A stretch of DNA of 64,000 bases from an uncultured Candidatus Saccharibacteria bacterium. GTDB taxonomy: Bacteria > Patescibacteriota > Saccharimonadia > Saccharimonadales > Saccharimonadaceae. Where the stretch lies: positions 62,001 to 126,000 of the forward strand of contig CAMVAM010000001.1 in the NCBI GenBank assembly GCA_947165465.1. Direction: 5' to 3'. The notes beneath the pieces were generated by a model. The model worked only from the letters and a program-made list of their open reading frames with translations. It made no database searches and was not told the DNA's origin. Below are positions 1 to 64,000 of the stretch, one piece after another (the first letter of the stretch is position 1; the number at the start of each line of letters is the position of its first letter). A program made the translations under genes and the position numbers.

Positions 1-737
1 TTTCCGATTTCGCCTGGGTAGGCACTAGCACCGGCGATACGGTAATGCGCCACACCATTATTCATAGCGCTCATAATGCCAGAAAGCGGCACATTATAGC
101 GGACCGGCACGTCTACATTTAATTTCGGGATGATTAATCTCGGATCTGCCGACACAGTTTGCGTGATGGTCGGGTCAAGCGCCTCGATTTCAGACGCCGG
201 CACATTTCCTGGCGACATGTAAGCCATAATCGGCGCAAAAATCAGACGATTGTATTGTAAGAACAAAATCACGAGAGCCACTGCAAGCCCGGCAAATAAC
301 GGGATAAAACGACGCATTCTGCGCGATTTCTTAGCATTCTCGGTCGCTTTCTTGCGAATCTTAATCCTAAGGCTGCTGTCCTTTTCATTTGCCTTAGATT
401 TTGACAAAATTTCTTCTTCCTCGGCCTGTTCACGCGCCTCGCGAAGCTTTTCCTTCGCGATGTAATCGCGCGCCGCATTGGAATAATACTGGCTGTAATA
501 TTTCTGGTAATAATCCTGCCATGCCGAATGATACTTCTTCCAAGATTCGGAATTAATCTTTTGCGGGACTGGTTGATCCTTTAAGTGTTGACCTGGCTGA
601 GCTTTCGCGGCATTGGCTTCTTCGGCCTTTTTTTGAGCCTGCGCAGTATAAGCCGCCAAAACTTTCTTTCTGGCGAGTTGCGCGGCTGCTTGCCTGCTGA
701 GGTCACTCGAAGACTGCCCACCGGTATCTGGATTCAT
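1..737 (-). CDS. Sortase family transpeptidase, partial (3' end outside window)
   Basis: Open from the ATG at 737 to the left edge. Seen: a Gln/Ala/Lys-rich cytosolic N-terminus (about residues 1-140, probably helical), one membrane segment (FIPLFAGLAVALVILFL), then the start of a sortase beta-barrel with the family signature PRLIIPKLNVDVPVRY followed by a GVAHY motif and PGEIG. The catalytic His/Cys/Arg region lies beyond the edge. Sortases cleave surface proteins at LPxTG-like motifs and attach them to the wall; a VPDTG-bearing candidate substrate is at 49185-50090. The long charged tail before the membrane segment is unusual. A TGCTATAAT box (TATAAT at 744-749) ends 6 nt before the ATG, predicting a leaderless mRNA. 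Confidence 0.82.
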   Translation of the reverse strand, partial: MNPDTGGQSSSDLSRQAAAQLARKKVLAAYTAQAQKKAEEANAAKAQPGQHLKDQPVPQKINSESWKKYHSAWQDYYQKYYSQYYSNAARDYIAKEKLREAREQAEEEEILSKSKANEKDSSLRIKIRKKATENAKKSRRMRRFIPLFAGLAVALVILFLQYNRLIFAPIMAYMSPGNVPASEIEALDPTITQTVSADPRLIIPKLNVDVPVRYNVPLSGIMSAMNNGVAHYRIAGASAYPGEIG

Positions 738-785
738 AATGAAATTATAGCATAATAAGCTAAAATGTGTTAAAATAATCTTTAA

Positions 786-872
786 GGGCGAGTGGCGGAA
801 CTGGTAGACGCGCTAGACTCAAAATCTGGTTCCAGCAATGGAGTAAGGGTTCGATTCCCTTCCCGCCCACCA
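786..872 (+). tRNA. tRNA-Leu (anticodon CAA)
   Basis: 87 nt with encoded CCA. The anticodon stem CTAGA/TCTGG encloses loop CTCAAAA, so the anticodon is CAA. A long variable arm is typical of tRNA-Leu. The T arm is AAGGG-TTCGATT-CCCTT. The acceptor stem GGGCGAG/CCCGCCC has one A-C mismatch at position 6-67. It is followed directly by a terminator, and its 3' end is duplicated downstream. Confidence 0.95.
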
Positions 873-1036
873 GAGAAAAAAGAAGACTCTTTAGAGTCTT
901 ATTTTTTCGCTCGATAGAACGGGAGGAATTGAACCCGTAGGGTTCGCCCGCCGAAGGCGGATAGCGAGCTTTAGCGAGCGTCTTCCCTTCCCGCCCACCA
1001 GCAAAAAAGAAGACTCTTTAGAGTCTTATTTTTATT
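855..1036 (+). repeat. Direct duplication of tRNA-Leu 3' end plus terminator
   Basis: The tRNA tail and following terminator (855-about 906) recur almost exactly at 983-about 1035, with a period of 128 bp. Both copies have TTCCCTTCCCGCCCACCAG, an A-run and the AAGACTCT/AGAGTCTT hairpin. The intervening sequence holds a CCGCC-GAA-GGCGG hairpin and a doubled GCGAGC motif. No second complete tRNA is present. This resembles an attachment-site footprint or the remains of a tandem tRNA copy. Confidence 0.8.
883..908 (+). terminator. Rho-independent terminator of tRNA-Leu(CAA)
   Basis: Hairpin AAGACTCT-TT-AGAGTCTT followed by ATTTTTT, starting about 10 nt after the tRNA. Confidence 0.85.
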
Positions 1037-1037
1037 T
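1009..1037. terminator. Bidirectional terminator, second copy
   Basis: The same AAGACTCT/AGAGTCTT hairpin, with T-rich sequence on the plus side and an A-run on the other. It lies one base beyond the stop codon of the minus-strand gene at 1038-1679, so it can end that transcript too. Confidence 0.75.
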
Positions 1038-1679
1038 TTAGACTACAAACTCGTTAAACCCAGCCTTCACCAGCCTTTTATAAGCATCCCACACGTCATC
1101 CGGAATATCTACCGGCACCTGGAAGCCTGCCTCGGCATAAGTCTTCATCCTCTGCATGTCACCCACCATCACATTAATCTCGCGTTCAAGATCATCTTTT
1201 GGTACATATTCGTCTAGTGGTATCTTTTTTACCGCCACGCGCCACTCTACTTCTGGCCATTGTTTCCTGGCAGTTGCAAGTGCCCGCTTCGCCATGTATG
1301 GTTTACAAACGATAATACCGGAATCTACTTTGATATCCTTCTTTTCTAATAATTCCCTGGTTTTAGTGATATTCTCGCCAGTATTCGTGGCGCTACTTTC
1401 AATTAAAATCTTTTCTTTTGGCACGCCGAGTTCAATACATTTCTTCGCAAAAACTTTTCCTTCTTCTTCTTGCCAAATCTCACGCGTGATTTTGCCAAAG
1501 CCACCACTACAAACCACAATCGGTGCCATCTTTTCGGCAAATAATTCAGAAGCAAGGACCGGCACCATCAAGTCATGGCTACCAAGTACCAGCAAAAAGT
1601 CTGCTTTGTTTTCCGGCTGAATGTGCCCGGAAAGATAGTCATAAATGATTCTAGCATCGGCCAAGTTTCTCTCGTTCAT
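1038..1679 (-). CDS. YdcF-like (DUF218) protein
   Basis: 213 residues without a membrane segment. The DUF218/YdcF pattern is visible: FLLVLGSHD near residue 27, VVCSGG near residue 56, ESSATNTGEN near residue 93 and a KPYMAKRAL segment. Family members are nucleotide- or metabolite-binding proteins, some needed for envelope polymer traffic, but the reaction is not established. The start is the ATG at 1679: TGGTATAAT (TATAAT at 1686-1691) ends 6 nt upstream, so the message should be leaderless. Its promoter sits head to head with that of the glycosyltransferase gene at 1715. Confidence 0.75.
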   Translation of the reverse strand: MNERNLADARIIYDYLSGHIQPENKADFLLVLGSHDLMVPVLASELFAEKMAPIVVCSGGFGKITREIWQEEEGKVFAKKCIELGVPKEKILIESSATNTGENITKTRELLEKKDIKVDSGIIVCKPYMAKRALATARKQWPEVEWRVAVKKIPLDEYVPKDDLEREINVMVGDMQRMKTYAEAGFQVPVDIPDDVWDAYKRLVKAGFNEFVV

Positions 1680-1714
1680 AAACTAATTATACCAAGATGT
1701 GGTATGATAAAACT

Positions 1715-2959
1715 ATGAAAATTGCCATTTTTTCTGACTGCTATTTAGATCTTACCGGCGGCATTGTGTCGGTCATCAACATTGAAAAAGCCGAACTAGA
1801 AAAACGTGGCCACGAGGTTAAAGTTTTTTCTAGCGCCTACCCACACTCCGAAAAAGAAATTAAAGAATTAGCAGGCAAAAACATCTTCCCGGTCCCAAGT
1901 TGCAAAGTCTTTGGTCGTGGTGCTACGCCAATTGCTCGTCGCCCAAAAATCGTTGAAAAATGGCTACTAAAAAATCATCCAGAATTAAAAGATTTTGATA
2001 TTTTCTATGTGCATTATGAAGCAGGCTGCTCGATTGCCGGGCTTCGCCTTGCGAAAAAGCTTCACATTCCGGCCGTTCAAGTAATGCATGGCCGCGAAGA
2101 TATGGGTGAAGAGAATTTGATTCCCAAAGGTTTTCGTACATTTGTAGCAAAAAATCTCAATCGTTTTCATTCCTGGTATCTGCCACATAATAGAACCGTC
2201 GCTCGCGACAATTATTTAGCTACCACTACCGCGAAATCCAAAATGTGGACCATGATGGTAAACCACGCGGACTATGCCGATTTAATTATCACTCCGTCCG
2301 AACATTTCAAAGAAAAACTCATCTACTATGGTGTAAAGAAAAAGATTGTTGCACTGCACCACGGGCTCGCTTCCGAAAAAGTCACAGTAGATGTAAAGCC
2401 AAAAGAATTAAAGTTTGGCGAGACTTTGAACATCATTTGGCATTCCCGCATTTCCGGCGAAAAACGCCCAATGGAATTCTTAAAAGCTTTAGACATTTTG
2501 CAAACCAAATATGGTCACAAGAATTACAAACTCGACGCTTACGGTCCCGGTCCGGATTTAGAACGCGCAAAAAAGTATGCGAAGAACCATTATCTCCATG
2601 TTACTTTCCATGGCCCGAAACCATTTGATGAAATCTGGCAGACCATGCAAAAAGCTCATCTCGACGTCTTAGTTTCCTACAATTACGACACCTTTGGCAT
2701 GACTTTAATTGAAGCCGAAGCAGCTGGTATTCCGTCCTTCTTCGTCGATAAAGACATGGAAGAAATTTTACCGGACGGAAGCTACGTCCTCGCGAGTGGC
2801 CCTTCGCCGGAAGCCATGGCGAGTGCTTTGAATGAGTTATTAGAACATCCGGAGCGTATCACGAAAATGAGTGAAATACTATTAAAAGATCGTAAACGTC
2901 TAGACATTAAAAATAAAATCGATGAATTAGAAAAAATCTTTAAGGAGCTCAAAAAATGA
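1715..2959 (+). CDS. GT4-family glycosyltransferase
   Basis: 414 residues from the ATG at 1715, chosen because the -10 box TGGTATGAT (TATGAT at 1703-1708) ends 6 nt before it. An upstream in-frame ATG at 1697 lies before that promoter. The N-terminus MKIAIFSDCY...TGGIVSVI is the GT-B donor-fold start, and the C-terminal part carries the retaining GT4 signature DTFGMTLIEAEAAGIP (E-x7-E). The nearest general role is a lipid-linked sugar transferase such as diacylglycerol glucosyltransferase or PimA-like mannosyltransferase. It overlaps the next gene by ATGA (2956-2959), a CDP-alcohol phosphotransferase, which supports a glycolipid or phospholipid headgroup role. Confidence 0.85.
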   Translation: MKIAIFSDCYLDLTGGIVSVINIEKAELEKRGHEVKVFSSAYPHSEKEIKELAGKNIFPVPSCKVFGRGATPIARRPKIVEKWLLKNHPELKDFDIFYVHYEAGCSIAGLRLAKKLHIPAVQVMHGREDMGEENLIPKGFRTFVAKNLNRFHSWYLPHNRTVARDNYLATTTAKSKMWTMMVNHADYADLIITPSEHFKEKLIYYGVKKKIVALHHGLASEKVTVDVKPKELKFGETLNIIWHSRISGEKRPMEFLKALDILQTKYGHKNYKLDAYGPGPDLERAKKYAKNHYLHVTFHGPKPFDEIWQTMQKAHLDVLVSYNYDTFGMTLIEAEAAGIPSFFVDKDMEEILPDGSYVLASGPSPEAMASALNELLEHPERITKMSEILLKDRKRLDIKNKIDELEKIFKELKK

Positions 2960-3615
2960 AAAAATATCTCGCCGACATTCTCACTTTCACCAGAATTATT
3001 CTTGCAATTATTCTAATTGCAATTGCCGTCATTCCGAACGAATCGAAAGACTTAAATTGCATCGCCTTTTCATTATTTGTCCTCGGCGAACTTACGGACG
3101 CTTTTGACGGTACCTGCGCTACCAAATGGCCGTTTCCAAAAGGCAAAGCTCCGAAATATCGTAAATATGCCGCCGTCTATGATATCGTGGCAGACATCTT
3201 GCTTGCCGGCGGTCTTGCTCTCTTCTTCCTCAACAAAATCAATCTCACGCTCGGTCTCACCGTTGGTATCGTTTATTCCGTCATTGCCATAGCACTCGAT
3301 TTTATTATCTATGGCAAGTTCTTAGGGCACCCAGACACTGCGACTAAGAATTCTTTGGTACACAAAAACTTCGATCTTGCGAAAACTATCGTCCTAACTC
3401 GCCGTAATATTTATCTCGCACTAATTTTCGCTGCTACCACTGTCACACTTTATGATTCCAGCTGGCCACTTGAAGTAAAAATCACCATCACAGTGATTGC
3501 CGTGGCAATTTGTATTGCGCTCTGGATTTTCCTCGCGCAACGCCGTCATAATATCTCCCGCGATGCCGTGGATATCGAAAAGAAGCTTTCCAAAAAAACT
3601 AAATCAACTAAATAA
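2956..3615 (+). CDS. CDP-alcohol phosphatidyltransferase family protein
   Basis: 219 residues with five or six predicted membrane segments. The family motif is D-G-x2-A-R-x8-9-G-x3-D-x3-D. Here LTDAFDGTCAT matches the first half with Arg replaced by Thr, and YDIVAD matches the last acidic pair, so the active site is recognisable but divergent. Enzymes of this family move a phosphoalcohol from CDP-diacylglycerol or a CDP-alcohol onto an acceptor. The ATGA overlap with the upstream glycosyltransferase implies translational coupling. The 3' end overlaps the convergent gene at 3604 by 12 bp. Substrate unknown. Confidence 0.72.
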   Translation: MKKYLADILTFTRIILAIILIAIAVIPNESKDLNCIAFSLFVLGELTDAFDGTCATKWPFPKGKAPKYRKYAAVYDIVADILLAGGLALFFLNKINLTLGLTVGIVYSVIAIALDFIIYGKFLGHPDTATKNSLVHKNFDLAKTIVLTRRNIYLALIFAATTVTLYDSSWPLEVKITITVIAVAICIALWIFLAQRRHNISRDAVDIEKKLSKKTKSTK

Positions 3616-4377
3616 CGCTGCTGTCGTTGCGTTTAAAACATTATCCGGATTAAATATATTCATCACAGCAATTTTTGCAGCAAGTTCGCCATTCCAAAAA
3701 GTGATTGGTGTGTAGCCGGTTTTTTCGAGTGGTAAAACGTGCAAGTTTCCAGCATGTGCAACCAAAACTTGCTCTCCGTGGAGCGTTACAATTGTTACCA
3801 GGTAACTAAGTGTAAACTTGTGCAAAATCTCTGATACTTGCATCAAAGATTGCGTTAGAAGCAGCACTTTTGGATAGTAAACTGCGCGGAGCAACTTTTG
3901 TAGTTGCGGCACAGAACTAAACATTATTAAGTTCTCGTTCATTAATGATTTTTCTGGCTTAAAACCGGCCAGTAAATCCACACCATCCCGCGCAATTACG
4001 ATTTTTCCTTTGGAATCACAGACTTCGCAAATCGCCTTTTCGGTAATCGAATTTTTTGAGAATTCACCGATTAATAAATTATAATCCGCGGCCGTAATTA
4101 GTTCTTTGAAACTATCCGTATCATCAAATGAGCCGGAATCCGTAGACGGCATATATATTATATTAGGTAGCGGCGGGAGTTTTCCTTTTAAAGCGTCCGG
4201 CAAGACTACTTTTACGTCTACTTTATATTTTTCAGCGATGAATCCGGAAACTTTTTCACTGGTGCGAAAGTTTTGCGAATTGCCACCGATTATATTAATC
4301 GTTTCTTTTCTTTGTTCGCCGAGATTCCAATACAAATCCTCGAACGGATTTTCAGTGTATTTATACATGTAATCCAT
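3604..4377 (-). CDS. Ribokinase-fold protein resembling NAD(P)HX dehydratase (YjeF C-domain), degenerate
   Basis: 257 residues, soluble. INIIGGNSQNF near the N-terminus, ADYNLLIGEFSKN mid-protein and KIVIARDGVDLL resemble the GGS, GxGL and DADAL stations of the ADP-dependent NAD(P)HX dehydratase fold. The catalytic N(S/T)GxGD station is not visible; the corresponding place reads TFWNGELAA. So the fold is suggested but activity is doubtful. The start overlaps the xth stop as TAATG, so it is last in the smpB-xth operon. The identification rests on weak motif similarity; a lineage-specific protein of unknown role is the alternative. Confidence 0.4.
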   Translation of the reverse strand: MDYMYKYTENPFEDLYWNLGEQRKETINIIGGNSQNFRTSEKVSGFIAEKYKVDVKVVLPDALKGKLPPLPNIIYMPSTDSGSFDDTDSFKELITAADYNLLIGEFSKNSITEKAICEVCDSKGKIVIARDGVDLLAGFKPEKSLMNENLIMFSSVPQLQKLLRAVYYPKVLLLTQSLMQVSEILHKFTLSYLVTIVTLHGEQVLVAHAGNLHVLPLEKTGYTPITFWNGELAAKIAVMNIFNPDNVLNATTAALFS

Positions 4378-5159
4378 TAGAACTCCAATTCAATACTAAT
4401 CGGGCAGTGATCCGAGCCGAGATAATCCTCGTGAATCTCCGCCACCTTTAGATTATTTTTTAATGCGTTTGAAATAAAGAAATAATCAATGCGCCAACCC
4501 ACATTATTCTCGCGCGCGTGGCCCCAATGACTCCACCATGTATAACGTACTTCGTCCGGATGAAGTGTTCTAAATGTATCGATAAATCCGGCATTAATTA
4601 AATTCGTAATTCCCTGTCTTTCTTCATTAGTAAAGCCGGCCGAATGATGATTGGTATTCGGACGTGCAATATCGATTTCTTCATGTGCAGCATTAAAATC
4701 ACCACAAGTTACCACCGGTTTAGTTTTTTCGAGTTCCTTTAAGTAATTTAGGAATTCCGGATCCCACTTTTTCTCGCGAAGCCCAAGTCTTTCGAGCTGA
4801 TTTTTGGAATTTGGTGTGTAAACGTTCAAGAGATAAAAGTTTTCAAATTCCGCGGTTAAAACTCTTCCTTCCGTCAAAGGATTCCCGAATTCATCCGTCA
4901 TATTTATTTCGGTCGGCAAAAAATTTTTGACGGACAAAGGTTTTGCTTTCGTAAAAATCGCAGTGCCAGAATAACCGGCGCGCTCAGCGGAATTCCATAA
5001 TTCTTCATATTCCGGGAAATCGATTTCGGCCTGTCCTTGCTTCGCTTTAGTTTCTTGTAAACAAATAATGTCTGGGTTCTCACATTTAATCACGTTTTGG
5101 AGCGCACCTTTATTTAGTACTGCTCTTAGACCATTTACATTCCAAGAATAGATTCTCAT
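4377..5159 (-). CDS. xthA: Exodeoxyribonuclease III (AP endonuclease)
   Basis: 260 residues, full length for the family. Metal and catalytic stations are visible: SWNVNGLRAV (Asn), CLQETKA (Glu), GYSGTAIFTK, TCGDFNAAHEEID (Asp and Asn), WRIDYFFIS, and terminal LGSDHCPI (Asp-His pair). It cuts DNA at abasic sites and degrades 3' ends in base excision repair. It overlaps the smpB stop by ATGA (5156-5159) and the following gene by TAATG, so the three genes are co-transcribed. Confidence 0.95.
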   Translation of the reverse strand: MRIYSWNVNGLRAVLNKGALQNVIKCENPDIICLQETKAKQGQAEIDFPEYEELWNSAERAGYSGTAIFTKAKPLSVKNFLPTEINMTDEFGNPLTEGRVLTAEFENFYLLNVYTPNSKNQLERLGLREKKWDPEFLNYLKELEKTKPVVTCGDFNAAHEEIDIARPNTNHHSAGFTNEERQGITNLINAGFIDTFRTLHPDEVRYTWWSHWGHARENNVGWRIDYFFISNALKNNLKVAEIHEDYLGSDHCPISIELEF

Positions 5160-5572
5160 GCGTATTTACCTCGCTCAAAATCACGTTTTTTAATTGTTTC
5201 ACGTTTATCGTATTTCTTCTTACCTTTACCAACGGCAATCACGAGTTTGATATGACGGTCGCCACCAAGTAGTTTTACCGGCACAATAGTGGAGCCAGCC
5301 ACTTTCTCGCGCTCTAAACTTGCAATTTGTTTTCTAGTGGCAAGTAGCTTAATATTCCTTGCTGTATCGGCGCCAAGTGTGAGATTATTTAGCCATAGCT
5401 CATCATTTCTAATCGTGACAAAAGAACCTTTTAATTGCACATGATGGTCGCGAATCAAACGAACTTCCGGGCCAGACAAAACCATCCCAGCAACAAGTTC
5501 ATCGCCGAGTTGATAATCATAATGCGCTCTGCGGTTCACCGTCACTAAATCTGGTGTCTTTTTCTTTCCCAT
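5156..5572 (-). CDS. smpB: SsrA-binding protein SmpB
   Basis: 138 residues. VNRRAHYDYQL, the GPEVRLIR segment and the basic C-terminal KKKYDKRETIKKRDFERGK tail are diagnostic. SmpB carries tmRNA to stalled ribosomes for trans-translation; no tmRNA gene was recognised in this window. The upstream region is an AT-rich TATA run with a TATAAT-type box (5584-5589) 11 nt before the ATG. First gene of smpB-xthA-ribokinase-fold protein. Confidence 0.95.
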   Translation of the reverse strand: MGKKKTPDLVTVNRRAHYDYQLGDELVAGMVLSGPEVRLIRDHHVQLKGSFVTIRNDELWLNNLTLGADTARNIKLLATRKQIASLEREKVAGSTIVPVKLLGGDRHIKLVIAVGKGKKKYDKRETIKKRDFERGKYA

Positions 5573-5591
5573 ATATAATATATATTATATA

Positions 5592-8500
5592 CTATTTTAC
5601 CTTGACTTTGTCTTCGCCAATGAGTTCTTTTAGTTCTTTTAAGAGTTCTTCGTCAATATCGACTCTAAATGGCATTTTGAGCGGGCGCTTAGTCTCGCCT
5701 TCTTTCATGACGAGTACCACGTCCTGCATACCAAGATGGATATCTGCGAGCCTTCTAATTCCCGATAAGATTTCAGTGTTCTCCGGATCTTCAATTAAAA
5801 TATACAGACGTTCTTTTAGTGGATCTTTTGGCGGTGTCGTAATTACGCGCGGTTGTTCGACCGGCTTATTATTATTTTGTCCATAAACTCTCTCGGCTGA
5901 TGATTTGCCATAGCGTTTTTTACCACCGGCGGCTGCTACTGGCGCGGCTAATTTTGTTCCGGTTGGCTGGTATGATTCGAGCATTTCATCAGTCACGAGT
6001 TCTACGCTGTCAGCTGTGACTTTTGCATCGGAAGTAAGGTTGCCATCCTTGTCGGTCGCATTAATCTTGCCCTGCACACGTACTACATTATCTACTACGA
6101 GCTTAGCGCCGCATTCCTGGAATACACTTGGAAATACGATGAATTCGGTCTCGCCCGATTTGTTTTCCATTTTGATAAACGCCATCTTGTCACCTTTTTT
6201 CGTGAGGATGGTGCGTACGTTTGTAATAATGCCACCAATCGTAACGACTTTATTGTTATTCTCCGGCGTAATCAAACTATATGGATGCGTTTGTTCATCA
6301 AAAAAGGTATCGTATTTATCAAGCGGGTGCGCGGAGAGATAAAGGCCCATGAGATCCCGTTCCCAAAGTAGTTGCTCTTTGTCGCTAAATTGAGTTGGAG
6401 AAGGTTTAATCTCCACTTCCGGCACGGCTCCTACTTCGCCCATCATCGCAAATAAATCGGTTTGTCCGGAGCCAACATCTTTTTGCGTCTTGGCACCATA
6501 AGCCTGAATCGCCTCAAGGTTAAATAGTAAATCTGAACGCGAAGCGAACCTGTCAAATGCGCCGGTCTTAATCGCCGCTTCCCAGGATTTCTTGTTGAAC
6601 TTAGTCGAATCCACGCGCTTGGCAAAATCACACACCGACTTAAACGGACCATTTTTATCGCGTTCCGGAATCACGATGTCTTCAACCAACGCTTTACCCA
6701 TACTTTTAATACCGGAAAGTCCGAAGCGAATAGTCTTTTCACCGCCTACGATACCAAAGTCACCATAGGATTGGTTAATGTCTGGCCCTAAGACCTTTAG
6801 TCCCATGCGTTTACATTCCGCAATTTCAATCGCGAGACGATCCGTCCAACGCATATCTGAAGTCATGAGAGCCGCCATAAAGGCATCCGGGTAATGGGCC
6901 TTTAAATAGGCCGTCCAATAAGCAATCAAAGCGTAACATGCAGCGTGAGACTTGTTAAAGCAGTAGTTTGCGAAGTCGAGGAGCTGACTCCAGAATTTCT
7001 CGGCAATTTCTTCGGTCGCACCACCAATTTCTACGGCGCCTTTAATAAATTCCGGCTTCACTTTATTCATGAGGTCAACTTTTTTCTTACCCACGGCCTT
7101 ACGGAGTGTATCTGCTTGGCCACCGGTAAAACCACACCATTCCTTAGAAATCTGCATGAACTGTTCCTGGTAAATCAAAATACCATAGGTGTTCTTGAGT
7201 GAGTTTTCGAGCCCTGGGTGAAGGTAAGTAATTTCCTCTTCGCCGTGTTTTCTCCTAATAAATGAATCGATAAACTGCATCGGACCTGGGCGATAGAGCG
7301 CCACCATAGCGATGATATCTTCAAAAGTAGAGGCCTTCAGGTCTTTTAGATAACGCTTCATGCCGGCCGATTCTAGCTGGAATACGCCAGTCGTCTCAGC
7401 ACGTTGCAAGAGATCATAAGTCTTTTTATCATCAAGTGGAAGTGCCGAAAGGTTGATATCGTCATGATAGACTTTTCGAATCATGCGAAGTGCATTATTA
7501 ATCACAGACAAGTTTGAAAGTCCGAGAAAGTCCATTTTAAGAAGCCCTAGCTCCTCGACTTGCCCCATCGGGAATTGGGCAGCGATTGGGCCTTTAGCCG
7601 ATACTTCGAGTGGTAAGAATTTCACCAAATCATCCGGTGCAATAATCACACCACAAGCATGCACACCGTGGTTTCTAATCGTACCTTCAAGGCGTGAGGC
7701 GAAATCAATTACTTCCTTTGCGGTTGGGTTGGTCTCGTATTCATGTTTTAAGTCCGGCACGTCTTTAATCGCGTCAGCGAGCTTCACGTGATGTCCCATC
7801 ACCGGGTCCGGTACCATTTTTGCAATGCGGTCAGCCTCGGCATATGGCACTTCAAGTACGCGCGCCACATCACGTACGGCGTTTTTTGCCATCATTTTAC
7901 CGAACGTGGCAATGTTCGATACTCTACCTTCACCATATTTCTGGGTACAATATTCAATCACTTCGTCACGTCTGGTATCCTGAATATCGGTATCGATATC
8001 TGGCATTGAAATACGGTCTGGGTTCAAAAATCTTTCGAAAAGTAGATCGTACTTTAATGGATCGAGCTCCGTGATACGTAGTGCGTAGGCCAGAATCGCG
8101 CCAGCCGCCGAGCCACGGCCTGGGCCGTAAACGATGCGTTGCCCTTTGCCCCAGTTAATGAAGTCTTGCACGATTAAGAAATAACCGTTGTAACCCATTT
8201 TATCGACTACCGAAAGCTCATAATCGATGCGTGGCAAAATTTTATGCAGTTCGTCGCGTCCTTTATCGACTTCTTCGAGAATTTCGCGACATTTTTTAAC
8301 TTCTAATTTTTCGGTATCTTCAAGTTTGTATCCACCGTAGCGGTAAACCAAACCGCGGAATACCAGTTTATCAAGATAAGTCTTTTCATCTTCGCCTTTT
8401 GGCACCGGGAATTTCGGAATCAAGATACGGCCCAGTTGCAAGTCTACATTGCAACGGTCAGCAATTTTCTTAGTATTTAACACCGCTTCCGGACAAGTAT

Positions 8501-9299
8501 CCTTCCAGTGGTCGATAATTTCCTGCGCTGGGATTACATGAAGGTCGTAATCTTTCAGCGTCATACGGTTGGTGTCGGAAAGATTTGCGGCAGTACCAAT
8601 ACAAAGCAGCACCTCGTGCGCGTCCTGGTCTTCTTTTTTCAAATAGTGAGCATCGCAAGTTACAACTAGAGGAATCCCAAGTTCCTTCGCGTGGGCCATG
8701 TGCCAATCGTTCACGCGCTTTTGCTCTTCGGAATGCGTGCTGGATTTTGGGTGGCCGTGGTCCTGCATCTCTAGATAAAAACGGTCGCCATACACACCCT
8801 TGTACCATTTTATTAGTTCAAGCGCTCGCTCATCGTCCCCAGCTCGAATCGCTTCTGAAATTTCGGAGCCCATACAACCGGACAAACAAATCACGCCTTC
8901 ACTATATTTCTCGAGCTCATCATGGTCGGTACGTGGTTTGTAATACTTACCATATTCCTCGGCATTACTCATGATGCGACAAAGGTTTTCAAAACCCTTG
9001 TTGTTCATCGCAATCAAAGTGATGTGAAACCTCTGCTTGTCGTGCGCCGGGTCGCGGTCTGTCATTTTGCGAGCTGCAACGTATGATTCTAGGCCTAGCA
9101 GTGGTTTAATCCCGGCATCGTTACAGCATTTATACAGCTCAACAAGACCGCTCATGGTACCATGATCGGTCACAGCTACTGCCTCCATCCCATCTTCTTT
9201 AACAAAGTTTACTAGTTCAGGTATCTTAGTTAAACCATCCAGTAGTGAATAATGGGTATGGTTGTGCAGATGCACGAAGTCGCTAGGTTTCAGCTCCAT
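5592..9299 (-). CDS. dnaE: DNA polymerase III alpha subunit
   Basis: 1235 residues. Domains in order: N-terminal PHP (FVHLHNHTHYSLLDG, VTDHGTMSG), palm with the catalytic PDIDTDIQD near residue 430 and YGPGRGSAAG just before, fingers and helix-hairpin-helix regions, the OB fold (VVTIGGIITNVRT) and a C-terminal tau-binding-like domain. This is the replicative polymerase of the DnaE type. The PHP histidines look intact, so proofreading activity in the PHP domain is possible. It starts 6 nt after the preceding Cys-rich membrane gene and is last in that three-gene operon. Confidence 0.97.
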   Translation of the reverse strand: MELKPSDFVHLHNHTHYSLLDGLTKIPELVNFVKEDGMEAVAVTDHGTMSGLVELYKCCNDAGIKPLLGLESYVAARKMTDRDPAHDKQRFHITLIAMNNKGFENLCRIMSNAEEYGKYYKPRTDHDELEKYSEGVICLSGCMGSEISEAIRAGDDERALELIKWYKGVYGDRFYLEMQDHGHPKSSTHSEEQKRVNDWHMAHAKELGIPLVVTCDAHYLKKEDQDAHEVLLCIGTAANLSDTNRMTLKDYDLHVIPAQEIIDHWKDTCPEAVLNTKKIADRCNVDLQLGRILIPKFPVPKGEDEKTYLDKLVFRGLVYRYGGYKLEDTEKLEVKKCREILEEVDKGRDELHKILPRIDYELSVVDKMGYNGYFLIVQDFINWGKGQRIVYGPGRGSAAGAILAYALRITELDPLKYDLLFERFLNPDRISMPDIDTDIQDTRRDEVIEYCTQKYGEGRVSNIATFGKMMAKNAVRDVARVLEVPYAEADRIAKMVPDPVMGHHVKLADAIKDVPDLKHEYETNPTAKEVIDFASRLEGTIRNHGVHACGVIIAPDDLVKFLPLEVSAKGPIAAQFPMGQVEELGLLKMDFLGLSNLSVINNALRMIRKVYHDDINLSALPLDDKKTYDLLQRAETTGVFQLESAGMKRYLKDLKASTFEDIIAMVALYRPGPMQFIDSFIRRKHGEEEITYLHPGLENSLKNTYGILIYQEQFMQISKEWCGFTGGQADTLRKAVGKKKVDLMNKVKPEFIKGAVEIGGATEEIAEKFWSQLLDFANYCFNKSHAACYALIAYWTAYLKAHYPDAFMAALMTSDMRWTDRLAIEIAECKRMGLKVLGPDINQSYGDFGIVGGEKTIRFGLSGIKSMGKALVEDIVIPERDKNGPFKSVCDFAKRVDSTKFNKKSWEAAIKTGAFDRFASRSDLLFNLEAIQAYGAKTQKDVGSGQTDLFAMMGEVGAVPEVEIKPSPTQFSDKEQLLWERDLMGLYLSAHPLDKYDTFFDEQTHPYSLITPENNNKVVTIGGIITNVRTILTKKGDKMAFIKMENKSGETEFIVFPSVFQECGAKLVVDNVVRVQGKINATDKDGNLTSDAKVTADSVELVTDEMLESYQPTGTKLAAPVAAAGGKKRYGKSSAERVYGQNNNKPVEQPRVITTPPKDPLKERLYILIEDPENTEILSGIRRLADIHLGMQDVVLVMKEGETKRPLKMPFRVDIDEELLKELKELIGEDKVKVK

Positions 9300-9305
9300 G
9301 CCGAA

Positions 9306-9557
9306 CTAGGCTTTCTTTTTCTTCTCTGCTTTTTTGTCAGTTTTTTCGGTTTCTTCAGTAACTTCTGGTTCTTTTTCTGCACAGTCGCAGTCAGGACCAC
9401 ATGCGCATTCTCCGTCTGGAGCGCATTCTTTTTCAGCTTCTTTTACTTTGTCATGAATGAATTTACCGGCTACAGCGCCAGCAATTGCACCAAGTGCAGC
9501 ACCTAGGAAAAACTTTCCTGCACCGTGACTACTTTTTTCCGTCTTTTCCTTCGCCAT
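9306..9557 (-). CDS. Small glycine-zipper membrane protein with Cys-rich tail
   Basis: 83 residues from the ATG at 9557, preferred over an upstream in-frame ATG (9584) because AAGGAG lies 12 nt before it. One membrane segment with small-residue spacing (FFLGAALGAIAGAVAGKFI), then an acidic stretch with six Cys within about 20 residues (ECAPDGECACGPDCDCAEKE), then Glu/Lys-rich sequence. YtxH-like proteins share the N-terminal part. The cysteines could bind metal or form disulfides; nothing else shows function. It overlaps the upstream gene by 29 nt and precedes dnaE by 6 nt. Confidence 0.6.
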   Translation of the reverse strand: MAKEKTEKSSHGAGKFFLGAALGAIAGAVAGKFIHDKVKEAEKECAPDGECACGPDCDCAEKEPEVTEETEKTDKKAEKKKKA

Positions 9558-9828
9558 CTTCTTTCTTCTCCTTCTTCGGCTCATCTTTTAACTTTTGATT
9601 AATGTACTTGTCCACCAGCTTTTCCATAGCGCCGCCAATCGAAGTCATACCTTTTACATTTGATACGACGCCGTTCGCATTGTCGGCAATATCTTGGCCT
9701 TTTGCGACCATCTTTTTGGCTTCGTCAACTAGACCGAAGACCTTTAGCATTAAAATGATTCCTACGATGAGGAAAACAAATAGAGTAACACTTAGTATTA
9801 CTACAATTATCCACTCCGCTATATTCAT
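9529..9828 (-). CDS. Small membrane protein, DUF948/YtxH-like
   Basis: 99 residues: an N-terminal hydrophobic helix (residues about 5-30), an amphipathic helical stretch and a Lys/Glu/Gly-rich tail. The layout resembles small envelope-stress or divisome-adjacent DUF948-type proteins, but no specific motif is present. An AGGAG-like sequence precedes the ATG. First gene of an operon with the Cys-rich protein and dnaE. Confidence 0.55.
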   Translation of the reverse strand: MNIAEWIIVVILSVTLFVFLIVGIILMLKVFGLVDEAKKMVAKGQDIADNANGVVSNVKGMTSIGGAMEKLVDKYINQKLKDEPKKEKKEDGEGKDGKK

Positions 9829-9856
9829 ATTCTCTCCTTTTCTAAATTATAGCACA

Positions 9857-10729
9857 TTAGTTCTCGGCGACGAATTTTCGGACTGCATCACCATAGTCTG
9901 TATATTTGAGTGAGTATTCAAGATGTGCTAGGAAATAATTCTTTGGATCACCGGTAGTAATCCATTTACCTTTGCTTCTTGCGACCACTACGTCACCGAC
10001 TTCAGCGAGCTTGGTGATTGCGTCTACCGTCCAAAGTTCACCATCAAGACCGGTATTGGTTGGTATGAGATAGTTGAATACTTCTGGAGTAAGTAAATAA
10101 CGTCCATAGCTGGTGAGATTGCTTGGTGACAAATCTGGAGTTTTTGGTTTTTCAACGATGTGGGACAAAGTTCCGTTTTCTTTCAAGGCAATCATGCCGT
10201 ATTTGTTCCAAACTTCTTCCGGCATTTCTTGAGCGGCAATTACGGCTTTGGCGTTTTTGTTTTGCTCGTAAGTTTCGATTAAAGTTTTTACATCACCTTC
10301 GCCAAAAATTAAATCGTCTGAATACAAAACCACGAAGGCTTCTTCATTTTCAACGAACTGTTTCGCGGAAAGAATCGGTGAACCGTTTCCGTATGGCAAG
10401 CTAGCATCTTGTTCAATTACGGTAATCTTTGGAAGCTGTAAGACCTTTTCGACTGGTTCGAAGCGTTCCATTTTGCCCTGTTTTTCTAGAAGTGCTTTCA
10501 CATTTTCGGACTGATTGTGGAAATAATCATCATAAATCTGGCGTCCCATGGTATTTGGCGTAGCTACGATTACGATTTCTTCGATTCCGGCCTCAGCACA
10601 TTCTTCGACACAGAGTTGCATTACAGGCTTAGCGCCCATTGGTATCATTGCTTTTGGAATTGTTTTAGTTATAGGTAGATACCGGCTCGCAAAGCCAGCA
10701 TCAGTAATAATTGCCTTTTTGACAGACAT
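9857..10729 (-). CDS. galU: UTP-glucose-1-phosphate uridylyltransferase
   Basis: 290 residues, normal length. The nucleotidyltransferase start KKAIITDAGFASRYLPITK and IPKAMIPMGAKPV match GalU, though the usual AAG is TDAG. VVLYSDDLIF gives the metal Asp, and VEKP is the sugar-phosphate station. It makes UDP-glucose for glycolipids or polysaccharides and may feed the GT4 enzyme at 1715. The ATG has AAGGAGG directly upstream and a TGTTATAAT box about 20 nt further, so this is an SD-led monocistronic gene. Confidence 0.9.
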   Translation of the reverse strand: MSVKKAIITDAGFASRYLPITKTIPKAMIPMGAKPVMQLCVEECAEAGIEEIVIVATPNTMGRQIYDDYFHNQSENVKALLEKQGKMERFEPVEKVLQLPKITVIEQDASLPYGNGSPILSAKQFVENEEAFVVLYSDDLIFGEGDVKTLIETYEQNKNAKAVIAAQEMPEEVWNKYGMIALKENGTLSHIVEKPKTPDLSPSNLTSYGRYLLTPEVFNYLIPTNTGLDGELWTVDAITKLAEVGDVVVARSKGKWITTGDPKNYFLAHLEYSLKYTDYGDAVRKFVAEN

Positions 10730-10767
10730 CTGTCCTCCTTAAGACTTAATTATAACACAAAATGCTA

Positions 10768-11430
10768 TTATTTGCTCTTCTTGGCAGACTTAGAAGTCTT
10801 CTTGGTGGCAACTTTTTTAGCTACTTTTTTGACGGATTTTTTGGCTACGGTAGCGCGAGCTTCTTTTCTTGCGACCTTGTCTTCAATGTTTTGTGCGCGG
10901 TTGTGTGCACCATAGATGAGGCTAGAAATGCCAACGATGAGCATGTAAGCGCCGAAGAAGCGAATAAAGGTGCTGGTTTCAAAATCACCAGCGTTCAAGA
11001 TGACAAAGCCCATCACAGCACCAAGTATACCGGCGAGGGCGCGGATGAAGCGGTCGGTCGGATCGACGGTTGAAAGGAAGCTGTGAAGAATGTCGATAAC
11101 GCCAGAAGCAAAGGTGTAAGCTGCCACGATAATGAGACAAGCCACCAAATTGTCGCGGGCAAAGAAGAGCAGTGCGAGTGCTGCAACTACGTCGACTAAA
11201 GCATCAATTACGGAATTCACCCAGCCGTGCTTTTTGGTTGAACTATAAAGAGCACCAACCGAATCGATAATGCCCATCGCGAGTAAGAAAACGCTGATAA
11301 TTGCAATCACGGATTCCCAGTTGTCTAGTCCACTAAACAACGCGAAGAACCCAAAAATGCCAGCTAGACCACCACGCACGATGAAGACCAGCCAGTGCTT
11401 ATCGATAAATCTTCGGTTAATATGTGCCAT
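10768..11430 (-). CDS. HdeD-like (DUF308) membrane protein with histone H1-like tail
   Basis: 220 residues with six predicted membrane segments in three helical pairs, as in HdeD/DUF308 proteins. The last 35 or so residues form a Lys/Ala/Val/Ser tail (KKVAKKVATKKTSKSAKKSK) like bacterial histone H1-type sequences; this tail is not typical of DUF308. HdeD is linked to acid resistance in enterobacteria, but the role here is unknown. TGCTATAAT lies about 26 nt before the ATG and an AAAGGA sequence precedes it. Confidence 0.7.
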   Translation of the reverse strand: MAHINRRFIDKHWLVFIVRGGLAGIFGFFALFSGLDNWESVIAIISVFLLAMGIIDSVGALYSSTKKHGWVNSVIDALVDVVAALALLFFARDNLVACLIIVAAYTFASGVIDILHSFLSTVDPTDRFIRALAGILGAVMGFVILNAGDFETSTFIRFFGAYMLIVGISSLIYGAHNRAQNIEDKVARKEARATVAKKSVKKVAKKVATKKTSKSAKKSK

Positions 11431-11502
11431 AAAAAATCCTTTATTACTTATGCTTATTATAGCATAAAGGCACCAAAAATAATACTAAATTAACAGATAA
11501 TT

Positions 11503-12528
11503 TTAGACGTGACGAATGCGTTTTCTAGTGGACTCAACGAGTTTCGTGAGTTGGTATTTGGCAGGTTTTAGAACCAGGTCGTGCGCCGGGGTATATTTCA
11601 ATTCTTCACAACCAAATGAACGTTTAAACTCCGAAACACCGTAAAAACGATGCGACTTTTCTTCTAGTCCCACAATTCCCCAAAGATTGTAGCGGATGAT
11701 GCCACGTTTTCTGGCTTCGCGCATTGCTTCCATATGAAGAAGTGGCGCCGCGGAATATTTTGTGCCGAGATCGGACGATACACCATAATGATAGCTGGCT
11801 TCCGGCCCGTAGAAAATCATGAAATTTTGAGCCAGAATCTCGCCGTCCTTCTTTGCGGTATACATAATTACTTCGTCGTTTTGAGCGAACGCTTCAAATT
11901 GCTTTGTGAGAAAGCTTTCCGAAAATGCCACAAAACCCTGACGTTTCGCGTGTTTCACTTCTAGTTCATAAAAAGTCTTCACGATCTTTGGATCAGTTGA
12001 AGTTTCCACTGTGATCTCGGCCTTCTTGGCTTTACGTAATTTCCTTCTAAATCCTTGCGAAGCACCGGCCAAAATCTCTTCCTCGCTCTTTCTCAAATCC
12101 AGCACGCCGGCATATTCTACCGAGAGATACATTGGCGCTTTTTTAAGCCCCAACTCTTTCATTAATTTCAAAGATTTATCGGAAAGCGGGAGTTGCGGGC
12201 GTACACGCACAAAGGCACACGAGGCTTTCTGCCCCATCATCTTAATATCATCAAATACAATTTTTACGAGCGACTTGTCTTTAAAATCCATAATCGGACC
12301 ACCGGCAATCGCCATGTAGGTGCCACGCTTGGCAGTTTCCACGACACCGGCATAGGCTGCCACGATTTTGTCGTCTTCTTTAAACAAACGGCGCGTAATT
12401 TTTTTCCCTCTCGACTCATGGAATTCATAAAAATCCCAGGACTGCAGGAAATTTGCTTCCTCATGTGATTTTATGAATCCGTCCCATTCTTCTCTATTTG
12501 CAGCGTCATCAGCTACGATATTTCTCAT
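11503..12528 (-). CDS. FemAB-family aminoacyltransferase (second copy)
   Basis: 341 residues with two GNAT-like halves. Family features: FLQSWDFYEFHESRG at the N-terminus, FVRVRPQLPL, an RRKLRKAKK helical segment, and the C-terminal HYGVSSDLGTKYSAAPLLHMEA and NLWGIVG motifs. FemX/FemA/FemB enzymes add amino acids from aminoacyl-tRNA to the stem peptide of lipid II. About one third of the residues match its neighbour at 12525-13499, so the pair arose by duplication. Last gene of the five-gene ATGA-coupled operon. Confidence 0.88.
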   Translation of the reverse strand: MRNIVADDAANREEWDGFIKSHEEANFLQSWDFYEFHESRGKKITRRLFKEDDKIVAAYAGVVETAKRGTYMAIAGGPIMDFKDKSLVKIVFDDIKMMGQKASCAFVRVRPQLPLSDKSLKLMKELGLKKAPMYLSVEYAGVLDLRKSEEEILAGASQGFRRKLRKAKKAEITVETSTDPKIVKTFYELEVKHAKRQGFVAFSESFLTKQFEAFAQNDEVIMYTAKKDGEILAQNFMIFYGPEASYHYGVSSDLGTKYSAAPLLHMEAMREARKRGIIRYNLWGIVGLEEKSHRFYGVSEFKRSFGCEELKYTPAHDLVLKPAKYQLTKLVESTRKRIRHV

Positions 12529-13499
12529 AAATGCCTCTTTTTCTTTCGAATTGCTTCTACTACATAATCTTTTAAGTATCCCACTTTTGATAGGACCAAG
12601 TCGTGCGCCGGCACGTACTCAATCACTTCACCACCAAAGCCGGTCTTAAAGGTCGTGACGCCGGCGTAGCGGTGATTTGGCTGGTTTGGCGGTGCGATTC
12701 CCCATAGGTTGAATCTTTCATATCCCTCCGCCTTTAAATCTCTCATCGCCTGCCAGAGCAAAGCATAGGCGCCCGGGAGTTTGCGGTTTAAATCGGTTGA
12801 GGCAGCTTCGTAGTAGTCGCCTTCCTTACCGCCTTTTATCACCATGCCGTAGGCAATCGGCTTTTTGTCTTCGGTTTTTGCGACGTAAATCACGATATTG
12901 CCCTTAAAGGCCTCTTTTTCGGCGAGCAAGGTCTTTAGATTTGGTGGCACAAAACCCTGGCGTTTCGCCGTTGCGACCTGAATTTTGTGAAATTCTTTAA
13001 AAATTTCCTCGGAATCGCTTTTTTCTACAGTAATTCCGAATCTCTCGGCTCTTCTTACTTCATAACGAGTCTGCCTGCGCATGTCTGCAAGCAGTTCGTC
13101 CTCAGATTTTTTCAAATCTAGCATCACGGTATGCTCAGCCGCAAGGTGCATTGGTGATTTCTTTAGCCCGAGGTCAGAAAGAAGTTTCAAATTCTTTTCG
13201 GAATTCTCAAGTTGTGGGCGGATACGCACAAACACGCATTTTTCGGCCTTCCCCACCTTTTTAATCTCATCAAATACCGCATTTACGGATTTTTTAGACG
13301 ACCAATCTGTAAGTGGTCCGCACGGAATTTCGAGATAGCGACCACGCTTCGCATTTCTCACAATCATGAGGGCGTGTCCCACACCACCAAAGTCCGAAGT
13401 GATCACTTTATCGCCAAGGAGCTCATTCATTTTGCCGTATCCCGGTGACTGCAAGAAATTTGCTTCCGGGTATTTCTTTACTACTTCGTCGAAGTTCAT
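12525..13499 (-). CDS. FemAB-family aminoacyltransferase (first copy)
   Basis: 324 residues. NFLQSPGYGKMNELLG, FVRIRPQLEN, RYEVRRAERFG, YYEAASTDLNRKLPGAYALLW and RFNLWGIAPP are the same stations as in the downstream copy. Expected to add a cross-bridge residue to the peptidoglycan stem peptide using aminoacyl-tRNA. Two copies suggest sequential additions, as with FemA and FemB. Both its start and end are 4-nt ATGA overlaps with neighbours. The amino acid used cannot be told from sequence. Confidence 0.88.
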   Translation of the reverse strand: MNFDEVVKKYPEANFLQSPGYGKMNELLGDKVITSDFGGVGHALMIVRNAKRGRYLEIPCGPLTDWSSKKSVNAVFDEIKKVGKAEKCVFVRIRPQLENSEKNLKLLSDLGLKKSPMHLAAEHTVMLDLKKSEDELLADMRRQTRYEVRRAERFGITVEKSDSEEIFKEFHKIQVATAKRQGFVPPNLKTLLAEKEAFKGNIVIYVAKTEDKKPIAYGMVIKGGKEGDYYEAASTDLNRKLPGAYALLWQAMRDLKAEGYERFNLWGIAPPNQPNHRYAGVTTFKTGFGGEVIEYVPAHDLVLSKVGYLKDYVVEAIRKKKRHL

Positions 13500-14569
13500 A
13501 GATACTCCTTTACGATTTTACGCGCGGCTTCTAGCTCGGCTTTTTTGTAATGGGTTGGGAAATTGATAATCGTCTCGGCCACCACCACAGCATTCGGGCA
13601 ATCTGCCTCTGGGAAATGGACCTTGCTATAATATCTTGCCGGTGAAATCGGCTTTTCGTACCAGAACCCGTCGAAATAATACCCGGCTTTCTTTAGTTTC
13701 TTTAGAACCTCGTCCCGGCTTCTCACCAAATAAAACTCACGTAGCGGTGGCTCGTTCTTTAATTCTTTCAGCTGTTCGAGTGCTAGCTTAGCCTCAAACT
13801 TAGCTGGCCTGACAATCAAATCGAGTCTATTATCGGCCGATTTTTCTACCATCTTTAGCTTCAAAAACAGTTTCATCACGACGCCACCAAGGTGTACATA
13901 AGATAAACCACGGCACATCGCGCCGGCCATCGGGTAAAACCTAGCACGAAAGTTGTCGGATTTTTTCGGAGCTTTCGTCGGCGCCTGAATTTCGTGTTTT
14001 CTTGGTGCCCTAAAGATTACTGCACCACCCGAAATCGTATCAATTGATTTATCTTTTCCAAATGAGAGCGCTGTCGCGACGCCCACCGTTCCGGCTTCGC
14101 GCCCATCTTTGTAATTAATTCCGGCAGAGTGCGCCAAATCCTCAATAATTAAGAGCCCTCTTTCCTTAGCGAACCTTTCAATCGCTTCAATGTCGACCGG
14201 ATTTCCCAGTGTGTTTTGGACAATAATTCCCTTGGCGCCATCTGCGACTTTTAAAAGTGTCTCGACCGTAAAATTCAGATTTTCCTTCGAAATATCCGCA
14301 AACACCGGCATGAGACCGGCAGCCTTTACTGCTTCAAATACTGCATAGCAAGTAAAGCCATTCACAATGACTTTGTCACCTTTATTAAAATAGCCTTTTA
14401 AAGCAAGTGCGAGAGCCGAACGTCCGTTCTTGGTGAGCATAGCTTCGCCCTGGTATCGCTCCTCAAGATAAATCTTCAAATGATTCAAATCGTGCTTTGA
14501 ACCGTGAACGAACAGACTCCTCCATGCCCCCTTTTTCCTCGCCGCTAAACCTAAATAATGATGTTTCAC
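13496..14569 (-). CDS. DegT/DnrJ/EryC1-family PLP enzyme
   Basis: 357 residues of aspartate-aminotransferase fold. KNGRSALALAL is the phosphate-binding start, IIEDLAHSAG gives the PLP-contacting Asp, and ALSFGKDKSID with ISGGAV is the Schiff-base lysine region. DegT enzymes aminate keto-sugars; some related enzymes act on amino acids. Its place between an alpha/beta hydrolase and two FemAB genes, all ATGA-coupled, suggests it makes an amino sugar or amino compound for the wall or a surface glycan. Substrate unknown. Confidence 0.82.
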   Translation of the reverse strand: MKHHYLGLAARKKGAWRSLFVHGSKHDLNHLKIYLEERYQGEAMLTKNGRSALALALKGYFNKGDKVIVNGFTCYAVFEAVKAAGLMPVFADISKENLNFTVETLLKVADGAKGIIVQNTLGNPVDIEAIERFAKERGLLIIEDLAHSAGINYKDGREAGTVGVATALSFGKDKSIDTISGGAVIFRAPRKHEIQAPTKAPKKSDNFRARFYPMAGAMCRGLSYVHLGGVVMKLFLKLKMVEKSADNRLDLIVRPAKFEAKLALEQLKELKNEPPLREFYLVRSRDEVLKKLKKAGYYFDGFWYEKPISPARYYSKVHFPEADCPNAVVVAETIINFPTHYKKAELEAARKIVKEYL

Positions 14570-15252
14570 TGCTCTAGCCTCGTTATCAATGTAATTAGCG
14601 CCCTCGCGAGCCCGTCCGGATCAGAAATATATGGTGCATGATTCCAATTCGCGTAGAATTTCAATTCCGATTCCGCAATCTTTTCGTGCATTTTTTCAGC
14701 GTGGCGCGGTGGCGTGATGGTATCTTTCTGCCCCCACAAAATGAAGGTTTTTACTTTTACGTCTTCGAGCTTTAGGTTTTTATCGGATTCCAACATATTT
14801 GAAAGCGTCTTTTTCATATTTTCTGGCGCCTTCGAATAGTCAGTCGTACCGGTCGCGCGGTGAAATGCCTTATCGATGAGTTTAATCTTCTTAAACGGCT
14901 TGCCAATCTTGGCGAGTGCCGCGACGGCCTTTTTCTTCTTCGTGACTTCATAAATCCCGGCTGCATCAAGGAGAATCAGGTTCCTAAGCTTGTTTTCTTT
15001 CTTCGCACAGAGATTAAGTAGAATCCTACCACCATTAGAATGCCCGAGCGCAATCGCACCGTCCGGAATTTCGTGATCTGCCCACTTTACGTAATCTTCA
15101 ATCGTAAACTCCTTATTACTCGGCTCAGTTAAGCCCGGTACGTGAAGCATTTTTACATTGATACCAGCGTCTTTCAAGAGTTCCAGAGTTCTTTTCCAGG
15201 GTTCAACCGTGTATGTCCAGCCATGGATAATATATAATTCTGGTTTGCTCAT
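14566..15252 (-). CDS. Alpha/beta hydrolase
   Basis: 228 residues from the ATG at 15252, chosen because it forms an ATGA overlap with the upstream Mur ligase stop; an ATG at 15267 lies inside that gene. The catalytic triad is visible: nucleophile in ALGHSNGG, Asp in LWGQKDTITPP and His in NWNHAPY, with the oxyanion HGWT motif near the N-terminus. Substrate unknown. Position in the operon suggests an envelope ester, thioester or peptide substrate. Confidence 0.82.
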   Translation of the reverse strand: MSKPELYIIHGWTYTVEPWKRTLELLKDAGINVKMLHVPGLTEPSNKEFTIEDYVKWADHEIPDGAIALGHSNGGRILLNLCAKKENKLRNLILLDAAGIYEVTKKKKAVAALAKIGKPFKKIKLIDKAFHRATGTTDYSKAPENMKKTLSNMLESDKNLKLEDVKVKTFILWGQKDTITPPRHAEKMHEKIAESELKFYANWNHAPYISDPDGLARALITLITRLEQ

Positions 15253-16520
15253 GAATCTAATCCCCAATTTTTACGGCGCTGTACAGCGGCCTTTTCCCTA
15301 CGACACAGCTTGCTGGCATCCTTCGGATTAGCCAGTAGTTTCTCAATAACCCATTCAAGGTAGTGACTACCCTTAAAAACCAAAGTCTCTCTGCCGGTGA
15401 TATTTTTCTCAATGTAGGCGAGCGCTTTCCTAGGATCGGTCGTTGCTACGGCTGAAACTCCGAGCTCTTTGAGCTTCGGTGCGGTGTATTGCTTGGTGCG
15501 ATGGCCAACCAATACTACGCGGTCCGGCTTCACATCGGCAATCAGCTTTGCGAGCTTCTCGTGCTCTTCCTTTTCAATCGAGCCCTGGTCGACAATGTCG
15601 CCGATAATCAGCCACTTGCGCTCGGCGTGCATCCTCTTTGCCATATCAAGAATCGAAGTCATCGAAATCATGTGCGCATTGTAGCTACTATCGACAATCG
15701 CGATGCCTTTTTTGCCTTCAAAGTATGAACTTCTACCCGGTGCGACCTTTAGCCCCGAAAAATCCGGGTTAAACGGCAATTTCAAATATTTCATTAAATC
15801 TTGCAGAACAAACAGATTAAAGGAGATATCCTTCGGCTCCGGGTGGTTGAAGTGGAAGGTCGTGTCGCCATAAGTAAAATCGGTCGAATCCGGGTAAACC
15901 ACGTATTTTTTGAGGTTAGACTTCTTAATTGGGATGACCTTGGCCTTAAGCTTAGAGGTTGCCTCGACCATCAGCTTAGAATCGGCATCGATATATACTC
16001 TTTTAGAGGTGTTTTGTGGCAAATTAGCAAATTCCGCCGTGATTGCCTCAGAAAGCGAGCTGAATTTCCCTTCTTCCACCACCTTTTCAAACTGAATCGC
16101 GTGCGAAAGCCCGATAGATACCCAAATCGTCACCTCTGGCTTTAGCCACTCGGCGAGGAATTCTGCCTCGTGCGGGCGCTCACCATCGATTTCAACCACA
16201 TAAAACGGCTGTTTGTTGCGGTGGAATAGACCTCTAAACGGAGCGGCGACGAGGAGCCAAATCCAGCGGATTTTCGACCCGCGGATACCCTTTAAACCCA
16301 AGAGATCAAAAGAAATCCCAAATGCCGAATTGGCATCGTGAGAGTAGTGGGCTTTATTTCCCATTTCGTGCTCTAAGAGGTTCAGCATGGTAGTTTTTCC
16401 GGCTGAACCGGTCACCACGATTACGCGTGGATTCCAGCGACGAAAAGCCATATTAGCAAAAAAGCGGAAATATTTCGCAACAGAGAAATAAAGACGCTTT
16501 TTTAGCTTACTAGCAGTCAT
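15249..16520 (-). CDS. Mur ligase family protein (MurF-like)
   Basis: 423 residues. ATP-binding VVTGSAGKTTMLNLLEH, then NSAFGIS, EIDGERP and the C-terminal ligase motifs VDSSYNAH and RKWLIIGDIVDQG follow the Mur ligase plan. The N-terminal UDP-binding domain of true MurF is missing, replaced by a short basic stretch, and a hydrophobic stretch (WIWLLVAAPF) follows the P-loop domain. So it is a Mur ligase relative that may join an amino acid or dipeptide to a different acceptor. TGATATAAT (TATAAT at 16527-16532) ends 6 nt before the ATG: leaderless first gene of the operon to 11503. Confidence 0.83.
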   Translation of the reverse strand: MTASKLKKRLYFSVAKYFRFFANMAFRRWNPRVIVVTGSAGKTTMLNLLEHEMGNKAHYSHDANSAFGISFDLLGLKGIRGSKIRWIWLLVAAPFRGLFHRNKQPFYVVEIDGERPHEAEFLAEWLKPEVTIWVSIGLSHAIQFEKVVEEGKFSSLSEAITAEFANLPQNTSKRVYIDADSKLMVEATSKLKAKVIPIKKSNLKKYVVYPDSTDFTYGDTTFHFNHPEPKDISFNLFVLQDLMKYLKLPFNPDFSGLKVAPGRSSYFEGKKGIAIVDSSYNAHMISMTSILDMAKRMHAERKWLIIGDIVDQGSIEKEEHEKLAKLIADVKPDRVVLVGHRTKQYTAPKLKELGVSAVATTDPRKALAYIEKNITGRETLVFKGSHYLEWVIEKLLANPKDASKLCRREKAAVQRRKNWGLDS

Positions 16521-16572
16521 GTAATTATTATATCACAGAACGCATAAAAATGCCCATTTCGAGTGATAAACA

Positions 16573-16601
16573 TTGACATTTTAGGTAAAGTGTGCTATAA
16601 T
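16573..16601 (+). promoter_or_regulatory. Consensus promoter of manC
   Basis: TTGACA (16573-16578), 17-nt spacer, TGC then TATAAT (16596-16601). The stretch AAGTGTGCTATAAT is shared with the promoter at 51228-51256. A short GCCA-TTTC-TGGC hairpin follows in the leader. Confidence 0.85.
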
Positions 16602-16663
16602 AACAAATATATGCCATTTCTGGCGTATTTTTATGCACATTAAAAATCTAGGAGGTCATTATC

Positions 16664-17851
16664 ATGGAAAATGAACATCTGTGGGTAGCCATTATTGCTG
16701 GCGGTAAAGGCACGCGCCTTTTCCCTATCAGTCATCCGGACTGCCCCAAGCAATTCTGTCAATTGGATGAACGTAACACCTTCATCCAGGCTGTAGTCGA
16801 CAATTTCACATTTCTCGGTGTCAAACCTACCAATATTGTTGTAATCACCACTACGGACGGCCAAACCGAACTCGCAAGGAAGCAATGCCTTCCAAGGGGC
16901 ATCATCTCGCAGAATATTCTGCAAGTGAGCCCGCAGCTTGGTTATGCCGGCTCCATGATAAAAGCAACCAGCGAAATCTACAAGATAGACCCCGCCGCAA
17001 TCATTATCAATACCCCGGCCGACCAGTATCTGGTCCCGGATTTTGAGTTCAAAGCGGCCATCGAATCGGCGGTCGCCGGAGCCAAAAACGGCAATTCGGT
17101 CATCGTTGGCGTCAAAGTCAATGATATCGTCACTGCCATGGGCTGCGGCCACGCGATTTACGAGGAAACCAATGCGCCTTGCTTCCCTGTTACCGGCTTC
17201 GTCGAGAAACCGGATCGGAAAAAGGCCGACGAAATCATGCGCCAAGGCAATTCTGCCTGCAACACCGGCATTAATGTCTGGCGCGCCGATGTCGTCGATC
17301 GCCTCTTTAGAGGCAAGAAGTACAGAGGTATCTCTACCAATAAAATGATGGAGATGCTGGGCGATCTTCAGGTTGCGGTCGGCTACTTTGAGTGGCACGA
17401 CTGCGGCACTTTGAAGTCGCTCTACGACATCAGTCGGAAAAGCCCCAATACCAAAAACGCCAGCATCGGCGGGGGCACGTTTGAAAGGATGGACTGCCAT
17501 CGGAGTCTGCTTTACGCCATCGAGGGCTTTGAGCTCCGCGTCAGCGGCGCCGAAGATGATGCGGTACTCTTTACCAGCATCAACGAACGCCCGATTGTGG
17601 TCGTAGCTAAGCTCTCTGACAGCCAGAAGATCAAACTCCTCGCCGAGGATTACCTCATGCACGAGGAGGTCTTGACCGACGACTTCTCGATGGGTGCCCG
17701 CAACAACACGGTACTTCGTTCGAACGTTTCGGACGAAATCATCGTCGGCTTCGTTGGCGTCCAGAACTATGCTGTGTACGTCCATCGGAAATCAGACGGC
17801 AACCTTGAAGCTGTCGTCTCGCAGCAGATGACAAAGGTTAAAAAAGACTAA
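16664..17851 (+). CDS. manC: Mannose-1-phosphate guanylyltransferase
   Basis: 395 residues. AIIAGGKGTRLFPIS, CPKQF, NTPADQYLV and GFVEKPDRKKA are the nucleotidyltransferase stations of GDP-mannose pyrophosphorylases. The C-terminal 130 residues are a beta-helix-like region (NASIGGGTFE). It would supply GDP-mannose for glycan synthesis. TAGGAGG lies 9 nt before the ATG at 16664. Codon use (CGG, AGG, many GCC/GTC) and GC content differ from the neighbouring operons, as in the other SD-led single genes of this window. A long open frame on the opposite strand (16640-17785) is judged a shadow. Confidence 0.88.
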   Translation: MENEHLWVAIIAGGKGTRLFPISHPDCPKQFCQLDERNTFIQAVVDNFTFLGVKPTNIVVITTTDGQTELARKQCLPRGIISQNILQVSPQLGYAGSMIKATSEIYKIDPAAIIINTPADQYLVPDFEFKAAIESAVAGAKNGNSVIVGVKVNDIVTAMGCGHAIYEETNAPCFPVTGFVEKPDRKKADEIMRQGNSACNTGINVWRADVVDRLFRGKKYRGISTNKMMEMLGDLQVAVGYFEWHDCGTLKSLYDISRKSPNTKNASIGGGTFERMDCHRSLLYAIEGFELRVSGAEDDAVLFTSINERPIVVVAKLSDSQKIKLLAEDYLMHEEVLTDDFSMGARNNTVLRSNVSDEIIVGFVGVQNYAVYVHRKSDGNLEAVVSQQMTKVKKD

Positions 17852-17862
17852 ATCCTAGAACC

Positions 17863-17892
17863 AAAAATCCCCCGTTAATCGGGGGACTTTTT
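17863..17892. terminator. Bidirectional terminator manC / rpsJ
   Basis: TCCCCCG-TTAAT-CGGGGGA stem with an A-run before and a T-run after, between the convergent manC and rpsJ genes. Confidence 0.9.
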
Positions 17893-17893
17893 A

Positions 17894-18220
17894 TTACATC
17901 TTGATTTCTGCGTCGACACCAGCTGGGAGTGAGAGGTTTTGGAGGCTCTCAATCGTCTTTGGATTGGCGTTCGAGATGTCGATAAGGCGCTTGTGAACCT
18001 TCATTTCGAAAGCTTCGCCACCGGTCTTGTAGACGTGTGGGGACTTTACGACGGTAAAGGTGCTACGCTTAGTTGGTAGAGGGATTGGGCCGCTGATTTT
18101 AGCGCCAGTGCGGATAGCCGTATCAACGATTTGGCGAGCGCTCTGATCAATCACGCGGTGATCGTAGGCTTTAAGACGAATGCGGATAGTTAATCCTTCG
18201 TCTTTCTTGGTTTCTGCCAT
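17894..18220 (-). CDS. rpsJ: Ribosomal protein S10
   Basis: 108 residues. [19 protein letters not shown] near the N-terminus and [20 protein letters not shown] are S10 hallmarks. It is a small-subunit head protein also used as NusE. Unusually it is monocistronic: a terminator follows and no S10-operon genes are attached. In many bacteria rpsJ follows tuf; here tuf lies 1.9 kb upstream with a surface-protein gene between. TGGTATAAT (TATAAT at 18301-18306) gives a leader of about 75 nt containing a hairpin, and GAAAGG precedes the ATG. Confidence 0.95.
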
Positions 18221-18236
18221 GTTTTATGACCTTTCT

Positions 18237-18271
18237 TGTCTGATAACCTCGAAAGAATGGAGTTTTTCAGA
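18237..18271 (-). promoter_or_regulatory. Stem-loop in rpsJ leader
   Basis: Within the leader, GTCTGA pairs with TCAGAC around an inner AACTC/GAGGTT stem. It lies just before the ribosome binding site, so it could be a translational control element. Inference from the inverted repeat only. Confidence 0.45.
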
Positions 18272-18330
18272 CTTGATGATTATTGTTAATATGTGTGAGG
18301 ATTATACCACAGAAAATTTGAAAAGTCAAA

Positions 18331-18357
18331 AAATCCCCCTTTTATAGGGGGATTTTT
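18331..18357 (-). terminator. Terminator of WG-repeat-like protein gene
   Basis: AATCCCCC-TTTTAT-AGGGGGATT stem flanked by A- and T-runs, between the stop at 18364 and the rpsJ promoter. Confidence 0.85.
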
Positions 18358-18363
18358 GATTAA

Positions 18364-20037
18364 CTACTTAGTTGCGGTAAAGAAGAGTTTACCTTCGTAA
18401 GTGTAATACTCGGTCTTGCCGTCTTCATTCTTCGTAGTGAAGTAGTTAGCATAGAAGGACTGAGTGTTAACGTTAGCAAGGATTACTTTGCCGTTATCCA
18501 TATCGATTACGTCATAGTCGGAGTTGTCGTTCTTGCCGGTCCAGATGTTGTGGTCAACTGGGTTGGAGCGGTAGCTGACAACGCTGTATTCTTTAGCGCC
18601 TTCGATAGTCTTACCGTCTTTGCCAAGGATGTAATATTTGCCGTCCTTAGTGCGGGCTTCGTAGCCACCCTTGTAGGAGTAGATTCTACGGTAAGAGGTC
18701 TCTTCGTCACCGATACGATTGCCAGCTGCATCAATGAGATAGTATTCGCTTTCCTTCTCTGCTACCACGGCGTGGTGGTGACGATCGAACAAGGTGTCAA
18801 TATCTTCGAATTCTTTGCCACCGAAGGCTTCGTTGCCATCAAGGGTGTAGAATTTGAATTTACCATTGTTGCTGATTGCGTAGTAATCTTCGTACATTAC
18901 GCCACTGAGTGATTCGGCATCATCCTCAAAGGTTTTGATGACTTCGCCGTTGCGATAAATCTCAACCTTGTTGTCATCGGTTTCAGCTGCAAAGTTGTTG
19001 TAGTCTTTTAAAATTACGTAGGCATTGACTTTTCTGACTACCTTGTATTCATTGTTAAGCAATGCGATTTCATTGTAGTTGTCGTAACCAACTATGTCGT
19101 TAAGGACAGTAAAGGTGTAATACTTGGTTTCGTTAAGATCAATCACTCTGCCACCGGCGAGGAGTTTGAAATCTTTTGATTCTTCGCTGTTCTTAAGGAG
19201 AACTTTCGAGCGGTCATTTGAAACCTCGTCAATCGTGTAGCGAACACCTTCAAAGTCTGCAAGTACGTTGCCGGTGCGGGCATCGAACACAACGTTACGG
19301 CCGTTGTAGAAGACTGCGCCAAAGTCGTTTGAGCTATCAAGCTTGGCTGAAGCGGCATCTTCGCTAACCTCCATCTCGACGATAGTTTTACCATCGTGGT
19401 TGAAGAGAATTACCTTTTCTGAGGTTTCGGCGAGCGCAAAGGCGCTAGATGAGTAGCTCGAGCGAAGACTGATTGAGTCACCTTCAAGAAGTACTCTGCC
19501 GTCACCGGTCAAGACGTAGTTCTTCTTCGTGTTGCCGTCTTTAGCAAGATACAAACCACCTCTTTGGGTAAGTTCGCCATATCTACCAAATTCGATTGAA
19601 GCTGAACCATTATCTTTTACTACGCCGACTTGGGTGTCTTTTCTTGCATAGGCATAGCCTGCGATGAAGCTAGTGATGTAGTCGTATTCGTCTTCGCCAA
19701 CTCTTTCACCTTCTTTGTTCCAGAGCGTGTATTTGCCGTTGTCCTGGATGGCAAAGGCTGGTGAGTAAGATAAAGCGTTCTTTGGATCGGATGGGTCGCC
19801 ACCTTTTGGTAGGAAGATGACCAGAAGTACGACGGCTACAACCGCGAGGATGCCGAAAATCAGGCCAAAGATTAGACCTTTTTTAGATTTCTTTTTTCTC
19901 TCGACCGGTTTTGTTGCGGTCTTAACCTCTTCTTTTTTTTCTGTTACTTCTTTTGCTGGAGCTTCGGCAGGTTTTTCAACCTTTTCCTTTACCTCCGGCT
20001 TTTTATCTGGTTTTTTAGTAGGCTTTTCTTCTGCCAT
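18364..20037 (-). CDS. Single-pass surface protein with WG-like repeats
   Basis: 557 residues. Residues 1-50 are Lys/Glu/Pro-rich (cytosolic), about 52-75 form a membrane helix (GLIFGLIFGILAVVAVVLLV), and the rest is predicted outside. The outer part has repeated units of the WG/KWG kind, for example GKYTLWNKEGERVGEDEYD and YYLIDAAGNRIGDEE, spaced about 40-50 residues. Such repeats form beta-propeller or solenoid surfaces; function unknown. SD-led: TGGTATAAT (20062-20067 region) directly after the tuf terminator, TAGGAG before the ATG. It separates tuf from rpsJ. Confidence 0.72.
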   Translation of the reverse strand: MAEEKPTKKPDKKPEVKEKVEKPAEAPAKEVTEKKEEVKTATKPVERKKKSKKGLIFGLIFGILAVVAVVLLVIFLPKGGDPSDPKNALSYSPAFAIQDNGKYTLWNKEGERVGEDEYDYITSFIAGYAYARKDTQVGVVKDNGSASIEFGRYGELTQRGGLYLAKDGNTKKNYVLTGDGRVLLEGDSISLRSSYSSSAFALAETSEKVILFNHDGKTIVEMEVSEDAASAKLDSSNDFGAVFYNGRNVVFDARTGNVLADFEGVRYTIDEVSNDRSKVLLKNSEESKDFKLLAGGRVIDLNETKYYTFTVLNDIVGYDNYNEIALLNNEYKVVRKVNAYVILKDYNNFAAETDDNKVEIYRNGEVIKTFEDDAESLSGVMYEDYYAISNNGKFKFYTLDGNEAFGGKEFEDIDTLFDRHHHAVVAEKESEYYLIDAAGNRIGDEETSYRRIYSYKGGYEARTKDGKYYILGKDGKTIEGAKEYSVVSYRSNPVDHNIWTGKNDNSDYDVIDMDNGKVILANVNTQSFYANYFTTKNEDGKTEYYTYEGKLFFTATK

Positions 20038-20069
20038 ATTAACTCCTATTAGTTAGTCTCATTATACCA

Positions 20070-20099
20070 AAAATCCCCCGCTTTCGCGAGGGATTTTAA
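20070..20099 (-). terminator. Terminator of tuf
   Basis: AATCCCCCGC-TTTC-GCGAGGGATT stem with flanking A- and T-runs, 16 nt after the tuf stop. Confidence 0.88.
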
Positions 20100-20114
20100 G
20101 TTCATTTCAAGTTA

Positions 20115-21299
20115 TTATTTAATAACCTTGGTAATGACACCAGAACCGACGGTCTTGCCACCTTCACGGATAGCAAAGCGGTCGTTGTTGTTCATAGCAA
20201 CTGGAGCGAGAAGCTTCACATTGAAGGTAACTTGGTCACCTGGCATGACAATTTCCTTGTCAGCTGGGAGTTCGACTTCACCAGTAACATCCGTAGTACG
20301 GAAGTAGAATTGTGGCTTGTAACCCTTTGAGAATGGAGTGTGGCGACCACCTTCCTCTTTCTTAAGGATGTAAACCTGTGCCTCAAATTCAGTGTGTGGG
20401 GTGATTGAACCTGGCTTTGCAATAACTTGGCCACGCTCAATTTGATCACGCTCGATACCACGGAGGAGAAGACCAGCGTTATCGCCAGCTTGACCTTGAT
20501 CGAGAGTCTTGTGGAAGGCTTCAATACCAGTCACAACAGACTTCTGAGTGTCGCGGAGACCAACGATTTCAACTTCGTCGTTGAGTTTTACAACACCTTG
20601 CTCAATACGACCAGTAGCTACAGTACCACGGCCTTTGATTGAGAAGACATCCTCGATTGGCATGAGGAATGGCTTCTGAAGATCGTGTTCAGGAATGTCG
20701 AAGTATTCGTCCATAGCGTGAACGAGATCCATGATAGCATCTTCGGCTTCCTTATCACCTTCGAGAGCCTTAGTAGCAGAACCCTTGATGATTGGAGCGT
20801 TGTCGCCATCGAAGCCGTACTTGTTAAGAAGCTCACGAACATCCATTTCAACGAGCTCAACGAGTTCTGGATCAGCGAGGTCCATCTTGTTGAGGAAGAC
20901 GATGATTTTTGGAACGTTCACCTGGTGAGCAAGAAGTACGTGCTCGCGGGTCTGTGGAAGTGGACCATCGTTCGCAGCAACTACGAGGATAGCACCATCA
21001 ACCTGTGCAGCACCGGTAATCATGTTCTTAATGTAGTCTGCGTGGCCTGGCATGTCTACGTGTGCGTAGTGGCGCTTTTCAGACTCATACTCCTGGTGAG
21101 AGGTAGCGATGGTGATACCACGAGCTTTCTCTTCTGGAGCGTTATCGATTTGATCATAAGCAACTGGCTTGTTTACGTCCGATGGAAGTCTCTTCGCGAG
21201 GACGGTAGTAATCGCAGCAGTTAAAGTGGTTTTACCATGGTCGACGTGACCCATGGTGCCGACATTGATATGCGGCTTGGAACGGTCAAAATTTGCCAT
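20115..21299 (-). CDS. tuf: Elongation factor Tu
   Basis: 394 residues, full length. [14 protein letters not shown] (P-loop), RGITIATSH (switch I), DMPGHADY (usual DCPGH with Met for Cys), [10 protein letters not shown] (NKxD intact) and [10 protein letters not shown] are visible. Delivers aminoacyl-tRNA to the ribosome. It stands alone with its own promoter (TTTACA at 21392-21397, 17-nt spacer, TAAAAT at 21369-21374), a leader hairpin and AAAGGAG before the ATG. The order fusA-tuf-rpsJ is kept on the strand but with insertions. Confidence 0.98.
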
Positions 21300-21323
21300 T
21301 CATTCTCCTTTTATATTATTAAT

Positions 21324-21355
21324 GTTTGGAGCGCTAATAAAAACCAGCTCCAAAC
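21324..21355 (-). promoter_or_regulatory. Stem-loop in tuf leader
   Basis: Perfect 9-bp stem GTTTGGAGC/GCTCCAAAC with a 14-nt loop, in the 5' leader between the promoter and the ribosome binding site. No T-run follows, so it is not a terminator; message stabilisation or control is inferred. Confidence 0.6.
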
Positions 21356-21436
21356 CTCTACAAGTATTATTTTAGACTATTTTTGCAGAATTGTAAAGAG
21401 TAAAAAGTGGTTATTTTTGTATTTTTAAGGCAATTT

Positions 21437-21480
21437 AAAAGGCCCCGGCAGAAATTCTGCCGAGGCCCCGAAATACGATG
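21437..21480 (-). terminator. Terminator of coiled-coil gene
   Basis: GGCCTCGGCAGAA/TTCTGCCGGGGCC stem followed on the minus strand by TTTTAAATT, 10 nt after the stop. Confidence 0.8.
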
Positions 21481-21490
21481 ATTTTTGCAG

Positions 21491-22648
21491 TTAAGCAGCG
21501 CTTAAATGCAGATGATATTTGGCGAGAATCTCTTCGATTTCGATTACATTTTTTTCACCTACTTTCATTTTGACTAAAGTGGCTCGAGGAGTCTTGAGGA
21601 GCTTATCCAAGGAATCGATAGCGATCCGGATCAGCGCGTTCTTGATTTCTTCTCTGAATAAGCCATAGAAGGCATCATGAACGGCATCGCTGATGGTCTC
21701 CACCATGTTTTCCGCTCTCTTGTCGTCAGTGACAATAGCGCGGATTCTAATCAGGTTCTCGTGCGACTCCTTGTAGGGAGCCAGACGATACACTGCCTGG
21801 ACGAGCTCAACGCCAACCTCGGAGATTTCAGCATCTTTACTTGCGATAAGGTCTGCATACTCAGCATCCTTTTTAGCAAGCTTTGCTTCGAGCATCGCAA
21901 TGACTTCATGGAGACGGGCAATCTCTTCGTCGCGTTCCTGAATGGTAGTGGCTTGAGCTTTGCTTTCCAGTCTCAGCTTGTGAAGATTCTGCTTCATGCT
22001 CTCGCGCACCGACTCTTTGAGTTCGGCGGCTTGAGTCTTGGCCTCTTTCTTCAGCCTTTCGACCTCAGAACTAGCTGCAGCCATCAGTTTTTTGGACATA
22101 GACAGTTCATTGCCCAGTCTGGTTACAGCGGCCGTGAGTTTTGCGATCTCAGCATCCTTCTTTTCCAGTTCCTCATCCTGCTCAAGGACTGTCTTCTGGA
22201 CATTTCCGAGCTTTTCCTTAAGCTCAGCAATTTCCTTCTCGGCAGCCTCCTTGTACCTTCTGAACTCGTCTTCGAGCTCATCGGCTTTCTTTCCGCGGAC
22301 TTCCAACTCTTCCTGGCTGGCGGTGAGTTTTTTAAACTCGGGATAACGCTTAGCGAGAGCATCCATCCACTTGTTGAACATGGGATAATACTCTTGCGTG
22401 TCGATATTCCTTGCCTTGGCCAGTTCTCTCTTGGAGATGCGTTCGGCGTTGATGCCGAAGAACCGCTGGATGTCGCTAGCGGCACCAGGCTCTTTTTTAA
22501 GAGTATCGCTAATGAGCGCGAGTGCTTGGTTGTAGTTGCCCTGCAGGATTGCAGGAGGAACTACGTTCTTGGCATTGGGGAATTTGACACTGTGAAGCAC
22601 GACCATGAAATTCTCGCCGGGGGTACGCTCTTTGTTGATTCTGTTCAT
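21491..22648 (-). CDS. Coiled-coil protein of unknown function
   Basis: 385 residues from the ATG at 22648, chosen because AAAGGAA lies upstream in the leader; an ATG at 22711 is further into the leader. Residues about 1-100 look globular (PPAILQGNYNQALALISDTL). Residues about 110-290 are continuous heptad-rich coiled coil with many Glu/Lys/Ala, and the last 90 residues are helical. No ATPase motif, so it is not an SMC protein. Strong own promoter, a 16-bp leader hairpin and terminator make it a self-contained unit. Codon use resembles manC, unlike its tuf and fusA neighbours. Possibly cytoskeletal or structural; not recognised. Confidence 0.7.
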   Translation of the reverse strand: MNRINKERTPGENFMVVLHSVKFPNAKNVVPPAILQGNYNQALALISDTLKKEPGAASDIQRFFGINAERISKRELAKARNIDTQEYYPMFNKWMDALAKRYPEFKKLTASQEELEVRGKKADELEDEFRRYKEAAEKEIAELKEKLGNVQKTVLEQDEELEKKDAEIAKLTAAVTRLGNELSMSKKLMAAASSEVERLKKEAKTQAAELKESVRESMKQNLHKLRLESKAQATTIQERDEEIARLHEVIAMLEAKLAKKDAEYADLIASKDAEISEVGVELVQAVYRLAPYKESHENLIRIRAIVTDDKRAENMVETISDAVHDAFYGLFREEIKNALIRIAIDSLDKLLKTPRATLVKMKVGEKNVIEIEEILAKYHLHLSAA

Positions 22649-22741
22649 AACAGATGGTTCCTTTCGGATAATAAAATTATTTACAATCTTAAATCCTAAT
22701 CTTAGACTCAAAGGTGTGCACCCCTCTTTATCATCGTATTA

Positions 22742-22796
22742 AGGTTTAGATTGCAGAACAAAGCTAGTTTTTAGCTCTCTTCTGCAATCTAAACCT
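22742..22796 (-). promoter_or_regulatory. 16-bp stem-loop in leader of coiled-coil gene
   Basis: AGGTTTAGATTGCAGA pairs perfectly with TCTGCAATCTAAACCT (22781-22796), and an inner AGCTA/TTAGCT stem lies in the loop. It begins about 18 nt after the predicted start of transcription. There is no T-run, so it is more likely a stability or control element than a terminator. Confidence 0.7.
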
Positions 22797-22820
22797 CTAT
22801 GTTAAGGTACTATACTATAT

Positions 22821-22886
22821 ATTATAGCATAAACGCTTTAAAAAGTCAATATAGATATTGAAAAATATGACATTTCATGTTATAGT
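22821..22886. promoter_or_regulatory. Divergent promoter pair
   Basis: Minus: TTGACT (22844-22849), 17-nt spacer, TGC-TATAAT (22821-22826), for the coiled-coil gene. Plus: TTGAAA (22858-22863), 17-nt spacer, TATAGT (22881-22886), for the gene at 22935. The -35 boxes are 8 bp apart. Confidence 0.8.
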
Positions 22887-22934
22887 AATGCAAATTGTGC
22901 CAGACAATTAGTAAATTAAGGAGGTGAGAGATCA

Positions 22935-23345
22935 TTGAAACAAAATGATAGCCTGGATGGCATTTTCTCTTTTGAAAACGGTGATGTTGGCAAAATTTTC
23001 CAAGTAATAGAAAATGAATCAGGAGAAAAAGAGCTATCGTTTGGAATACTGATGGGTCCATTCCTCGAAAACGAGGCTTATGACCAACTCGCTATTGCAA
23101 ATGTCAACCTTTTTATGCTGCTTGCGGCGAGTGCAATGTATAAATCCGCCTACACTATTGAGGGCGTCATGCCAGAGGTTAGTCAATCATTTGTGGCACT
23201 CTGCGACACAATCGACCAAATTTGCTCGGAACTAGATTCCTCACTTCAAATCATTTCCGAGAAACTTGGATACGAAAACTGGAAAGAAATGTCCGAATTT
23301 GAGGACGCTCTCGAAAAAATCAGAAAAGAATATGGCACAAAATAA
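22935..23345 (+). CDS. Small acidic protein of unknown function (TTG start)
   Basis: 136 residues, mostly helical and acidic, without membrane segment or known motif. The only start compatible with the strong AAGGAGG (10 nt upstream) is TTG at 22935; no ATG is in frame before residue 40. It has its own consensus promoter, divergent from the coiled-coil gene, and its own terminator. I do not recognise the family. The shared regulatory region suggests it may be expressed together with the coiled-coil gene. Confidence 0.65.
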   Translation: MKQNDSLDGIFSFENGDVGKIFQVIENESGEKELSFGILMGPFLENEAYDQLAIANVNLFMLLAASAMYKSAYTIEGVMPEVSQSFVALCDTIDQICSELDSSLQIISEKLGYENWKEMSEFEDALEKIRKEYGTK

Positions 23346-23368
23346 TCCCCGGTTTCCCGGGGATTTTT
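23345..23368. terminator. Terminator of gene 22935 / fusA side
   Basis: ATCCCCGG-TTTC-CCGGGGAT-type stem followed by TTTTT, immediately after the stop codon. Confidence 0.85.
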
Positions 23369-23374
23369 CATGCA

Positions 23375-25474
23375 CTATTTCGAGTTTCTCTTCTCGATGA
23401 TTTCCTGTGCTACGTTTGGTGGTACTTCCTCGTAAGCGAAGAGCTCCATTGAAGAAGCCGCACGACCTTGCGTCATACCACGGAGATCACCAGTATAACC
23501 GAAGAGGTTGGCGAGTGGACAGAAGGCCTTAATGAGCTTAGCGCCACCATTCAAATCTTCCATCTCATCGATGCGACCACGGCGAGAGTTGATATCGCCA
23601 ATCACGTCACCCATGAATTCTTCTGGAGTTGTGATTTCCATCTTCATGACTGGCTCAAGAAGCACTGGGTTGGCTTTCTTGATACCTTCGCGAGTTGCAA
23701 GTGCACCGGCGAGGGTGAAGGCGAGCTCGGATGAGTCGACATCGTGGTAAGAACCATCATAAAGCGTTGCTTTCACGTCTACTACTGGGTAACCAGCGAT
23801 AACACCACCGGCGAGAGTATCTTCGACACCTTTTTGAACTGGCTTGCGGTATTCTTGTGGAACCACGCCACCCTTAATCATATCGATGAACTCAAAGCCC
23901 TTGCCTGGTTCATTTGGCTCAAACTTAATCCAAACGTCACCGTACTGGCCACGACCACCGGACTGCTTGATGTGCTTGCCTTGGGCTTCAGCAGTACCAC
24001 GAATAGTTTCGCGATAGGCAACTTGTGGAGCACCAGTGTTGGCTTCTACGCCATGCTCACGCTTCAAGCGGTCGATGATGATTTCAAGGTGAAGCTCACC
24101 CATACCGGAAATAATGGTTTGGCCAGTTTCTTCATCGGTGTGCACGCGGAAGGTTGGATCTTCTTCGGCCATCTTCGCAAGACCGATACCCATTTTTTCT
24201 TGGTCGGCTTTAGTCTTTGGTTCCACGGCGATTGATACCGGTGGGTCTGGGAAGTCGATAGATTCAAGATGAATCGGATGTGCTGGATCGCAAAGGGTGG
24301 TACCAGTGGTACATTCCTTAAGTCCAACCACAGCGGCGATATCACCAGCGGTGATTTCGGAGATTTCCTCACGCTTATCAGCAAACATACGGACTACGCG
24401 ACCAATGCGTTCCTTGTTGCCGGTCGTAGCGTTAAGAATAAATGAACCAGATTTAAGAACGCCAGCGTAGACGCGGACGAAAATGAGCTTACCAACGAAT
24501 GGGTCGGTAGCAATCTTAAATGCGAGTGCGGTAAGAGGCTCATTATCAGAAGCCTTGCGAACGATTTGATCACCGGTCTTTGGATCGGTGCCAACAGTTT
24601 GACCTTGGTCACGGTCAAGTGGGCTTGGGAGATAGTCGGTCATGAGGTCGAGAACCTTCTCAACAATCACACCACGGCCATCACCACCGGTGACTAGGAA
24701 GAAATCACCTTCAAGGACACGCTTACGAAGAGCAGCCTTAAGTTCAATTTCGGTGATTGCGTCTTCACCTTGATTGAAATACTTATCCATCAAAGCTTCA
24801 TCAGCTTGGACGGCTTCTTCCACGAGCATTGAACGAGCGTTCTTGGCTTTTTCAACCATGTCAGCTGGAATCTCACCAACGGTAAGTTCGTGATCGGTAT
24901 AATCTTTGTAGGTGTAAGCCTTCATATCAATAAGGTCTACGACACCACAAATGTCTTTTTCAAAACCAATTGGAAGGTGAATTGCTACAGCGTTCTTTGA
25001 AAGACGCTTGTGAATTGAATCGAGGGATTTATAGAAATCACCACCAATTTGATTGATCTTGTTAACAAAACAAATACGTGGAATGCCATACTTGGTAGCC
25101 TGGCGCCACACGGTTTCAGACTGAGCTTCTACGCCCATCTTGCCATCGAACACCACGACTGCACCATCGAGCACGCGAAGTGAACGCTCCACTTCAGCGG
25201 TAAAGTCGATGTGGCCCGGGGTATCGATGATATTAATCTTGTGACCTTTCCAATAAGTCGTGACAGCTGCAGAAGTAATCGTGATGCCACGTTCCTTTTC
25301 CTGCTCCATCCAGTCGGTCGTTGCGCCGCCGGTGTCGCCCTTGACGAGATCGATTTTGTGCTTAAGTCCGGTACGATAAAGAATCGCTTCGGAGGTAGTA
25401 GTTTTACCTGCGTCAATGTGCGCAATAATACCAATATTGCGTAGCTTTGCCAGGTCCTTAAATTCAGTAGCCAT
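23375..25474 (-). CDS. fusA: Elongation factor G with altered NKxD motif
   Basis: 699 residues, all five EF-G domains. [14 protein letters not shown] (P-loop), RGITITSAA (switch I) and DTPGHIDF (G3) are normal. The G4 motif, normally NKMD in FVNKMDRxGADF, reads [12 protein letters not shown] (codons AAC AAG ATC AAT near 25062), so the guanine-specifying Asp is Asn. The rest of the protein is normal to the C-terminus, so this is no decayed copy. EF-G moves the ribosome and helps recycle it. AAAGGAG before the ATG; TGGTAGAAT (25556-25561) gives a leader of about 75 nt. Upstream rpsL/rpsG are absent. Confidence 0.96.
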
Positions 25475-25609
25475 ATGCTCCTTTTAATATTATTATTACT
25501 TATTCGTTCTTGCTAAAGTTACCACACTCAAAAACAAGAGACAATTTATGTGGCTATTCTACCACATATCTCAAAAAAAATAAAGCAAAATCAAAATCTT
25601 TAAAGCATT

Positions 25610-25637
25610 GAAAAACCCCAGCGCATTTGCGCTGGGG
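25610..25637 (-). terminator. Terminator of the 26.3-25.6 kb transcript
   Basis: CCCCAGCGC-AAA-TGCGCTGGGG-type stem followed on the minus strand by TTTTTC. Confidence 0.85.
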
Positions 25638-25752
25638 CCGCTAGGGGGATGGAGGTTGAACCTCCGCGGTCCGAGTCTATACTCGGCACTTCAGGTGGAT
25701 GTACAACAGAACGTTCGCCAACCACGTGCAGAAAAGAAAGGAGACTACAGCC

Positions 25753-25824
25753 ATGACTACTGAAGGTAGACTTGGGATGCGATACCATCTCACTTGGGTG
25801 AACCACTCCCTTGGATTGATTTAA
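25753..25824 (+). CDS. Candidate minigene 1 (23 residues)
   Basis: ATG to TAA, 23 codons, preceded by the 9-nt Shine-Dalgarno AGAAAGGAG (25735-25743) at 9-nt spacing. Not hydrophobic; no family. Antisense to the predicted minus-strand RNA. A possible plus promoter is TTGAAC-16 nt-TATACT near 25655-25685. Support comes only from the ribosome binding site. Confidence 0.3.
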   Translation: MTTEGRLGMRYHLTWVNHSLGLI

Positions 25825-25866
25825 TCGCACCCCGTAAAGAGGTGGAGGTAAAAAAGGAGTGAAAAA

Positions 25867-25896
25867 ATGGCAACCGTATTTTTAGAAAGGATTTGA
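25867..25896 (+). CDS. Candidate minigene 2 (9 residues)
   Basis: MATVFLERI then TGA, preceded by AAGGAG at 7-nt spacing inside a purine-rich GGTGGAGGTAAAAAAGGAG run. It ends 2 nt before the start of the next candidate. Confidence 0.22.
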   Translation: MATVFLERI

Positions 25897-25898
25897 AA

Positions 25899-26096
25899 AT
25901 GAGCGTACTATTTATGACTTCAGAAAGGAGTGTAGATGTCGTGAACAAAACCATGTCAACGATTTTTGGAGGAAATATGGTGGCTGAGCCACTAGGGGTT
26001 AAACTAACCCCCAAACCTACTGAGGTTCCACCTTCCGATAATAAAATCGTGCCGTGTCATGCTTCCGATCAGCACACTGCGAAATTGAAGTCATAG
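25899..26096 (+). CDS. Candidate minigene 3 (65 residues)
   Basis: ATG at 25899 preceded by AGAAAGGAT (25884-25892) at 6-nt spacing, 2 nt after candidate 2. Two further internal Shine-Dalgarno-ATG pairs lie at 25922-25938 and 25967-25980. The peptide begins MSVLFMTSERSVDVVNKTM and matches nothing I know. Lies wholly opposite the predicted minus RNA. Confidence 0.3.
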   Translation: MSVLFMTSERSVDVVNKTMSTIFGGNMVAEPLGVKLTPKPTEVPPSDNKIVPCHASDQHTAKLKS

Positions 26097-26356
26097 GAAC
26101 GACTTTTCCATATCCATCTGGACATATGGTCGCATCTGTAGCCAGCTTGAACTGACTTGGGAAAACGAGAAATCCGATTCTTACCAAAGGTGCCCCTCCC
26201 TTCTTGGGTAAGATTTTCGCATTTTTGCGAAGCCCTGTATTATTAAATTGCGGCTCTTGTGGAAGAGCCACAAGAACAAAGATGGGATGAAGCAGATTGC
26301 CTCATCCGTACAGAGCATTATACATCATTTCATAAGGCATGTCAACACTATTTTAA

Positions 26357-26424
26357 TAAAAACTAAAATATCTGATTTTTTCGACAATTCGGAAAGTCTC
26401 AAAAATCAAATATTTTAGTTTTTA
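26357..26424. terminator. AT-rich inverted repeat after COG2426 gene
   Basis: AAAAACTAAAATAT...GATTTTTT pairs with AAAAATCAAATATTTTAGTTTTT over about 23 bp, overlapping the stop codon of the minus-strand gene. T-runs on both sides make it a likely bidirectional terminator. Confidence 0.7.
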
Positions 26425-26877
26425 TCCGACAAGTGATGTTACGCCGTAAGTAATTAATAATACAATAATTCCAGCGATAAATACGCCTGCGGTAATGGCA
26501 AGCATCGATGGCTTCTTTTTCATTTTGAAACAGCTTGCGACGAGAGCGCCGGTCCAGGCGCCGGTACCTGGCAGTGGGATTGCGACGAGTAAGATCAGCC
26601 CGGGCCAACCATATTTATCGATTTTGTCGCGATTCTTGTCGGCTTTTTTCTCAAGCCACGCCACCAGTTTTTTGGTGTGCTTTTTATCCCGGAGAAAGTT
26701 AAAAATGTGTTGAAGCAGAATCAAGATGAACGGAATCGGCACTAAATTTCCGATAATTGCAATCGCGGCCGCCGCGAGTGGCGGAAGCCCCATACCGACA
26801 CCAATCGGCAGAGCTCCACGGAGCTCAATTACCGGCACCATTGCAACGAAAAACGTCGTTAGAATCGCTTCAATCAC
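26422..26877 (-). CDS. COG2426-type small membrane protein (Sm_multidrug_ex family)
   Basis: 151 residues with four predicted membrane segments. ELRGALPIGVGMGLPP near residue 18 and GLILLVAIPLPGTGAWTG near residue 95 are the two signatures of this family. It is often labelled small multidrug exporter, but transport has little proof. It starts with an ATGA overlap on gatB (26874-26877), so it is the last gene of the gat operon. Confidence 0.85.
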   Translation of the reverse strand: MIEAILTTFFVAMVPVIELRGALPIGVGMGLPPLAAAAIAIIGNLVPIPFILILLQHIFNFLRDKKHTKKLVAWLEKKADKNRDKIDKYGWPGLILLVAIPLPGTGAWTGALVASCFKMKKKPSMLAITAGVFIAGIIVLLITYGVTSLVG

Positions 26878-28286
26878 TTGAGTTTATCCCGCAGAATTTG
26901 TTGTACTGCTGATGGGTTGGCTTTACCTTTCGACTCTTTCATTACCTGGCCCACCAAGAATCCAATTACTTTTTCTTCTCCATTTCTAAAGTCGTCTTGC
27001 GCTTTTTTCGTTTCCGGTTTTGCCAGCACGGCGTCCACAATCGCTTCGAGCGCACCGAGATCATTTTCCTGAATCAATCCAAGCTCTTTTGCGATAGCCT
27101 TCGTGTCACGACCTTTCATTTGTGGATCGAATAGTCTTAAGAATACTTCCTTAGTCGCAGTTGAGCTAAGCTCTTTCTTCTCGTTCATTTCGGCAAGGTC
27201 GCTCAGCTTCTTCACATCTGGCAAATCATTCAAATATTCGGCCGACTTTTCCTCAGCAAGTAATACTGATGTAAACAAATTCGAAATAATCGTAATATGC
27301 TTTTCGTCGATACCATTTAGTTTTTCCATCAGCTCTGGATAATCGAGTAAAATCTCCAAAATGTCGGTTGGAATCTTCCCGTTAAACTTTTCGCGATAAT
27401 CAGATGGCATCATCGGAAGCTTGGCAGCTTCATCATTAATGAATTGTCGGGAAAGATTGATTGGTGGAATGTCTGGCTCCGGCATGTAACGGTAATCCTT
27501 TGCCTCTTCCTTTGAGCGCTGACCGGTAGTTTTGCCGGTAGCGTCGCTCCAGCCACGGGTTTCCTGCACGACTTTTTCGCCGGCTTCGAGAATCTTGGTT
27601 TGCCTTGCGATTTCATATTCCACGGCTCTTTCAACTGAACGGAAAGAGTTCAAATTCTTCACTTCCGCCCTGGTGCCGAGCTTGTCGGAACCTTCCGGCG
27701 CAATCGAGACATTTACATCAAAACGCATGTTGCCGTTATACAAATCGCCATAAGTAACCTTGGCAAAACGCATTAATCTCCAAAGCTCCTTGCAATAATC
27801 GTGTGCGTCTTTGGCGGAATGGATATCCGGCATCGAAACGATTTCAATTAGTGGTGTGTCTACACGATTCAAATCAACTAATGAATAGTTGTCAAAATGG
27901 GTTAACTTTCCAGCATCACCTTCAAGATGTGCGTGCTCGATACGAATCTTAGTCCCGGACGGGAGCTCTACGTAGCCCGCACCAATAATCGGGTGATAGA
28001 ACTGTGTAATCTGATAGCCTTTTGGTGAATCCGGATAGAAATAATGTTTACGATCGAAGCGCGAGCTAGCATTAATTTCGCAGTTCATCGCCTTGCCGGC
28101 GCGAATGGCGAATTTGATTGCTTCTCCGTTTAACCTTGGGAGCATGCCCGGGAGCGCATAACAAACCGGCGACACGCAAGAGTTTGGTTCTTTCCCGCGA
28201 GCGTCGTTATCAACTTCGGAAAACAACTTGGTTTTAGTCGAAAGCTGTACGTGGCATTCAATGCCGATAGTAGGGTAGTATTTCAT
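26874..28286 (-). CDS. gatB: Asp-tRNA(Asn)/Glu-tRNA(Gln) amidotransferase subunit B
   Basis: 470 residues. IGIECHVQLSTKTKLFS at the start, SFRSVERAVEYEI, YRYMPEPDIPP and the C-terminal YqeY-like tail (FLVGQVMKESKGKANP) are diagnostic. GatB binds the mischarged tRNA and activates it with ATP, using ammonia from GatA. Order here is gatC-gatA-HEPN-like gene-gatB-COG2426 with overlapping ends. Presence of the complex implies Gln-tRNA and/or Asn-tRNA are made by transamidation. Confidence 0.97.
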   Translation of the reverse strand: MKYYPTIGIECHVQLSTKTKLFSEVDNDARGKEPNSCVSPVCYALPGMLPRLNGEAIKFAIRAGKAMNCEINASSRFDRKHYFYPDSPKGYQITQFYHPIIGAGYVELPSGTKIRIEHAHLEGDAGKLTHFDNYSLVDLNRVDTPLIEIVSMPDIHSAKDAHDYCKELWRLMRFAKVTYGDLYNGNMRFDVNVSIAPEGSDKLGTRAEVKNLNSFRSVERAVEYEIARQTKILEAGEKVVQETRGWSDATGKTTGQRSKEEAKDYRYMPEPDIPPINLSRQFINDEAAKLPMMPSDYREKFNGKIPTDILEILLDYPELMEKLNGIDEKHITIISNLFTSVLLAEEKSAEYLNDLPDVKKLSDLAEMNEKKELSSTATKEVFLRLFDPQMKGRDTKAIAKELGLIQENDLGALEAIVDAVLAKPETKKAQDDFRNGEEKVIGFLVGQVMKESKGKANPSAVQQILRDKLK

Positions 28287-28705
28287 TAGATTGCTCCTAA
28301 GTCTTTAAGTGCTTGTTTATATGTTTCAATTGCGTTCTGAGCCTGCTTGAAGGTTAATTCATAATCGTTTTCGTGTGCAATCATATTGCGAATCTTGTGT
28401 ACGCGCCACACTGAATCGATATTCGAAAATTTGGTGCCACATCTCTTTAAACGGTCACCCATCGTTTTTCCCGGAACTCCCATTTCAATCAAAGCACGAT
28501 CGAGTAACTTGTCACAATTAATAATAGCGAGCGGAAAAGTGGCGGCATTTTCGCGATCTAGTTTGTTTTCGATTGAAAGAAAGCGTGCTTGATATTCTTT
28601 CGTGTCGAATCTATGCCCGCGCTTACCAGTTAATCCAAAAGCAATAAAAAGGAATATACCGATAATAATTATCGCAATAACAAATGCTACAGCCCCACCA
28701 TCCAT
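28286..28705 (-). CDS. Membrane-anchored HEPN-like protein inside gat operon
   Basis: 139 residues: an N-terminal membrane helix (AFVIAIIIIGIFLFIAFGL) then a helical domain. The segment VHKIRNMIAHENDY carries R-N-x3-H, the active-site pattern of HEPN ribonucleases, followed by a helix with AIETYKQAL as in HEPN folds. HEPN proteins cut RNA or serve as non-catalytic helpers. It lies exactly between gatA and gatB, touching both by one base. The link to tRNA amidation is inference; the HEPN call rests on one motif and helix order. Confidence 0.5.
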   Translation of the reverse strand: MDGGAVAFVIAIIIIGIFLFIAFGLTGKRGHRFDTKEYQARFLSIENKLDRENAATFPLAIINCDKLLDRALIEMGVPGKTMGDRLKRCGTKFSNIDSVWRVHKIRNMIAHENDYELTFKQAQNAIETYKQALKDLGAI

Positions 28706-30075
28706 TATTTAAGCTCCTTACTAAACTCGATTAATGCTTTATCGCTACGTCTTGGCCCTACGAGTTGCAGACCAAGCGGTAAACCATTTTTAGCTTTCCC
28801 TACCGGTACGGAAAGCCCTGGTACACCGGCGAGGTTGAGCGACACGCTCATCAAATCTTCGAGATACATAGCAATCGGATCATTGACTTTTTCGCCGAGC
28901 TTAAAGGCATAGTTTGGTGAAACTGGGGTAAGGATGAAATCGCACTTCTTAAAGGCTTCTTCGTATTCTTTAACAATCAAAGTTCTGGCTTTGGCGGCTT
29001 TTAAGAAGTAGGCATCATAAAAACCGGACGACAATACGAAATTTCCAATCATAATACGGCGTTTGTTTTCCGGCATAAAGCCTTCGCTTCTGGTGTTTTC
29101 GTAAAGCGCTTCAAGATCTTTTGAATTATCAGAACGGAAGCCATAACGCACGCCGTCATAGCGAGACAAATTCGACGTCACTTCAGCCGGCACAATAATA
29201 TAATATGCTGCTAAAGCGTATTTTAAAGTCGGCATGTCGAGCTCGACGATTTCGTAACCTTTTTTCTTTAGCTCTTCAGTTTTAGTCTTAAGAGCTGCGC
29301 GAATTTCGGCATTCACGGAATCGTTGTCAAAATCTTTTACTACACCAATTTTCTTCGGTTTTTTAACTTCGGATTTCTCGTAAAAGTCCGGAAGTGTAGT
29401 CATATCTTTTGGGTCTTGACCAGCCGCAATCGACATCAGCAAGTCCATATCTTCTGGCGTCTTTGTAAAGAAGCCCATACAGTCGGTCGATGAAGCCATT
29501 GCGACAACGCCATAACGTGAAACAGCACCATAAGTCGGTTTGAGGCCATAAACACCGTTAAATGAGGCCGGCTGACGAATTGATCCACCAGTATCTGAAC
29601 CGGTTGCAAATTCTACAATATCAAGCGCTACAGCCACCGCAGAACCACCGGATGAACCACCGGCGACACGTTCCTTGTCGTAGGCATTTAAGGTCGGACC
29701 AAAGTATGAATTTTCAGTCGATGAACCATGTGCAAAGGCATCGAGGTTGGTGCGACCAATCAAAATTGCGCCCTCGGCTTCGAGCTTCTCGACCGAAGTA
29801 GCGGTGATTGGTGAAGTAAAACCCTCTAGGATATGAGCTGAAGCAGTTGTCTCACCTTCTGGACTCAAGTAATTATCCTTAATCGCAAATGGCACACCAG
29901 CAAGTTTTCCGACTTTTTCGCCACGTGCGATTCTTTCGTCGATTTCCTTAGCTTTCTTTAAAGCACCCTCTTCATTTAGGAATGTAAAAATATTGTATTC
30001 TTCATACTTCTTGGCTTTTTCAAGCGCTTCTTTTACAAGTTCAGTTGCAGTGATAGTTTTATTTGCAGTTTTCAT
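28705..30075 (-). CDS. gatA: Asp-tRNA(Asn)/Glu-tRNA(Gln) amidotransferase subunit A
   Basis: 456 residues of the amidase-signature family. The catalytic Lys is in VPFAIKDNYL near residue 77. The Ser-Ser pair is in GGSSGGSAVA and SDTGGSIRQPA around residues 140-165. It releases ammonia from glutamine for GatB. Overlaps gatC by one base and the next gene by one base. Confidence 0.97.
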   Translation of the reverse strand: MKTANKTITATELVKEALEKAKKYEEYNIFTFLNEEGALKKAKEIDERIARGEKVGKLAGVPFAIKDNYLSPEGETTASAHILEGFTSPITATSVEKLEAEGAILIGRTNLDAFAHGSSTENSYFGPTLNAYDKERVAGGSSGGSAVAVALDIVEFATGSDTGGSIRQPASFNGVYGLKPTYGAVSRYGVVAMASSTDCMGFFTKTPEDMDLLMSIAAGQDPKDMTTLPDFYEKSEVKKPKKIGVVKDFDNDSVNAEIRAALKTKTEELKKKGYEIVELDMPTLKYALAAYYIIVPAEVTSNLSRYDGVRYGFRSDNSKDLEALYENTRSEGFMPENKRRIMIGNFVLSSGFYDAYFLKAAKARTLIVKEYEEAFKKCDFILTPVSPNYAFKLGEKVNDPIAMYLEDLMSVSLNLAGVPGLSVPVGKAKNGLPLGLQLVGPRRSDKALIEFSKELK

Positions 30076-30362
30076 TACAACACCTTTGGCACTTTAATTT
30101 GATGATCTTTTTCTTCTTTAGTTAATGCGAGAAGTTGTTCACGGTCGGCATCTTGCTTTATTATTTCATCATCACGCCAGACGTTTTCCATTTCAAAAAC
30201 CTGATAAGTCGGCTCGATACCATCAGTATCAAGCTTGTCGAGCTCGGAAATATAATTAATAATGTTTTTTAAATCTCCCGTCAGCGATTCGGTTTCCTTA
30301 TCGCTTAAAGAAAAATTTGACAATTTTGCCAAATGCTTAATAGTCTCGCAGTTAACTTCCAT
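30075..30362 (-). CDS. gatC: Asp-tRNA(Asn)/Glu-tRNA(Gln) amidotransferase subunit C
   Basis: 95 residues. IKHLAKLSNFSLSDKE at the N-terminus, then DLKNIINYISELDKLDTDGIEPT and a short C-terminal tail, are typical of GatC, the belt that joins GatA and GatB. First gene of the operon. TGCTATAAT (TATAAT at 30370-30375) ends 7 nt before the ATG, predicting a leaderless mRNA. Confidence 0.95.
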   Translation of the reverse strand: MEVNCETIKHLAKLSNFSLSDKETESLTGDLKNIINYISELDKLDTDGIEPTYQVFEMENVWRDDEIIKQDADREQLLALTKEEKDHQIKVPKVL

Positions 30363-30378
30363 ATCTTAAATTATAGCA

Positions 30379-32019
30379 CTATTTGAGATTTTTAAAGAGG
30401 ACTTTTTTGATACTTCTAACAATTGGTTTTACTTCTTCAAGATCGAGGAAGAAACTGGCAACGCCATAAACGATAATAGAAACGCCAGAGATTAAGAAGA
30501 ATTTCGGAATCGTAATCACGAGTGATGAGTCGGTCGCCATCAGAGGGATAAACTTTGTCAGTGAGAAGGCAACACAGCCGGCAATTACGGTTGCAACAAT
30601 AATCTTAGCGAGCGATTTCCAGAATTCTTTGTTCAAGATGCGGTTATTTGAACGGCGCTGTAATATGAATAATAATATAGCAATTTCGATCAGGGCACCG
30701 AGCGACTGCGCCATACCGAGCCCGTCTACGCCGAGTCCCATAAAATAGAACCAGACCGAAAATGCAATCGTGAGGCCAATCGCCACAATCGAAACTCGAA
30801 ACGGCGTCTTGGTGTCTTGGTAGGCATAGAAACCACGCGATGCGATATGAAAAATCGAACGGGCAAAAATCGCGATACAGAGTGTGCCGAGTACCGACGC
30901 AATTGTGCCGTTGCTATCGTTATTACCGATATTCGAAATAAAGCTCACCACGTACCCACGCGTAAAGAATGCAATCGCTGCAATCGGGAGCGAAATCCAA
31001 ATAATCATCCTAAGGGCTTTTCTAAACGTATTAAAGAATTCGTTATCGTCACCCGCACCCAGCTCTTCCGTTAATTTCGGGAAGAAAGCTGTAGAAATCG
31101 CGACACCAATTAAATTGACCGGCATTTGGTGAAGTGATGAAGCCTGGTTAAATGAACGTACTGCACCGGCACCCATACGTGAGGAAAGATTAGTGTTTAC
31201 AATTGCGTTGACGTAATCGATTCCCTGATCCAAAGAGCGGGCCGGAAGTAGTTTCAAAATGGTGCGAAAACCCTGATTCTTCCAATTAATTTTGAAATTA
31301 TAGTCAAAGCCAAGGCCGAATAAACCAATGAGCGAAACTATGAGCTGCATGACGGCACCGAGGATCACGCCAAGTGCGACGCCCATGATGCCACCCTCAA
31401 AAATCTGCACGCCGAACAGATTAATTCCACCCGTGAACCAAGTGATACCAATAATAATACCAATATTATATATAGCCGGCGCGAAGGCATAAAATACAAA
31501 TCGCCCCACCGCTTGCTGGATAGAAGTTAGAACTGTCGCGATACTAAATAGGAACGGGTTTATCGCAATCACACGCGTCATGTTAATGGCGAGAATCATG
31601 CCGGATTCATCAAGGCCCGGGCTAACCACGTAGCGAATGAGTGGCTCCGCGAAAATCATAATTAAAATGCTAGCAGTAAGAGTAAGCAGTGCCAAAAGAT
31701 TGGTTAAACTTGCCGACAATTCCCACGCGGATTTCTTATTGCCGGTCGCAAGACGTTGGTTAAAAACCGGGATAAACGAAACTGCAAGTGCACCCGAAGT
31801 CAGAATAAAAAACATGAAATCCGGGATCGTAAACGCGGCCGTATAGGCATCAATACCAGTCGGGTAGGTGCCAAGATAGTATGAGTTTAAAAGACGATCA
31901 CGAAATAGTCCAAGTAACGCCGAAATCAGAGTGGAACTGGCCAAAACTACGGCCGCAGCTTTGACCGACATTTTCATATTGGCAAGCTGAACCACGGACT
32001 TAAATCGGAACTTTTTCAT
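30379..32019 (-). CDS. murJ: Lipid II flippase MurJ
   Basis: 546 residues with about 14 membrane segments of the MVF/MATE-like fold. The N-terminal FRDRLLNSYYLG and the SSLHQMPVNLIGVAISTAFFPKL stretch match MurJ. It moves lipid II across the membrane for peptidoglycan synthesis. The -10 box TGTTATAAT (TATAAT at 32027-32032) ends 7 nt before the ATG. This promoter faces the leaderless promoter of PBP1A, so the flippase and the synthase that uses its product share a 33-bp control region. Confidence 0.93.
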   Translation of the reverse strand: MKKFRFKSVVQLANMKMSVKAAAVVLASSTLISALLGLFRDRLLNSYYLGTYPTGIDAYTAAFTIPDFMFFILTSGALAVSFIPVFNQRLATGNKKSAWELSASLTNLLALLTLTASILIMIFAEPLIRYVVSPGLDESGMILAINMTRVIAINPFLFSIATVLTSIQQAVGRFVFYAFAPAIYNIGIIIGITWFTGGINLFGVQIFEGGIMGVALGVILGAVMQLIVSLIGLFGLGFDYNFKINWKNQGFRTILKLLPARSLDQGIDYVNAIVNTNLSSRMGAGAVRSFNQASSLHQMPVNLIGVAISTAFFPKLTEELGAGDDNEFFNTFRKALRMIIWISLPIAAIAFFTRGYVVSFISNIGNNDSNGTIASVLGTLCIAIFARSIFHIASRGFYAYQDTKTPFRVSIVAIGLTIAFSVWFYFMGLGVDGLGMAQSLGALIEIAILLFILQRRSNNRILNKEFWKSLAKIIVATVIAGCVAFSLTKFIPLMATDSSLVITIPKFFLISGVSIIVYGVASFFLDLEEVKPIVRSIKKVLFKNLK

Positions 32020-32052
32020 GTTTATTATTATAACACGTGCTATAATAATTAT

Positions 32053-35000
32053 ATGGCTAAAAAGAAAAGAGTGGACGTTATTTTGCCATCAAATGAGCCT
32101 AGAACACCTAACAGTAAAAAGGCCGTTCGAGTCGCTAAAGAATCAGATAAAAAAGCGATGAAAATTCGCATAGATGATTTAAATGACGAGAAGGTCGAAA
32201 AGGCGCCTGAGGTTACCGAGAAAAAGGTCGTGAAGACGGCCATTAAAGTCGCGGAACCTGAGGAAAAACCTAAATCTGCAGCAAAAATTGCAGACGTTAG
32301 ACCGCTGATGAAGCCAGGTGCAAAATTAGCAATGGCTAACAAAACTGTAGAGAAGCCTAAAGCAGAAGCTGAGGCTGATATTAAAGAAGATAAGGTGTCC
32401 GAGGAGATGGCTAAAGCAAAAAAATCTAAGAAGAAGCAGTCAAAACCAAAGAATAGTTTGGGCTTTTTTGCTAGGTGGCGTGAACGCCGCAAAGCCAAAA
32501 AAGAGGCCGAAGCTCGCCGCAAGGCCGAAGATCTCGCTTCCTTACCAAAGGAACCAATCAAGAGATTCTTTGCTCGCCTTCACCCGAAGCGCGTCTTCCG
32601 TTGGTGGTTCTCATGGCGTGGCCAAAAAGCCATCCTTAAATTTATCGGCACATGTTTCCTACTCTTAGTCATCTTTATTGCCGGTCTCTTCCTTTACTAC
32701 AAAAAGGACCTCGACGAAATTCGCCTTGATGAAATGTCGATTAATGAAACGGTCAATACTTATCTCGACCGCAACGGTGTATTGCTTTGGAAAGATACCG
32801 GTAACGAGAACTATCGCCTTGTAGTTGATAGTGAAGAAATCCCGGAAATCATGAAGCAAGCCACTATCGCCATCGAGGATAAGAATTTCTACAACCACAT
32901 CGGCGTAGACTTAATCGGTCTTACCCGTGCATTCTTTATGACGATTACCGGTAAGCAGGTTCAGGGTGGCTCAACTCTTACTCAACAGCTCATCAAGCAA
33001 GTCTACTTCGCTGACGAGGCTGCTAGCTCTAACCGTGGTGGCCTTTCCCGTAAAGTAAAGGAGCTCATCCTCGCTATCGAGCTTGAACGCATGTATTCAA
33101 AGGATGAAATCCTCACGATGTATCTCAATCAATCGCCATATGGTGGTCGCCGTAACGGTGTTGAGTCCGCTGCTCGTACCTACTTTGGTAAGTCTGTAAA
33201 GGATTTGACTCTGGCTGAATGTGCACTGCTTGCCGCTATTCCGAATAACCCGGCCGTTTTCAACCCATATAATGAATGGGGTCACGATCAATTGATTTGG
33301 CGTCAACAACACACGCTAGACGTGATGGCCGAACTCGGTTACATTACAAAGGAAGAAGCTGAAGAGGCCAAGGCCGTCGATATCTTGGCTACCATTAAGC
33401 CGGAATCCAGCCAGTATGCTGACATGAAAGCTCCACACTTTGTGCTTGAAGTTAAAAAACAGCTTGAAGAGAAATATGGTATTTCTACGATGCGTGCCGG
33501 TGGTTGGACTATCATCACGACGCTCGACTGGCGTCTCCAAGACATCGCCCAGGATGCAGTTAATGTCGGTATGGAAAAAGCCGCTGTTACAAACCGCACC
33601 AACAACATGGCGCTCGTTTCTGTTGATGTTGAGACCTCACAAGTTGTCGCCATGGTCGGTTCCGCTAACTTCTCGAACAAAGCCTTCGGTGAGCTAAACG
33701 TAACTACCGATTCCCTCATCGAGCCGGGTTCATCAATCAAGCCGATTCTCGACTATGCCCCGCTCTTTATGCAACGTGACGGCATTAACTATGGCCCAGG
33801 CACGATTTTGAAAGACGAAAACATTGATAAGCTCTATTGTAATGGTGCCAGAAGAAACTGTATGACGAACGCTACCAACACCTTCTATGGCAACGTTTCG
33901 ATTCGTTTCTCACTTGGTCACTCTCTAAATATTGCCGCCGTAAAAGCACTATATATTAATGGTATCGACAACTCACTTAAAGTTGCTCATGCACTTGGTG
34001 ACGAAACCTATTGTAAAGATCGCAGTGGCTACGGCCTCTCCATCGCTATCGGCTCCGGTTGTGGTGTCCGCATGGTCGAACACGCCAACGCCTACGCTTC
34101 CCTTGCCCGTGGCGGTTCATACAAACCACTCAGCTATGTGCTTGAGGTAAAGAACTCCGCTGGTGATACGATTGAAAAATGGACCGACTCTCCGGCAACC
34201 CGCGTAGTGGATGAACAAGTGGCTTACATGGTCTCAAGCATTCTTAACGATAGAGGCGCTCGCTGGGCTAACAGCACCACCGGCTTCCTCATTCCGAACG
34301 TCTGGACTGCTACTAAGACCGGTACTACCACCACCGCCAGCTCCACCACCGTTAAGGACTCTCTCATCGAGAGCTATTCACCTGCACTTTCCACGTTCGT
34401 TTGGAACGGTAACGCAGACGGTTCCGGCTTCGCGGTCGGCTCCGGTGACCCTGTGAGATTTGCTGTCCAAAGATATATGGATAGAGCTCACAACGAGGTC
34501 TACATTCCAGAAGGCAAATATGTTGCAAACCAAGGCATGGCACAGCCAGCCGGCATGAAGCGTTTGACTGTCAATGGTCAAAACGACATATGGCCGAGCT
34601 GGTACGACCCCAGTAAGAACTCGGGTGTCACTAAGGAAACGTTAGTCTTCAACCGATATAACTATCTCTTAGCTTCATCCTGTACTCAAGAAGCCTTCAA
34701 GATTGGTATCGAAGTTAACAAAGTGATTGACCCGATTACAAAGAAAGAATCTTACAACGTTCCGGAACCTTATAATAACGAAGTCAGCGATCCGTGTACC
34801 TATTCACCACCGTCCGTATCACTCTCGACCTCCGGCAATCAAATCATCGCCACGATTCGTAAAGGCTCAAACTCTATCACCGGTTACACCTTATACGTCG
34901 ATGGCGTCGAGAATAATGCCATCTCGGTCGGCTCCAATGGCGTCATCTACGGATACACCCTGAACGGCACCGAAAAGCACCTCAAAATCATGATTTCGGA

Positions 35001-35061
35001 TAACGTCGGCTACACAGCAGTAGCAGAACTACAAATCGATCAAAGTTCCGGTGAAGACTAA
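32053..35061 (+). CDS. Class A penicillin-binding protein (PBP1A-like)
   Basis: 1002 residues, longer than usual (about 720-850). Residues 1-180 are Lys/Ala/Glu-rich cytosolic sequence; one membrane helix near 200 (FIGTCFLLLVIFIAGLFLYY). The GT51 domain has IAIEDKNFYNHIGVD and QGGSTLTQQLIKQVY. The transpeptidase has SxxK in EPGSSIKP, SLN in SLGHSLN and KTGT. A C-terminal beta-rich domain of about 90 residues follows. It polymerises and cross-links peptidoglycan. TGCTATAAT (32041-32046) ends 6 nt before the ATG: leaderless. Its stop abuts the stop of the convergent gene with no gap. Confidence 0.93.
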   Translation: MAKKKRVDVILPSNEPRTPNSKKAVRVAKESDKKAMKIRIDDLNDEKVEKAPEVTEKKVVKTAIKVAEPEEKPKSAAKIADVRPLMKPGAKLAMANKTVEKPKAEAEADIKEDKVSEEMAKAKKSKKKQSKPKNSLGFFARWRERRKAKKEAEARRKAEDLASLPKEPIKRFFARLHPKRVFRWWFSWRGQKAILKFIGTCFLLLVIFIAGLFLYYKKDLDEIRLDEMSINETVNTYLDRNGVLLWKDTGNENYRLVVDSEEIPEIMKQATIAIEDKNFYNHIGVDLIGLTRAFFMTITGKQVQGGSTLTQQLIKQVYFADEAASSNRGGLSRKVKELILAIELERMYSKDEILTMYLNQSPYGGRRNGVESAARTYFGKSVKDLTLAECALLAAIPNNPAVFNPYNEWGHDQLIWRQQHTLDVMAELGYITKEEAEEAKAVDILATIKPESSQYADMKAPHFVLEVKKQLEEKYGISTMRAGGWTIITTLDWRLQDIAQDAVNVGMEKAAVTNRTNNMALVSVDVETSQVVAMVGSANFSNKAFGELNVTTDSLIEPGSSIKPILDYAPLFMQRDGINYGPGTILKDENIDKLYCNGARRNCMTNATNTFYGNVSIRFSLGHSLNIAAVKALYINGIDNSLKVAHALGDETYCKDRSGYGLSIAIGSGCGVRMVEHANAYASLARGGSYKPLSYVLEVKNSAGDTIEKWTDSPATRVVDEQVAYMVSSILNDRGARWANSTTGFLIPNVWTATKTGTTTTASSTTVKDSLIESYSPALSTFVWNGNADGSGFAVGSGDPVRFAVQRYMDRAHNEVYIPEGKYVANQGMAQPAGMKRLTVNGQNDIWPSWYDPSKNSGVTKETLVFNRYNYLLASSCTQEAFKIGIEVNKVIDPITKKESYNVPEPYNNEVSDPCTYSPPSVSLSTSGNQIIATIRKGSNSITGYTLYVDGVENNAISVGSNGVIYGYTLNGTEKHLKIMISDNVGYTAVAELQIDQSSGED

Positions 35062-35748
35062 TTACTTCTTCTTCACCGGTCTGGCAAAGATCATCTTACC
35101 GGCAGGAGTTTCGTAGAATTTCACAAATTCTACGATAATCTCCTTGCCGATTTTGTTTGCGGCTGATTCAACCACCACCATGGTGCCATCATTTAGATGT
35201 CCAACACCCTGGCCACGATTTGAGCCTTTTTCGAGAATTTTAATCTTAATCTTCTCGCCGGGGAGGAACTCATTTCGAAGTGCGAGTGCGAGTTCGTTTA
35301 CGTTTAGTGCCGGAATCTTCTCGGCCTTCGCTACTTTGATTAAATTATAATCAAGCGTCAGAATCGCGCCCTTTGATTCCTTGGCGAGTTTTAATAATTC
35401 CTCGTCAACTTTTTTAAATCTTCCGCCATCGTCAAAGATTTCCGTGTTTACTTCTACTACGCGTTCAAGCTCTGCCACTGTTTCAAGGCCGGCACGGGCC
35501 CTTGCACGCTTTTCGGAATCCTTACCGTCAGCGAGAAGTTGCATTTCGAGAAGCACGCTTTTTAAGACGATTAAATCGCCATCTAGAAATCCGCTTCTTG
35601 CGATATTTAGAATACGTCCGTCGATTAAAACCGACGTATCGACGTAAATCTTACGTCTGTTATTAAAATTTGGCTTGTATTTACGCAATACAAGAACGGT
35701 AGTCTCGGCTAAAATCGCGAGCACTACAATCAAAATAAATAATTCCAT
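35062..35748 (-). CDS. PIN-TRAM domain protein (YacL-like)
   Basis: 228 residues: one N-terminal membrane helix, a PIN nuclease domain (KIYVDTSVLIDGRI with the first Asp; later Glu/Asp and TLDYNLIKVA) and a TRAM RNA-binding domain (KGSNRGQGVGHLNDGTMVV). Bacterial YacL has four membrane helices before PIN-TRAM; here only one remains. Likely a membrane-bound RNase. A TATTAT/TATATC box lies just before the ATG. Ends convergent with the PBP gene, with zero spacing and no hairpin. Confidence 0.85.
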   Translation of the reverse strand: MELFILIVVLAILAETTVLVLRKYKPNFNNRRKIYVDTSVLIDGRILNIARSGFLDGDLIVLKSVLLEMQLLADGKDSEKRARARAGLETVAELERVVEVNTEIFDDGGRFKKVDEELLKLAKESKGAILTLDYNLIKVAKAEKIPALNVNELALALRNEFLPGEKIKIKILEKGSNRGQGVGHLNDGTMVVVESAANKIGKEIIVEFVKFYETPAGKMIFARPVKKK

Positions 35749-35773
35749 AATACAGATATAATAACATAAAAAT

Positions 35774-36952
35774 CTATTTAATCAAATCTTCGCCAAAGTA
35801 GATGGCGTGCTCGTGGTTAGCATCCAGAATGTCCTGGTACTTGGTAGCTAAATGATTCTGGCCTAGCATAGTAGCAATATCGTAGGCGATATCGTATCTA
35901 GAGGCCATATTTCTTCTAAGCATTTCAAACGGAGTCGTGGTTGAACCTTCCTCATTAAAGCCATGTACACGAAGCCTTCGTCGTTCGGTGTAGTTTTCTA
36001 GAATATTTTCCAAAGTTTCCGGATAGCCGTGGAAGTTTGCGATAATCGGTATTTGCTCGAGGAAGAGTTCTTTAAACTTCTCGTGCGGTAGTTTATTATC
36101 AGTTGTGCCAATGGCACGGTAAGACAATGCATTGATGCCCACAAAGCGCATTTTGAGCTTTGGCATGTCGATTCTAATGATCTTCATCGCTTCAAGCATT
36201 TCGTGCGTGGCAATGTCACCAGCTGCAGTCAAAATAATGTCTGGGTTTTCGTCAGAAGCAAAACGATAAATCGAAGCGCCCGAATTATCGAACAAATACT
36301 TTGCATGGTGTGAGTCAATATAACGTGGTCTTGGATTTTTATTAAATGTTGTAAGATTTACAACATCCCTTGAACCGAGCATAAAATGAAATGCCGCTTC
36401 GGCTGCCACGTCATCAACCGGGAAAATACAGTTCGCAAGGTCGGACGGATGGCTAAGGAGTGTCGAAATAAGTGCCGGAGATTGATGTGTAAAGCCATTA
36501 TGATCCTGGCGCCAGCAGGTGGAAGTCGAAAGTAAATTCACTGCCGGCATCGGCTCGCGCCAACCGGTGGCTTTAGATTGCTTAATAAACTTAATCTCTT
36601 GAAGTAGTTGCGCAGTAATCACCGGGAAGAAAGCTTCGTAGCTCCCCATCATCGCCTGTTCCCCATTCGCGAGGTGCCCGGTCATCACTGAAAACAGTAC
36701 GTTTTCAGAAAGCATTTCGATAATTCTGCCACCATCACTTTCCGGCAAATCCCAATTCTTTTTAATGAGGTCGGCCCAAGCGCGCTCCTCAATCTCAAAC
36801 ACTGCATCAAAACGATTCGAAGTGGTTTCGTCCGGCGAGAAGAAGTAAAAATACGGGTTATTGATGAATTGCTGCTTTAATAAATCTCCGATTCTTTCGG
36901 CCGGTGAGTAGTATTCTTCGCCCGGATGCTCAACAAAATCTACTGCGCTCAT
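35774..36952 (-). CDS. xfp: Phosphoketolase, C-terminal half (separate gene)
   Basis: 392 residues equal to the pyrimidine-binding and C-terminal domains of xylulose-5-P/fructose-6-P phosphoketolase. FFSPDETTSNRFDAVFE, MGSYEAFFPV (glutamate region that activates thiamine diphosphate), CWRQDHNGFTHQSP (substrate His) and the C-terminal HGFNEEGSTTTPFEMLRRN are all intact. Its ATG overlaps the stop of the N-terminal half as ATGA, so the two are translated in tandem. The roughly 30-residue linker (ANPHANGG-type) present in single-chain enzymes is missing. Expected to pair with the N-terminal half, as in split transketolases. Confidence 0.9.
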   Translation of the reverse strand: MSAVDFVEHPGEEYYSPAERIGDLLKQQFINNPYFYFFSPDETTSNRFDAVFEIEERAWADLIKKNWDLPESDGGRIIEMLSENVLFSVMTGHLANGEQAMMGSYEAFFPVITAQLLQEIKFIKQSKATGWREPMPAVNLLSTSTCWRQDHNGFTHQSPALISTLLSHPSDLANCIFPVDDVAAEAAFHFMLGSRDVVNLTTFNKNPRPRYIDSHHAKYLFDNSGASIYRFASDENPDIILTAAGDIATHEMLEAMKIIRIDMPKLKMRFVGINALSYRAIGTTDNKLPHEKFKELFLEQIPIIANFHGYPETLENILENYTERRRLRVHGFNEEGSTTTPFEMLRRNMASRYDIAYDIATMLGQNHLATKYQDILDANHEHAIYFGEDLIK

Positions 36953-37884
36953 AATAAAACCCCCTCGTCTTTTGAAAACAGTTCATTAAAGCCATAAGAC
37001 TTTAGCCATTCCTCGAGCGCCTTTAGCTCCTTTTCGTCAGAAGCCGGCTTCTTCAGAGGAATTTGGTGAGCATTGTGGTAACGATTTGGTCCGGTCGCGC
37101 CCTTTTCGGTCTCAAGGATATAAAACGGCGATTCGATATCTTTATGAAGGGCTTCTTGAAAGTCTTCCGGGTCGTCGCTATGAATCCAAACCGGCGTGAA
37201 ACCAAAGCCACGTACGAGTTCATTTAATTCTCTTTCAGATCTTCTGGCATAAATCGATGGCGCCGAAATCTTGTAGCCATTAAGATGTAGAATCGGTAAA
37301 ACTCGGCCATTTTTATCGCTCGAAAGTAAATCGCGAAGATTGAGCGACGCAAGCGCAGTGGCAGTTTCCAGTTCCCCATCACCAATTAAGACCGCCAAGG
37401 TTTTCTCCGGATGGCCCAGTGCCATACCATAGGCATTAGCGAGCGCATAGCCAAGTTCGCCACCTTCCGTAATCACGTTTGGCGTCATCGGGCTAGCATG
37501 AGACGGAAAACCATCCGGCCACGAAAACTTTCTACAAATATAAGACAAACCCTCATAATCAATCGTCGCTTTCTCATCGACTTTGCTTAGTTCACCATCT
37601 AGGAACAAGTTCGCTTGTAATGCCGGAAAACCATGCCCAGGGCCTAATATAAACGAGTAATTCACATTACCTTTAAAGAAGCTACGTAGATTTGCATAGG
37701 CCACATTAATGCCGTGGCAAGTGCCCCAGTGACCAAGGAGCCTTGGTTTAATGTCATCTGCCTCTAGTGGGCGTTCCAATAGAAAATTATCACGGAGATA
37801 AAGCTGAGCTACTGACAAATAATCACAAAAACGAATCCTTTTTCTGATTCTTTCGAGCGTCTTAATGTCAGCATGCCCACTCAT
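36949..37884 (-). CDS. xfp: Phosphoketolase, N-terminal half (separate gene)
   Basis: 311 residues equal to the pyrophosphate-binding domain. YLSVAQLYLRDN, LLGHWGTCHG (His), GPGHGFPALQAN (His), EGGELGYALANA, GDGELETATAL (Mg-thiamine diphosphate motif), LHLNGYKISAPS and NAHQIPL (His) are present. The enzyme splits xylulose 5-phosphate to acetyl phosphate and glyceraldehyde 3-phosphate. The frame ends cleanly at the domain boundary. TGCTATAAT (TATAAT at 37892-37897) ends 7 nt before the ATG. A single frameshift error joining two genes from one is an alternative, but each half has its own start and the linker is absent. Confidence 0.9.
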   Translation of the reverse strand: MSGHADIKTLERIRKRIRFCDYLSVAQLYLRDNFLLERPLEADDIKPRLLGHWGTCHGINVAYANLRSFFKGNVNYSFILGPGHGFPALQANLFLDGELSKVDEKATIDYEGLSYICRKFSWPDGFPSHASPMTPNVITEGGELGYALANAYGMALGHPEKTLAVLIGDGELETATALASLNLRDLLSSDKNGRVLPILHLNGYKISAPSIYARRSERELNELVRGFGFTPVWIHSDDPEDFQEALHKDIESPFYILETEKGATGPNRYHNAHQIPLKKPASDEKELKALEEWLKSYGFNELFSKDEGVLL

Positions 37885-37922
37885 ACTGAATATTATAGCA
37901 TAAACGCAATAGTTTTTTGATG

Positions 37923-39917
37923 CTAGCCAATAAATTCTTTGATTTTATTAATTTCGTCCCGGAGCAAAGCTGCGCGCTCAAATTCGAGATTTGCGGCGGC
38001 CAGTTGCATCTCGGAACTGAGTTGCTTAATCAGATTCGGGAGCTCGTCTTTTGGAATGCGCTTAATATCGAGCTTGTTTTCAACCTGTTTTTCCGGGATA
38101 ATCGCACGGAGCCCGAGCGACACATCCTTCTTAATCGAAGTCGGCATAATATGATGCTTTTCGTTGTATTCCTTCTGGATTTCGCGGCGACGGTTAGTTT
38201 CAGAAATCGCTTTTTCCATGCTTTCAGTAATGAAATTGGCATACATAATCACTTTGCCCTCTACGTGGCGGGCGGCACGACCAATCGTCTGAATGAGAGC
38301 CGATTCAGAGCGGAGAAACCCTTCTTTGTCGGCATCAAGAATCGCTACTAGTGACACTTCCGGAAGATCCAAGCCCTCACGGAGGAGATTGATGCCCACG
38401 AGTGCATCGTATACGCCTTCGCGCAAATCCCGGAGAATATCTCCGCGCTCCAAAGTGTCCACATCAGAGTGGATATAGGCTGTTTTGACGCCTCGTTCCT
38501 TCAAATGGTCCGTCAAATCTTCCGCCATTCGCTTCGTCAGTGTCGTAATTAGCGTCCTCTGGCCCTTCGCGATACGCTTGTCGATTTCTTCCATCAAATC
38601 GTCAATCTGGCCTTCGCTTCCTCTTACTTCGATTTCTGGGTCTAAGAGTCCGGTCGGACGAATTACTTGCTCAGCCGGTTTTGGTGAGTTCTCTAGTTCA
38701 TAATCACCCGGCGTAGCCGAGACATAAATCGCTTGGTTCACATGTTTCTGGAATTCCCCGTAGGTGAGTGGGCGGTTATCAAGTGCACTTGGGAGTCTAA
38801 AGCCATAATCCACCAGCGTCATTTTACGGGCGTGGTCACCATTATACATGCCTCTCACTTGCGGTAAAGTCATGTGTGATTCGTCAACAATCAAAAGAAA
38901 ATCATCCGGGAAGAAATCGAGCAAAGTGGAAGGCGGTTCCCCGGCTTTTCTCCCTTCTAGGTGTCTCGAATAGTTTTCAATTCCCTTTACAAATCCGGTT
39001 TCTCTAAGCATCTCGAGGTCATACTTAGTGCGTTGCGACAGACGCTCAGCTTCAAGATATTTCTCGTGCTCGCGGAAATAGGCCAAACGTTCTTTAAACT
39101 CGGCTTCAATCGCCCTCAAAGCTCCTTCTAGCTGCTCTTTTGGCGTCGCATAGTGAGTGTTTGGGAAAATATGAATATGGTCCGGCTTCTCGCGAATTTC
39201 AAAAGTCAAAGGGTCTACAATTTTCACATCCTCAAGTGCATCAAAACCAAATTCAAATCTATAAGCAAATTCACCATTGGCCGGAAAAAGATCCACCGTG
39301 TCACCCATTACGCGGAAGTTGCCACGCTCAAAAGCGAGGTCGTTTCTGTGATATTGCATTCCGACTAAAGTTCTAATAAAGCCAATCTGGTCCAAGGTAT
39401 TTTTATCGCTATCATGCCAAACGCCTTTTTCCTGCCAGAGTGGTAACGACATTTCTAGATAATACTCCGGCGAACCGATGCCATAAATACAAGAAACCGA
39501 TGCCACTACAATCACGTCACGGCGAGTCAGAAGTGCCTCGGTCGCGGCATGCCTCAAACGGTCGATTTCATCATTAATCGCTGAATCCTTCTCGATATAA
39601 GTATCAGTCGAAGCGATGTAGGCTTCTGGTTGGTAGTAATCAAAATAAGAAACGAAATAATGTACTTCGTTTTCCGGGAAAAAGTCACGAAATTCAGAAT
39701 AAAGCTGGGCAGCAAGCGTCTTGTTGTGTGCAAGAATCAAGGTCGGGCGCTGCACATTCTGGATAATATTTGCCATCGTAAAAGTCTTGCCGGAGCCGGT
39801 CACGCCAAGCAACGTCTGCTCTTTAATCCCATCAGAAAGACCTTCCGTGAGCTGTTTTATCGCACTCGGCTGGTCTCCAGTTGGCTGGAATTTCGATACT
39901 AACTTAAATTTAGGCAT
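37923..39917 (-). CDS. uvrB: UvrABC system protein B
   Basis: 664 residues, full length. Walker [15 protein letters not shown], beta-hairpin [11 protein letters not shown] region, DEXX-like [10 protein letters not shown], helicase motif [15 protein letters not shown] and a C-terminal UVR motif ([13 protein letters not shown]). Damage verification helicase of nucleotide excision repair; uvrC is at 56779. TGATATAAT (39924-39929) ends 6 nt before the ATG: leaderless. Confidence 0.97.
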
Positions 39918-39929
39918 AATCTAATTATA

Positions 39930-41375
39930 TCACTCGGATTTTCGGAGTGTTGGAAATGGCACGGCTTCGCGCCCAGGCACGCCTTCAAGCAGCCAGAAGT
40001 TTCGTTCTGAGTTACCCCAACCACAGGCCGGTGGCATACCGTATTCAAGCATTTCGACGAAATCCATATCAAGCATTTGAGCCTCTTCATCACCGGCGTC
40101 ACGGGCGGCTTGTTGCTCTTTGAAGCGCTCTAATTGGTCAAGCGGATCATTTAATTCAGAGAAGCCGTTCCCCATTTCCGTACCGGCAATCACCGGGTGG
40201 AATCTTTCAGTCACGAGTGGGTTCTCGGTTGATTTCTTTGCTAGTGGTGACAGGCTTAGTGGTTCTTCAATCAACCAGTACGGGCCGGCCGAAGTCTTGC
40301 GAATTAGCTTCCAGACATGATCAATTAAGTGCGGAGTCGTCATATCGAAGTCGGACTCGACGCCATTATCCTTCAAAATCTGAATCAGTTGTTCGCGGTT
40401 CGGGTTAAACACATCCACGCCAAACTTTTCGCGTAGCAAATCGGAATATTTGTAGCGTGGCCATTCGCAGTCTAAATCAATATCAAAATCGCCGACGTGG
40501 AATTTAAGTGTGCCCCATGTCTCCATCGCGACATATTTTATCATCTCTTCGTAAAACTTGATGCCATCTTCGTAATTCTCGTAAGCGGCGTAAGCTTCAA
40601 ATGCGATATGTTCTGGTAAATGTTCATCATCAACGCCTTCATTACGGAAGCGTGGCCCAATGTCGTAGACTTTTTCGAATCCACCACCAAGTAGGCGTTT
40701 AAGTGGCAATTCGTGCGAAATACGTAGATAAAAATCTTCGTCTAGTGCATTCATGTGCGTAGTAAATGGTGTAGCGTCGGCACCACCAGTCGTATGCTCA
40801 AGAACTGGCACATTAATCTCAATAAATCCATGCTTGTTCATAAAGTCACGCGTAGCCTGCCAGAATTTGGAACGGCGTACTAATCTCTCGCGAACCTCCG
40901 GGTTAACATTCATGTCAACATAGCGACGACGGTAACGCTCTTCTTTATTGGTGAACTTCTCCGGGAGTGGACGTAGCGACTTAGTGAGGAGTCTCACGAA
41001 GTTTGAGAACACCGAAATTTCGCCGGTCTGGGACTTATCAACTTTACCGGTTACTTCAACAAAATCGCCAAGGTCAAGCAGTCTAATATCTTTTGCGCCA
41101 AAGAGGCCTTCTCTTGCCTCATCTTCGGCTTTCATAAAAATCTGGACTTCTCCGGAATAATCACGGAGTTTGAGAAAGACTAATTTTCCAAACGAGCGAA
41201 TCGCCACGATGCGACCAACCACGGTCACTTCTTGACCTTGCTTTTCTTCAAAATGATTTACGACTTCGGAAATCTTAGTATTGCGAAAAGACTTCGCCGG
41301 GTACGGATCGATGCCCCGTGCTTTGATTTCCTCTAATTTTTTTAATCTCTCGTTTCGATAGTCCTCAAGTAACAT
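39930..41375 (-). CDS. lysS: Lysyl-tRNA synthetase, class II
   Basis: 481 residues. N-terminal OB fold (VTVVGRIVAIRSFGKLVFLKLRD), motif 1 near RRSKFWQATRDF, motif 2 FRNEGVDDEHLPEH, and motif 3 with ERFKEQQAARDAGDEE and the GCGWGNSERN region near the C-terminus (usual GLGIGIDR, so motif 3 is altered and looks shortened). Charges tRNA-Lys. TGCTATAAT (41383-41388) ends 7 nt before the ATG. The altered motif 3 (GWGNSER for GIDRL) is notable. Confidence 0.92.
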   Translation of the reverse strand: MLLEDYRNERLKKLEEIKARGIDPYPAKSFRNTKISEVVNHFEEKQGQEVTVVGRIVAIRSFGKLVFLKLRDYSGEVQIFMKAEDEAREGLFGAKDIRLLDLGDFVEVTGKVDKSQTGEISVFSNFVRLLTKSLRPLPEKFTNKEERYRRRYVDMNVNPEVRERLVRRSKFWQATRDFMNKHGFIEINVPVLEHTTGGADATPFTTHMNALDEDFYLRISHELPLKRLLGGGFEKVYDIGPRFRNEGVDDEHLPEHIAFEAYAAYENYEDGIKFYEEMIKYVAMETWGTLKFHVGDFDIDLDCEWPRYKYSDLLREKFGVDVFNPNREQLIQILKDNGVESDFDMTTPHLIDHVWKLIRKTSAGPYWLIEEPLSLSPLAKKSTENPLVTERFHPVIAGTEMGNGFSELNDPLDQLERFKEQQAARDAGDEEAQMLDMDFVEMLEYGMPPACGWGNSERNFWLLEGVPGREAVPFPTLRKSE

Positions 41376-41393
41376 ACTATATATTATAGCATA

Positions 41394-41840
41394 TTATTTG
41401 ATTTCTTCTAGCTTCACTACCTTGCCGTTAAAGTCAAAGGATTCACCGGCTTTGCGACCAAGTACAGCCTTGCCGATTGGTGATTCATTGGAAATTTTGC
41501 CCTCAAGTGGATTGGCTTCGGTTGCACCTACCAAAGTGTAGGTAACTTTGCGACCACCCATATCAAGCACGACAGTTGAGCCAAGCGCTACAGAGTCGCG
41601 CTTTACGGCTTTAATAATCTTGGCACTCTTTAAAATATCTTGGATTTCGAGAATACGAGACTCAGCCATCTTCTGTTCATTACGAGCAGAGCTATATTCT
41701 TCGTTTTCGGAAAGGTCACCAAAAGCACGAGCTGTTGCAATCTTTTCTGCAATAACAGGGCGATTCTTAATTAGCTCGTCGAGTTCCGCTTCGAGTTCTT
41801 TTTTTCCGGCAGCAGTAATGCTAATACTTTTCTTAATCAT
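41394..41840 (-). CDS. greA: Transcription elongation factor GreA
   Basis: 148 residues. ITAAGKKELEAELDEL and IATARAFGDLSENEEYSSARNEQ form the N-terminal coiled coil with the acidic tip. The C-terminal FKBP-like domain has NPLEGKISNESPIGKAVLGRKAGE. It rescues backtracked RNA polymerase. TATAAT about 24 nt upstream; GGAG precedes the ATG. Confidence 0.96.
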   Translation of the reverse strand: MIKKSISITAAGKKELEAELDELIKNRPVIAEKIATARAFGDLSENEEYSSARNEQKMAESRILEIQDILKSAKIIKAVKRDSVALGSTVVLDMGGRKVTYTLVGATEANPLEGKISNESPIGKAVLGRKAGESFDFNGKVVKLEEIK

Positions 41841-41902
41841 CTTAGTGAGACTCCACTTTAATCAATTATAAAGTTTACAGGAAAATGCTTATTAAGTCAA
41901 TA

Positions 41903-43120
41903 TTATATTTCAGAGATTTTAACCAGTTTGGATTCGCCGGTTCTGCGGTTAGTGACCTCAGCTGAATCTTCAGCTAGAGTTTTGTCGGAAATCACTACAC
42001 GGTAAGGCATGCCCATCAGTTCAGCGTCAGCAAATTTTTCGCCCGGACGTAAATCACGATCGTCAAACAGGACTTCGCCTGGATGGCTATTATAAAACTC
42101 CTCAGCTTTCTTTATACCATTCTCGCCGATGCCAATCAAATGATATTTAAACGGTGCGACGCTTTCCGGCCAGACCAGACCTTTGTCGTCAGCGTACTTT
42201 TCTACGATGACGCCCATCACACGGGATACACCAATACCATAACAACCCATGTAGACTACTTGCTGGGTGTTTTGCTCGTCAGAATACTTTAGCCCGAGTG
42301 GCTCAGAGTATTTGAATTTGAGTTTAAAGATATTGCCAACTTCGGCTGCCGTGGTCTGGCTTAATTCTTCTTCCTTAACGCCGAGATCTGCCATCGTTTC
42401 TGGGTTTAGTACTTCCTTGTTTAGGACCACGGAGCGGTCGGCGTTGTAGTAAACATCATCCTCGCCTACCGGTAAGAAAGTTTGAAATTCGTGTGAATAC
42501 TTCGAGAAGATGCCACCAGAGGCAAACGTTTCAAATGTATCGTCACCGAGGCCTAGTCTCTCGTAAATCTTTTTGTAGGCAACTTCCACTTCAGCGTAAA
42601 ACTTGTCAAGATCCTCTTCATTGGTATGGAAGCTATAAAGGTCTTTCATGAGGAATTCACGGCCACGCAAAATTCCGGATTTGGCGCGAAGCTCATTTCT
42701 GAACTTCGTCTGGAATTGATAAACGGCGAGCGGCAAATCTTTGTAGCTAGAAATATAAGTTTTCATGAGATTAACAATTGGCTCTTCGTGAGTCGGAGCT
42801 AGACCAAGCTCCCCGCCACTAGCAAGATTAGTCTTAAACCAAATATCTACTGCCTGATCCGAAAAACGCCCGGTCTTTTCCCATGGCTCTGGGTTCTGGA
42901 GTGCGGTCATTTGGAGTTCTTCGCAACCAAGTTTATTTAATTCATCGCGAATAATATTCTTGATGTTTTCGATTACACGGATGCCGAGTGGCAAAAAATC
43001 GTACACACCGGCCATTTCTTTATGAACGTACCCTGCACGGGTGAGAAGTGCACCATTTTTAGCCGTTTCATCTTTCGGCGCCTCTCTCAGGGTTTTTACA
43101 AAAGTCTTTGATAATCTCAT
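41903..43120 (-). CDS. proS: Prolyl-tRNA synthetase lacking the editing insert
   Basis: 405 residues against about 570 in typical bacterial ProRS. The catalytic core (GVYDFLPLGIRVIENI, APTHEEPIV, FRNELRAKSGILRGREFLMKD, GCYGIGVSRVMGVIVE) and anticodon-binding domain are intact. The roughly 180-residue INS domain that hydrolyses Ala-tRNA(Pro) is gone between motifs 2 and 3. Such short enzymes are known in alphaproteobacteria and mitochondria. TGGTATAAT (43130-43135) lies 9 nt before the ATG. Downstream of the CPBP protease and rseP on the same strand. Confidence 0.93.
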   Translation of the reverse strand: MRLSKTFVKTLREAPKDETAKNGALLTRAGYVHKEMAGVYDFLPLGIRVIENIKNIIRDELNKLGCEELQMTALQNPEPWEKTGRFSDQAVDIWFKTNLASGGELGLAPTHEEPIVNLMKTYISSYKDLPLAVYQFQTKFRNELRAKSGILRGREFLMKDLYSFHTNEEDLDKFYAEVEVAYKKIYERLGLGDDTFETFASGGIFSKYSHEFQTFLPVGEDDVYYNADRSVVLNKEVLNPETMADLGVKEEELSQTTAAEVGNIFKLKFKYSEPLGLKYSDEQNTQQVVYMGCYGIGVSRVMGVIVEKYADDKGLVWPESVAPFKYHLIGIGENGIKKAEEFYNSHPGEVLFDDRDLRPGEKFADAELMGMPYRVVISDKTLAEDSAEVTNRRTGESKLVKISEI

Positions 43121-43130
43121 AATAGATTAA

Positions 43131-43901
43131 TTATACCACACCTATAACATAGATGAGGTAAAAGGCAAGGCCATTCTTTAGCATGTGTGTTAGCATCCCG
43201 GCATAAATCGTGCCAGTGATTTCTCGCATCGCACAGAGTACGATAGAAAGCGCAAAGACATTTACGCCTACATTCCATTGCAGGTGCACTAAACCGAATA
43301 GTAGAGATGTGATAAAAGCAGAGAGGATGATTCCCCACATTTCCGATAAGCGCCCATTTAATTTTTCGCGGAGCTTCCCGTATAGCCAGCCCCTAAAAAT
43401 GATTTCTTCAGCGATTGGTGCGATAACGACCAGTGTTAGGAATGCTAAGATTCGATCAAAGCCAGGTGCCAGCATGGAATATCCGAGTTCCTGCGTCTGA
43501 TTCGCATTAAACCACGGGAATTTGCTGAAGATAAAAACTAGGATTCCAGCCAAGATTAGTGACACGATAAAACCAACCGGTCCTAACCCAATGTCAGTCC
43601 AAGTCGGGAGGCCTTCAAGCCCTAATTCACCTCGAAGTTCTGCCGGAGTTTTGACTTTTTCTTTCTTCTTTCTCTTGTTTTTAATTAGTAGCGGTATAAA
43701 AATCGTGACAAAGAGCGCCACGACATAAACTAGAGCTGAATAAATCGAAGTCCAAAGTGGAGAGTTGAACTGTGTCTTGCCAAGTAGTGCTAACATCGAA
43801 TAGCCAACGATTAGTTGCGTTGCAATTACGACCGCAAAAACCCAAAAACACATTCCTACAATCGTTAGTATTAACTCGCCCACTCCCCGTTTTCTTGTCA
43901 T
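43131..43901 (-). CDS. CPBP-family intramembrane metalloprotease
   Basis: 256 residues with about seven membrane segments. The motifs APIAEEIIFRGWLYG (EExxxR), LLFGLVHLQWN (FxxxH) and a third conserved His/Asn (THMLKN) form the CAAX/CPBP active site. Substrate unknown; in bacteria members act in bacteriocin maturation or immunity. Its ATG overlaps the rseP stop by ATGA (43898-43901), so the two proteases are co-expressed. Confidence 0.88.
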   Translation of the reverse strand: MTRKRGVGELILTIVGMCFWVFAVVIATQLIVGYSMLALLGKTQFNSPLWTSIYSALVYVVALFVTIFIPLLIKNKRKKKEKVKTPAELRGELGLEGLPTWTDIGLGPVGFIVSLILAGILVFIFSKFPWFNANQTQELGYSMLAPGFDRILAFLTLVVIAPIAEEIIFRGWLYGKLREKLNGRLSEMWGIILSAFITSLLFGLVHLQWNVGVNVFALSIVLCAMREITGTIYAGMLTHMLKNGLAFYLIYVIGVV

Positions 43902-45097
43902 CTAAAGAACCTCATGATGTCAAGCACGGTTACGATTAGCATTAGCGTAAGAAGCACAATGAAAGCACGTGAGACGATTTTCTCTTCAATTTCTTTTGTA
44001 AGTTTCTTGCGACGCAGTCTATAGATTACGATGAGGAGCCATCTACCGCCGTCGAGAGCCGGAATCGGAAGAACATTCATACAAGCGAGCGACACCGAGA
44101 TAAGGCCAGCTAGGAATGCTAGATTCGCCGGGCCGGCTGAAGTGAAGGCCGGGAATAAGACACCGATAATCCCTACCGGGCCGGAGACCGAATCACCAAC
44201 TTGAGAAATTGCTTGCTGTCCACTTTCGCGTACATTGGAATCAAAGCTAAAGAGTGAACCTACGCCACGAACTAAGTTCCAAACCAAATCCCCAATACCC
44301 TGGAAGGTCTGTGCAGTCATCTGTGCCGTTAGCCCTACACCCACAAGCGGTGCCGACCAAGTTGAATAAGACATCTTCTGGTTGCTTTCGAGTGCTACAC
44401 CAAGTAGATAATCCGAATCCTTCTCGTTAAGTGTTACAACAGTATCAAACTCTTCTTCGCCACGAAGAATCGTATATGTTACCTCACCACCGGCATGCGC
44501 TTTGTTGTAATCAATAATTTCGCTAGACCAAAGCATCTCAGTGCCGTCGACTCTCAAAATCCTATCATCAACTTTAATCCCAGCTCTCTCGGCTGGAGAA
44601 TCTTCAGCTACTACGCCAACGCGCACCGGCACAGAGTTATAAGATACATCTTCTTTAATTGTGAACTGATCGTCGAGGAAAGTCGGCATCCCGGTCCACG
44701 CCAAGATTGTAAAGATAATAATCCCAGCTAGCCAGTTCATCGCTACGCCGCCAAATAGAATCTTGGTCTTTTTCCAAAGGCTGACGCTACCAAAAGTGCC
44801 TTTTCTCGTCTCGGCGTCCGATTCCCCGTCCATCTGGCAGAAACCGCCGATTGGGAGATAATTCAAACTAAAGATGAGGCCTTCCTGTGGCTTGCCGTAA
44901 TCTTTTTTATCAATGCGTTTCCATTTTTTAGTTTTTGGATTTTTGACCCAGGCGATGGCGCGTGGCGGAAAACCGATGCCGAATTCTAGAACTCTCACGC
45001 CATTTCGTCTAGCCATAATAAAATGCCCAAACTCATGGAGCGTTACCAGAATCATTAAGACTAAGAGACCAACAATTACGCCTACAAAAATATCCAT
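43898..45097 (-). CDS. rseP: Site-2 zinc metalloprotease RseP
   Basis: 399 residues with four membrane segments. TLHEFGHFIMARRNG has the HExxH zinc site, a single PDZ domain (DSPAERAGIKVDDRILRVDG) follows, and NVLPIPALDGGRW carries the LDG motif. It cleaves membrane substrates after site-1 cleavage and removes signal peptide remnants. TGATATAAT (45104-45109) ends 6 nt before the ATG: leaderless. Confidence 0.95.
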   Translation of the reverse strand: MDIFVGVIVGLLVLMILVTLHEFGHFIMARRNGVRVLEFGIGFPPRAIAWVKNPKTKKWKRIDKKDYGKPQEGLIFSLNYLPIGGFCQMDGESDAETRKGTFGSVSLWKKTKILFGGVAMNWLAGIIIFTILAWTGMPTFLDDQFTIKEDVSYNSVPVRVGVVAEDSPAERAGIKVDDRILRVDGTEMLWSSEIIDYNKAHAGGEVTYTILRGEEEFDTVVTLNEKDSDYLLGVALESNQKMSYSTWSAPLVGVGLTAQMTAQTFQGIGDLVWNLVRGVGSLFSFDSNVRESGQQAISQVGDSVSGPVGIIGVLFPAFTSAGPANLAFLAGLISVSLACMNVLPIPALDGGRWLLIVIYRLRRKKLTKEIEEKIVSRAFIVLLTLMLIVTVLDIMRFFR

Positions 45098-45112
45098 AAA
45101 CTCATTATATCA

Positions 45113-45787
45113 TTATTTACCGAATCGACGGTTGCGGTTTTCGTATTCTTTTAAGATTTCTTTAATGTCGTCTTCACCCATTTCCGGGAAGTACTTTTTA
45201 ATAAACATGAATTCCGCATAAGAAGCACGCCACAGCATAAATCCGGAGATGCGCTCTTCGCCACTCGTCCTTACTACCATATCAATATCCGGCACTTCCG
45301 GATGATATAGGTGTTTCCTGATAGTCTCCGGCGTAATCTCGCCTTCTACTTCACTAGCAATAGTGGCAGCGTCTGCGATTTCCTTCTCGCCACCGTAATT
45401 AAAACAGAAACAAACCGTAATACCGGTGCATTTTTCAGTCAGCTTCTCGGCTTTTTCGATCGAACTCATTAGTGTCGGCGAGACTTTATCCTTGGAACCA
45501 AGGATAATCATGCGGCCATTCTTCTTTACGAGCTTTTCGGCATAGCTTAAAATCTTCGTCTCGGCGAGCTTCATGATGTAGCTCACTTCTTCACTCGAGC
45601 GACCCCAGTTTTCGGTGCTAAAAACATAAAACGTGATATATTTAATACCAGCATCGCTGGCGGCGGTCACTAATTGTTCAATTGATTTTAGACCACGGCG
45701 GTGTCCCTCGATAGTTGGTAAACCTCGTTCCCTTGCCCAACGGCGGTTACCGTCAGCAATAATTCCTAAGTGTACTAGATCTGCCAT
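45113..45787 (-). CDS. uppS: Undecaprenyl diphosphate synthase
   Basis: 224 residues, slightly short. GIIADGNRRWARERG with the catalytic Asp, STENWGRSSEEV, CFNYGGEKEI and RTSGEERISGFMLWRASYAEF are the cis-prenyltransferase regions. Makes the C55 lipid carrier for wall synthesis. Starts 1 nt after the frr stop. The genes usually found between uppS and rseP (cdsA, dxr) are absent. Confidence 0.96.
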   Translation of the reverse strand: MADLVHLGIIADGNRRWARERGLPTIEGHRRGLKSIEQLVTAASDAGIKYITFYVFSTENWGRSSEEVSYIMKLAETKILSYAEKLVKKNGRMIILGSKDKVSPTLMSSIEKAEKLTEKCTGITVCFCFNYGGEKEIADAATIASEVEGEITPETIRKHLYHPEVPDIDMVVRTSGEERISGFMLWRASYAEFMFIKKYFPEMGEDDIKEILKEYENRNRRFGK

Positions 45788-45788
45788 A

Positions 45789-46334
45789 TTAGAGCTTCAT
45801 GATTTCATCAGACTTGTTCTTAAACTCGGCATCAATTTTGTCTGAGAATTCTTTAGTTAAATCATCAATTTCTTTTTCAGCGCGCTTCTTCACGTCTTCA
45901 CCCATCTCGGTGGCAATCTTTACGGCTTTACGGGCATCTTCGCGGACGTTACGGATAGCAACCTTAGCTTGCTCAACCTTGGCGGAAGCATTCTTTACAA
46001 TTTCCTTGCGGCGCTCTTCAGTCAGAGCTGGGATTGGTACGCGCACTACGCGACCATCATCAGCTGGGTTAAGGCCAAGAGATTGGTCGGCGCGAATGGC
46101 GGCCGAAATCGCCTGGATTGTCGAAGGATCAAACGGAGTAATTACGAGAAGGGTTGCGTCAGCAGCAGTCACATTAGCAACTTGGTTAAGTGGCATAAAT
46201 TGGCCGTATGCTTCGACTTTGATGCCGGAAAGCATGTCTGGGTGAGCACGACCGGTGCGGACTTTCTTCATCTCATCAAGAAAGCGCTGGACCACCTCTT
46301 CCATCTTTTTACGGTCTTCTTTAGTGTCAAACAT
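45789..46334 (-). CDS. frr: Ribosome recycling factor
   Basis: 181 residues. VRTGRAHPDMLSGIKVEAYG, LNQVANVTAADATLLVITPFD and VPIPALTEERRKEIVKNA are family signatures. Splits post-termination ribosomes together with EF-G. AAGGAG before the ATG; TGCTATAAT about 25 nt further upstream. Lies after the intergenic hairpin element at 46418-46536; pyrH, usual between tsf and frr, is missing. Confidence 0.97.
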   Translation of the reverse strand: MFDTKEDRKKMEEVVQRFLDEMKKVRTGRAHPDMLSGIKVEAYGQFMPLNQVANVTAADATLLVITPFDPSTIQAISAAIRADQSLGLNPADDGRVVRVPIPALTEERRKEIVKNASAKVEQAKVAIRNVREDARKAVKIATEMGEDVKKRAEKEIDDLTKEFSDKIDAEFKNKSDEIMKL

Positions 46335-46379
46335 AATAACTCCTTAAATTATTAAACTTATTATAGCATAGAAGCCCTT

Positions 46380-46412
46380 AACAACAAAAAACCATCATTC
46401 GGGACACGGAGT
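46380..46412 (-). repeat. Fragment resembling one arm of the hairpin element
   Basis: AACAACAAAAAACCATCATTCGGGACACG resembles the outer arm plus next bases of the adjacent element (AACAACAAAAAGTACCTTTCGGGACACG when read from its far end). It looks like a decayed partial copy in tandem. Confidence 0.45.
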
Positions 46413-46417
46413 GTGCA

Positions 46418-46536
46418 ACAATAAAAAAGTACCTTCTCGGGACAATTCGGAGCCTGGCAAGGCGAGAACTAGCGCGCTTCGCCCGTGGCGACGGGCCGAA
46501 GCGACGCGTGTCCCGAAAGGTACTTTTTGTTGTTAA
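46418..46536 (-). repeat. Structured intergenic hairpin element, copy A
   Basis: Outer arms AACAATAAAAAAGTACC and GGTACTTTTTGTTGTT pair, extended by CGGGAC/GTCCCG, and T-runs on both strands make it a terminator-like unit between tsf and frr. On the minus strand the inner part holds hairpin 1, CGCTTCG-G-CCCGT-CGCC-ACGGG-CGAAGCG, and hairpin 2, GCCT-TGCC-AGGC, each matching copy B (60718-60835) in loop and layout but with compensating stem changes. Confidence 0.75.
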
Positions 46537-46541
46537 ACAGA

Positions 46542-47132
46542 TTACTCTGTTACGCCAAGTTCAATACGCTTAAATTGCTTAACGGTGATATTCTCGCCGG
46601 TTTTAGCAATTGATTCCTTGATGAACTGCTCGACAGTCTTGGTGTCGTCAAGGATGTATGGTTGGTTCATGAGAACCTTGTCAGCAAAGGCTTTCTTCAT
46701 TTGGCCTTCGAGGATTTTATCCTTCATGTTCTCTGGGCCTTTGAAGTTAGCTTCGAGCTCTTTGATCTTAGCTTTACGGACGTCTTCTGGGATATCAGCT
46801 TCAGAAACGTAAAGTGGGTTCATTGAAGCAACTTGCATTGCGATTTGGTGAGCCAAAGTCTTAAATTCATCAGTCTTAGCTACGAAAGAAGTTTCGCAGT
46901 TTACTTCTACGATTGCACCGAGACGGCCATCGTGGATGTAAGCTTCAACGAGGCCTTCACGGGTTTCGCGGTCACCACGCTTCTCAGCTTTGGTAAGACC
47001 TTTTTTACGCATAGCTTCAAGAGCTTTGTCGAAATCACCGTTTGCTTCAACAAGAGCTTTTTTAGCATCGGTGAGTCCCGCGCCAGAGAGCTCTTTTAGC
47101 TTTTTGATTTGTTCAACTGAAATATCAGCCAT
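46542..47132 (-). CDS. tsf: Elongation factor Ts
   Basis: 196 residues, short type. The N-terminal UBA-like domain (IKKLKELSGAGLTDAKKAL) and the signature EVNCETSFVAKTDEF are present. Recycles EF-Tu-GDP. Follows rpsB by 16 nt with GGAGG before its ATG, the standard rpsB-tsf arrangement. Confidence 0.97.
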   Translation of the reverse strand: MADISVEQIKKLKELSGAGLTDAKKALVEANGDFDKALEAMRKKGLTKAEKRGDRETREGLVEAYIHDGRLGAIVEVNCETSFVAKTDEFKTLAHQIAMQVASMNPLYVSEADIPEDVRKAKIKELEANFKGPENMKDKILEGQMKKAFADKVLMNQPYILDDTKTVEQFIKESIAKTGENITVKQFKRIELGVTE

Positions 47133-47148
47133 TTTTGCCTCCTAATAA

Positions 47149-47835
47149 TTATTTTTTACCTTCTTTGATAGCTTCAACGAAGTATGAAAGAACGAGTTTA
47201 GTAGCCTTGATTGCATCATCATTCATTGGGATAACGTAATCAATGTTGGTTGGATCAACGTTGGTATCAGTCATTGCAAATACTGGGATTTTAAGGCCAT
47301 TAGCTTCCTTAATTGCGTTCTTGTCTTCGATTGCATCGACGACGATGATAGCAGCTGGCTGCTCGGTCATTTCCTTAATACCACCATAGCGCTCGTTAAG
47401 AAGATCGATTTCTTCTTGGAATCTCTGAACTTCGAGCTTCGAGTAGCGATTCTCGAGTTCACCAGAAGCCATGCGACGCTCAAGGTCTTTAAGCTTCTTA
47501 ATTTGGCGGTTTACAGTCTCTACGTTAGTGAGAGTACCACCAACCCAACGCACGGTGACGTAAGGCATGTCAACTGAAGTAGCAGCTTCTTTTACTGCAT
47601 CCTTCATTTGTTTCTTGGTGCCAACGAAAAGAATTTTCTTGCCGTTCTTGGCAATCTCGGTAACCTTTGGAAGAGCTACCTCAAGAGCGTCGACGGTCTT
47701 TTCGAGGTTGATAATGTGTGCATCCTGGCGTTTGCTGTGGATGTATGGCGCCATCTTTGGGTGCCAGCGGCTCGTCTTGTGACCAAAATGGGCACCAGCT
47801 TCGAGCAGAGCTTTCATATCGACTTTCACAGTCAT
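47149..47835 (-). CDS. rpsB: Ribosomal protein S2
   Basis: 228 residues from the ATG at 47835, preferred because AAAGGAAAGGAAA lies just upstream; earlier in-frame ATGs sit in the leader. MKALLEAGAHFGHKTSRWHPKM, FVGTKKQMKDAV, VRWVGGTLTN and PVFAMTDTNVDPTNIDYVIP are S2 signatures. Promoter TGTTATAAT (47914-47919) with a leader of about 75 nt carrying an 8-bp hairpin. Divergent from the ClpP-like gene. Confidence 0.97.
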   Translation of the reverse strand: MTVKVDMKALLEAGAHFGHKTSRWHPKMAPYIHSKRQDAHIINLEKTVDALEVALPKVTEIAKNGKKILFVGTKKQMKDAVKEAATSVDMPYVTVRWVGGTLTNVETVNRQIKKLKDLERRMASGELENRYSKLEVQRFQEEIDLLNERYGGIKEMTEQPAAIIVVDAIEDKNAIKEANGLKIPVFAMTDTNVDPTNIDYVIPMNDDAIKATKLVLSYFVEAIKEGKK

Positions 47836-47854
47836 ATATGATTTCCTTTCCTTT

Positions 47855-47886
47855 GCTATGGGCTTATTCAGGAAACCTCCCATAGC
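47855..47886 (-). promoter_or_regulatory. Stem-loop in rpsB leader
   Basis: GCTATGGG pairs with CCCATAGC around a 16-nt loop containing AGG...CCT; a GGAGG sequence is held inside. It lies 20 nt before the start codon. S2 autoregulates its mRNA in other bacteria, so a control element is plausible here. Confidence 0.5.
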
Positions 47887-47929
47887 TGCTTCATTAAATT
47901 TATTAATGAACGAATTATAACACACATGC

Positions 47930-47958
47930 TTGAAAAATGCAACAAAATTTGCTAAAAT
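47930..47958 (+). promoter_or_regulatory. Promoter of ClpP-like gene
   Basis: TTGAAA (47930-47935), 17-nt spacer, TGC-TAAAAT (47953-47958). The leader then has a CTTATC-TGTCAGC-GGATAAG hairpin and AAGAGGAGG. Confidence 0.75.
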
Positions 47959-48018
47959 CTCTCTCAAGCACTTATCTGTCAGCGGATAAGAGCAATTTAA
48001 AAAGAGGAGGTGGCAGAA

Positions 48019-48660
48019 ATGTCATTCGAAATCCCGCGTGATATGCTGAAAATCACCACCACGGCAGAAGAGTATCGTTTACTCGAAGATCTGAAGGAAA
48101 GGAGACTGTATCTCTACCGCGAAATCGAACCCCTTGGCTATGAAGAGACCTCGAATGAGCATGCGTCGACGGCGACCCACATTGTGCAAGCAATCCTGGA
48201 CTTTAACCGCGACGACATGAACGTCCCGGTTTCGGACCGCAAGCCAATCAAGTTGTTCATCAACTCACCTGGCGGAGAAATCGAAGATGGCTTGCCGATT
48301 ATTGCGGCCATCGAACTCAGCAAGACTCCGGTTTACACGATCAACCTTGGTCGGTGGTGTTCAATGTCATTCTTGATTGGCATTACTGGCCACAGGCGTT
48401 ACTCGCTCCCGTACGCGACGTTCTTGCTCCACGAAGGTTCTTCTTTTGCTGGCGGTGCCGCCAACAAGGTTCAGGACCGAGTGAAGTTCGACGAACGAGT
48501 CGAGAAGGAGGTTATCAAGCCGCACGTTCTGAAGTACAGCAACATGAAAGATCATGAGTATGAAGCTTTGGCGCGTGTCGAATATTACCTGCTTCCGCCC
48601 GACGCCAAAGAGCGCGGTTTTATCGACGAGATTATTACCGACATCAACGTCATCCTCTAA
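48019..48660 (+). CDS. clpP: ClpP-family protease, variant active site
   Basis: 213 residues from the ATG at 48019 (GGAGG 8 nt upstream; a GTG at 48010 is too close to it). IKLFINSPGGEIEDGLPI matches the ClpP oxyanion region, GRWCSMSFLIGITGHRR holds the nucleophile Ser, and ATFLLHEGS the His. The usual RD of the third triad residue aligns with RVE, so Asp appears replaced by Glu. The N-terminus (about 50 residues) is longer than usual and the usual IVFLG start is missing. Monocistronic with own promoter and terminator. Function as a chambered protease is probable but not certain. Confidence 0.8.
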   Translation: MSFEIPRDMLKITTTAEEYRLLEDLKERRLYLYREIEPLGYEETSNEHASTATHIVQAILDFNRDDMNVPVSDRKPIKLFINSPGGEIEDGLPIIAAIELSKTPVYTINLGRWCSMSFLIGITGHRRYSLPYATFLLHEGSSFAGGAANKVQDRVKFDERVEKEVIKPHVLKYSNMKDHEYEALARVEYYLLPPDAKERGFIDEIITDINVIL

Positions 48661-48672
48661 GCACCTTGATTA

Positions 48673-48705
48673 GGCGAGCCCGTATGGACTCGCCTTTTCT
48701 CTTTA
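48673..48705 (+). terminator. Terminator of ClpP-like gene
   Basis: GGCGAG...CTCGCC stem with a 10-nt loop followed by TTTTCTCTTT. Confidence 0.82.
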
Positions 48706-48741
48706 CATTTTTTTATTTCTCTGATATAATAAGGGGCAATT

Positions 48742-49071
48742 ATGAGTAAAAAAGAATTACATCCTAAAGATTATCGTGATGTCGTCTTTATGGACGAAGC
48801 CGCGAATTTTTCGTTCCTCACCAAGTCTACTGCTAAGAGCGAAGAAACCATCAAGTGGAAAGATGGTAATGAATATCCACTAGTTAAGGTTCAGATTTCT
48901 TCAAAGAGCCACCCATTCTTTACTGGCGAAGAGAAGATTATCGATACCGAAGGCCGTGTCGACCGCTTCAAGGCTCGCGCTGCCAAAGCTGAGGCTCTTA
49001 AGAAAGCCCTCGAGAATAAAGCTTTGAAAGCTAAAAAAGAAGCCGAGAAAAAGTCTAAAGCTGACAAATAA
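48742..49071 (+). CDS. rpmE: Ribosomal protein L31, type B, with Lys-rich extension
   Basis: 109 residues. [25 protein letters not shown] and the [24 protein letters not shown] segment are L31; the zinc cysteines are absent (type B). The last 40 residues are a Lys/Ala/Glu helix, longer than usual. TGATATAAT (48725-48730) lies 11 nt before the ATG with AAGGGG between. Confidence 0.93.
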
Positions 49072-49082
49072 TCAAGTTTAAA

Positions 49083-49114
49083 AAGCGAGCCCTAGAAAAG
49101 AGCTCGTTTTTTTA
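49083..49114. terminator. Bidirectional terminator after rpmE
   Basis: GCGAGC/GAGCTCGT-type stem with T-run on the plus side and CTTTTT on the minus side, between convergent rpmE and the gene at 49185. Confidence 0.75.
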
Positions 49115-49125
49115 TTGAAACCTCC

Positions 49126-49159
49126 GTACGGGCGCCCTCGCAGTTACGAGCGCCCGTAC
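49126..49159. repeat. 10-bp GC-rich palindrome
   Basis: GTACGGGCGC and GCGCCCGTAC flank a 14-nt loop CCTCGCAGTTACGA. A related CCTCGCAGTT...GGGCGCC segment lies at 50125-50155 on the other side of the gene 49185-50090. Confidence 0.6.
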
Positions 49160-49184
49160 CAAGAGCTAGAGTATGATTGTCGTT

Positions 49185-50090
49185 TTAGTGACGACGCTTC
49201 TTCATGATCTTCGTGCTTCTCTTATTCCTTGTGACAACTCCGAATGCTACAATGCCTAACACGAAGAATACGATTAAACCGGTGACTAAGTAATCTTCAC
49301 TCGCGATATTTAAGTTTCTAAAGAATCTACCGGTATCAGGAACATCAGTGTGAGGTACATAGGTCGAATCGAAATCTACATCAATGCTCGGCATATCTGC
49401 CTTCGTCCCATCCGCGTACTTCGCCTTTAATTCGATTGTATATGTACCAGACTCTTTATCTTCAAATGAAATTTTTGCAACTTTATCAAGATCTTCTTTC
49501 GGGACGGTTTTGACCAATTTTCCTTCTACCCAAATCTCAACCTCTTCCACATCGTCTTGATAATCAGTAAAGTGGACTTCTACCATACCATCATCTTCGT
49601 TCTGTTCAGCTTCCGCCTTAACCGCTGTGAAGTCAAGTGAAATTGAATCTAGCGGGAGCTCTCCATCGTTCTCATCTACACCAACCACCGAAATAACGTA
49701 CCTACCATAACCAAATCCGCCTGAACCAAGCAAGTAATCCTGTTCAACGGTGCCAGGTTCTAGATTCAGATCTGACGCACCATAGAAAATGTGATTTGTT
49801 GATTCGTGGCCTTCTTCATCAATATATTTAATATATACGGTGATTGCCTTAAGTTTTCCGTATTCTACTGTGACATGTTGGCGCGGTTTCGTAACCGTAA
49901 TCCCATTTGCCGGAGAAAGAATCTCCGCATTCGGCACATTGCTGAGCACCCTCACAGTAATGGTGTCAACTGCCGACGGCGATGCTGTAGCGGACACTCC
50001 GGGGGTCGGCATAGTAGCGGCAGCTACCGTCATGGCAGATACCACCGACAACCCGAAGAAGCCTAGCATCCTCTTGTGTGTGTTTTTCAT
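49185..50090 (-). CDS. Secreted protein with VPDTG sorting-type C-terminus
   Basis: 301 residues. A signal peptide (residues 1-33, LSVVSAMTVAAATMPTPGVSA), a long beta-rich extracellular part with Ig-like and acidic segments, then VPDTGRFFRN, a membrane helix (VTGLIVFFVLGIVAFGVV) and a basic end (KKRRH). That tripartite end is the sortase cell-wall sorting layout, with VPDTG in place of LPxTG, and a sortase is at 1-737. The upstream gene (50160) is also a surface protein and probably in one operon. Ligand unknown. Confidence 0.72.
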   Translation of the reverse strand: MKNTHKRMLGFFGLSVVSAMTVAAATMPTPGVSATASPSAVDTITVRVLSNVPNAEILSPANGITVTKPRQHVTVEYGKLKAITVYIKYIDEEGHESTNHIFYGASDLNLEPGTVEQDYLLGSGGFGYGRYVISVVGVDENDGELPLDSISLDFTAVKAEAEQNEDDGMVEVHFTDYQDDVEEVEIWVEGKLVKTVPKEDLDKVAKISFEDKESGTYTIELKAKYADGTKADMPSIDVDFDSTYVPHTDVPDTGRFFRNLNIASEDYLVTGLIVFFVLGIVAFGVVTRNKRSTKIMKKRRH

Positions 50091-50159
50091 ACTCTACACT
50101 CTTTTTATGTTTTATATTTATTTTGGCCTCGCAGTTCCCGCTCCACACGGGCGCCGATT

Positions 50160-51152
50160 CTAGACGGTACCGAACCTAGAACGACGTTCTTTGCGTTTCC
50201 TAACCATAATTGTAATCCAAATTCCGATAATTGTCAAGAGCAAAATCATAAGTATAATGATTGGTACAGGAAGAATCAGCACTAAGCGTGAAATTTCTTC
50301 TGTTTTGTCCTTCACAGTCACAGACCAAGTCACATGGAAAAGCCCAAAGTATGGCGTGTCGTCCCAGGCATCTGACACAACGAGCTCCGTCTCTGGAATA
50401 ATCGAAACACCCTTAGTATCCGGTGTCACATAGTATTGGTGACCGAAGATACCACGGACAGTGAGCTTGCCATAAGCCATGAAATCCACGTTGCCGGCGT
50501 TATTTACCATCGAGGTGCCATTAATCTTAGTGAGAGTTTTCTCTCCCTCGGTCACAGTCTTGTTGATCTTTAAATCATAAATCTCAGACTCAAATTTGGT
50601 TTCCCCGTTTGAGCGACCATAAACCACGAGTCCTGGGCTAGCTTCGGTCCTAAGGCCACCGGTCTCGGTATCAGAGGAAAGAGTATGTGCAAAAATCACA
50701 GCATATTGCCCGCCATCCGGAATGCTGGCCGGAGTTTTGATGCGGTAGTTAACTACAAAGGTTGTGCCCGGCGCTACTTTAAACTTCGGTTTGGTACTAT
50801 AGGCACCAGTTTCGTCTTTAAATGTAATCCAACGCGTGATCTGTGTATAAGAGGTCTCGCGGCTAAATCCGAGTTTATATTCTCCATCATCCTCCTCTTT
50901 AGTATAAGAGTATGGCGAAGCATAAACTTCGAAATTAATCACATCCGAACCATTATTCATTACTTTAAATGAATCATCGTAAGTTTTTCCCGGCTCCAGT
51001 TTCACCACCTTATTCACAGGGCTGATACTAATGCTGGTGGCTGGCTTCGTTTCTTCGCCACCTTCTCCCTCGGCAAAAACTGTTCCACTCGTACCAAGAA
51101 GCGCACAAAAACCGGCCAAAACTACGGTAAATCCTCGCAATATTTTATTCAC
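50160..51152 (-). CDS. DUF916-like surface protein with C-terminal anchor
   Basis: 330 residues. Signal peptide (VVLAGFCALLGTSGTVFA), then an Ig-like domain beginning ISPVNKVVKLEPGKTYDDSFKV, like the DUF916 domain that precedes membrane anchors in WxL-system proteins. A second beta domain follows, then a membrane helix near residue 300 and a basic tail (VRKRKERRS). No WxL domain seen. Seventy nt separate it from the sortase-substrate-like gene; the two are likely co-transcribed and work together at the surface. Confidence 0.65.
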   Translation of the reverse strand: MNKILRGFTVVLAGFCALLGTSGTVFAEGEGGEETKPATSISISPVNKVVKLEPGKTYDDSFKVMNNGSDVINFEVYASPYSYTKEEDDGEYKLGFSRETSYTQITRWITFKDETGAYSTKPKFKVAPGTTFVVNYRIKTPASIPDGGQYAVIFAHTLSSDTETGGLRTEASPGLVVYGRSNGETKFESEIYDLKINKTVTEGEKTLTKINGTSMVNNAGNVDFMAYGKLTVRGIFGHQYYVTPDTKGVSIIPETELVVSDAWDDTPYFGLFHVTWSVTVKDKTEEISRLVLILPVPIIILMILLLTIIGIWITIMVRKRKERRSRFGTV

Positions 51153-51227
51153 TTAACCTCCTTTGTTTAATCTATTATAACATAGAGGCAAAAAATAGTT
51201 CAAATTTCCCGCATATCCCTTTGCATC

Positions 51228-51256
51228 TTGACAAAATTGCCCAAGTGTGCTATAAT
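51228..51256 (+). promoter_or_regulatory. Consensus promoter of unknown gene 51335
   Basis: TTGACA (51228-51233), 17-nt spacer, TGC-TATAAT (51251-51256). The leader contains GACC-AATA-GAGGTC and then AAGGAGG. The -10 region is almost identical to that of manC. Confidence 0.88.
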
Positions 51257-51334
51257 ATAAAAGATGACCAATAGAGGTCGTAGCAGTTTAACTTGCTAGA
51301 AAAACCGGCGGGTTTACGCAAGGAGGTTAGTTCG

Positions 51335-51862
51335 ATGGCGAAATACGAAAATTTGGGGTTTTGCCCCCACAACAGCTTCGCGAATGCCGACCTGTTCCCG
51401 AACAAGGCTCTTGTGATGGGAATTCTCGGCAACCGCATCGCTGACATGTACTACCCTGACGACGACAAGGCCTGGAGCGAGGATGTTTCCATCGTCTCGG
51501 CCATGCTCGGTGGAGACGGAACACTCGGGGTGCAGCTTGCCTGCTTCCTCAGATTCTGCTCGCCGATTTCGGATCTCGAAATCGGCAAACCGATTCGGAT
51601 TCACGACGTGTTGAATCCTAAGCACATCAGTAAGGATCTCTACTGTGAGGACCCGGCGCACTGCCAGGGCTGGTCCTTCTTCGTGGATGGGAAAGCCATA
51701 AAAGACTCTCCCGTCACCTGGAAAGAAGGTCTCTTCCTCTTCGAGGATGATAGCTACCTGGTAGCGGCTAAGGACAATCTCGCAGATGATCCCCACGTGG
51801 ACATCTGGATTTTCCAGAAGCCCATCACGATGCCCCTTCCCGACCCCACTCAGTCTGAGTAG
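51335..51862 (+). CDS. Unknown soluble protein
   Basis: 175 residues from the ATG at 51335, set by AAGGAGG 8 nt upstream; an in-frame codon at 51293 precedes that site. No signal peptide or membrane helix. Features are three to four Cys/His spaced positions (FCPHNS, LYCEDPAHCQGW), an acidic middle and a Pro-rich end. I do not recognise it. GC-rich codons (CTC, GTC, AAG) contrast with neighbours. A hairpin after the stop (51875-51902) may partly terminate before gene 51924. Confidence 0.62.
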   Translation: MAKYENLGFCPHNSFANADLFPNKALVMGILGNRIADMYYPDDDKAWSEDVSIVSAMLGGDGTLGVQLACFLRFCSPISDLEIGKPIRIHDVLNPKHISKDLYCEDPAHCQGWSFFVDGKAIKDSPVTWKEGLFLFEDDSYLVAAKDNLADDPHVDIWIFQKPITMPLPDPTQSE

Positions 51863-51874
51863 GGACTAGCAAGC

Positions 51875-51905
51875 ATCCCCCGAACTCTAAGTCCGGGGGA
51901 ATTTA
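51875..51905 (+). terminator. Hairpin between the two unknown genes
   Basis: TCCCCCG...CGGGGGA stem followed by a weak ATTTAATAATTT tract; it may act as a leaky terminator or a stabiliser. Confidence 0.6.
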
Positions 51906-51923
51906 ATAATTTGGAGGTGTTTC

Positions 51924-52718
51924 ATGGAAAAAACCTACGGCAGACTAATCGATGAGGTCGAAAAACTCGACCGTAAACGGCGAATGTACATTGGCACCAA
52001 AAACGGCAGTGGCTATTTCTTCATTGGAACAAGAGACGAGTTCTGCCCGGAATACGAGTTTATCTATGACCGGTCAGTCTACTCAGTCTATAATAAAAAT
52101 ACTATTCCAGAAGAAGCTGGTACCGTCATCCTGATTTCCGGCTCCGCCGTCGGCGGTTGCTATTGGTTTCACGATGAATATGTAGCTGCCAATAATCGCC
52201 TTAACCCATTTAGCGCCATTGTTGAATTCAGAAACCGGCGCTATGTCTTCGACGAAACCTTATCCATTGGCAAGTTTAACCGGCTTTATCACGAAGTTCG
52301 GTTAGACTATTTCGGCACTAAATTCCCTCTCTCGACTTTCTCATCTGGCGATATCGAACGCATCAGTACGAGTCGCTTGTACGGGGAAAATATCTTCATC
52401 CCGGACGACAGACAGCTCGGTAATTTTATCGAGCGAGGAGTCGGCGAAAATTGGAAGCATAAACCATTAGAGGTATTACAATACCTAAAAGTTAATGCTA
52501 ACGGTCTCGTTGCCGATGGTAGAGTTGTCGAAATCGGCTCATCCATTGAACTGGCGACTAGGACAAAAGCTATTACTGGACGTCGCATCATTTTAAAGAT
52601 TACGGAAAATAGTGCTGATTTTAAAATGATAGCAGACAGCAGTTGTGTTCATGTCCCGGTGTTCTTCAATCGGCAGTTTATGGATGCCCGCCTCCGCATA
52701 GATCAGCAACAGTTTTGA
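51924..52718 (+). CDS. Unknown protein
   Basis: 264 residues, soluble, beta-rich. TTGGAGGTG lies 8 nt before the ATG. Notable segments are KRRMYIGTKNGSGYFFIGTR at the N-terminus and a basic EFRNRRYVFDE stretch. No family recognised. No separate consensus promoter seen, so it may be read from 51228 through the hairpin at 51875. Codon use is like the gene before it. Part of an unknown-gene cluster next to tRNA-Leu. Confidence 0.6.
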   Translation: MEKTYGRLIDEVEKLDRKRRMYIGTKNGSGYFFIGTRDEFCPEYEFIYDRSVYSVYNKNTIPEEAGTVILISGSAVGGCYWFHDEYVAANNRLNPFSAIVEFRNRRYVFDETLSIGKFNRLYHEVRLDYFGTKFPLSTFSSGDIERISTSRLYGENIFIPDDRQLGNFIERGVGENWKHKPLEVLQYLKVNANGLVADGRVVEIGSSIELATRTKAITGRRIILKITENSADFKMIADSSCVHVPVFFNRQFMDARLRIDQQQF

Positions 52719-52721
52719 TCT

Positions 52722-52752
52722 AAAACCCCCCTCAATAGAGGGGGATTTTTCG
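52722..52752 (+). terminator. Terminator of gene 51924
   Basis: ACCCCCCTC-AATA-GAGGGGGAT stem followed by TTTTTC. Confidence 0.88.
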
Positions 52753-52756
52753 TGCC

Positions 52757-52785
52757 AGAAAAAGCCCACGCTATGCGTGGGCTAG
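52757..52785 (-). terminator. Terminator of gene 52790
   Basis: GCCCACGC-ATA-GCGTGGGC stem followed on the minus strand by TTTTTC, a few bases after the stop. Confidence 0.85.
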
Positions 52786-52789
52786 GGGG

Positions 52790-53104
52790 TTACGGGAACA
52801 TTTCGTGGTAATACTGGGCGTAGACTCGCCGAATCTCGGCACCGCTCATCGAATGGAGCATATAAAGCTTTTCGTCGGCCTGCGCCTTGATAGATTCTAA
52901 CTTGTCATATTCACGATCGTAAAATTTTCGGTCCGGGGTTTCCCCGTTCTTCCATTTCTCTTCCAATTTCTTTGAAAAATTGTCCGCCAAATAATCACAG
53001 GCTGCTTTATAACGGGTGAATAAGTAATCGGTCAAGATTTCGTGCATGCGAAGCTCTTCATCATCAAGATAAATCGAATTAGCCGTAATAATCCCTCCTT
53101 TCAA
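52790..53104 (-). CDS. Unknown small helical protein, start codon uncertain
   Basis: About 95-104 residues, helical, charged, with Tyr-rich patches (YLFTRYKAACDYLADNF). The frame opens with TTG at 53104, but the strong AAAGGAGG lies after that codon, so translation probably begins downstream. The next in-frame codons are ATT, ATT, ACG and later ATG (about 53047). An ATT start is possible. TGGTATAAT (53138-53143) is the promoter. No family recognised. Confidence 0.5.
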   Translation of the reverse strand: MKGGIITANSIYLDDEELRMHEILTDYLFTRYKAACDYLADNFSKKLEEKWKNGETPDRKFYDREYDKLESIKAQADEKLYMLHSMSGAEIRRVYAQYYHEMFP

Positions 53105-53186
53105 AGAACTTACATGACTCTAGCCATATATACCTATATTATACCATAAAAAGATTAAAAAGTAAATGGAACAGGTGTCACAAGGC

Positions 53187-53215
53187 TTGTTTTTATCATT
53201 CAGATATGATATAAT
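53187..53215 (+). promoter_or_regulatory. Promoter of structured RNA
   Basis: TTGTTT (53187-53192), 17-nt spacer, TGA-TATAAT (53210-53215); transcription should start near 53222. Confidence 0.75.
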
Positions 53216-53221
53216 AAAAAA

Positions 53222-53663
53222 GATCAAACTACGGTGCGGTACGCCGCCCGTGGTAATGATTTACTCAGGGGAAGGGGACGTTCTCTGGTCGGGGTAAGAG
53301 GCCGTGGCATAGCCACAATCACCTCACACGCGCCTTTGCGCGGAGATTTATCCCGGGTAGAAACGCCCCTGAGTAAAAAGCCCCTCGGGGCAATACCGCC
53401 GTAGGGACGCCTGCGGATGGTACACGACGCCGCATCTGCCAATTGGCGGCGCGGAATGACTCGCACGGGGAAGGCCGTGCAGGGTGAAAAAAGACCATAG
53501 CGGGACACGTCCTGCCTATGGGATACGGATGAAGCGCTGCGGATTCCGTAGCTCGGCCGGTTACAGCCGGCAACAGAACTCCCGGGAAACACTCGGTGTC
53601 CGGACGCCTGAGCCTTGGAGTTCTCGCACATTCCTTTACCCGCTCCTTTTGGGGCGGGTTTTT
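53222..53663 (+). ncRNA. Large structured RNA, about 440 nt, family unknown
   Basis: Bounded by a promoter and a terminator, with no plausible coding frame. Stems read directly from sequence: CTACGG-GCGG-UACG-CCGC-CCGUGG at the 5' end; UUACUCAGGGG/CCCCUGAGUAA (11 bp, enclosing about 100 nt with GUGGC/GCCAC and GCGC/GCGC hairpins); GCCC-CUCG-GGGC; CCGUAGG-GACG-CCUGCGG; CGCCGC/GCGGCG; GCACGG/CCGUGC; CCAUAG/CUAUGG with an inner GGAC/GUCC; UACGGA/UCCGUA; GCCGG/CCGGC; and AGAACUCC/GGAGUUCU with inner ACAC/GUGU near the 3' end. Compared with remembered signatures it is not tmRNA, SRP RNA, 6S or a group I/II intron. A short ACAGAA stretch recalls RNase P RNA but the other conserved regions are missing. 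Confidence 0.75.
53638..53663 (+). terminator. Terminator of structured RNA
   Basis: ACCCGCTCC-TTTT-GGGGCGGGT stem followed by TTTTAA. Confidence 0.88.
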
Positions 53664-53671
53664 AATTTGAC

Positions 53672-54016
53672 TTAAAGTCCGTCATCAAAATCATCTTCAA
53701 CGACGGCTTTCGGAGCGTCATCAAAGAAAAGCTTATTTTTCCTTGCTGAAACAATAAATGAAATAAGTGGAATACAAAGTACTAGCGCCATTTTGATTGA
53801 TCCCACGGCATCCAATACATAATACCCGGAGCAAATGTCTCCATGGCATACACTTGATGGTTTAACTGAGAATGATGGTAAGAAAACATAGCAGAATGCA
53901 AAAACAATGAATAGCTCCGCTATGACCGGGTGTTTCTTTTTTAAAGAAAGACCAACCGCGAAGGCGAGTATTGTTATAATAATCCCACCAACACCGTTAA
54001 TCCAAAAATCTATCAT
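53672..54016 (-). CDS. Small membrane protein of unknown function
   Basis: 114 residues with three to four membrane segments and an acidic tail (VVEDDFDDGL). Two Cys sit in a predicted outer loop (SSVCHGDICSGYY). TGGTATTAT lies 9 nt before the ATG, so it is likely leaderless. No family recognised. Lies between the structured RNA and tRNA-Leu(GAG). Confidence 0.6.
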   Translation of the reverse strand: MIDFWINGVGGIIITILAFAVGLSLKKKHPVIAELFIVFAFCYVFLPSFSVKPSSVCHGDICSGYYVLDAVGSIKMALVLCIPLISFIVSARKNKLFFDDAPKAVVEDDFDDGL

Positions 54017-54047
54017 ATTAAGGATATAATACCATAGATTGATTAAT

Positions 54048-54130
54048 CGGTGCGCCTGTTTGCGAGCGAAGCGAGCATAATAATCAGTGCGCCTGCTGGC
54101 GGAGCGTCAGCGGAGCCCCAGGCGGCACCA
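54048..54130 (-). repeat. Partial copies of the tRNA-Leu(GAG) 3' end
   Basis: On the minus strand CAGGCGCACCG (near 54048-54058) and CAGGCGCACTG (54085-54095) copy the tRNA end CAGGCGCACCA. A third, inverted copy on the plus strand (54118-54138, CAGGCGGCACCAAGAAACAG) pairs with the tRNA end. Doubled motifs GCGAGC and GGAGCG lie between. Confidence 0.65.
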
Positions 54131-54167
54131 AGAAACAGAAAAAGACCCGGAGGGTCTTCTGTTTCTT
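54118..54167 (-). terminator. Terminator hairpin that extends into the tRNA 3' end
   Basis: CACCAAGAAACAGA-AGACCC, loop TCC, GGGTCT-(TTT)-TCTGTTTCTTGGTG, then CGCCTG able to pair with the tRNA acceptor strand CAGGCG. About 26 bp in all, with small bulges. Confidence 0.7.
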
Positions 54168-54258
54168 GGTGCGCCTGACTAGACTCGAACTAGCACAGCC
54201 GTGAATCTGGCCACTACCACCTCAAGGTAGCGTGTCTACCAATTCCACCACAGGCGCA
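54168..54258 (-). tRNA. tRNA-Leu (anticodon GAG)
   Basis: 91 nt with encoded CCA. Perfect 7-bp acceptor GCGCCTG/CAGGCGC, anticodon stem CTACC/GGTAG with loop TTGAGGT (anticodon GAG), long variable arm, and T arm with GTTCGAG. Confidence 0.95.
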
Positions 54259-54317
54259 TGCAAATATTATATCACATTTTCTAGAAATTGTGCAACAAAT
54301 CCCGCGCTAAACTCAAA

Positions 54318-54758
54318 TTAAAATTTCATATTCGGCACAATAATCAAAAACAACAAAGCCGCCACAATTACATACACTCCAGAAATAATCGCATTCATCG
54401 CATCCTTCCCCGTTGCTTTCTTATACATAATTGCCGCCACAATTGCTGCAATTCCCGGAATCACCGCGAGTATAGTTAAAGCCCCCGCGATTATCCACAT
54501 ATTGCCCACATTAAGATACTTCAATGGAAATGCTAAAACCGCGCCCCCGACGGACATAAACACCGCAATTTCGGATAGTCTCTCGGCGCTATCGCCTAGA
54601 GCATTCTTGTCGCGCGTATATCCTTTTTTCGGCGCAAAACTCTCCGCTCCGAGATTCGCGACATTCGCTTTACTCTCAGTATCCTTCGCATCCTCGGCCT
54701 TCCTGATCTCGGCCTTAATGCGCTTCTTTTCTTCCCAATCTTCCGGTTCTTGGTCCAT
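54318..54758 (-). CDS. Small membrane protein, DUF4190-like layout
   Basis: 146 residues: a charged N-terminal 65 residues (Glu/Lys/Asp helix) followed by three membrane segments. No diagnostic motif. Its ATG overlaps the stop of the peptide-binding protein gene as TAATG, so both are expressed together; a membrane partner of that protein is conceivable. Confidence 0.5.
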   Translation of the reverse strand: MDQEPEDWEEKKRIKAEIRKAEDAKDTESKANVANLGAESFAPKKGYTRDKNALGDSAERLSEIAVFMSVGGAVLAFPLKYLNVGNMWIIAGALTILAVIPGIAAIVAAIMYKKATGKDAMNAIISGVYVIVAALLFLIIVPNMKF

Positions 54759-56494
54759 TATGGTGTCTTGTTCTTAGCTGCTCTTACAGAGGCGTAATTC
54801 ATTACGTCAGAAAACCTATCAAGTGGCGTCACCAGTGTAACATTATTTCCCAGCGCGCGAGCATTCTTATTGTAAAGATATGTCATATTAGATTGGTACA
54901 AACCAATCGCCGGCACATCTTCCACCCAGTAGTTTAGGAACGATTCGTATTTCTTAATTCTAAGCGCCGTATCGAGTGTTTCCCTTGCGCCAATCAGAAG
55001 GTCATCTACAAGTGCATTCTTATAATTAGAAAGGTTAAGCCCGGACGAAGAAGCCTGTGTGGAGTGATAATACGGCAAGAGGTCCGGATCGGCACCTAGC
55101 TCCACTTCGTAAACCAAGATGTCATAGCTACGCTTCGCAATAATGTTGCCCACAAAATCCTGGTTTTCTTCATATACTGTTACATTAGCGTTTAGATCAA
55201 GCAGTTCAAGCTGGCCCTTCAAACTCTCCGCCACTGCCGGCAAATAACCGGAATTCACAGTTGCGATATTCAGAATGATATCCTTTCCGTTCATCAGCTC
55301 GGTAATCTTCTCTTTGGCAACATCAAAGTTGTAGCTCGGAATCTTTGGATAGTTCGTAAGTTTGATTTGTGAATCAACCAAAGGATAATCCAGCATCACA
55401 TTACCCGGAGCATTAGTACGGACATTAATAAGATCAATCCCCTGGCGAATCGCCTTCCTGAGGTCCTTATTCTTCACATTTTCGCTAGTCATATTAAAGA
55501 ACATAAACGCACCTGAATTAATCCCGGCATCGAATTTAATATAGTTTTGCGATGTTACTTTGCTGGCTTCCGAGCCGGAAAGCTCAGCTGTAGCGGTGAC
55601 GGCACCGGAATTCATCGCGTTAATCACATCGTCCTTATCGGCATAAGCATGCACGGCGAAACTGTTTAACATCGGCTTACCGTAGTAATAATTTGGATTA
55701 GCGGAAAGAAAAACCGTCACATCGTCGCCAATCGTATTCTTCTGAGTCGCATTAAACATGAACGGACCGGACGATACTGGTGTCTGCGAAAAATCGTCTT
55801 CCACCAAAGTTACCGCCGGTGTATCCTCGAGCTCATGCTTTGGCACGACTGGGAAATCGAGCGCCGTTGCAAAGTCCGCATAAGCCGAAGGCAAGGTAAA
55901 GACGATTTGTCCTTCCTCGTTCTCTACGACTTTCACGTTTCTGAGTGCCGAAGAATAAACCGTATTAACTGCCGGATTCTGGATTAAAGCGATTGTGTAT
56001 AGAACGTCTTCATTCGTGATATCTTCGCCATCAGACCATTTTAGGCCGTTCCTTAACTCCGCCTTCCAAACTTTGCCGTTCTCATCCGGCGTGAGAGACT
56101 TTAACATCCCCATGCCCATATTTCCGGAATAATCTACAGTCGTTAAAGTTGAGAACATCAAACGGCTTAAAACTCTTTCGCTACTCGTCATAGCGAAAAG
56201 TGGATTTAAAGAATTCACCGCGCCAACCGTAGCTTCTGTGTAGCTGCCACCACTCACGAATACATCCTGTGCATACGAAGAACCGGACCAAAAAGCCTGC
56301 GTGATAGCGAGCATCACTAACCCGGCCACCAGCAAACACCACTCCGCAATGAGCAGCTTAATATCACGGATATGCGAAACTCTCGCAATCAAGTTTTCCT
56401 TGATGTGCTCCTTGCCCTCCTCGCGTGCCTTCACCGAGATGCGAGAAAATTTCCGAACTATTTTTTGCCCACGCTTTTTGAGTGTATTTGCCAT
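54758..56494 (-). CDS. Membrane-anchored extracellular solute-binding protein family 5
   Basis: 578 residues. A basic cytosolic start of about 45 residues, a membrane helix (LIAEWCLLVAGLVMLAITQAFW), then an OppA/DppA-type fold: VNSLNPLFAMTSSERVLSRLMF, WSDGEDITNEDVLYTI, SSGPFMF and KAIRQGIDL are family stations. There is no lipoprotein Cys; the N-terminal helix holds it to the membrane instead. It would bind oligopeptides, but no ABC permease or ATPase genes are nearby. Sits between secG (1 nt) and a small membrane gene. Confidence 0.82.
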   Translation of the reverse strand: MANTLKKRGQKIVRKFSRISVKAREEGKEHIKENLIARVSHIRDIKLLIAEWCLLVAGLVMLAITQAFWSGSSYAQDVFVSGGSYTEATVGAVNSLNPLFAMTSSERVLSRLMFSTLTTVDYSGNMGMGMLKSLTPDENGKVWKAELRNGLKWSDGEDITNEDVLYTIALIQNPAVNTVYSSALRNVKVVENEEGQIVFTLPSAYADFATALDFPVVPKHELEDTPAVTLVEDDFSQTPVSSGPFMFNATQKNTIGDDVTVFLSANPNYYYGKPMLNSFAVHAYADKDDVINAMNSGAVTATAELSGSEASKVTSQNYIKFDAGINSGAFMFFNMTSENVKNKDLRKAIRQGIDLINVRTNAPGNVMLDYPLVDSQIKLTNYPKIPSYNFDVAKEKITELMNGKDIILNIATVNSGYLPAVAESLKGQLELLDLNANVTVYEENQDFVGNIIAKRSYDILVYEVELGADPDLLPYYHSTQASSSGLNLSNYKNALVDDLLIGARETLDTALRIKKYESFLNYWVEDVPAIGLYQSNMTYLYNKNARALGNNVTLVTPLDRFSDVMNYASVRAAKNKTP

Positions 56495-56495
56495 A

Positions 56496-56723
56496 TTATG
56501 CTGGAATTAATAATAATCCTAAAATCGACGAAACAAAGATAAATGCCATAATAATTGTCGTCACGAAGAGTGACTTCTCAAGGCCACGACGAGTCGTGTA
56601 AAGCTCACCTGAGCTACCAAATCCGGCGCCCAGCGATGCTCCGCGTTGCTGCAGTAAGATTAAGATAATCGTTAGAAAGGCTGAGATAAATGTAACTACT
56701 TCTAGAAAACTTCCTATTTGCAT
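56496..56723 (-). CDS. secG: Preprotein translocase subunit SecG
   Basis: 75 residues from the ATG at 56723 (TAGGAG upstream; an ATG at 56744 precedes it). Two membrane helices around LLQQRGASLGAGFGSSG, the SecG signature. Part of the SecYEG channel. Stop lies 1 nt before the binding-protein gene. Confidence 0.92.
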   Translation of the reverse strand: MQIGSFLEVVTFISAFLTIILILLQQRGASLGAGFGSSGELYTTRRGLEKSLFVTTIIMAFIFVSSILGLLLIPA

Positions 56724-56778
56724 GATAACTCCTAGTGATATCAATTATAAAGGATACTTCCGAAAAAGTAAAGCGAAC

Positions 56779-58035
56779 TTACTTCAGCATTCCCTTGCGT
56801 TTTAAGAGAGAATGATAAGTAATGGCGAAGCGGTGTGACTCCTCATCAATCCTAGCGATTAACCTCGCGATATGCGAGTTTGAGCTTAGCGGAACGATTC
56901 CCCTGTTTGGCACAATAATTTTGACACCGGCCGATTTAGAATGATCGCCGGATTTATCGCGACCAATCACCGGAATATTATATGGCTCTACGAGCGGCAA
57001 AATCGCGTTTACTTGCCCCGCTCCGCCGTCTAGCACGATAAGATTCGGGTAATCCCATTCATCGTGCTTTAAACGCCTTGTAATCACTTCCTGCATGCTT
57101 TTTAGATCGTCGTTGGTGCTAGTACGGATTTTAAATTTGCGATATTCACTTCTCGCGGAAGCACCATTGATAAACACCACCATACTCGCCACCGTATTGG
57201 TGCCGGATTGATGCGAAATGTCGTAACCTTCAATACGGCGTGGCGGCTCATCGAGTCCAAGCAAATCTTGTAGGGATTTCAGCGCCTGGTCGGAAGAAAT
57301 ATCGAGAAATTCTTTATCCGAAAACACGATTTTCTTCTTTAATTCTCTCAGTCCAAATAATTGGTCACGCGCCTCGGCTGCTAGCTCATAATTCCCCTTT
57401 GACGCCTCATCGTACATGGTCTTTTCGAGTTCTTTTAGGAGCCCTTCGCGCTCGCCATTTAGATAGCGCATGAGTTTCCTTAGGTTTCTCTTGTAGTCTT
57501 TCGGCGTAGTTTTGCCGATTTCAATGCCTGGAGTGAGTCCAAGATCCGTATCGAGGGACTTTTTGCCATCATACGGCTTAGTATAATACGGGAAAATTCT
57601 TCTAAGCATTCGGACGGATTTTTCGACCACCGACTTCCCATAAAACGGTCCAATGTAGGTAGCTTTATCATCCAGCGGATTTCTCGTAAATGACACATCC
57701 GGCACTTCCTCCTGCATACTAATACGCACATAACTCACCGTTTTGTCATCGCGAAGCAAGATATTCCACTTCGGCATGTATCTTTTAATCATCTCCGATT
57801 CCAGAAATAGCGCGTCCATTTCGGTATCAACTGTAATCCAATCCGTATCGTAAATCTCAGCGACGAGGGCCTCAGTTTTGACGTCTTTTTTAGACTTCTG
57901 GAAGTATTGGCGGACGCGGTTCTTTAAGACTGCAGCCTTGCCAACATAAATAATCTCGCCACTGGCGTTTTTATGAAAATAAACTCCCGGGCTGTCCGGG
58001 AGTTTGCTGAGTTTCTGTTTTAGCCTCTCGTCCAT
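56779..58035 (-). CDS. uvrC: UvrABC system protein C, minimal form
   Basis: 418 residues against about 600. The GIY-YIG nuclease domain (DSPGVYFHKNASGEIIYVGKA), UVR motif (GNYELAAEARDQL) and RNase H-like nuclease (IEGYDISHQSGTNTVASMVVF, VLDGGAGQV) are intact. Two parts are absent: the C-terminal tandem helix-hairpin-helix DNA-binding domain, and the four iron-sulfur Cys between the first domains (the region reads LTPGIEIGKTTPKDY). TATAAT (58042-58047) ends 6 nt before the ATG. Should still make both incisions but bind DNA less. Confidence 0.9.
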   Translation of the reverse strand: MDERLKQKLSKLPDSPGVYFHKNASGEIIYVGKAAVLKNRVRQYFQKSKKDVKTEALVAEIYDTDWITVDTEMDALFLESEMIKRYMPKWNILLRDDKTVSYVRISMQEEVPDVSFTRNPLDDKATYIGPFYGKSVVEKSVRMLRRIFPYYTKPYDGKKSLDTDLGLTPGIEIGKTTPKDYKRNLRKLMRYLNGEREGLLKELEKTMYDEASKGNYELAAEARDQLFGLRELKKKIVFSDKEFLDISSDQALKSLQDLLGLDEPPRRIEGYDISHQSGTNTVASMVVFINGASARSEYRKFKIRTSTNDDLKSMQEVITRRLKHDEWDYPNLIVLDGGAGQVNAILPLVEPYNIPVIGRDKSGDHSKSAGVKIIVPNRGIVPLSSNSHIARLIARIDEESHRFAITYHSLLKRKGMLK

Positions 58036-58079
58036 TTCTTAATTATACAACATATTTAAGAAATGTAAAGCTTAACGTT

Positions 58080-59372
58080 TTAATCCCAAGTGTTTGGATT
58101 TTGGTACATGCTCTTGAAGAGATCCTCGAGTTTGATGGAGCTCGATGGAGCGGTTGCTTCGATAGTTGGGTTGTAATCGATGTCAAGATCTGCTTTAATT
58201 CCTAGGCTTCCGTCATCAGTTGTGTAGCTAACATAAAGTCTGGTGAAATTATTGTTATCATCAACTTCAACATATGTTGCTGGTAGTACTGAAACGATGT
58301 TGCTGACATCATCTGCAGTGACTTTTTCGACGCCATCGAAACATTTAGCGGCTTCAGTGCTGCCGAGCTCGTCATTAAATGCATTAACAAAGTTGGCAAG
58401 TTTTTCAGAGCTAATACCGAGCTTGTAGAGTGCGTTCTTTTTCTTGGTAATCTTGAGATTGTCAGTTGAAGAAGTTACGAACTCATTGCTTTGGTAGAGA
58501 CCAGCTACATCAATGGTAGTGCTTGAATTCTGCATGGCTTTTACAATACATTGAGCGGTTTCGCTTTCACCGGTTGTGGTAGGAACCGTACTGGTTACAT
58601 CACTAAGCGTCATGGAAATCCACTGACCACCAAGTTGTTGAACGATTGAGTTTACGATGAGAGAATAATCTAACTCCAAAGCTTCATCATCCGTGTCATC
58701 ATCCGTATCGTCATCGTCGTAATCGCCACAATTAGTCTTGTCGCTTCCGTCGACACAATTAGTCTCGACACTGCCCTTGCTCGAAAGTTTGAGATAAAGA
58801 GTCTTGTTTGCTACTATTTCGTCGAGATCTACAGAAGCTTTGCTAGAGCCGCCAAAGTCTGCAGTCAAGCTGATTTTGCCGGAGCTCTTACCGGTTTCAG
58901 CGTCATAGCCGGCCTTGATGGTTGCATCAAGAGACTTAAATGGAATATTGTCGCTACTTGCAGTTACTGCAACTGTACCATCTGCACCAAGTTTGGTTGC
59001 ACTATCCTTACCGGAAAGCAACTTGACGATTGCGCCAGTGACAGAACCTTTGCCACCGCCACCACCGCCGGAGCCATTGCCACCACCAAGGAGGAGGACA
59101 GCTGCTGCTACACCACCACCAATCAAGGCGAGGAGTAGAATTACGAGGCAGACAATAAGGCCAGTTTTCTTCTTTTTGACTGGCTCGACCACTGTACCTG
59201 CCGGTTCTTCGGTAGGGGTGGCTACTGGAGTAACCTCTGCTTCCGCTGGGGTCTCTGCCGGAGCTTCCGCAGGAGCTTCCGCTGGGGTCTCTGCCGGAGC
59301 CGGTTCAACCGGAGCAGTGTCAGCCGGAGCTGGGTTGAGGGGATTTGGTGTTCCCTCAGGATTTTCGTTCAT
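58080..59372 (-). CDS. Single-pass surface protein with Pro/Ala/Glu repeat tail
   Basis: 430 residues. Residues 1-65 are repeats of the kind APAEAPAETPAE (cytosolic), then KKKK, a membrane helix (LIVCLVILLLALIGGGVAAAVLLL), a Gly-rich linker, and an outer domain with an acidic D/T run (DYDDDDTDDDTDDEALELD) near residue 220 and four or so Cys. No enzyme motif. Same plan as 18364-20037: charged inner tail, one helix, outer module. SD-led: AAGGAG before the ATG. Confidence 0.65.
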   Translation of the reverse strand: MNENPEGTPNPLNPAPADTAPVEPAPAETPAEAPAEAPAETPAEAEVTPVATPTEEPAGTVVEPVKKKKTGLIVCLVILLLALIGGGVAAAVLLLGGGNGSGGGGGGKGSVTGAIVKLLSGKDSATKLGADGTVAVTASSDNIPFKSLDATIKAGYDAETGKSSGKISLTADFGGSSKASVDLDEIVANKTLYLKLSSKGSVETNCVDGSDKTNCGDYDDDDTDDDTDDEALELDYSLIVNSIVQQLGGQWISMTLSDVTSTVPTTTGESETAQCIVKAMQNSSTTIDVAGLYQSNEFVTSSTDNLKITKKKNALYKLGISSEKLANFVNAFNDELGSTEAAKCFDGVEKVTADDVSNIVSVLPATYVEVDDNNNFTRLYVSYTTDDGSLGIKADLDIDYNPTIEATAPSSSIKLEDLFKSMYQNPNTWD

Positions 59373-59445
59373 ATAAAAAACTCCTTACTTTTAATACTTA
59401 CACTTATTTTAACATAAGTTTAATAAATTGGTATATAATATTTTT

Positions 59446-60714
59446 ATGGATAATTCGACAATTTCTAATATTAAAGCAAGACAAGTATTGGATTCACGTG
59501 GTAACCCGACCGTAGAAGCGGAAGTGTTTCTTGAAAACGGCGGTTATGGCCGTGCTATGGTGCCGTCCGGTGCTTCAACCGGTGCCGGTGAAGCCTTAGA
59601 GCTTCGTGATGATGATAAATCCCGCTACGGCGGAAAAGGTGTATTAAAGGCTGTCTGGAATGTAAATTCCAAGATTAAAGACGTCCTCGTAGGTAATACT
59701 TCAGATCTTCGCACGGTTGACGAAATGATGCTCGAGCTCGATGGCACGAAAAACAAATCCGGTCTTGGCGCCAACGCCATTCTTGCCGTTTCCCTTGCGA
59801 CTGCCAAAGCCAATGCTCGCGCCAATAAGCAACCATTTTATAAATATATTGCCAGTCTCGCCGGCACCGAAGATGAAATGTGTATCCCAATGCCGATGAT
59901 GAATGTGATGAATGGTGGTGAACACGCTTCCTGGGCAACCGATTTCCAAGAATATATGATTATTCCACGCGGAGCCGGCAATATCGCCGATGCGGTCCGC
60001 ATGGGCGCCGAAGTGTTTCATACACTAAAAAATGTTTTAAAGGATCGCGGTTATCCAACCACCGTTGGCGATGAAGGTGGTTACGCGCCAAAAGTCAAAG
60101 ACGGCAACAATGAGCCACTCGAATGCATCAAGCTCGCTGTCGAAAAAGCCGGCTACAAATTCGGTGACGATATTGCTATCGCCATGGACATCGCTGCCAG
60201 CGAATTTTACGACAAAGATCATTATGTCTTAAAGACTAATGGCGACTGGAAGACTGCCGAAGACATGATTAACTGGTACGACTGGATTATTAACAATTAT
60301 CCAGTGATTTCGATTGAAGATGGTCTTGCCGAAGACGACTGGGCCAACTGGAAGATCCTGACCGAGCGCATGGGCGACCGCATCCAGCTCGTGGGCGATG
60401 ATTTATTTGTCACTAATACCGAATTACTTGCCCGCGGTATCAAGGAAGGCGTTGCCAACGCAATCCTAATTAAACCAAATCAAATTGGTACGCTTTCTGA
60501 AACTATTGACGCAGTTTTGATGGCGAAAAAAGCCGGCTACAAGACCGTGATGTCGCACCGCTCCGGTGAAACTGAAGATGTCTCGATTGCGCACCTCGCA
60601 GTTGGTCTCGGCACTGGCCAAATCAAAACCGGTTCCCTCTCCCGCAGTGAGCGTATCGCAAAATATAACGAGCTCATCCGTATCGCTGATACGAATTCAA
60701 AACTCGGACTATAA
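59446..60714 (+). CDS. eno: Enolase
   Basis: 422 residues from the ATG at 59446, chosen because TATAAT (59434-59439) ends 6 nt before it; an ATG at 59428 lies upstream of that box. [64 protein letters not shown] and [10 protein letters not shown] are all normal. Converts 2-phosphoglycerate to PEP. Followed by structured element copy B, which probably ends the transcript. Confidence 0.98.
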
Positions 60715-60717
60715 TAT

Positions 60718-60835
60718 GCAATAAAAAAATACCTATTGGGGTCGCGTCCGGTCAGCCCGTCGCCACGGGTGACCGGCGCTAAATCCTCGCGCTGCCGCGC
60801 TCCGGACTACCCCAAGTAGGTACTTTTTTATTGCA
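60718..60835 (+). repeat. Structured intergenic hairpin element, copy B
   Basis: Outer arms GCAATAAAAAAATACCTATT and AAGTAGGTACTTTTTTATTGC pair over about 24 bp, with T-runs both ways between convergent eno and the LOG gene. Inner hairpin 1 is CCGGTCA-G-CCCGT-CGCC-ACGGG-TGACCGG (60748-60776); hairpin 2 is GCGC-TGCC-GCGC (60789-60800). Same loops, bulge and order as copy A at 46418-46536, but in opposite orientation to the plus strand and with compensating stem bases. Confidence 0.78.
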
Positions 60836-60838
60836 TTG

Positions 60839-61546
60839 CTAGCTATCGAGTTTCGAAGCTTCGCGGAAGCCATCGTAGAAGTTCTCGGAAATTTTCGGGT
60901 GTCCAATCTTGTTGGCGGCCTTTACCACTTCTTTCACGTCATCCGTAATCTTAAAGATACCGGTATCTTTTTCATTAATCAAACCAAGTGTAATCATCTG
61001 CTTAATGATACGGTCAAAAGTCTTCCAATATTGCTTGCCGATTAAGAATACCGGCATCTTTGGCATTTTGGATTCCTGCATCAAACACAAAATCTCGGAG
61101 ATTTCGTCCATTGTGCCAAAACCGCCCGGGAAAAAGACGAAGACTTTTGATGCCATAGCAAGTGAAACTTTGCGAGCAAAGAAATATTCAAAAGTAATAC
61201 AGTCAGTGAGATATGGATTTGGGAATTGTTCGTGCTTCAAAGTAATATTTAAACCAACCGTTCGGCCACCAATTTCATAAGCGCCGTGTGAAGCCGCTTC
61301 CATGATTCCAGGACCACCACCAGTTACGACGGCGTGACCGTTCTTAGCTAGTAGTCCACCGAGTTCATAAGCCATTTTACAGTATTTATTATCTTGCGGT
61401 AATCTTGCGGAACCAAAAATCGTCACACCCTGCGGGAATGATCGCACGATTTGAAGCCCCATCGTTAAATCCTTAGCGTAAGCATTAGCCCGCTCAAGGT
61501 CAGCAATTGATAATTTCTTCAATATTTCTTCTTCACTCGGTAACAT
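60839..61546 (-). CDS. LOG-family (TIGR00730-like) Rossmann protein
   Basis: 235 residues. TIFGSARL, VTGGGPGIMEAASHGA and FPGGFGTMDEISEI are the nucleotide-binding and catalytic (PGGxGTxxE) signatures. Members hydrolyse nucleoside monophosphates to base plus ribose 5-phosphate, releasing cytokinin in some bacteria. Here it follows pfkB, rpe and rpiB on the same strand, so it could feed ribose 5-phosphate into that pathway. AAAGGAA precedes the ATG. Confidence 0.88.
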   Translation of the reverse strand: MLPSEEEILKKLSIADLERANAYAKDLTMGLQIVRSFPQGVTIFGSARLPQDNKYCKMAYELGGLLAKNGHAVVTGGGPGIMEAASHGAYEIGGRTVGLNITLKHEQFPNPYLTDCITFEYFFARKVSLAMASKVFVFFPGGFGTMDEISEILCLMQESKMPKMPVFLIGKQYWKTFDRIIKQMITLGLINEKDTGIFKITDDVKEVVKAANKIGHPKISENFYDGFREASKLDS

Positions 61547-61557
61547 ATTTTTCCTTT

Positions 61558-62526
61558 TTATAATTTTTGAATTGGCATTGGATGTAATTCTTCAGTTCCA
61601 GTTAGTATACCACGATTCGCGCCAATTTTGCGGACCACGGACGTGGAATTTGCCGAAGCGAAAATCAGCGATTGCCTAAACGAATGACCGGAGATATAGT
61701 GGGCGAGGAAACCTGAGCCAAATGCATCGCCAGCCCCCGTAGCGTCTTTAATTCTGGAATCTTCATAAATACCAAAGCGATAAATCTCACCGGTATCTTT
61801 TTTGCCGGCAATGCCGCCCATTGGGCCATCCGTGATAATTACGGTCGGAACATATTGGTTCAAATGATACATTAATTCGGTAAGTAGCACACCTGGTACG
61901 ATTTTCGACGCCTCGGATTTATTAACCAGTAAAATATCTACATCTTCCAGAAGTCCAATCAGTTTTTCCTTCTCGGCGAGCTCTTTAACGCCTGGGTTGA
62001 ACATGATTTTAGCACCGAGCTCTTTGGCTTTTTCAAAGAAACGCAGGAGCGTATTCATGTCACCACGAAGCGACGTAACATAAAGCCAATCCGGCTGAAT
62101 CAGTTCCAAATCTTTTTCGTTGAAATTGTCGAACGTTTCGCTAGCGCCACGGTAAGTCAGGATCGTGCGCTCGCCACCTTTAGAATCAAGCAAAATCACG
62201 GACGAGCCGGTATTTTTTCTGGTTACAAAATTCACATAGGAATTATCAATTTCTTCACGGTCGAGCACACGCATAATCGCTTCACCGGCAGAATCATGTG
62301 CGATGTTGCCGATAAAAATCGCTTCGTGCCCGTGGCGTGAAAACGTAATCGCTGAATTGATGCCACCGCCGCCAACTTCGTAGCTTAAAGAATCGATATC
62401 AACCTTAGTACCAACAAGGACATTCCCAAAAATCGCATCGCTACCAATTGTAGTCGGCGCGAGGTCATCGTGATCAATTAGATAAATATCCTGAAGTGCT
62501 GAGCCCAGTGAAACGATTCTTGCCAT
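61558..62526 (-). CDS. PfkB-family carbohydrate or nucleoside kinase
   Basis: 322 residues. YEVGGGGINSAITFSRHG near residue 50 (sugar-binding GG) and DATGAGDAFGSGFLAHY near residue 260 (catalytic Asp, PfkB signature 2) are clear. Substrate is not shown; ribokinase, adenosine kinase and fructokinase share this pattern. Its start overlaps the rpe stop as TAATG. Context with rpe, rpiB and gap suggests a pentose or nucleoside substrate. Confidence 0.85.
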   Translation of the reverse strand: MARIVSLGSALQDIYLIDHDDLAPTTIGSDAIFGNVLVGTKVDIDSLSYEVGGGGINSAITFSRHGHEAIFIGNIAHDSAGEAIMRVLDREEIDNSYVNFVTRKNTGSSVILLDSKGGERTILTYRGASETFDNFNEKDLELIQPDWLYVTSLRGDMNTLLRFFEKAKELGAKIMFNPGVKELAEKEKLIGLLEDVDILLVNKSEASKIVPGVLLTELMYHLNQYVPTVIITDGPMGGIAGKKDTGEIYRFGIYEDSRIKDATGAGDAFGSGFLAHYISGHSFRQSLIFASANSTSVVRKIGANRGILTGTEELHPMPIQKL

Positions 62527-63182
62527 TAGAGCACCACCCCACTTTTATCGATTTCGGAAACCAGTTGTTGATACATGTCGGCTGGGTTTTCGGCCTGTGA
62601 AATCGCCGAACCCACATTAATTACATCAAGATCTGCGTGAGCGAGTGCGCGGATATTGGTGATATTAGCCCCGCCATCCCAACCAATTTCGACTTCCGGT
62701 TTAATATTGCGAATCAGTGCAATCTTTTCCATTTGCATGAGGTCGGCCGGCGAGCCTTGGACGCCAAGTTGCCCGGCAAATACTAATACATGGTCAGCAG
62801 CTTCAATATATTGTTGCACGGCACCTGGATAAGTAGACGGGAGCAACGCTACGCCGCAATGAATATCCATCGCTTTTAATTGGTCAAAAATCGGAAGTAG
62901 ATTCTCGCTCGCTTCGGCGTGGAAAATCACCATGGATGGTGTCAGTTTCGAAATCGTATCCATGTATTCAGACGGCTTCGAAACCATCATATGTAGGTCG
63001 GTAATCCAGTTTTTTGGCCACCAAATGTTTGTGATATCAAGCGTACTAGTTGGCGCAAATACTCCGTCAGTTAAATCAATTTGCACGCGACGAGTGAAGA
63101 CGTTGATGCGTTCGGCTTGGTCGCGAAAATCCTTTTTATTATCGACTAAAATTGTTGGGATAATCGTCACTTCCCTAATCAT
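62526..63182 (-). CDS. rpe: Ribulose-phosphate 3-epimerase-like protein
   Basis: 218 residues, TIM-barrel length. IIPTILVDN, RVQIDLTDGVFAPT, TDLHMMVSKP, HAEAS and VEIGWDGGANITN follow RPE. The first metal ligand His (in HVDVMDG of standard RPE) is Gln here, while the Asp, second His and later Asp remain. So epimerase activity is likely but metal binding may differ. Overlaps rpiB by 8 nt and pfkB by TAATG. Confidence 0.8.
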   Translation of the reverse strand: MIREVTIIPTILVDNKKDFRDQAERINVFTRRVQIDLTDGVFAPTSTLDITNIWWPKNWITDLHMMVSKPSEYMDTISKLTPSMVIFHAEASENLLPIFDQLKAMDIHCGVALLPSTYPGAVQQYIEAADHVLVFAGQLGVQGSPADLMQMEKIALIRNIKPEVEIGWDGGANITNIRALAHADLDVINVGSAISQAENPADMYQQLVSEIDKSGVVL

Positions 63183-63627
63183 AATCTTCCCTTTCGTCTA
63201 AACGATTAATGCGGCGAATCCGCCGTTCAAAGCTTTGAAAATCGGTTTGAAGAAATGTTTTTACAATTTCTTCCATCGTTTCATCATTCGTCATAAAATG
63301 CGCAGATAAACATAGCACATTTGCGTCGTCATGTTCGCGGGCCAAAACTGCGGATTCAGTGCAATGACAATGCGCTGCGCGGATGCCTTTAAAACGATTT
63401 GCCTGTGCCGTAACGCCGTGCGCTGAATCGCAAATCAAAATCCCCATCGAACCAAAATTCTCGCGGACTTCTTTAGAAACGGCAATTGCCGGGTCATTAA
63501 AATCATCACCTTCGTGATATTCGTAGGCACCTTTATCGATAGCATTATAGCCATTGGCCTTCAAAAACTGCACCAAATGGTTTTTCTTCTCGAATCCTCG
63601 ATAGTCTGCTCCGATATAGACGTCCAT
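63175..63627 (-). CDS. rpiB: RpiB/LacAB-family sugar-phosphate isomerase, divergent
   Basis: 150 residues. The family frame is clear: YIGADYRGFEKK, GILICDSAHGVTAQANRFKGIRAA, AREHDDANVLCLSAH. The usual SDHAG reads ADYRG, so the ring-opening His is Tyr, and CGTG reads CDSA, keeping the catalytic Cys but not the Thr. It may still isomerise ribose 5-phosphate or act on another aldose phosphate. Overlaps gap as TAATG. Confidence 0.78.
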   Translation of the reverse strand: MDVYIGADYRGFEKKNHLVQFLKANGYNAIDKGAYEYHEGDDFNDPAIAVSKEVRENFGSMGILICDSAHGVTAQANRFKGIRAAHCHCTESAVLAREHDDANVLCLSAHFMTNDETMEEIVKTFLQTDFQSFERRIRRINRLDEREDYD

Positions 63628-64000
63628 TAATTATCCCCACCGAAATCAACCGTGAGCTCAACCAAACGATTTGAATAGCCCCACTCATTGTCGTACCATG
63701 CGACGACTTTAATCATATTGCCACCAACTACGTCAAGCAGTGGTAAATCGACGATGCAAGAACGTGGATCACCGATGAAATCAGAAGATACCAATTCTTC
63801 ATCAGTCACACCAATAATACCCTGATAATACTCTTCCTTAGCAATCTTTTTGAAGAATTCGGTTAGCTCTTCCTTGGTAGTTTGGCGCTTAATTACGGCA
63901 GTAATATCAGAAAGTGAAACTACTGGCGTTGGGACACGAACGGAAAGACCACTGAATTTGCCCTGTAAGCTTGGGATTGTGAGCGCAGCGGCTTTTGAAG
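63627..64000 (-). CDS. gap: Glyceraldehyde-3-phosphate dehydrogenase, C-terminal part
   Basis: Open from the right edge to TAA at 63627, about 123 residues seen. KAAALTIPSLQGKFSGLSVRVPTP, SSDFIGDPRSCIVDL and the end VVAWYDNEWGYSNRLVEL are diagnostic of the catalytic domain. The N-terminal NAD domain and active Cys lie outside. First visible gene of the gap-rpiB-rpe-pfkB cluster. Confidence 0.95.
   Translation of the reverse strand, partial: SKAAALTIPSLQGKFSGLSVRVPTPVVSLSDITAVIKRQTTKEELTEFFKKIAKEEYYQGIIGVTDEELVSSDFIGDPRSCIVDLPLLDVVGGNMIKVVAWYDNEWGYSNRLVELTVDFGGDN

Follow-up and report, generated by a model that had tools for sequence, protein, structure and literature searches.

What kind of gene lies at 53222-53663 (+) of the window, the 64,000-nucleotide stretch of DNA analysed here from a Saccharibacteria-type genome, where a sequence-only reading had proposed an independently transcribed and terminated RNA of elaborate structure and no recognised family? 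The locus was found to carry an independent gene for a structured non-coding RNA of ~410 nt, and the proposal is supported by negative Rfam searches, by homologues and by covariation. Genomes and loci of the collection searched are cited by their handles (G and L numbers), the window's own genome being G000.

An independent gene with its own promoter and terminator

The gene consists of the following elements.

53187..53215, + strand: promoter, with a -35-like TTGTTT (53187-53192), 17 nt and a -10 TATAAT (53210-53215)
53222..53629, + strand: structured non-coding RNA, 408 nt to the terminator region, first letters GATC
53638..53664, + strand: intrinsic terminator, a hairpin (53638-53659) plus a T-run

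The TTGTTT-17-TATAAT promoter described from the letters is present. Its -35 element is weak, agreeing with the consensus at only 3/6 positions, and its -10 element is extended (TGATATAAT, with a TGA extension before TATAAT); a consensus promoter scan of the window did not have it among its matches. The extended -10 is found in 7/7 homologues, at a spacing to GATC of 6 nt in six sequences and 7 nt in G355. The strong terminator claimed at the other end was located at 53638-53659 plus the T-run, and a GC-rich hairpin with a T-run stands 3' of the RNA in all six sequences that escape a contig-end cut. Promoter, RNA and terminator form one constant unit in all carriers, and the neighbours vary. 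Transcription would start at GATC (53222) from the extended -10 promoter and stop at about 53660 at the terminator.

The stretch had also been called non-coding, in agreement with the finding that no ORF is conserved across the homologues. An antisense ORF of 135 aa lies opposite the RNA in the window, with 93% identity to its counterpart in G047, 50% in G383 and 38% in G373; the antisense strand holds ORFs of only 91 and 61 aa in G020, and one of 64 aa in G355 that matches none of the others. Several indels among the homologues are not multiples of three. Judged from these sequences, the 135-aa ORF looks like a by-product of base composition.

Rfam searches of the locus and genome

The locus had been said to belong to no recognised family, and a covariance search with Rfam 15 (4227 models) agrees: over the whole window only two tRNAs reach the gathering threshold, and nothing does so at the RNA locus. 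When 53000-53900 was searched with permissive settings, anti-hemB scored highest (19.6 bits against a threshold of 49.5, E 0.063), at 53580-53667, i.e. the 3' end of the RNA with its terminator; a comparably weak anti-hemB match was found in G020 (20.1 bits, E 0.43). An Rfam model exists for raiA RNA. GOLLD, ROOL and OLE have Rfam families as well, according to PMC12286853. None of these four models matched in the window or in the loci L015, L003 and L014.

RNase P RNA (RF00010) and tmRNA (RF00023) lie elsewhere in the genome, the former at G000:C9:17933-18276 (221 bits, the sole match in the genome) and the latter above cut-off at G000:C9:10750-11103 (76.7 bits); ARAGORN found no tmRNA in the window. 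With RF00169, the model for small bacterial SRP RNA, no match was obtained in the 98%-complete genome G000, a silence that means little, because Bacillus subtilis is missing from the list of controls where the model rang. In the open-licence literature, no account of such an RNA in Saccharibacteria was found. Few bacterial RNAs as large as this one, with a fold both ornate and conserved, are known to stand outside every described family.

Homologues and distribution

Six homologues were found, five of them long forms in the window's closest relatives and one a 262-nt form in a distant species (G355). BLAST against 99 genomes of the genus gave two real homologues besides the window, G047 (95%) and G020 (75%), and three further short matches restricted to the promoter and the first RNA bases. 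The similarity to G020 covers positions 12 to 485 of the 491-base query, from promoter through terminator, with differing neighbours. Searching 394 genomes of the family with the G020 query added G383, G378 (which loses its 3' end where the contig stops), G373 and the 3' end of G355; the other matches listed were short and promoter-sized. The G355 RNA (L015) is complete but shorter, running from GATC to CGCAC in 262 nt, and has the same 5' hairpin and 3' half without the middle domain.

The seven sequences were used to build R1, a covariance model for the 3' core (53490..53629, 139 positions), which matched 7/174 genomes of the genus, namely the same seven from which it was built. Among 294 genomes sampled from the order it matched 3 (the window's genome, G047 and, weakly, G205), the same 3/294 in the class sample and 1/379, the window's own genome, in the phylum sample. 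In all three of these large samples diverged copies may escape, because the filters are stricter and the model derives from few sequences. The G205 match (L033:1501-1612, - strand; 25.4 bits, E 0.0056) contains only a P10-like hairpin with no 5' hairpin seen before it, and was judged to be chance. This hairpin stands shortly after a TATAAT-type promoter, probably also by chance. A core-motif scan of the genome collection returned 17 stretches, six of them the Saccharibacteria homologues already described (110 to 163.5 bits); among the other 11, ten had no R1 match at E <= 1 and one scored 12.9 bits.

No match to the RNA was found by blastn in 50,697 phage records, and plasmid records gave only a 31-base match, in two of them. 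Exact-pattern scans of viral contigs, which diverged copies could escape, gave four loci, all judged to be chance: L057, L058 and L075 had no R1 match at E <= 10, and L008 was judged by reading its sequence. When 60 genomes around G355 were searched with its RNA and flanks, the matches listed included no clean empty site, and among them the RNA occurred only in G355 itself, plus its 3' end in G020. The RNA is single-copy in the window's genome by DNA search. Its patchy presence in the genus (7/174) could indicate a dispensable or acquired element.

A conserved fold supported by covariation

The 442 nt including the terminator fold with a minimum free energy of -216.6 kcal/mol, compared with -170.0 +/- 6.0 kcal/mol for 100 dinucleotide shuffles (z -7.77), none of which was as good; the reverse strand gave z -3.38. 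Folded separately against 60 shuffles each, the window sequence reached z -6.0, G020 -6.8, G373 -5.2 and G355 -3.1. The stems named in the sequence-only reading are present. The helix map is given below, with the paired cells and two-sided changes counted for each helix over hand-aligned strands.

53228..53254, + strand: P1, 5' hairpin, in all seven sequences, 77/77 cells paired (P1a 49/49, 0 two-sided changes; P1b 28/28, 1)
53260..53377, + strand: variable middle domain, closed by the long-range P2, absent in G355
53260-53271/53366-53377, + strand: P2, long-range, 12 bp in the window, 63/65 cells, 7 two-sided changes
53289-53296/53349-53356, + strand: P3, inside the middle domain, 40/40 cells, 5 two-sided changes, over five sequences because the inner helix of G020 differs and G355 has no P3
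53304-53316, + strand: P4, inside the middle domain, 29/30 cells, 4 two-sided changes
53329-53342, + strand: P5, inside the middle domain, 30/30 cells, 0 two-sided changes
53380..53454, + strand: stretch with hairpins P6, P7 and P8
53380-53391, + strand: P6, 24/24 cells, invariant
53394-53422, + strand: P7, 72/72 cells, 2 two-sided changes (P7a 42/42, 1; P7b 30/30, 1)
53430-53454, + strand: P8, 54/54 cells (base 24/24, invariant; tip 30/30, 4 two-sided changes)
53459..53485, + strand: P9, hairpin opening the conserved 3' core; its tip P9b covaries (28/28 cells, 2 two-sided changes), its base was not counted
53490..53629, + strand: 3' core used for R1
53495-53521, + strand: P10 (P10a 42/42 cells, 2 two-sided changes; P10b 35/35, 2)
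53524-53550, + strand: P11, 35/35 cells, 3 two-sided changes
53556-53571, + strand: P12, 35/35 cells, 0 two-sided changes
53575-53582/53617-53624, + strand: P13, 56/56 cells, 8 two-sided changes
53592-53612, + strand: P14, with the invariant apical loop CCGG at 53600-53603

The stems had been put forward for a covariation check, and in the alignment of the seven homologues compensatory changes support them. Over the whole RNA, 620/623 cells are paired, with 40 two-sided changes in 12/17 helix segments; these totals leave out the P9 base and a possible pseudoknot, and the share of paired cells is biased upwards because the strands were hand-picked, so that the weight rests on the differing letters. 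P6 and the P8 base are uninformative, since neither ever varies. In the core alignment A4, 13/45 pairs are changed on both sides, compared with 2.7 +/- 1.3 in shuffles (0/500 as high) and 0-2 in slid versions; of 315 cells, 99.0% are paired (shuffles 94.0 +/- 0.6%, slid versions 28-43%), and covariation scores 0.246, compared with 0.139 +/- 0.013. The seven sequences represent about four independent lineages, and many of the two-sided core changes come from G355 alone.

The long-range pair, read earlier as 11 bp, is real and extends to 12 bp in the window (P2), where it is maintained by compensation: its strands are UUACUCAGGGG/CCCCUGAGUAA in the window, UUAUUGAGGGG/CCCCUCAAUAA in G020 and UGCUAGG/CCUAGCA in G373, the last being the third-ranked complementarity of that sequence, in which the top-ranked one (15 bp) is its P3. 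The 8-bp stem near the 3' end proved equally real, with compensatory changes among the homologues; P13 occurs as GAACUCC/GGAGUUC, GAGCUCC/GGAGCUC and GAAGCCA/UGGCUUC. The 5' hairpin is real as well, but its cap reads UACG or UAAG depending on the homologue and has G-C as closing pair, so that it is not a classic cUACGg loop. For the alternative pairing, GGGGACGUUC/GAACUCCC can form on paper in the window and, with a G-U, in G047, G383 and G378; it is not conserved, as G020 and G373 have a different 5' partner and G355 has none, leaving the suggested switch with the 3' stem unsupported. A possible pseudoknot of CUCGG (53552-53556) with CCUGAG inside P13 is perfect in G355 (CUAGG/CCUAG), has a bulge in the window and is imperfect in G020.

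Constraint is unevenly spread between the domains. By alignment A3, whose middle-domain part is imperfect, the window is identical to G020 at 148/170 core positions and 103/152 middle-domain positions, and to G373 at 144/171 and 92/154, respectively. Unconstrained folds of the middle domain have an identical plan in the window, G383 and G373; in G020, P2, P5, P6 and P7 are kept and the inner part is different. Among core columns with at most one gap, 30/48 unpaired and 54/90 paired columns are invariant, and unpaired letters are therefore kept as well as paired ones.

The sequence UCCGGA around the P14 loop is invariant in all seven sequences, and its CCGG is self-complementary. In each of six isolated 3'-domain folds (G378 left out), CCGG is unpaired with a probability of at least 0.83. 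An open CCGG loop is favoured without being certain, since a competing 3'-domain fold, which joins the UCC of UCCGG to a GGA upstream of it, costs 8.6 kcal/mol more in the window and only 2.2 kcal/mol more in G047. Cofolding of the window RNA as a homodimer gained -20.5 kcal/mol, compared with -13.2 +/- 2.8 kcal/mol for 25 shuffles, an energy hint only, as a strongly self-complementary RNA can give such a gain without a dimer. The cofold model thus hints at loop-loop dimerisation via CCGG.

Genomic context of the RNA gene

Three features surround the gene in the window.

52790-53104, - strand: 104-aa gene, flanking the RNA upstream
53672-54016, - strand: 114-aa ORF, flanking the RNA downstream
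54167-54257, - strand: tRNA-Leu(gag), downstream of the RNA

The tRNA-Leu that had been noticed nearby is the tRNA-Leu(gag) listed here. An upstream gene block is common to the window, G047, G383, G378 and G373, the 104-aa gene being absent in G373. Downstream, one ORF separates the RNA from the tRNA-Leu and transporter genes in the window; in G047 and G383, 6 to 9 kb of differing genes intervene, in G373 those genes are on another contig, and in G020 about 18 kb lies between the RNA and the transporter gene. In G355, the RNA stands between a VanY-type gene and a 184-aa gene downstream of ruvB. No neighbour gene is common to all carriers.

With the window flanks as query, the best pieces scored 9393 bits for the window itself, 2415 for G383, 2367 for G378, 2188 for G047, 2109 for G373 and 940 for G020; the next match after these six long-form genomes, among the matches listed, was G368 with 364 bits. 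Over the downstream transporter region, identities were 81% (G383), 80% (G378), 76% (G047), 76% (G373) and 71% (G020), followed by 65% for the next three genomes; identities of 70-71% also occur in some genomes that lack the RNA, over shorter stretches (300-500 bases). As the six best flank genomes are the six long-form carriers, the long form was, on this sequence comparison, probably already present in the ancestor of the window's clade.

A role as a cis-regulatory leader, such as a riboswitch or attenuator, was also considered and is not supported. No downstream gene on the same strand is common to all carriers, and a terminator intervenes. Just downstream, the same 240-aa gene is found on the same strand in G383 and G373, and a 489-aa gene in G047; the next downstream ORF is on the opposite strand in the window and G355, and the downstream genes of G378 and G020 lie near contig ends, where they cannot be judged. 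Farther downstream, G047 and G373 have an operon-like pair in common (489 and 470/484 aa class). From the gene order, some transcriptional read-through into the downstream neighbour is conceivable in G383, G373 and G047.

The RNA stands at the edge of a gene-variable region (52790-54260 in the window; also L051, L052 and L053), which is perhaps a defence hotspot and in three genomes (the window's, G047 and G383) extends as far as tRNA-Leu(gag). In G047, this region encodes an HATPase protein matching MzaB (PADLOC, 1.8e-24) that adjoins a sigma-region-4/RNA-pol-alpha-CTD protein, and a homologous pair is present in G373. The region of G383 carries an HTH-Panacea antitoxin-like gene, whose G373 homologue is 55% identical. 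A Clp-protease-like protein (Pfam CLP_protease; G355 L055:7791-8486, - strand) is encoded within 3 kb of the G355 RNA, and a 41% identical one at 48010-48660 (+) of the window, about 5 kb upstream of the RNA, possibly by coincidence. A Pfam search of 10 window proteins at E <= 0.01 gave only SBP_bac_5, SecG and UvrC-type domains (with a weak DUF7508) and weak Y_Y_Y/CopC matches, and no partner protein for the RNA was found.

Possible function and alternative explanations

Comparison of the homologues establishes, at the level of sequence, that the unit is independent and conserved, that its fold is kept and that it has neither protein-coding nor known-RNA identity. We consider it reasonably probable that this is a stand-alone structured-RNA gene, so far seen only in part of one Saccharibacteria genus, which most likely acts in trans through its fold. 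Action in trans rather than in cis is favoured because promoter, RNA and terminator are kept together and no neighbour gene is common to all carriers. The conserved core (P1 and P9-P14) would carry a grafted peripheral domain of about 200 nt (P2-P8) in the window's clade, and the RNA would most likely serve as a folded scaffold or an RNA-protein, possibly homo-oligomeric, particle; we infer its transcription, its action in trans and the formation of an RNA-protein particle or oligomer. As Saccharibacteria genomes are very small, an RNA that has retained its promoter, fold and terminator is probably worth its cost to the cell. The minimal form of 262 nt and the expanded one of 408 nt offer a natural comparison of core and periphery.

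The structure might instead be the stable carrier of a regulatory sRNA or antidote RNA that base-pairs with mRNAs or with RNA from phages or plasmids. The independent promoter and terminator and the gene-variable surroundings, with defence- and antitoxin-like genes in some relatives, would suit such a role, which we nevertheless regard as unlikely, the RNA being predicted to be mostly paired, with compensated stems. We give somewhat less credence to a catalytic RNA or a remnant of a self-splicing or mobile RNA element. The fold is complex enough for this, and the unit occupies a different position in G020 and G355 from that in the other five genomes; against it, no Rfam ribozyme or intron matched in the window or in L015, L003 and L014, the RNA is single-copy, the coincidence of the best six flank genomes with the six long-form carriers points to descent, and no reverse transcriptase or transposase was seen among the neighbours scanned (many in G383, G373 and G020 being left out).

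That a strongly diverged housekeeping RNA (RNase P, tmRNA, SRP or 6S RNA) is involved appears very improbable: the genome has its RNase P RNA and tmRNA elsewhere, the Rfam SRP and 6S models give no match at the locus, SRP domain IV was not seen by eye, and SRP RNA is expected in nearly every genome, unlike an RNA found in 7/174. The silence of RF00169 in the genome would fit a diverged SRP RNA, little as such silence means. It is hardly credible, finally, that the stretch is no functional RNA at all, i.e. GC-rich intergenic DNA or a decayed gene folding by chance. It is indeed GC-rich, and its reverse strand also folds better than shuffles and holds the 135-aa ORF; this ORF, however, is not conserved, the helices show compensatory changes, and the core is identical to G020 at 148/170 positions compared with 71% over the downstream transporter region.

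Comparison with known large bacterial RNAs

A resemblance to OLE, GOLLD and ROOL had been suggested, and it holds for size and ornateness alone; no Rfam model matches, and no phage link was found. OLE and raiA are large bacterial RNAs with conserved multi-helix folds like that described here, without an Rfam match at this locus. Bacterial RNase P RNA type A (RF00010) is of similar size (model of 367 positions) and likewise multi-helix, and the genome has its own copy elsewhere. OLE RNA forms a homo-oligomer, and the solved structures of OLE, ROOL and GOLLD are homo-oligomeric complexes, two of them nanocages, as reported in PMC12286853. One could imagine, although we hold it doubtful, that the present RNA represents a new ornate-RNA class of ultra-small host-dependent bacteria, in which homodimers or larger oligomers, made of RNA alone or mostly of RNA, assemble through the P14 CCGG, with the clade-specific grafted domain setting partner or cargo.

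According to PMC12286853, GOLLD RNA is large and ornate, has a conserved 3' and a less conserved 5' region and often lies near tRNA genes, all of which recall the RNA described here; many GOLLD members, however, exceed 800 nt, about twice the present size, and they are encoded in phages or prophages, whereas the present RNA was not found in the phage and viral searches. ROOL, as described there (PMC12286853), is similarly large with no protein partner identified, but is borne by phages or prophages and is 659 nt long in a described case. The first ROOL example came from cow rumen (PMC12286853), and for 3/6 relatives carrying the present RNA the record titles name goat jejunum, roe deer omasum and roe deer jejunum.
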